A DNA stretch of 15,546 nt. Source: Gammaproteobacteria bacterium. GTDB lineage: Bacteria > Pseudomonadota > Gammaproteobacteria > Pseudomonadales > Pseudohongiellaceae. The notes below the pieces were generated by a model. It did not search any database. It saw only the letters and a program-made list of their open reading frames with translations, and was not told where the DNA came from. Of the stretch, positions 1 to 15,546 are shown in pieces. The position numbers and the translations under genes are program-made. The stretch spans positions 1-15,546 of the forward strand of contig DMJN01000335.1 in the NCBI GenBank assembly GCA_003451715.1, written 5' to 3'. Position 1 is the first letter of the stretch. Every line of letters begins with the position of its first letter.

Positions 1-1
1 G

Positions 2-1015
2 GCAGGTGAACCCGGTGCCGACAGTTGGTCCGGGACATCCTATGAGACAGGTGGCGCCCCGGCCTGGACTATCGGCAGCTACGACCCGCAGCTGGATCTG
101 CTCTACTGGACTACCGGTAACCCGGCACCGGACTGGAATGGTGACTCAAGGCTGGGGGACAACCTGTTTTCCGACAGCGTACTGGCGCTGGATCCCGATA
201 CCGGAGAGCAACAGTGGTATTTCCAGTTTACGCCCCATGATGTGTGGGATTATGACGGTAACTCGCACCTGTTCCAGGTGGACTTCGACCAGGATGGCGA
301 AACAGTCAAAGCGCTGGTGCAGGCAAATCGCAATGGCTTCTTCTATGTGGTCAACCGCGAAACCGGTGAGTTTATTCGCGCCACCAATTACATGGAACAA
401 CTGAACTGGACCCTGTCCATGGAGCCTGATGGCCGACCGGTGATTAATCCGGAAGCCCTGCCCACCGAAGAACCGACGATGCGGATTTGCCCGGGCGTGC
501 TTGGGGGTATGAACGGTTCCGTGGCGGGGGCGACCAATCCCGATCTCGGGCTCACTTTTATTCCAGTGATCGAAAGCTGCCAGTTGATCCGGAAAGGTCT
601 GAGCGTTCATGTCGAGGGGCTGCAGTTCTTCGGCGGCCTGCCCATCTCGGTAGATGTCGCTGACGAAGTCGCCTATGGTCATATCACTGCCATGGACTAT
701 CAGTCCGGTGAAGTGCGCTGGCGCTACCTGGATCCGGAGCCGATGATGGCCGGGACACTGAGTACTGCCGGCGGGTTGGTCTTTACCGGCAGCCAAACCG
801 GTCATGCCATTGCGCTGGACGCCGCAACCGGTGAAGAATTGTGGCGTTACCGTCTGGGTGGCGGTGTGCGCAGCCAGCCGATCGCCTATCAGATCGAAGG
901 CGAATCCTATGTCGCCATTGGTTCGGGTAATTTTGCCGGCATCGCCAGTATTGCGGGCGGCAACATCGCACTCCCCGAAGGGGGCAACCTGTACGTGTTC
1001 AAGCTGAGCAATTAG
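2..1015 (+). CDS. PQQ-dependent alcohol dehydrogenase, lanthanide type (5'-truncated)
   Basis: This is the C-terminal part (337 codons, frame 2) of a periplasmic quinoprotein alcohol dehydrogenase; the start lies before the window. The frame is open from base 2. Propeller-type repeats are visible, for example VLALDPDTGEQQWYFQ, MDYQSGEVRWRY and ALDAATGEELWRY, as in the eight-bladed methanol/ethanol dehydrogenase fold. The family signature PHDVWDYDG holds the expected catalytic Asp (codon 248-250). Two residues later there is a second Asp (codon 254-256). In XoxF and PedH-type enzymes that position is the lanthanide ligand, whereas calcium enzymes carry Ala or another small residue. No CxxCH follows, so there is no C-terminal haem domain and electrons would pass to a separate cytochrome. 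The substrate cannot be read. A membrane protein and a sodium symporter follow on the same strand after 31 bases, which suggests oxidation of an imported or periplasmic alcohol. Family call firm; metal preference inferred. Confidence 0.93.
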   Translation, partial: AGEPGADSWSGTSYETGGAPAWTIGSYDPQLDLLYWTTGNPAPDWNGDSRLGDNLFSDSVLALDPDTGEQQWYFQFTPHDVWDYDGNSHLFQVDFDQDGETVKALVQANRNGFFYVVNRETGEFIRATNYMEQLNWTLSMEPDGRPVINPEALPTEEPTMRICPGVLGGMNGSVAGATNPDLGLTFIPVIESCQLIRKGLSVHVEGLQFFGGLPISVDVADEVAYGHITAMDYQSGEVRWRYLDPEPMMAGTLSTAGGLVFTGSQTGHAIALDAATGEELWRYRLGGGVRSQPIAYQIEGESYVAIGSGNFAGIASIAGGNIALPEGGNLYVFKLSN

Positions 1016-1046
1016 GCGCGACTGAAACAAACCACGGGAGCGAATT

Positions 1047-1592
1047 ATGCGAAGCGGGTTGATCTATGTAATCTTCGCAATCGGCGTACTGATGGCCGCT
1101 ATCTTGCTGGCCATTATTCTGGCAGAACCGGTCATCAATGCCGGCGGTGCTGCCCATCCGGATTTTCCCGGCATGCAGATTGGCGGTGATGGTGCTGCCA
1201 GACTCCAACACATCGGCGTGCTCGGATTCGCCTTTCAATGTCTGCTGCTTACCCAAATCGTGCTGTTATCCATGCTGGGTATTTCCGAGCGCTATCGCAG
1301 CCTTGAACTCAACTGTTATATGGGTGGCTGTCTGGGATTGATGCTCCTCATAGCCTGGGGGATGTTTTCCAATCATCTGCAATACCTCGATACCGGCACC
1401 ACGGGCTACTTCATGGGCTTTCCGACGGCGACTGCCTGGCAGTTGTACGGCACATGGCTCGGTGCAATACCACTGGTCATTATCTACAGCCTTGGTTTTG
1501 GTAAATTTATTTACACGGCAGAAGACGAAGAAAAATACAATGAGCTGCTGGCAGAGAAAGCCAGCCAAACGGTACCAAGCACAAGTGTATAG
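1047..1592 (+). CDS. Four-helix inner-membrane protein of unknown function, symporter-linked
   Basis: I do not recognise a named family in this 181-residue protein. Four hydrophobic segments are visible at about residues 5-26, 55-78, 91-108 and 132-156. A polar loop (about 27-54) contains AHPDF and PGMQIGGDGAARLQH, and the C-terminal tail is acidic (TAEDEEKYNELL). The ATG has a GGGAG ribosome site at 1036-1040, six bases upstream. The gene sits 31 bases after the PQQ dehydrogenase and 60 bases before a sodium:solute symporter on the same strand, so co-transcription is likely. Many SSS transporters have a small membrane partner encoded beside them (DUF3311 or DUF997 types), but this protein is longer than those. 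It could be an accessory transporter subunit or a membrane partner of the dehydrogenase. Function unknown. Confidence 0.85.
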   Translation: MRSGLIYVIFAIGVLMAAILLAIILAEPVINAGGAAHPDFPGMQIGGDGAARLQHIGVLGFAFQCLLLTQIVLLSMLGISERYRSLELNCYMGGCLGLMLLIAWGMFSNHLQYLDTGTTGYFMGFPTATAWQLYGTWLGAIPLVIIYSLGFGKFIYTAEDEEKYNELLAEKASQTVPSTSV

Positions 1593-1620
1593 CCATTCTT
1601 ACACTGCCACTGCAATGGCT
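1591..1620 (+). other. Intercistronic stem-loop
   Basis: AGCCATT (1591-1597) and AATGGCT (1614-1620) form a perfect seven-base-pair stem with a 16-base loop. It overlaps the end of the membrane-protein gene and precedes the symporter gene. No T-tract follows, so it is more likely an mRNA processing or stability hairpin, or chance, than a terminator. Confidence 0.3.
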
Positions 1621-1652
1621 GGCAGGATAGAGTACGCGGAGCAGTAATTTAC

Positions 1653-3149
1653 ATGGAAGCCTTCAGGCAGGAAATAATCGTCGGTGCCGTAGTGGTGTAC
1701 ATGCTGTTCTGCATTATCACCGGCCTCTGGGCGATGCGTCGCACACACAATCCCAGCGATTTCTTCATTGCCGGGCGCGGCCTCGGGCCTATTGTCGTTG
1801 CCCTGGCCATGTTTTCCAGCACCTTGAGTGGTTTCGGTTTCGTCGGTGGTCCCGGGCTGGTTTACTCCATCGGGGTCAGTTCCTTCTGGATGGTAGTCAT
1901 TTCGTCAACCGGCTATGCTCTCGGATTTTTCCTTGTCGCCAAGCGCATTCGCATGATCGCCGAGCTGTACGATTGTCTTTCATTGCCTGACGTGGTTGCA
2001 GCCCGATATGGAAGTCAGACTGTACGATTTCTCATAGCCATAACGATTGTACTTGGGGTAATGGGATATCTGGCTACACAGATCCTGGCGATGGCAGTGG
2101 TCATGCAAGCAATTCTTTCTGGTACCGAAATGTTCGCCGAAGTGGGTCTCGTTACTTGCGTAGTGATATCTTCGGCCGTGATGATTTTCTACTGCGTCAC
2201 CGGTGGCATCATCGCCTCGGTATATACCGACGTGGTACAGGGCATGATCATGATCATCGCAGGTACGCTGATCTTGTTTACGGCTATGGCAGTATTTGAC
2301 GGCGGCATGCAGGAAGCTACGTCGATTATTCTCGCCGACGATTCAGAAGCAATCATGCCCTGGGGCGCGGCTGGAATCATGGCGTCACTGGGCTGGTTCT
2401 TCGTGTTCGGCCTCGGTCTTGCCGGACAACCCCATATCATCACCAAGATGATGATGAACAAGAACATACGTGACAACCGCACTATCCTGCCCATGTCATT
2501 ATTCGGTTACGTGATGGCGGCGCTGTTGTGGATTTCCATTGGCATCGTCATGCGGGCTGCAGTAGTAGATGGCGTGATAGACCCACTCGCCCTACCCGAT
2601 GACGCTGCATCGGTATTCCTGTCGGTGTTCGCCAATCCGCTGTTGGCGGGCATCGTGTTCGCCGGACTGTTTGCAGCGATCATGTCGACCTCCGACGCCT
2701 TTCTTAACATTGGTACTGCCGCCATCATTCATGACATTCCCAAAGCAATACGTGGGCATAGCGTGAAGAACGAGTTGTTCTGGGCGCGGGTAGTGACAAT
2801 ACTGTTAGCAATTGTAGCGGCAAGTTTTGCGCTGTACTCCCACTTTCGCGATGCGACACTGGTTGCAATTCTCGGTGCCTTCGGCTGGGGCACATTTGCA
2901 GCTTCAATCTTCCCAGTAGTCGCCGTGGGGCTAAACTGGAAAGGCGCAACAGTACCTGGCGCGGTTACGGCAATCGTGACGGCCCTGTTGATCAATTTCA
3001 TTACCCAACTCGCAGGTTATACGTTTCCCTACGCGATCAGTGGCCAGCTTGTTGCCTTTGCTTCATCGATGCTGTTGTTTATCGGCGTATCGTTACTCAC
3101 AAAGAAACCACAACTGGACTCCGACATCGAACGGGTAATGGAAATCTAA
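1653..3149 (+). CDS. Sodium:solute symporter (SSS family)
   Basis: This 498-residue polytopic protein is of typical length for the SSS (SLC5-like, LeuT-fold) family, which couples inward sodium flow to uptake of small organic solutes across the inner membrane. Family marks in order are: NPSDFFIAGRGLG after the first helix (33-44), LSLPDVVAARYGS (109-121), the signature GGIIASVYTDVVQGMIM (184-200), GQPHIITKMM (258-267), and AAIMSTSDAFLNIGTAAIIHD (341-361). The last is the segment that supplies Ser/Thr ligands of the Na2 sodium site. About 13 hydrophobic segments can be counted. The substrate cannot be deduced. The gene is third in a same-strand run after a PQQ alcohol dehydrogenase and a small membrane protein, so the solute may be the alcohol, or the acid made from it. 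No clear terminator follows the stop; the AAACCGGT/ACCGATTT hairpin just after it is weak. Confidence 0.95.
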   Translation: MEAFRQEIIVGAVVVYMLFCIITGLWAMRRTHNPSDFFIAGRGLGPIVVALAMFSSTLSGFGFVGGPGLVYSIGVSSFWMVVISSTGYALGFFLVAKRIRMIAELYDCLSLPDVVAARYGSQTVRFLIAITIVLGVMGYLATQILAMAVVMQAILSGTEMFAEVGLVTCVVISSAVMIFYCVTGGIIASVYTDVVQGMIMIIAGTLILFTAMAVFDGGMQEATSIILADDSEAIMPWGAAGIMASLGWFFVFGLGLAGQPHIITKMMMNKNIRDNRTILPMSLFGYVMAALLWISIGIVMRAAVVDGVIDPLALPDDAASVFLSVFANPLLAGIVFAGLFAAIMSTSDAFLNIGTAAIIHDIPKAIRGHSVKNELFWARVVTILLAIVAASFALYSHFRDATLVAILGAFGWGTFAASIFPVVAVGLNWKGATVPGAVTAIVTALLINFITQLAGYTFPYAISGQLVAFASSMLLFIGVSLLTKKPQLDSDIERVMEI

Positions 3150-3254
3150 ACCGGTTCTAATACCGATTTCCCACAGCTTGACACGCACAGCGTGCAGCTA
3201 CTGACTCCACAGGAATGACCCTGATTATCCGCATCATCTTCATTCTGCCTGAAT

Positions 3255-3407
3255 ATGGAATTAGTGAGCCAAATTTGCTCGATGAGATCAGCCCGAGGCG
3301 TGCCGACCTGGTATATACACAACTTCATAAGTATCGCCCTGCTAATTCTGACATTCGCTGGGTTAGGATTTTCCCAGGCAGAAAGAAGAGAGCTGCTTTT
3401 ACAGTAA
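3255..3407 (+). CDS. Possible 50-codon ORF with signal-peptide-like sequence
   Basis: ATG at 3255 and TAA at 3405-3407 frame 50 codons. Residues about 22-41 (HNFISIALLILTFAGLGFSQ) look like a hydrophobic secretory or membrane segment ending in an A-x-A-like site, with basic residues before it (R11, R14) and ERRELLLQ after it. This is what the first codons of a decayed exported protein would look like. It has no clear Shine-Dalgarno sequence. The same frame stays open from the TAA to the ATG of the downstream hydrolase at 3516. It may be a remnant, a small membrane peptide, or chance. Confidence 0.2.
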   Translation: MELVSQICSMRSARGVPTWYIHNFISIALLILTFAGLGFSQAERRELLLQ

Positions 3408-3493
3408 GTTCTCAGCCGAATTCCTGGCTACACTATTCAGTTATCGTTCAGTGAACCGTTAGTAATTTCTAGTATCCAGGAATTACGAGATCC

Positions 3494-3499
3494 TATACT
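3494..3499 (+). promoter_or_regulatory. Possible -10 box of the secreted hydrolase gene
   Basis: TATACT matches the sigma-70 -10 consensus at five of six bases and ends 16 bases before the ATG at 3516. No convincing -35 lies 16-18 bases upstream. Transcription would begin near 3506, leaving a leader of only about ten bases. Confidence 0.3.
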
Positions 3500-3515
3500 A
3501 ATCAAGAGCCCTCCT

Positions 3516-5270
3516 ATGATTAGAAAACATTGCCGAGTCTTGCTCACCGCTTTGTCTATGCTGTTTTCAATCCAAGCACTGGCTGCTTCCAATTGCGCAA
3601 GCGATGAGTACGAGACTGAAAATGGCGCCTGCTACCCGGTCTGGCATGGAGAGACCGCCAGCGGAGCCTACTACACTATTGCCAGACCTGCGGACTGGAC
3701 AGCGGCAGACGGCCTGGTCATCTGGAACCATGGCTTTCAGAGTTTTATGACCGGCTTCGAGGCTACCGACTTGCTCTCCCTGCTTAACCCCTCCTGGGAT
3801 GGCTACTACACCGGTGATGTTCAAGACGAACCCGGACTGGGCCCCTATGCGGAAACCATTCTTTCGGAAGGCTATGCGCTCGCCGCATCCAGTTACAGCC
3901 AGACAGGTTGGGCCGTGTTCGACTCGCATATTTCCAATGGCGAACTGTATAACCAGTTCCTCACCCTGGTAGCCAGCGAAGGCCTGGAAGCACCTCAGCA
4001 GTTTTATATCGTTGGCGCGTCACTGGGTGGCATTGTTACCATTCGCGATTTGGAATCCGATCTGCTTCCCGATCCGGATGGCTCCCTGATTCTCTGTGGC
4101 GCCGTGGCCGGCTCGATAAACTGGTTTGAAGCGTTCGATCTGCGCATGATCTACGAATCTGTCTGTGAGGCCGTTCCCGGTGCCGATCTACCCCAGCCCT
4201 GGTATGAGCGCCCGGAACTGTTATTCGGTGAAATTGAGTTTCTCGACTCGCTGGATAAATGTACCAGCATCAGCACCCGCTTGTTGATCGATGAGAACGA
4301 TCCGCTGGAGGTGTTCGCCTGGGAACTGCAGAACCCGGATGCCGCAGACCGACTGGAAGAGATACTGGAGACTTCCGACACACGAAATATTTACTTCCTG
4401 GGTTTGAATCTCTGGTACGCGGTGTTTCAAATCCCCAGATTGATTAATGACGAGTCACAGTTAAACGGACTCATTCCATTGCAGAATAGCGGCATCGATT
4501 ACGACGATGGCTCGGTCAATCAGGCTGCCCTACGCACAGTCGCACTACCCTCAGCAAGGGAGCTACTGCTGGAAAACTACACGCCCACCGGCAACATCGG
4601 TGCCACCAAAATTGTATCCATTCATACCTCACACGATGGGCTGGTTAAGGTGCAGAACCAGATGGCGCTCATCGACGCCTTGCCGGCAAATCAACTCACG
4701 GTTGGCATCGTGAATGACTCCGAGAGCCCCAGCCACTGCGGATTTAGCGTCGATGAAGGCCTCGCCGCCTGGCACGAACTCACCGACTGGGTGAATGGCG
4801 GCCCACAACCCAGCCCGCTGGACCTGGAATTGAATTGCCTGGCCACGGCAAGCGATGAAGACGACTGCAACTACGACCCCTCCCTCAACGTGTCCACCGC
4901 ATTACCGACTTTCAAACGCAGCGAAGCAGTAGCCGTCACCGGTAACAATAGCTATGACAGCACAAGCGGTGAATTGTATCTGCAGTCTCTGCAACTCCTG
5001 GGCACCGACACCACTTATGACCTGGTCCTGCAACCCCCGGCAGCGGGCAGTTCACTGTTTACCATCAAGAGCCTCAACGAAACCGGCTCGACGCCAATCT
5101 GGCAACACAGCTCGGCCTTCGATGGGAATCAGTCACTGCTTTATGTGCCACGCGTAAACGTACTCAACGTCTCACCACCCGATGGCAATGAGTACGATGT
5201 CTATATGCAGTTAAAAAATGTGGGGGATGTCGATGGGCTGGAATTTATCGAATTTGAAGTAACACCTTAA
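3516..5270 (+). CDS. Secreted alpha/beta-hydrolase (esterase/depolymerase-like)
   Basis: The 584-residue precursor starts with a signal peptide (MIRKH, a hydrophobic core, then ALA-A near residue 23), so the enzyme is exported. The catalytic core has WNHGFQS (His72-Gly73, oxyanion region), the nucleophile elbow VGASLGG with Ser169, a likely acid Asp374 in HTSHDGLV, and a likely base His407 in SPSHCGF. This order, and the HDGLV and SHCGF motifs, resemble secreted esterases, PHB-depolymerase-like and tannase-like hydrolases. The region from about 440 to 584 is rich in beta residues, Asn and Thr, has no recognised catalytic motif, and may be a C-terminal beta-sandwich or attachment domain. Several cysteines (27, 39, 194, 217, 249, 408, 441, 451) could form disulfides. 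The start is set by the signal peptide. The bases just upstream (CCCTCCT) are not a Shine-Dalgarno sequence. Substrate unknown; hydrolase call strong. Confidence 0.85.
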   Translation: MIRKHCRVLLTALSMLFSIQALAASNCASDEYETENGACYPVWHGETASGAYYTIARPADWTAADGLVIWNHGFQSFMTGFEATDLLSLLNPSWDGYYTGDVQDEPGLGPYAETILSEGYALAASSYSQTGWAVFDSHISNGELYNQFLTLVASEGLEAPQQFYIVGASLGGIVTIRDLESDLLPDPDGSLILCGAVAGSINWFEAFDLRMIYESVCEAVPGADLPQPWYERPELLFGEIEFLDSLDKCTSISTRLLIDENDPLEVFAWELQNPDAADRLEEILETSDTRNIYFLGLNLWYAVFQIPRLINDESQLNGLIPLQNSGIDYDDGSVNQAALRTVALPSARELLLENYTPTGNIGATKIVSIHTSHDGLVKVQNQMALIDALPANQLTVGIVNDSESPSHCGFSVDEGLAAWHELTDWVNGGPQPSPLDLELNCLATASDEDDCNYDPSLNVSTALPTFKRSEAVAVTGNNSYDSTSGELYLQSLQLLGTDTTYDLVLQPPAAGSSLFTIKSLNETGSTPIWQHSSAFDGNQSLLYVPRVNVLNVSPPDGNEYDVYMQLKNVGDVDGLEFIEFEVTP

Positions 5271-5283
5271 TCCAGTGTAGTCA

Positions 5284-5325
5284 GGGGATGGGCCACGTTT
5301 AGACACACATATGTGGCCGGTCGCC
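5284..5325. repeat. REP-like palindrome, diverged copy
   Basis: GGGGATGGGCCACGT is followed by a loop containing GACACACAT and an imperfect complementary arm ending GTGGCC. It lies 13 bases after the hydrolase stop. Its loop matches the reverse complement of the loop in the 6714-6757 element, so the two are members of one family in opposite orientation. Confidence 0.55.
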
Positions 5326-5378
5326 AATCAATTATTCTTTTTGCACAAATTCCCCCCTTAAAAACTCTTCAAGACAAC

Positions 5379-5393
5379 GAGGAGATTATGTGA
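5379..5393 (+). promoter_or_regulatory. Translation start of sigma gene with overlapping ATG-TGA
   Basis: GAGGAG (5379-5384) is the ribosome site. An ATG at 5388 is followed at once by TGA, while the GTG at 5390 opens the sigma reading frame. The GTG is five bases from the ribosome site and is the only sensible start, because the next Met codon is residue 121. The ATG-stop pair overlaps it and could compete for initiation. Confidence 0.5.
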
Positions 5394-5881
5394 GCAAGAA
5401 CAGGCTTCTGGAAGAGCTGGCCGCCATCTTTGCACAGAAGCAACGGCAGCTTTATGTAGCGGCATTGGCCATCACCCGAGAGCGCAGCAGCGCCGAGGAC
5501 TCCGTGCATGATGCTCTGTTGGCAATCGCAGCGTTGCAGCAGCGGCCCCAGAATCTCGAGGCTTATCTGTATCGCACGGTGCGCAATAAAGCGTTACACA
5601 GGTTGAAACACACGAATCGATTCGATCGCAACATCAATCCAGGGGATTTTCTCGATGTACAGGAGTGTTCATCCTCACAAAAGATTCTGGCAAATCAGGT
5701 AATTGAGCGCCTGTCCACGCTGGAAGAAAATTCAAGGCAGACTCTGATCATGAAACTGTTTGCCGATCTCACCTTTGCCGAGATCGCCAACATCATGGAA
5801 AGCTCACCCAACACTGCCGCTTCCTGGTACCACCGCAGTATCGAAAAACTGAAGGAGGAAATGTATGAACAGCAATTCTAA
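5390..5881 (+). CDS. ECF-type RNA polymerase sigma factor
   Basis: This 163-residue protein has the two-domain layout of extracytoplasmic-function sigma factors, which direct RNA polymerase to a small regulon in response to an envelope signal. Region 2 spans about residues 18-75, with the typical acidic-helix pattern SAEDSVHDALLAI and then NLEAYLYRTVRNKALHRLKH, where -10 recognition is expected. Region 4 spans about 105-157: IERLSTLEENSRQTLIMKLF, then a helix-turn-helix (FAEIANIMESSPNTAASWYHRSIEKLK) for -35 binding. The start is GTG. The last 17 bases overlap the next gene, whose ribosome site AGGAGG (5853-5858) lies inside the sigma frame, so the two are probably translationally coupled. Sigma and anti-sigma genes are commonly arranged this way. 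I did not find a clear ECF-type autoregulatory promoter in the 119-base spacer upstream. Confidence 0.92.
   Translation: MSKNRLLEELAAIFAQKQRQLYVAALAITRERSSAEDSVHDALLAIAALQQRPQNLEAYLYRTVRNKALHRLKHTNRFDRNINPGDFLDVQECSSSQKILANQVIERLSTLEENSRQTLIMKLFADLTFAEIANIMESSPNTAASWYHRSIEKLKEEMYEQQF
5853..5858 (+). promoter_or_regulatory. Strong ribosome site inside sigma gene for the DsbA-like gene
   Basis: AGGAGG lies six bases before the ATG at 5865 and within the last codons of the sigma gene. It fixes the start of the downstream gene and supports coupled translation. The nearer ATG at 5861 is a sigma-frame Met codon only two bases from this site. Confidence 0.7.
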
Positions 5882-6707
5882 TGATGATCCTTCTGAATTA
5901 GAACGAGAACTGAGTGCGTTCACGCTGGTCAAACCCACGCCAGGCTATGCCACGCGCGCCGAAGAACTTTTGGTCGCCCAACAAGAGACTCGACGAAAAT
6001 TCTGGCTGCCTTATGCTGGCCTGGCCACAGCCGCCCTGGTGCTGGTGGCAGCTGTCATAGGCCTGCCGAAGCTCTGGGAAGAGCGCACCGCCATTGATAA
6101 TCAATTGGTGGATAATTCTTCATTTTCGATTCCTGAGGTCACAGCTCAGTTACAGCGATCTTACGAATCGGGCGTTCACTACCAGGAACTCGAGCCCCCC
6201 ATTCCCCTGGAGGAGATGACAGAGGATGAGATCAGATATTACTTCTCCTACCACTGCAATCCCTGTTATCAGTTCGAAGAAATACTGGAGGAGTGGTACG
6301 AACCAGAGCTGGATGAGTTTTCTTTCATTCGGATTCCCGCCATCTGGTCTGACGAGATGCGCCATTATGCCCAGGTGTTTTTTCTGGCAGAAGAATTTGG
6401 TGTTCTCGATCGTGCCCACGGGCTGATCTTCGAATCACTGCACGAATCAGGCGAGCGCCTCGATGACCTGCCGAGCCTGATACGCTTCTTTAGCCGATTG
6501 GGAATTTCACAACCACGAGTGATCGCGATGTTTAACTCAGAGGAAATGATGGAACGAGTCCGGGAAACCGAACAATCCAATCGCGACTATTCCGTTCAGT
6601 CCACGCCCATGCTGGTGGTTAACCGGCGCTATATGGTGCAGCCTAACCAAGAGGTGGGGCAGACGCAGATGTTGAGGATTGCGGAGTACTTAGTAGAAAA
6701 TCAGTAA
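5865..6707 (+). CDS. Membrane-anchored DsbA-like protein with anti-sigma-like N-terminus
   Basis: The 280-residue protein has three parts. Residues 1-46 are cytoplasmic, acidic and then basic (DDPSELERELSAFTLVKP and RAEELLVAQQETRRKFW), the length and character of the short sigma-binding tail of membrane anti-sigma factors. No HxxxCxxC zinc motif is present. Residues about 47-68 form one membrane helix. Residues about 120-280 are a periplasmic DsbA-type thioredoxin domain: YYFSYHCNPCYQFEEILEEW with redox Cys131 and Cys134 (CNPC in place of CPHC), an inserted helical region, and the cis-proline loop VQSTPMLVVNRRYMV (Pro248). The match to E. coli DsbA around the active site (FFSF-CPHC-YQFEE) and near the C-terminus (GVPAMFVNGKY) is close. 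The gene overlaps the ECF sigma gene by 17 bases. I infer a redox-responsive anti-sigma factor; the alternative is an ordinary anchored oxidoreductase in the sigma operon. Confidence 0.88.
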   Translation: MNSNSNDDPSELERELSAFTLVKPTPGYATRAEELLVAQQETRRKFWLPYAGLATAALVLVAAVIGLPKLWEERTAIDNQLVDNSSFSIPEVTAQLQRSYESGVHYQELEPPIPLEEMTEDEIRYYFSYHCNPCYQFEEILEEWYEPELDEFSFIRIPAIWSDEMRHYAQVFFLAEEFGVLDRAHGLIFESLHESGERLDDLPSLIRFFSRLGISQPRVIAMFNSEEMMERVRETEQSNRDYSVQSTPMLVVNRRYMVQPNQEVGQTQMLRIAEYLVENQ

Positions 6708-6713
6708 GCTGGC

Positions 6714-6757
6714 GGGGATAGACCACGATTATGTGTGTCAAATCGTGGTCTGTCCCC
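6714..6757. repeat. REP-like palindrome between convergent genes
   Basis: The arms GGGGATAGACCACGATT and AATCGTGGTCTGTCCCC pair over 17 positions with one G-T wobble around a ten-base loop, ATGTGTGTCA. It lies six bases after the DsbA-like stop and seven bases from the stop of the gene on the opposite strand. It may protect both mRNA ends. No T-tract follows on either strand. Confidence 0.85.
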
Positions 6758-6764
6758 ATTTACT

Positions 6765-7262
6765 CTATCTAGGCGTCCAGAAGAAGACCTCCCAGTCGCG
6801 CAATGGTTCTGATCCAGGGTACAGCGGCTGATCTATAGATCTACCACCTGCCCACTGTCTCATCATGGCAATGCGCTCGTCACCGAAAATCTCGGTGGCC
6901 TCCATCGCATAGGTTGCTTCGCCAATCCGAAGCCATCCATCACCACCACGGTCCCGCAAGCGTTGCGCCCAGTAACCGCCGTCCGGGCGAGTGGCTGAGA
7001 TTACACCCTCAGGAGTGCCCACCCACGACAGATAGTTAACAAAAGGCGGAAAACCGGCCGGCTTCATGATCATAGGACCCTGGACAGTATCATGAAGCGG
7101 CGTGAAGTCGCTTGGGGCTTCTGTAAGTGTTCCTCCGAGAATTATTCCGGGTGTGCGGGCAAGCCCCGTGTTGCCGAGGTAGGGGGCTGTGAACATCCAG
7201 CTTAGGATTCCGGCCAGCAGTACCGCTGTGATCAAAATTCCAGCGATCTCTTTCTTGTTCAT
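6765..7262 (-). CDS. Small membrane-anchored protein, possible split beta-barrel (DUF385-like)
   Basis: The 165-residue protein has one N-terminal hydrophobic segment (about residues 7-24), which is either an uncleaved anchor or a signal peptide, followed by an extracytoplasmic region. The stretch GGYWAQRLRDRGGDGWLRIGEATYAMEATEIFGDERIAMMRQWA (read here in pieces: GGYWAQRLRDRG at 95-106, GWLRIGEATYAMEATEI at 109-125, DERIAMMRQWA at 128-138) has the pattern of the last strand-turn-helix part of deazaflavin nitroreductase and pyridoxamine-oxidase-like barrels, where residues resembling WYRNL, VGG and AR-ARV occur. That is a weak resemblance only. The ATG has GGAGG on the minus strand (7270-7274), seven bases away. 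A TATATA box lies just upstream of it (7282-7287) with a direct repeat behind it. Otherwise I do not recognise it. Confidence 0.75.
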   Translation of the reverse strand: MNKKEIAGILITAVLLAGILSWMFTAPYLGNTGLARTPGIILGGTLTEAPSDFTPLHDTVQGPMIMKPAGFPPFVNYLSWVGTPEGVISATRPDGGYWAQRLRDRGGDGWLRIGEATYAMEATEIFGDERIAMMRQWAGGRSIDQPLYPGSEPLRDWEVFFWTPR

Positions 7263-7281
7263 TGCCCATCCTCCGAGTCGT

Positions 7282-7319
7282 TATATAGAAAGCCTAAAGA
7301 TAAAGGGGGTTAGCCTAAA
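7282..7319 (-). promoter_or_regulatory. Possible promoter with two TTTAGGCT repeats
   Basis: On the minus strand TATATA (7287-7282) could be the -10 box of the 165-residue protein gene. TTTAGGCT occurs twice upstream of it, at 7298-7291 and 7319-7312, exactly 21 bases apart, and no -35 consensus is present. Tandem half-sites on one DNA face at an activator-dependent promoter would look like this. Confidence 0.35.
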
Positions 7320-7389
7320 AAGACAGTAATTTTACTTCGGCAGCTCTCTTTGCTTCGACACCGCACACCATACCTCCCGATTGCTCCTG

Positions 7390-7414
7390 AAAAACGTTCC
7401 CGCTGAAACGGTTT
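7390..7414 (-). terminator. Possible terminator for the CPBP gene
   Basis: On the minus strand AAAACCGTTT, a short loop and GGGAACGTTTTT form an imperfect A/T-extended hairpin ending in five T. The GCGGGAACGTTTTT half is identical over 14 bases to the strong terminator at 11995-12020. It lies about 60 bases past the CPBP stop. Confidence 0.4.
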
Positions 7415-7418
7415 TGAG

Positions 7419-7466
7419 CGGGGATAGACCACCCTCGCGCTCTTGGTTAATGGTGGTCTATCCCTG
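7419..7466. repeat. REP-like palindrome after the CPBP gene
   Basis: CGGGGATAGACCACC (7419-7433) pairs with GGTGGTCTATCCCTG (7452-7466) over 15 positions with one G-T wobble and an 18-base loop. The arms match the 6714-6757 element, but the loop does not. It begins six bases beyond the stop codon of the minus-strand CPBP gene. Confidence 0.8.
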
Positions 7467-7472
7467 TTTTTC

Positions 7473-8207
7473 CTAGACGATAATCGACTCTCCCAGATAG
7501 AGCTGGGTGACAAGCAAGAGATGTCCTGCCGAGTGCGCCAGGATGACAATCCACAGGTTTCGGCCGCAGAGCAGATAGGCAGTGCCCCAGACGATTCCCA
7601 TGATGAAGGTCATGATCATGCCGCCGATGCCCCACTGAAAATGGATCGAACCGAAGACGAGCGCCTGAATCAGGACTGTCATGAAGGCACCGGCAGCATC
7701 CTGTTCGAAATTCTCTGAGAGCCGCCCCATGAGAAAACCCCGATAGATCACCTCTTCGGGGATTGATGCGGTCAGTGGCAGGACCAGTGCCATGAAGATG
7801 GCAGCACCGAGGTTCCCGGAAATCGAATCGTAGCGGGACAGATCCGGCTCCGGCAGGTCGATGAACATTGAAATCAACAACGGCGCCAGGCTCTGGGCCG
7901 CTATGAAGACAATCAGGATGCCGGCCACTTGCAAGGGCACAGTTGCCCAGCGCTGGGGTCGCCTGAATCCCAGATCCGTGAGGCTGCCGCCGCGGGCCAG
8001 AACAACGCCGACTGCAGCGAAAGCACCGGCGAGGACGGAGAACGCGCCACGAATTTCCGTTGCGAAAGGCATCCATCCCTGGGCAATGGCAAGATCCTCA
8101 AGATAAAAGACGAGGGCTGTCACCGCCACGACGATCATGATATCGATAATGAGTTTTGTTGGTTGCGTCATATTGGGCGTGTTGTAAACAGTGGATACAT
8201 TAGCCAT
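7473..8207 (-). CDS. CPBP-family intramembrane metalloprotease (CAAX/Abi type)
   Basis: This is a polytopic protein of 244-247 residues with all the CPBP motifs. Numbering from the longer start, these are EEVIYRG (Glu154, Glu155, Arg159), FGSIHF (His192) and WIVILAHSAGH (His228), which form the metal site within the membrane. About six to seven hydrophobic segments are visible. Bacterial members cleave membrane or prenylated proteins, process or protect against bacteriocins, or have no known substrate. The Met codon at 8207 is preferred because GGAG (8217-8220, minus strand) is nine bases from it. The Met at 8216 would abut that site directly. The gene is divergent from a TetR regulator, with operator-like repeats between them, so it is the most likely regulatory target. 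Family call firm; substrate unknown. Confidence 0.92.
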   Translation of the reverse strand: MANVSTVYNTPNMTQPTKLIIDIMIVVAVTALVFYLEDLAIAQGWMPFATEIRGAFSVLAGAFAAVGVVLARGGSLTDLGFRRPQRWATVPLQVAGILIVFIAAQSLAPLLISMFIDLPEPDLSRYDSISGNLGAAIFMALVLPLTASIPEEVIYRGFLMGRLSENFEQDAAGAFMTVLIQALVFGSIHFQWGIGGMIMTFIMGIVWGTAYLLCGRNLWIVILAHSAGHLLLVTQLYLGESIIV

Positions 8208-8236
8208 GTTGGACATCTCCTATCGGTTGCTGTAAC

Positions 8237-8264
8237 TTGGACATGAAAATAACAGCGATATACT
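8237..8264 (+). promoter_or_regulatory. Probable tetR promoter
   Basis: TTGGAC (8237-8242), a 16-base spacer and TATACT (8259-8264) form a good sigma-70 promoter. The first operator-like repeat lies across the spacer and the -10 box. Transcription would begin near 8271, giving a leader of about 33 bases that lacks an evident Shine-Dalgarno sequence. Confidence 0.5.
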
Positions 8265-8303
8265 AATAAATAACAACGTTATATATATAAATAACACCGT
8301 TAT
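8249..8303. promoter_or_regulatory. Three operator-like repeats at 21-base spacing
   Basis: ATAACAGCGATAT (8249-8261), ATAACAACGTTAT (8270-8282) and ATAACACCGTTAT (8291-8303) are three copies of an ATAAC-N3-GTTAT partial palindrome whose starts are exactly 21 bases apart, i.e. two helical turns. The last copy touches the tetR ATG. The position between divergent genes is what autoregulatory TetR operators show. Confidence 0.65.
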
Positions 8304-8891
8304 ATGTCAAAAGTCAACACAAAAGATCGAATCATGCAGGCGGCCTCCAAGTTATTCCTGGAGCAGGGCTTCCAGAAGACCTCGATTGCTGCCATCGAAA
8401 CCGCAGCGGGCCTGGTGCCGCGAGCCGGGGCCTTTTACCGACACTTTGACGGCAAGCAGGCGCTCCTGGTGGAGATGGCCAAAACCTACATCTCGGAGAC
8501 GCCGGAGGATTTTGGCCTCGACCGGCTGGCGGACTTTGGCGACACCAGAGCGGAGCTGGTGGCGATCGCGCTGAAATATGAAGAGGCCATGATCCGGCAG
8601 AAACCGTTTGCGCGGCTCATCGAGGAGATTCGCTTGCTGGATTTCGGGGCTGAGCTGCAGAACGAGCTCGACGCCGATATGATGCTCGGGTTTGCGACAT
8701 GGATAAGTGAGAAGCCGGCCGCGAAGGATCTGTCACAGCAACAGCTGGCAGCCCTGCTCGTCAGTGCGCTTGGCGGATGGCTGTTTTACATTTTCAAGGT
8801 TCAGCAGGATACGGCAGTGGACCTGCTGGACCGCGACACCATGCTCAACGAATGGGCGACGCGCTGGGCGGCTATTCTCGACGCAGAATAG
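8304..8891 (+). CDS. TetR/AcrR-family transcriptional regulator
   Basis: The 195-residue protein is the usual TetR length. The N-terminal DNA-binding domain is clear: RIMQAASKLFLEQGFQKTSI (9-28), the recognition helix-turn-helix AIETAAGLVPRAGAFYRHF (30-48) and DGKQALLVEMAK. The C-terminal all-helical part should bind a ligand and form the dimer; the ligand is unknown. It is divergent from the CPBP protease gene and the two share an 87-96-base spacer holding three operator-like repeats, so it likely represses itself and the protease. The start lacks a Shine-Dalgarno sequence: the operator repeat runs directly into the ATG, so translation may be weak or use a nearly unstructured AT-rich leader. 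The stop codon TAG (8889-8891) lies inside the left arm of a REP-like element. Confidence 0.93.
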   Translation: MSKVNTKDRIMQAASKLFLEQGFQKTSIAAIETAAGLVPRAGAFYRHFDGKQALLVEMAKTYISETPEDFGLDRLADFGDTRAELVAIALKYEEAMIRQKPFARLIEEIRLLDFGAELQNELDADMMLGFATWISEKPAAKDLSQQQLAALLVSALGGWLFYIFKVQQDTAVDLLDRDTMLNEWATRWAAILDAE

Positions 8892-8965
8892 GGACAGATT
8901 TATTTTTCGTGACAGCTTGTTGCTGAACGATGGACTGCGCTAAAGAAAATAAATCTATCCCTATT
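8887..8965. repeat. REP-like long-armed palindrome overlapping the tetR stop
   Basis: The 20-base arms at 8887-8906 (AATAGGGACAGATTTATTTT) and 8946-8965 are complementary except at one position, with a 39-base loop. The tetR TAG is part of the left arm. The arms share the GGGACAG/CTATCCC theme with the other elements here but have a distinct AT-rich tail. Confidence 0.75.
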
Positions 8966-9000
8966 TACTCCTTTGATCACCCCTTGTTTGTGTCCGTCAT

Positions 9001-9014
9001 TTGATCTACATCAA
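9001..9014 (+). promoter_or_regulatory. FNR/Anr-type binding site
   Basis: TTGATCTACATCAA matches the FNR consensus TTGAT-N4-ATCAA at all ten specified positions. It is centred 41-42 bases before the transcription start predicted from the TAGACT box at 9036-9041, the class II activator position. A weaker half-palindrome, TTGATGTATGGCAA, follows at 9020-9033. The target would be the copper monooxygenase gene at 9145. Confidence 0.7.
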
Positions 9015-9035
9015 CCAAATTGATGTATGGCAAAT

Positions 9036-9041
9036 TAGACT
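9036..9041 (+). promoter_or_regulatory. Predicted -10 box of the copper monooxygenase gene
   Basis: TAGACT matches the -10 consensus at four of six bases and is placed correctly relative to the FNR-type box, with no -35 needed. The leader to the ATG at 9145 would be about 97 bases. Confidence 0.4.
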
Positions 9042-9144
9042 GCTAAAGCGTGTAAGTGTGATTTTGAATTGAAGAAATTCACTATCCCCAATAAAACAGA
9101 TATGCCAGTAACAAAGCCATCTAAGGCTTAAAGAGGAGCAAAGC

Positions 9145-10863
9145 ATGAGAAAATTAATCACCTTAGGATTGTTTACGATGTTGGCCCTGGTGCCAGCATT
9201 GTCCAGCGCCGCCGATCGAGTAGGCGATTTCACCCTGCTGGATCAGCAGGGTTATTCCCACACAATGAGTTGGTATGACGACCACGCTGCAATTGCCTTC
9301 CTGATACAGGCTAATGGCACCGTAGTCCCCACAAGCACGAGACGTGAGTTTGCGGCATTGCAAACTCGCTTTGATGATCAGGGAATCGAGTTTTTTATGC
9401 TTAATCCCACTGGCACTCAGGACCGCGCTTCTGTGATAGCGGATATGGGGCGCCATGGCAGCAACATGGCGGTTCTAATTGATGATACACAGTTAATTTC
9501 CGAGGCCCTGGGCGTAGACAAGGCCGGGGAAGTCTTTCTCTTTGATCCCAAGACATTTACTGTCGAATTTCGTGGCCCGGTTGGCGCCGAGTTTGAAGCA
9601 GCCCTGGTGGCCAAACTGGCAGGGCAGCCAATTGCCAACCCTGTGGTGGCAACCACGGGAGAAGCTATAGCCTTTCCGGCCAGAGACGCTCACGATCGAG
9701 TCACACCTTCCTACGAAACAGAAATTGCTCCCCTCATTCTGGAGAATTGCGCCAGCTGTCACCATGAGGGCGCCGTTGGACCATTTGCGATGGACAGTCA
9801 CAGCATGATGCAGGCGTGGTCACCTATGATTCGTGAGGTATTGATGACCAAGCGTATGCCTCCCGGTCAGATCGACCCGCACATTGGCGACTTCGTCAAT
9901 GACGGTTTGGTGGGAGACAGCAATGTCCAGAAAATATTGCACTGGATAGCCGCAGGTTCGCCAAGAGACGGCGACTCAGACCCATTGGCAGATAAGGTCT
10001 GGCCAGCAACCAAATGGGCCTTTGGTGAACCTGACTACATCATCAAGATTCCACCAAAATCAATACCTGCTACCGGTGAGATTCCCTATTTATATGACAC
10101 CACCGCAGCCATCGACATTGGCAAGGATCGCTGGGTACGTGCCAGCCAGTATATCGCCGGTGACCCCGGGGTATTACACCATACCCTTCACCGCATCATC
10201 CCACCGGAAAATGCCGGACAGGGCCGCGGCTACAGAAATCCTGGTGCTGGCGATACCGGTAGTCCAGGTCTTTCGCCTTATGTGCCTGGCGCTGAGCCCC
10301 GTATGAATCCTCCTAACACCGGGGGGCTGTTGCGCGACGGTTCCGAACTTGCGGTGCAACTGCACTACACCGCCAATGGTCAGGAAACTGTGGACGCCGG
10401 TGAGATCGGAGTCTGGTTTTATCCAGAAGGTGAGGTGCCTGAGGAAAGAATGTCTGGTCAGTGTGCCTGCATATTCACTCCTACCTGGACTGACATTCCG
10501 GCCCACGATCCGGATTTTGTTCAGACATCCAGCATAACCCTGACCGGGGATGTGGAACTGTACAGTTTCCTCTCGCACATGCACTTCCGTGGCAAGTACA
10601 TGCGCTTCTACGCCGACTATCCGGACGGCACCAGCGAGGAACTGATCAACATCGCCAAGTATGATTACGCCTGGCAGTGGGCTTATACCTATGAAGAGCC
10701 AAAATTCATGCCGGCAGGGACCGTTCTGACAGCCGTGGGTGGCTTCGATAATTCTGCTCAGAACCCTAGTAATCCTGACCCGACTATTCCTATAAGCTGG
10801 GGCCAGCAGAGCTGGGATGAGATGTTCTTCGGCGCCATGCAGTGGAAAGAGGTTAACCGGTGA
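9145..10863 (+). CDS. Redoxin-cytochrome c-PHM-like copper monooxygenase fusion
   Basis: The 572-residue precursor has a signal peptide (about 1-22, LSSAA) and three modules. Residues about 24-160 resemble a peroxiredoxin/TlpA-type domain (VGDFTLLDQQG, IEFFMLNPTG, EVFLFDPKT), but the active-site region QANGTVVPTSTR has no cysteine. Residues about 185-275 are a mono-haem cytochrome c with CASCH (Cys202, Cys205, His206) and a probable distal Met238 in KRMPPG. Residues about 295-570 resemble the type II copper monooxygenases PHM and dopamine beta-monooxygenase: His345-His346 and His407 (LHYT) for the CuH site, and His478, His480 (SHMHFRGK) and Met560 (SWDEM) for CuM. The order matches PHM's H107/H108/H172 and H242/H244/M314. 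Ribosome site GAGGAG is six bases before the ATG, and a terminator follows. The haem domain may replace ascorbate as electron donor. Substrate unknown. Confidence 0.9.
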   Translation: MRKLITLGLFTMLALVPALSSAADRVGDFTLLDQQGYSHTMSWYDDHAAIAFLIQANGTVVPTSTRREFAALQTRFDDQGIEFFMLNPTGTQDRASVIADMGRHGSNMAVLIDDTQLISEALGVDKAGEVFLFDPKTFTVEFRGPVGAEFEAALVAKLAGQPIANPVVATTGEAIAFPARDAHDRVTPSYETEIAPLILENCASCHHEGAVGPFAMDSHSMMQAWSPMIREVLMTKRMPPGQIDPHIGDFVNDGLVGDSNVQKILHWIAAGSPRDGDSDPLADKVWPATKWAFGEPDYIIKIPPKSIPATGEIPYLYDTTAAIDIGKDRWVRASQYIAGDPGVLHHTLHRIIPPENAGQGRGYRNPGAGDTGSPGLSPYVPGAEPRMNPPNTGGLLRDGSELAVQLHYTANGQETVDAGEIGVWFYPEGEVPEERMSGQCACIFTPTWTDIPAHDPDFVQTSSITLTGDVELYSFLSHMHFRGKYMRFYADYPDGTSEELINIAKYDYAWQWAYTYEEPKFMPAGTVLTAVGGFDNSAQNPSNPDPTIPISWGQQSWDEMFFGAMQWKEVNR

Positions 10864-10957
10864 CAGCAATGGTGAAGATTGATTCATCAATCATTGCCTG
10901 AACCCTGTACTAATCTGGTCAGCGGATAAGTATGTAGGCTCCACCTTAGTTTCAAAG

Positions 10958-10990
10958 CGCCCCGACATAGACATGTTGGGGCGTTTTGTT
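10958..10990 (+). terminator. Rho-independent terminator of the copper monooxygenase gene
   Basis: CGCCCCGACAT and ATGTTGGGGCG pair over 11 positions (one G-T wobble) with a four-base loop, followed by TTTTGTT. It lies 95 bases after the stop codon. A smaller hairpin, GATTGA-TTCA-TCAATC (10877-10892), sits just past the stop. Confidence 0.85.
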
Positions 10991-11024
10991 TGGGCTGGTA
11001 TAGAGTGGAAAGAATCCAATAATT

Positions 11025-11067
11025 AAAGGGGACGGAGAGATTACCATTTAATCCCTCTATCCCCTTT
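11025..11067. repeat. Imperfect palindrome, REP-like
   Basis: AAAGGGGACGGAGAGATTA (11025-11043) and TAATCCCTCTATCCCCTTT (11049-11067) are complementary at 16 of 19 positions around a five-base loop. It resembles the other GGGGAC-armed elements but has its own arm sequence. It lies in the spacer before the DUF4097-like gene, between that gene and the preceding terminator. Confidence 0.6.
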
Positions 11068-11156
11068 TTGCTCTCGCCTTGTTCAGCAAGTGTACAGTTT
11101 GGCTAATGCACAATTCCGGCGATTGTATCCAACCATCTTTTAGCTCGGGGAATAAC

Positions 11157-11930
11157 ATGAGACAAATAGCACTGATCGCAATAATGCTTATCGGTTCACC
11201 GGTATTAGTGTACGCAGATTCATGCAACTACGAGAAGGATATCGAATTCACCGTCGACGCAGCCCGCGCACAGAACTTACTGGTAGACGTGGGGGCGGGC
11301 GAACTGGTCATTCGCGGTGATGCCAGCAGCAGTGAGATCGTGGTTTCCGCACAGGCTTGTGCCAGCAGTAGAAACAGATTGGATGACCTGGATTTACGAC
11401 ATCGGCTGAGGGGATCGGATATTGAAATTTATACAGAATTTTATCAAAACCGGCGCCTCTTCTCCTGGTGGGGTTCAGGAAGATCCCGCATCGATATCGA
11501 AATGACGGTTCCTTCGGAACTCGCACTGCGAGTCGACGATGGCAGTGGCGCGGTAACAATCAACGGTGTGGCGGCGCTGGACCTGAATGATGGCTCGGGG
11601 TCGATTCGGATCTCAGACATTGTGGGCGATGTATACATCAATGACGGTTCCGGTTCGATTGAAGTGAGCAATGTGTCCGGTCTGGTAGCGGTGGAGGATG
11701 GTTCTGGAGACATGCGGATCGTTGAAAGCAACGCGGTCCATATCATCGATGACGGATCGGGCGGTATTCGTATTGCGGATATCACTCAAAACGTCTACAT
11801 CGACGACGATGGATCGGGCGGCATCGATGTTCGAAATGTGGGAGGCGATGTGGAGATAGAGGACCACGGCTCGGGCGGAGTGAATGTTGATAACGTGGGC
11901 GGTAATTATTATCTGGATAGTGGTGGTTAG
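11157..11930 (+). CDS. Exported DUF4097-like beta-solenoid protein with DGSG repeats
   Basis: This is a 257-residue precursor with a signal peptide (MRQIALIAIMLIGSPVLVYA, 1-20). The following VDVGAGELVIRGDASSSEIVV resembles the DUF4097/head-GIN type of putative adhesin domain. From about residue 127 to the end, a unit of 17-19 residues repeats about seven times, each opening with DGSG (at 128, 145, 163, 181, 199 and 218; HGSG at 237) and continuing in alternating hydrophobic residues (xIxIxxIxGxVxI). This is the pattern of a right-handed beta-helix with a conserved turn. It is probably periplasmic or surface-bound; no enzymatic motif is seen. The ATG at 11157 is chosen over an in-frame ATG at 11079 because it begins the signal peptide and has GGGG six bases upstream. 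A strong terminator follows. DUF4097 proteins often sit near sigma/anti-sigma genes, but none adjoins it here. Confidence 0.82.
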   Translation: MRQIALIAIMLIGSPVLVYADSCNYEKDIEFTVDAARAQNLLVDVGAGELVIRGDASSSEIVVSAQACASSRNRLDDLDLRHRLRGSDIEIYTEFYQNRRLFSWWGSGRSRIDIEMTVPSELALRVDDGSGAVTINGVAALDLNDGSGSIRISDIVGDVYINDGSGSIEVSNVSGLVAVEDGSGDMRIVESNAVHIIDDGSGGIRIADITQNVYIDDDGSGGIDVRNVGGDVEIEDHGSGGVNVDNVGGNYYLDSGG

Positions 11931-11974
11931 CGATAGAAGCTAATGCGAAACAATAAAAAATCCGGGACCGATCC

Positions 11975-12028
11975 TAACGGCCCCTACTGCCAAGAAACGT
12001 TCCTGCGGGAACGTTTTTTTGGCCGTTA
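11975..12028. repeat. Outer inverted repeat enclosing a terminator
   Basis: TAACGGCC (11975-11982) and GGCCGTTA (12021-12028) are perfect complements flanking the terminator at 11995-12020. GACCGATCC and GGTGGTC on the outer sides extend the symmetry imperfectly. The block could be a composite mobile repeat that carries a terminator. Confidence 0.45.
11995..12020 (+). terminator. Rho-independent terminator after the beta-solenoid gene
   Basis: AAACGTTCC, the loop TGCG and GGAACGTTT, then a run of T (12014-12020), form a strong terminator 64 bases after the stop. On the minus strand the trailing TTTCTT may also give some termination for the convergent acylase gene. Confidence 0.88.
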
Positions 12029-12086
12029 ATTGGTGGTCTGTTGAATTAAGCTACTGGGCACTAATAACTTAAGCATCCCCAGCCCC

Positions 12087-14414
12087 CTACTCCGGCCTCA
12101 ACACCAACCGATACTCCACAACCTCCTCAATCGCCCCCCGCGTAAACAAAAACGGAAAATACTCCCCATTCCCCAAATGCTCAGCCAGATCCCCATAAAA
12201 CGGACTACTAGGCTGCGCGCTCTGTCCAGGCGCATTGGTTGCAACGGAGTTATCCAGGTTAGAAAGATCGATAATGCGGCGGAAGTTCGCCCCAGTGGCA
12301 TTAACAGTACCGAAACCCCCCGGTCGCTCTACCGGTGTCAGGTCGAAGTCGGGAATAAACATATGGGGCAGCGCACTCGGATTGCTGCGGCCATAGCTCC
12401 ACCCGGCCCAGTCGCTTCCCCAGTCTTCGCTTAACTTGGCAACGGTCTTTTCGAGACCATCTGAAATTATTGCGCGACGTTGAGCAGTGGATGTGTTGGA
12501 ATCCAGAAATGCCTGCTGATCGGCCTGCCGGGTCCACTCGACATAGATCGCCGCGGCGATACTGTCCCTTGCAAGCACGCCATCCCATTCGGCGATCATG
12601 GCTCGGGCGCGCTCCACCCATGCATACTCAGAAGTCCAGCCCTGGAACACAGGGATGTCGCGTTCGGCGCGCAGCGAGTAGGCGTCGTGCTGGATGGCCT
12701 GATGATCCGCCACTGAGAACTGTTGGTCTGTACCCAGGATCTGGTGCAGGCGGGTGATGCGTGAAGTCTCCACACCACGAGTCGAGTGATAGAAGACCGG
12801 CCGCCCGTCGTAGCCTGGCGGGTGCACATTATTGTTGGCGGTGGTGATGTAGCCGCGTTCGGGATTGAATTCCCGGGGCAGATCTTCCCGGAAGCCCTGC
12901 CATTCGTATTGCCCGTTGCCCGGCACCGGCAGGCGCCCGTTCCAGCCGTCGCGGTCCGGGGTCAGCCCGGTGACCTGCAGTGCAATATTGCCCAGCACGT
13001 CGCCGCAGATCAGGCTGTGGGTGGGGATCATCCAGTACATGGCGCGCTCGAAGAAGTCCTCGCAGCTCTCTGCCTGGGCCATCTTGAAGCTACCTTTGTA
13101 GGCAGCCGTGCCGGGTTCCTTCACCACTGAGCGCACGGCGTAGGCCACGTTGTTCTCACTATCCTCGTAGATGACTGGTCCGTGGCGGCTGGATTTGATT
13201 TGCACGGTGCGGGGCGCTTCGCCCTTGATGGCGATTGTTTCTTCTATTACTTGCAGCGACTCCCAGCCATCCTGCCAGCGCACCTGGTTCGCATCGTTCG
13301 GATTCACTTCCTCCACGTACACGTCCACCATGTCGGTGCCGGCGAAGGTGAAGCCCCAGGCCATGCGTTCGTTATGTCCGGCGTCCACGCCGACGAAGGG
13401 CGGCTCGCCCCCACCCATCACATTCCAGCCTGGCGCGTTCAGATGTACGAAGTATCTGAGGGCAGGCATTTCGATGCGGCGGTGGGGATCGTTGGCGAGG
13501 ATCACCATACCGGTGGGTGAGCGCTCAGCACTCATGACCCAGTTGTTGCTGCCTTCGGTGGCGATCTGGGGGTTCGATACCATCGCCGTGCGTATCGCCG
13601 GTGTGAGATGACTGTACTGCTCAACTACTTCCAATGGAGGCAGCCGGTTGCCGGAGAAGGGATCGCCGTCCCCGGCACGCATGGCATCCACCACTTGCTG
13701 GGTAATGATGTCGACGTCGAGGCCCGCGGGAATTTCCAGATCGTCATAAGGATCCGGAGCGAAACGGCGGTTCGCTTCTGCGGCGCCTAACTGGCTCACG
13801 TTTCGGGCCAGCGAGATCTCACTGTTGGCGTGACCGCGCACGCTGGATAGACCCACCTGAGCCCAGCGCAGCACTACAGTCCGTGCCGTCCATGGATCCG
13901 GCACGACGCCGGTGAGCTGGAATTCCACCGGTAGATTGTCCCGGTTTGCTTCGATGAAGGCATTCACCCCACTGGCGTAGGCGGTAAAGATACGCTCACC
14001 CTCGGGGTGGTAGCTGGTCCATTCGGAGGCATCCCAGGGTCCGCGGAACATCATCTGCCGCGTACGCAGGTCATAGTCCAAGGCAGCCGGTCCGAAAATC
14101 TCCGCCAGGCGGCCCTCGTGCCAGCGTCGCCACATTTCCATCTGCCAGAGCCGGTCCTGGGCCATGACGTAGCCCTGGGCCATGAACAGGTCATCGGTGT
14201 TCCGGGCATAGATGTGGGGGATGCCCCAATGATCGCGCAGCACCTCAACCGGCTCTTTCAGGCCGGCAATGCTCAACTCGCCGCCGATCTGCGCCAGTGT
14301 GCTGCGCGCCAGTTCGTCGAAGGATTCGGGCGGTGATTCCGCTGCTTGTGCGCCCCCGGTGAAAATAAATACCGATAGCACTAAGCTGGTGCAACGACTT
14401 CCATAGAATGACAT
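12087..14414 (-). CDS. Penicillin acylase family Ntn-hydrolase (possible AHL acylase)
   Basis: The 775-residue precursor has full family length and a signal peptide (cleavage near AQA-A, residue 24). The alpha-subunit marks are VEVLRDHWGIPHIYA (56-70) and AQGYVMAQDRLWQMEMWRR (79-97). The self-cleavage and nucleophile site is TEG-SNNW, so Ser289 would become the N-terminal nucleophile of the beta subunit after excision of a spacer. ANDPHR (His311) and ITTANNNVHPPGY also fit family positions. Such enzymes hydrolyse amide bonds of penicillins, acyl-homoserine lactones or related N-acyl compounds in the periplasm; which one cannot be read. The ATG has AGGAG seven bases upstream (minus strand 14422-14426). 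It lies 84 bases downstream of the propeller gene on the same strand, with no terminator between, so it is likely second in an operon. Confidence 0.93.
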   Translation of the reverse strand: MSFYGSRCTSLVLSVFIFTGGAQAAESPPESFDELARSTLAQIGGELSIAGLKEPVEVLRDHWGIPHIYARNTDDLFMAQGYVMAQDRLWQMEMWRRWHEGRLAEIFGPAALDYDLRTRQMMFRGPWDASEWTSYHPEGERIFTAYASGVNAFIEANRDNLPVEFQLTGVVPDPWTARTVVLRWAQVGLSSVRGHANSEISLARNVSQLGAAEANRRFAPDPYDDLEIPAGLDVDIITQQVVDAMRAGDGDPFSGNRLPPLEVVEQYSHLTPAIRTAMVSNPQIATEGSNNWVMSAERSPTGMVILANDPHRRIEMPALRYFVHLNAPGWNVMGGGEPPFVGVDAGHNERMAWGFTFAGTDMVDVYVEEVNPNDANQVRWQDGWESLQVIEETIAIKGEAPRTVQIKSSRHGPVIYEDSENNVAYAVRSVVKEPGTAAYKGSFKMAQAESCEDFFERAMYWMIPTHSLICGDVLGNIALQVTGLTPDRDGWNGRLPVPGNGQYEWQGFREDLPREFNPERGYITTANNNVHPPGYDGRPVFYHSTRGVETSRITRLHQILGTDQQFSVADHQAIQHDAYSLRAERDIPVFQGWTSEYAWVERARAMIAEWDGVLARDSIAAAIYVEWTRQADQQAFLDSNTSTAQRRAIISDGLEKTVAKLSEDWGSDWAGWSYGRSNPSALPHMFIPDFDLTPVERPGGFGTVNATGANFRRIIDLSNLDNSVATNAPGQSAQPSSPFYGDLAEHLGNGEYFPFLFTRGAIEEVVEYRLVLRPE

Positions 14415-14498
14415 TGATGCTCTCCTGGTAGGTGGTTTATCCAGTTCTCCGTATTATTGGGATCAGACCAGGCATTACCCTAAGTTTGCGATCTGCTC

Positions 14499-15546
14499 TC
14501 AGTCTATCTTGACCAGACCCACCTGGTTGGAACTGCTCTGGTGAATCAGCAGATCGCCCTCTTCCGTTACCCAGACATTTCTCACGATGCCGACACCGGA
14601 GGGAATCGCCCAGCTCTGGAATGATTCGCTACGCGGGTTGAATCTCACCAGCGCATCGGGACGCATACCGGATTCGTTGTACCATATAACATCGTCTATA
14701 ACTGCTAGCGCATAGGGATGGGAACTGGGGCCGCTGGGGGAATCCCACTGTTTAATATCTCCCGTTACTGGATCCAGCCGGCCAATCTTGCCCATGGTGG
14801 AATTAACGAACCAGACAATGCCTTGACTATCCAGCCCCAGGCGGCGCACCCGGGTGCGGGTATCGGGCACTTCATAGTATTTTACTTCCAAGGTATCCGG
14901 ATGCATGGCACCGATCTTATTCGTACCGTTGTAGGCTATCCACAGGGTGCCGTCGGAACCGGCCTGAATACCATAGGGCCGAGGTTCGGTATCGATCTCT
15001 TGCAGATCACCGGTATCTGGGTTCAGGCGCCCCAGCATGGCAGCTCCCTGTGCTGTGAAGTAGAGATTGCCATTGGCATGAAACGTGGCGGAATGGGGAT
15101 CGCGCGCCTCGGTCTTATACTCGGTAACGATGCCGGTAGCGGGATCCAGCATACCAATCGTGGCATTGCTGTTGCCGGTGTACCAGATGTTACCGTCTTC
15201 ATCCGGCACAATGGTATGAGGACGGGCACTGCTGGGAAGTTGATACTCTTCCATCAAACCGGTTTCAGGATCGAGTCGACCGGTAAGGCTGGCCCACATG
15301 CCGGTCCACCAGATGGAACCATCCGGTGCTTCAACCGGATCTCGGGCACGTTGACCGAGGGTCGGCACGGTCCACTCGATGATCTCGATATCCACATCGC
15401 CGGCGATGAGATTCGGGCGGCGGGATGGGTCTTCAGGAAAATGTTCGGCCAGATACCTGGCAACGGTATTCGCCTGGGGACCATTCAGGTCGATCATGGT
15501 GGAGAACACCCTTCGCCATTCAGTGGCGCTACTATAGCCAACCGAG
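14499..15546 (-). CDS. Streptogramin-lyase-like seven-bladed propeller, 5'-truncated
   Basis: The frame stays open past the GTG at 15509 to the window edge (SVGYSSATEWRR before it), so the gene begins outside. Seven blade repeats can be counted in the pattern DG-xIW-x-T...IGRLDPxTG: SIWWTG, NIWYTG, NLYFTA, TLWIAY, IVWFVN, VIWYNE and DLLIHQ. This is the layout of virginiamycin B lyase-like (Vgb) proteins. The first 40 or so visible residues (ATEWRRVF, GPQANTVARYLAEHFPED) look like the helical end of a cytochrome-c-like domain, a known N-terminal partner of such propellers. The Glu of YNESG is followed two residues on by Gly rather than the His I recall for true Vgb catalysis, so a lyase function is doubtful. 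It may instead bind ligands or scaffold a periplasmic dehydrogenase-like complex. An acylase gene follows in the same direction. Confidence 0.85.
   Translation of the reverse strand, partial: SVGYSSATEWRRVFSTMIDLNGPQANTVARYLAEHFPEDPSRRPNLIAGDVDIEIIEWTVPTLGQRARDPVEAPDGSIWWTGMWASLTGRLDPETGLMEEYQLPSSARPHTIVPDEDGNIWYTGNSNATIGMLDPATGIVTEYKTEARDPHSATFHANGNLYFTAQGAAMLGRLNPDTGDLQEIDTEPRPYGIQAGSDGTLWIAYNGTNKIGAMHPDTLEVKYYEVPDTRTRVRRLGLDSQGIVWFVNSTMGKIGRLDPVTGDIKQWDSPSGPSSHPYALAVIDDVIWYNESGMRPDALVRFNPRSESFQSWAIPSGVGIVRNVWVTEEGDLLIHQSSSNQVGLVKID

Follow-up and report, generated by a model that had tools for sequence, protein, structure and literature searches.

The window, by which we mean the whole stretch of 15,546 nt of Gammaproteobacteria DNA analyzed here, contains a short two-gene operon on its forward strand. 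The first gene (5390..5881) encodes an ECF sigma factor of 163 aa: regions 2 and 4 were recognized over the Pfam cut-offs (PF04542, E = 2e-7; PF08281, E = 1.3e-8), region 3 gave no Pfam match, the NCBIfam model TIGR02937 was also over cut-off, and the assignment is in agreement with the sigma factor tree described below. The second gene (5865..6707) encodes a protein of 280 aa that matches DSBA (PF01323) over the curated Pfam cut-off and that we predict to be a membrane anti-sigma factor with a periplasmic DsbA-fold domain. The ORF coordinates (5390-5881 and 5865-6707) agree with the overlap of 17 nt (5865..5881) reported in the initial annotation, which suggests that the two genes are translationally coupled. 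The same annotation had described the second protein as a short tail, a single helix and a DsbA fold keeping CNPC (131-134) and Pro248, and each of these parts was recovered. The N-terminal tail (residues 1-46; 5865..6002), predicted to be the cytoplasmic anti-sigma domain, carries the consensus E..L....L..P...Y. It is followed by one membrane helix (residues 50-68; 6012..6068), predicted from hydropathy and flanking K/R residues, and by the DsbA-fold domain, predicted to be periplasmic (residues 99-280; 6159..6704). This domain contains the CNPC active-site dithiol formed by C131 and C134 (6255..6266) and an S-T-cisPro loop (residues 246-248; 6600..6608). All these features lie on the forward strand, as does a promoter-like element, TGCACAA-N15-ACTCT (5342..5368), located 21 nt 5' of the sigma start codon.

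Several other sequences surround this operon. Just 3' of it lies an inverted repeat assigned to neither strand (6714..6757; GGGGATAGACCACGATT), with arms of 17 nt that are 94% complementary and a loop of 10 nt, which could represent a terminator or a repeat element. Directly 5' of the operon, positions 3516-5270 encode a protein of 584 aa with a signal-like start and no Pfam or NCBIfam match. Further downstream, a protein of 572 aa (9145-10863) starts with an AhpC/TSA redoxin domain and continues with a long C-terminal part lacking any Pfam match over cut-off; a fragment at positions 7432-7998 of locus L046 resembles this protein, as judged by eye. Finally, positions 11157-11930 encode a protein in which DDGSG/GSG units are repeated, which could form a beta-helix, and again without a Pfam match over cut-off.

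We scanned genome contigs with an alignment of five sigma sequences and obtained 14 loci, of which 11 contain close relatives (43-55% identical) and three (L058-L060) contain distant ECF sigma factors. Within the window's family, sigma matches were found in 14 of the 137 genomes searched, namely those of the window, the 11 close loci, L102 (genome G107) and a broken copy in G150. The sigma clade is thereby represented by 13 intact operons, distributed over three genera and all within the window's family. The phylogenetic tree separates the 13 sigma factors of this clade from nine other ECF sigma factors (support 99/96), and they may belong to an existing ECF group. In all 13 intact operons, the second gene overlaps the sigma gene on the same strand (by 8-32 nt in 12 loci including the window, and by 8 nt in L102), which bears out the position of an anti-sigma gene ascribed to it by the initial annotation.

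Two architectures account for nearly all these operons. Six loci encode the fused protein: the window, L047 (G017), L048 (G141), L049 (G025), L050 (G132) and L057 (G151). Another six are split, with an anti-sigma gene lacking the DsbA domain followed by a separate DsbA gene: L051 (G073), L053 (G112), L054 (G131), L055 (G035), L056 (G113) and L102 (G107). The gap between anti-sigma and DsbA genes is 21-60 nt in five split loci and 5 nt in L102, and the start of the split DsbA proteins looks like a signal peptide when judged by eye. The remaining operon, L052 (G012), has neither a fused nor an adjacent DsbA, and its anti-sigma factor contains CQDC. DsbA is thus fused or encoded by the next gene in 12 of the 13 intact operons, although these operons share descent and do not represent 12 independent events. 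The broken copy of G150 (L103; G150:C62:5000-11752) is a decayed operon of the split type at about positions 3700-5060, in which the remnants of sigma, anti-sigma and dsbA are all disrupted, as if they had been lost as a unit; the exact promoter pattern was not found there.

The fused proteins were detected in 6 of the 137 family genomes, every one of them in the window's genus. Outside the family, we found no sigma factor of the clade in 390 genomes of the order apart from those of the window and G151, none in 360 genomes of the class apart from that of the window, and no fused protein in 381 genomes of the order other than those of the window and G151. These searches of the order and class relied on strict thresholds (1e-22; 1e-62) and on scoring the best 6 to 10 candidates per genome, so more distant relatives may exist. 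The seven pattern matches in viral contigs included no relative.

We then asked what the second protein shares with its counterparts in the other operons. The N-terminal tails of the fused and non-fused proteins are related and follow the consensus given above, with single members differing at one or two places: across the 13 proteins, M1, L16 and L21 are invariant and E13 and P24 nearly so. A profile built from the seven non-fused tails ranked all six fused tails over 714 background N-termini, five of them with E < 1e-3 and L057 at 0.15. Reciprocally, the profile of the fused tails ranked all seven non-fused tails over the same number of background N-termini; five reached E < 1e-3 and L056 was marginal (E = 1.3 vs 1.5 for the background). 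This pattern of conservation is the one expected of a sigma-binding domain whose sensors can be exchanged. The anti-sigma reading of the initial annotation is therefore well supported by a tail that is homologous across proteins of the same clade whose periplasmic parts are quite different, and we infer that the tail binds sigma at the membrane. The window tail had no Pfam match and a sequence search of the PDB returned just three unrelated matches (E = 1.6-4.1), while a profile of six non-fused anti-sigma factors gave no PDB match and a single Pfam match at chance level (E = 0.063). The structure model of the tail region contains helices at residues 9-17 and 27-64, with a pLDDT mostly under 50; a model of the split anti-sigma factor (L055 plus three relatives) had a mean pLDDT of 34 and was useless.

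Judged by hydropathy alone, the window protein has an N-terminal domain, predicted to be cytoplasmic, and one membrane helix. Residues 50-68 form its one stretch over 1.6, with a hydropathy of 2.04 over 19 residues, and are preceded by three K/R residues and followed by two. K/R residues before the helix outnumber those after it in 12 of the 13 anti-sigma factors, L052 being tied at 0/0. The helix is weak in L054 (hydropathy 1.59) and L055 (1.46), and the L056 protein presents a second, weaker hydrophobic stretch, so the topology is not equally clear in all 13.

We further analyzed the DsbA domains by comparing 76 of them: the six fused, the six split and 64 others taken from the loci of our DsbA searches and from 20 further genome stretches. 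The window domain presents the thioredoxin fold with helical insertion, the CxxC and the cis-Pro of DsbA (PF01323), and a proline occupies the cis-Pro column in all 76 rows of the alignment. Among the fused proteins, C131, C134, P248 and the STP of the loop are invariant (6/6), the other five being 28-33% identical to that of the window. The active site is nevertheless distinct from that of ordinary DsbA proteins. The motif CxPC was found in 6/6 fused domains (dipeptides NP, WP or RP) and in none of the six split or 64 other DsbAs. The split ones all present CP[GHA]C, and the others, none of which has a proline before the second cysteine, mostly present CxHC or CPxC (44 are CSHC). Moreover, the Glu located six residues before the first cysteine is present in 64/64 other and 4/6 split DsbAs but in 0/6 fused ones, where Ala or Tyr replaces it (Tyr in the window, which hence has no acidic residue there). 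The redox behavior of DsbA depends on the CxxC dipeptide and on this Glu, and the combination of CxPC and a lost Glu predicts that the fused domain is less oxidizing. In line with this divergence, the NCBIfam DsbA models scored the window protein far under cut-off (37.6 vs 279 bits). The DsbA-type domain of the initial annotation thus holds for the fold, the CNPC and the cis-Pro, but the domain is no ordinary DsbA, being set apart from 64/64 others by its dipeptide and lost Glu.

The fused DsbA domains form a single clade with long branches (support 100/98), and the split ones fall into two groups; a partial duplicate (L100) was dropped from this tree, in which the bootstrap had not settled. 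Forcing fused and split DsbAs together cost 0.27 log units (AU test; P = 0.47; this test additionally omitted 27 of the 64 other DsbAs, four as long branches and the rest by thinning). A single origin of the sigma-linked DsbAs is neither shown nor rejected by these results. The window's domain is the longest branch within the fused clade, which could also mean relaxed constraint.

All 12 genomes with a sigma-linked DsbA possess another DsbA gene, which indicates that the sigma-linked one is an extra copy, and a DsbB gene over the Pfam cut-off is present in 13/13 genomes. A sigma factor of this profile was found in 12/12 sigma-linked loci and in 0/63 loci with other DsbA genes, 20 of the 63 being under 2.5 kb and hence offering little flank. 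The initial annotation would have been contradicted by homologs that mostly lack an adjacent sigma gene, and this is not what we observed: the fused homologs have an adjacent, overlapping sigma gene in 6/6 cases, and none was seen beside the 63 other DsbA genes. Further paralogous DsbAs in G012, G025, G157 and G131 were considered as sigma-linked cases and dropped, as their stretches of 12-13 kb contained no sigma gene.

The distribution of cysteines is the feature that extends to the entire clade. Beyond the helix, the cysteines of all 13 anti-sigma factors are even in number and never absent: there are two in 11 of the proteins and four in L048 and L050. In the fused type, two of these form the CxPC; in the split type, the two cysteines are far apart in sequence and one is at or next to the C-terminus. 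C131 and C134 are the only cysteines of the window protein, with none in residues 1-68, so its cytoplasmic domain is not of the zinc-binding type known from RsrA, RslA and ChrR. The common feature of the clade is thus a cysteine pair on the predicted periplasmic side, rather than DsbA as such. The periplasmic parts of the non-fused proteins offer two further observations. The anti-sigma factor of L052 (L052:4458-4967) has a short one with NCQDCH, a CxxCH resembling a haem c site, possibly by chance. Those of L053, L054, L055 and L056 share a conserved domain (FRFLCLTKT ... PSSLKRGGP or similar ... ECG) that had no Pfam match and, as part of the six-member profile, no PDB match.

The promoter-like element is similarly conserved. 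The sequence TGCACAA-N16-ACTCT was found 5' of sigma in 11 loci and occurs with N15 in the window, i.e., in 12 of the 13 intact loci; in the thirteenth (L052), TGCACAA-N16-ACTGG lies upstream of sigma. Between the element and the start codon lie 20-29 nt in 11 of these 12 loci and 54 nt in L057. The window contains one match of the promoter pattern, and any match was observed in only 1 of 200 shuffles. Across the 13 genomes, exact matches to TGCACAA-N14-17-ACTCT amount to 40 sites, relative to 7 for a reversed-pattern control. These 40 sites comprise the 12 sigma promoters and 28 others; G000, G017 and G025 have no site besides the sigma promoter. Since the other sites number about two per genome, the presence of the pattern just 5' of 12 of the 13 sigma genes is not due to chance. 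These results suggest that sigma autoregulates its own operon through the promoter-like element. We do not claim a regulon beyond the operon: the 28 other exact sites show no preference for N16 (7, 5, 8 and 8 sites for N14 to N17), and the 20 that we looked at by locus had no gene in common.

Taken together, these observations make it probable that the DsbA-fold periplasmic domain of the predicted membrane anti-sigma factor works as a dithiol/disulfide switch that would set the level of free ECF sigma factor. With somewhat less confidence, slightly short of even, we propose that the clade represents a modular anti-sigma family that reads the disulfide-forming capacity of the periplasm, with DsbA acting in trans as an operon partner or built in as the sensor, as a periplasmic mirror of the sigmaR-RsrA-thioredoxin loop. 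Under normal oxidizing conditions, the tail would hold sigma at the membrane while the DsbA/DsbB pathway keeps the dithiol as a disulfide. When the oxidizing capacity drops, the dithiol would become reduced, the anti-sigma factor would change shape or be cut, and the freed sigma would transcribe its own operon. In the six split operons, the separate CP[GHA]C DsbA would then re-oxidize the two cysteines of the anti-sigma factor, thereby completing a negative feedback circuit. In proteins of the fused type, the DsbA partner would have become part of the anti-sigma factor itself. The direction of the switch, with the reduced form being active, is the weakest step of the model. We prefer it for two reasons: in a split operon, sigma would then drive production of the very enzyme resetting its anti-sigma factor, as in the sigmaR regulon, and the active state of CadC is the one with its periplasmic cysteines reduced in the published passages considered below; the opposite direction, with the oxidized form active, is possible. 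Periplasmic redox control of sigma, as put forward by the initial annotation, gains from the even cysteines of 13/13 anti-sigma factors and from DsbA being the next gene in six operons, and it is still something we infer. Against the switch stand the tail, which resembles no known anti-sigma domain in sequence and whose model is of low confidence, and the L052 operon, the one among 13 without DsbA. The uneven clarity of the topology, the search for targets that found none beyond the operon, and the long branch of the window's domain count against it as well.

Other explanations of the same operon have to be considered. It is very improbable that the second gene simply encodes a membrane-anchored DsbA that is no anti-sigma factor and whose neighboring sigma gene is accidental or merely co-regulated. 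Such a reading would explain why no known anti-sigma domain was recognized, but proteins in the same operon position without any DsbA domain have a homologous tail, the gene overlap is found in 13/13 operons, and the fused DsbA occurs with sigma in 6/6. Alternatively, DsbA might be the effector of the system and not its sensor, with control residing in the tail plus another signal and the operon supplying a thiol oxidoreductase, membrane-tethered or secreted, when it is needed. A separate downstream DsbA gene in six operons is what one would expect of an output, and the operon is the sole conserved target that we saw. However, even numbers of cysteines lie beyond the helix in all 13 anti-sigma factors, including those with a separate DsbA, and the fused domain has lost some features of the ordinary enzyme in 6/6 cases, which makes a pure effector quite unlikely.

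We also regard as unlikely, if a little more credible, that the DsbA domain of the anti-sigma factor senses clients, i.e., that reduced or misfolded secreted proteins bind the groove or form a mixed disulfide and thereby free sigma. The cis-Pro lies near the client-binding side of DsbA. Both the fold and the position of this proline are kept in the fused proteins, in which the lost Glu and the altered dipeptide could favor trapping over turnover. Yet the non-fused anti-sigma factors have two cysteines and no DsbA domain, so the groove is not essential to the clade, whose common feature is the dithiol.

Under the disulfide switch that we favor, members of this small bacterial family probably adjust gene expression to the state of disulfides beyond the inner membrane. 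If this is true, transcription gives the cell a readout of oxidative protein folding in that compartment. The family offers what appears to be a single circuit in both a fused and a split version. Since the operon is short, the promoter-like element is conserved and just two cysteines have to be mutated, the idea lends itself to direct testing in a laboratory strain.

Among the matches listed in a literature search on anti-sigma factors combined with DsbA, thioredoxin or disulfide, there was neither a DsbA-containing anti-sigma factor nor one that reads the periplasmic disulfide state. Two candidates were set aside on the basis of the cited passages: Patrx2 of Pseudomonas aeruginosa is a thioredoxin in the AlgU regulon, under an ECF sigma factor, and is no part of an anti-sigma factor (PMC12830090), and the reported DSBA-like gene and ChrR are separate genes without fusion (PMC4681086). 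The fused domain resembles DsbA (PF01323) itself in its fold, its CxxC and the position of the cis-Pro, and differs from it by its CxPC, its lost Glu and its tether through an anti-sigma-like tail. According to the passages cited, the tails of class II anti-sigma factors of the CnrY-CnrH type use two helices to embrace the outside of sigma (PMC8103513, PMC7406223). The window tail is short as well, and two helices, before and into the membrane, are predicted here at low confidence; our sequence search of the PDB found no match between it and CnrY. RslA of Mycobacterium tuberculosis is similar in being a membrane-associated, redox-sensitive anti-sigma factor with a CXXC, but the cysteines of its CXXC coordinate zinc within the cytosolic anti-sigma domain, and the cited passages mention no thioredoxin-fold domain (PMC2877774).

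CadC of E. coli offers a parallel on the periplasmic side: in the passages available, it is a ToxR-like membrane regulator whose periplasmic disulfide tracks its activity, C208-C272 being oxidized when the regulator is inactive and reduced when it is active (PMC3096576). The same passages report that the activity of CadA was about doubled in dsbA, dsbB and dsbD deletions and that none of six single deletions of Dsb-type genes abolished regulation (PMC3096576), which indicates that Dsb enzymes are not necessarily required for a cysteine switch. In contrast to the pair described here, CadC is a membrane-integrated transcriptional activator and involves no sigma/anti-sigma pair. To our knowledge, it has no thioredoxin-fold domain either. 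The sigmaR-RsrA system of Streptomyces shares with our proposed circuit the use of thiol/disulfide chemistry in an anti-sigma factor. Thioredoxin itself resets RsrA. According to the cited passages, the sigmaR regulon serves to restore the redox balance of Streptomyces (PMC4960319). RsrA, however, is a cytoplasmic zinc-binding protein whose sigma-binding domain is the part that senses oxidation, whereas the window protein has its cysteines beyond the membrane helix and a tail without cysteine, and the enzyme associated with it is a DsbA, either fused or encoded by the adjacent gene.
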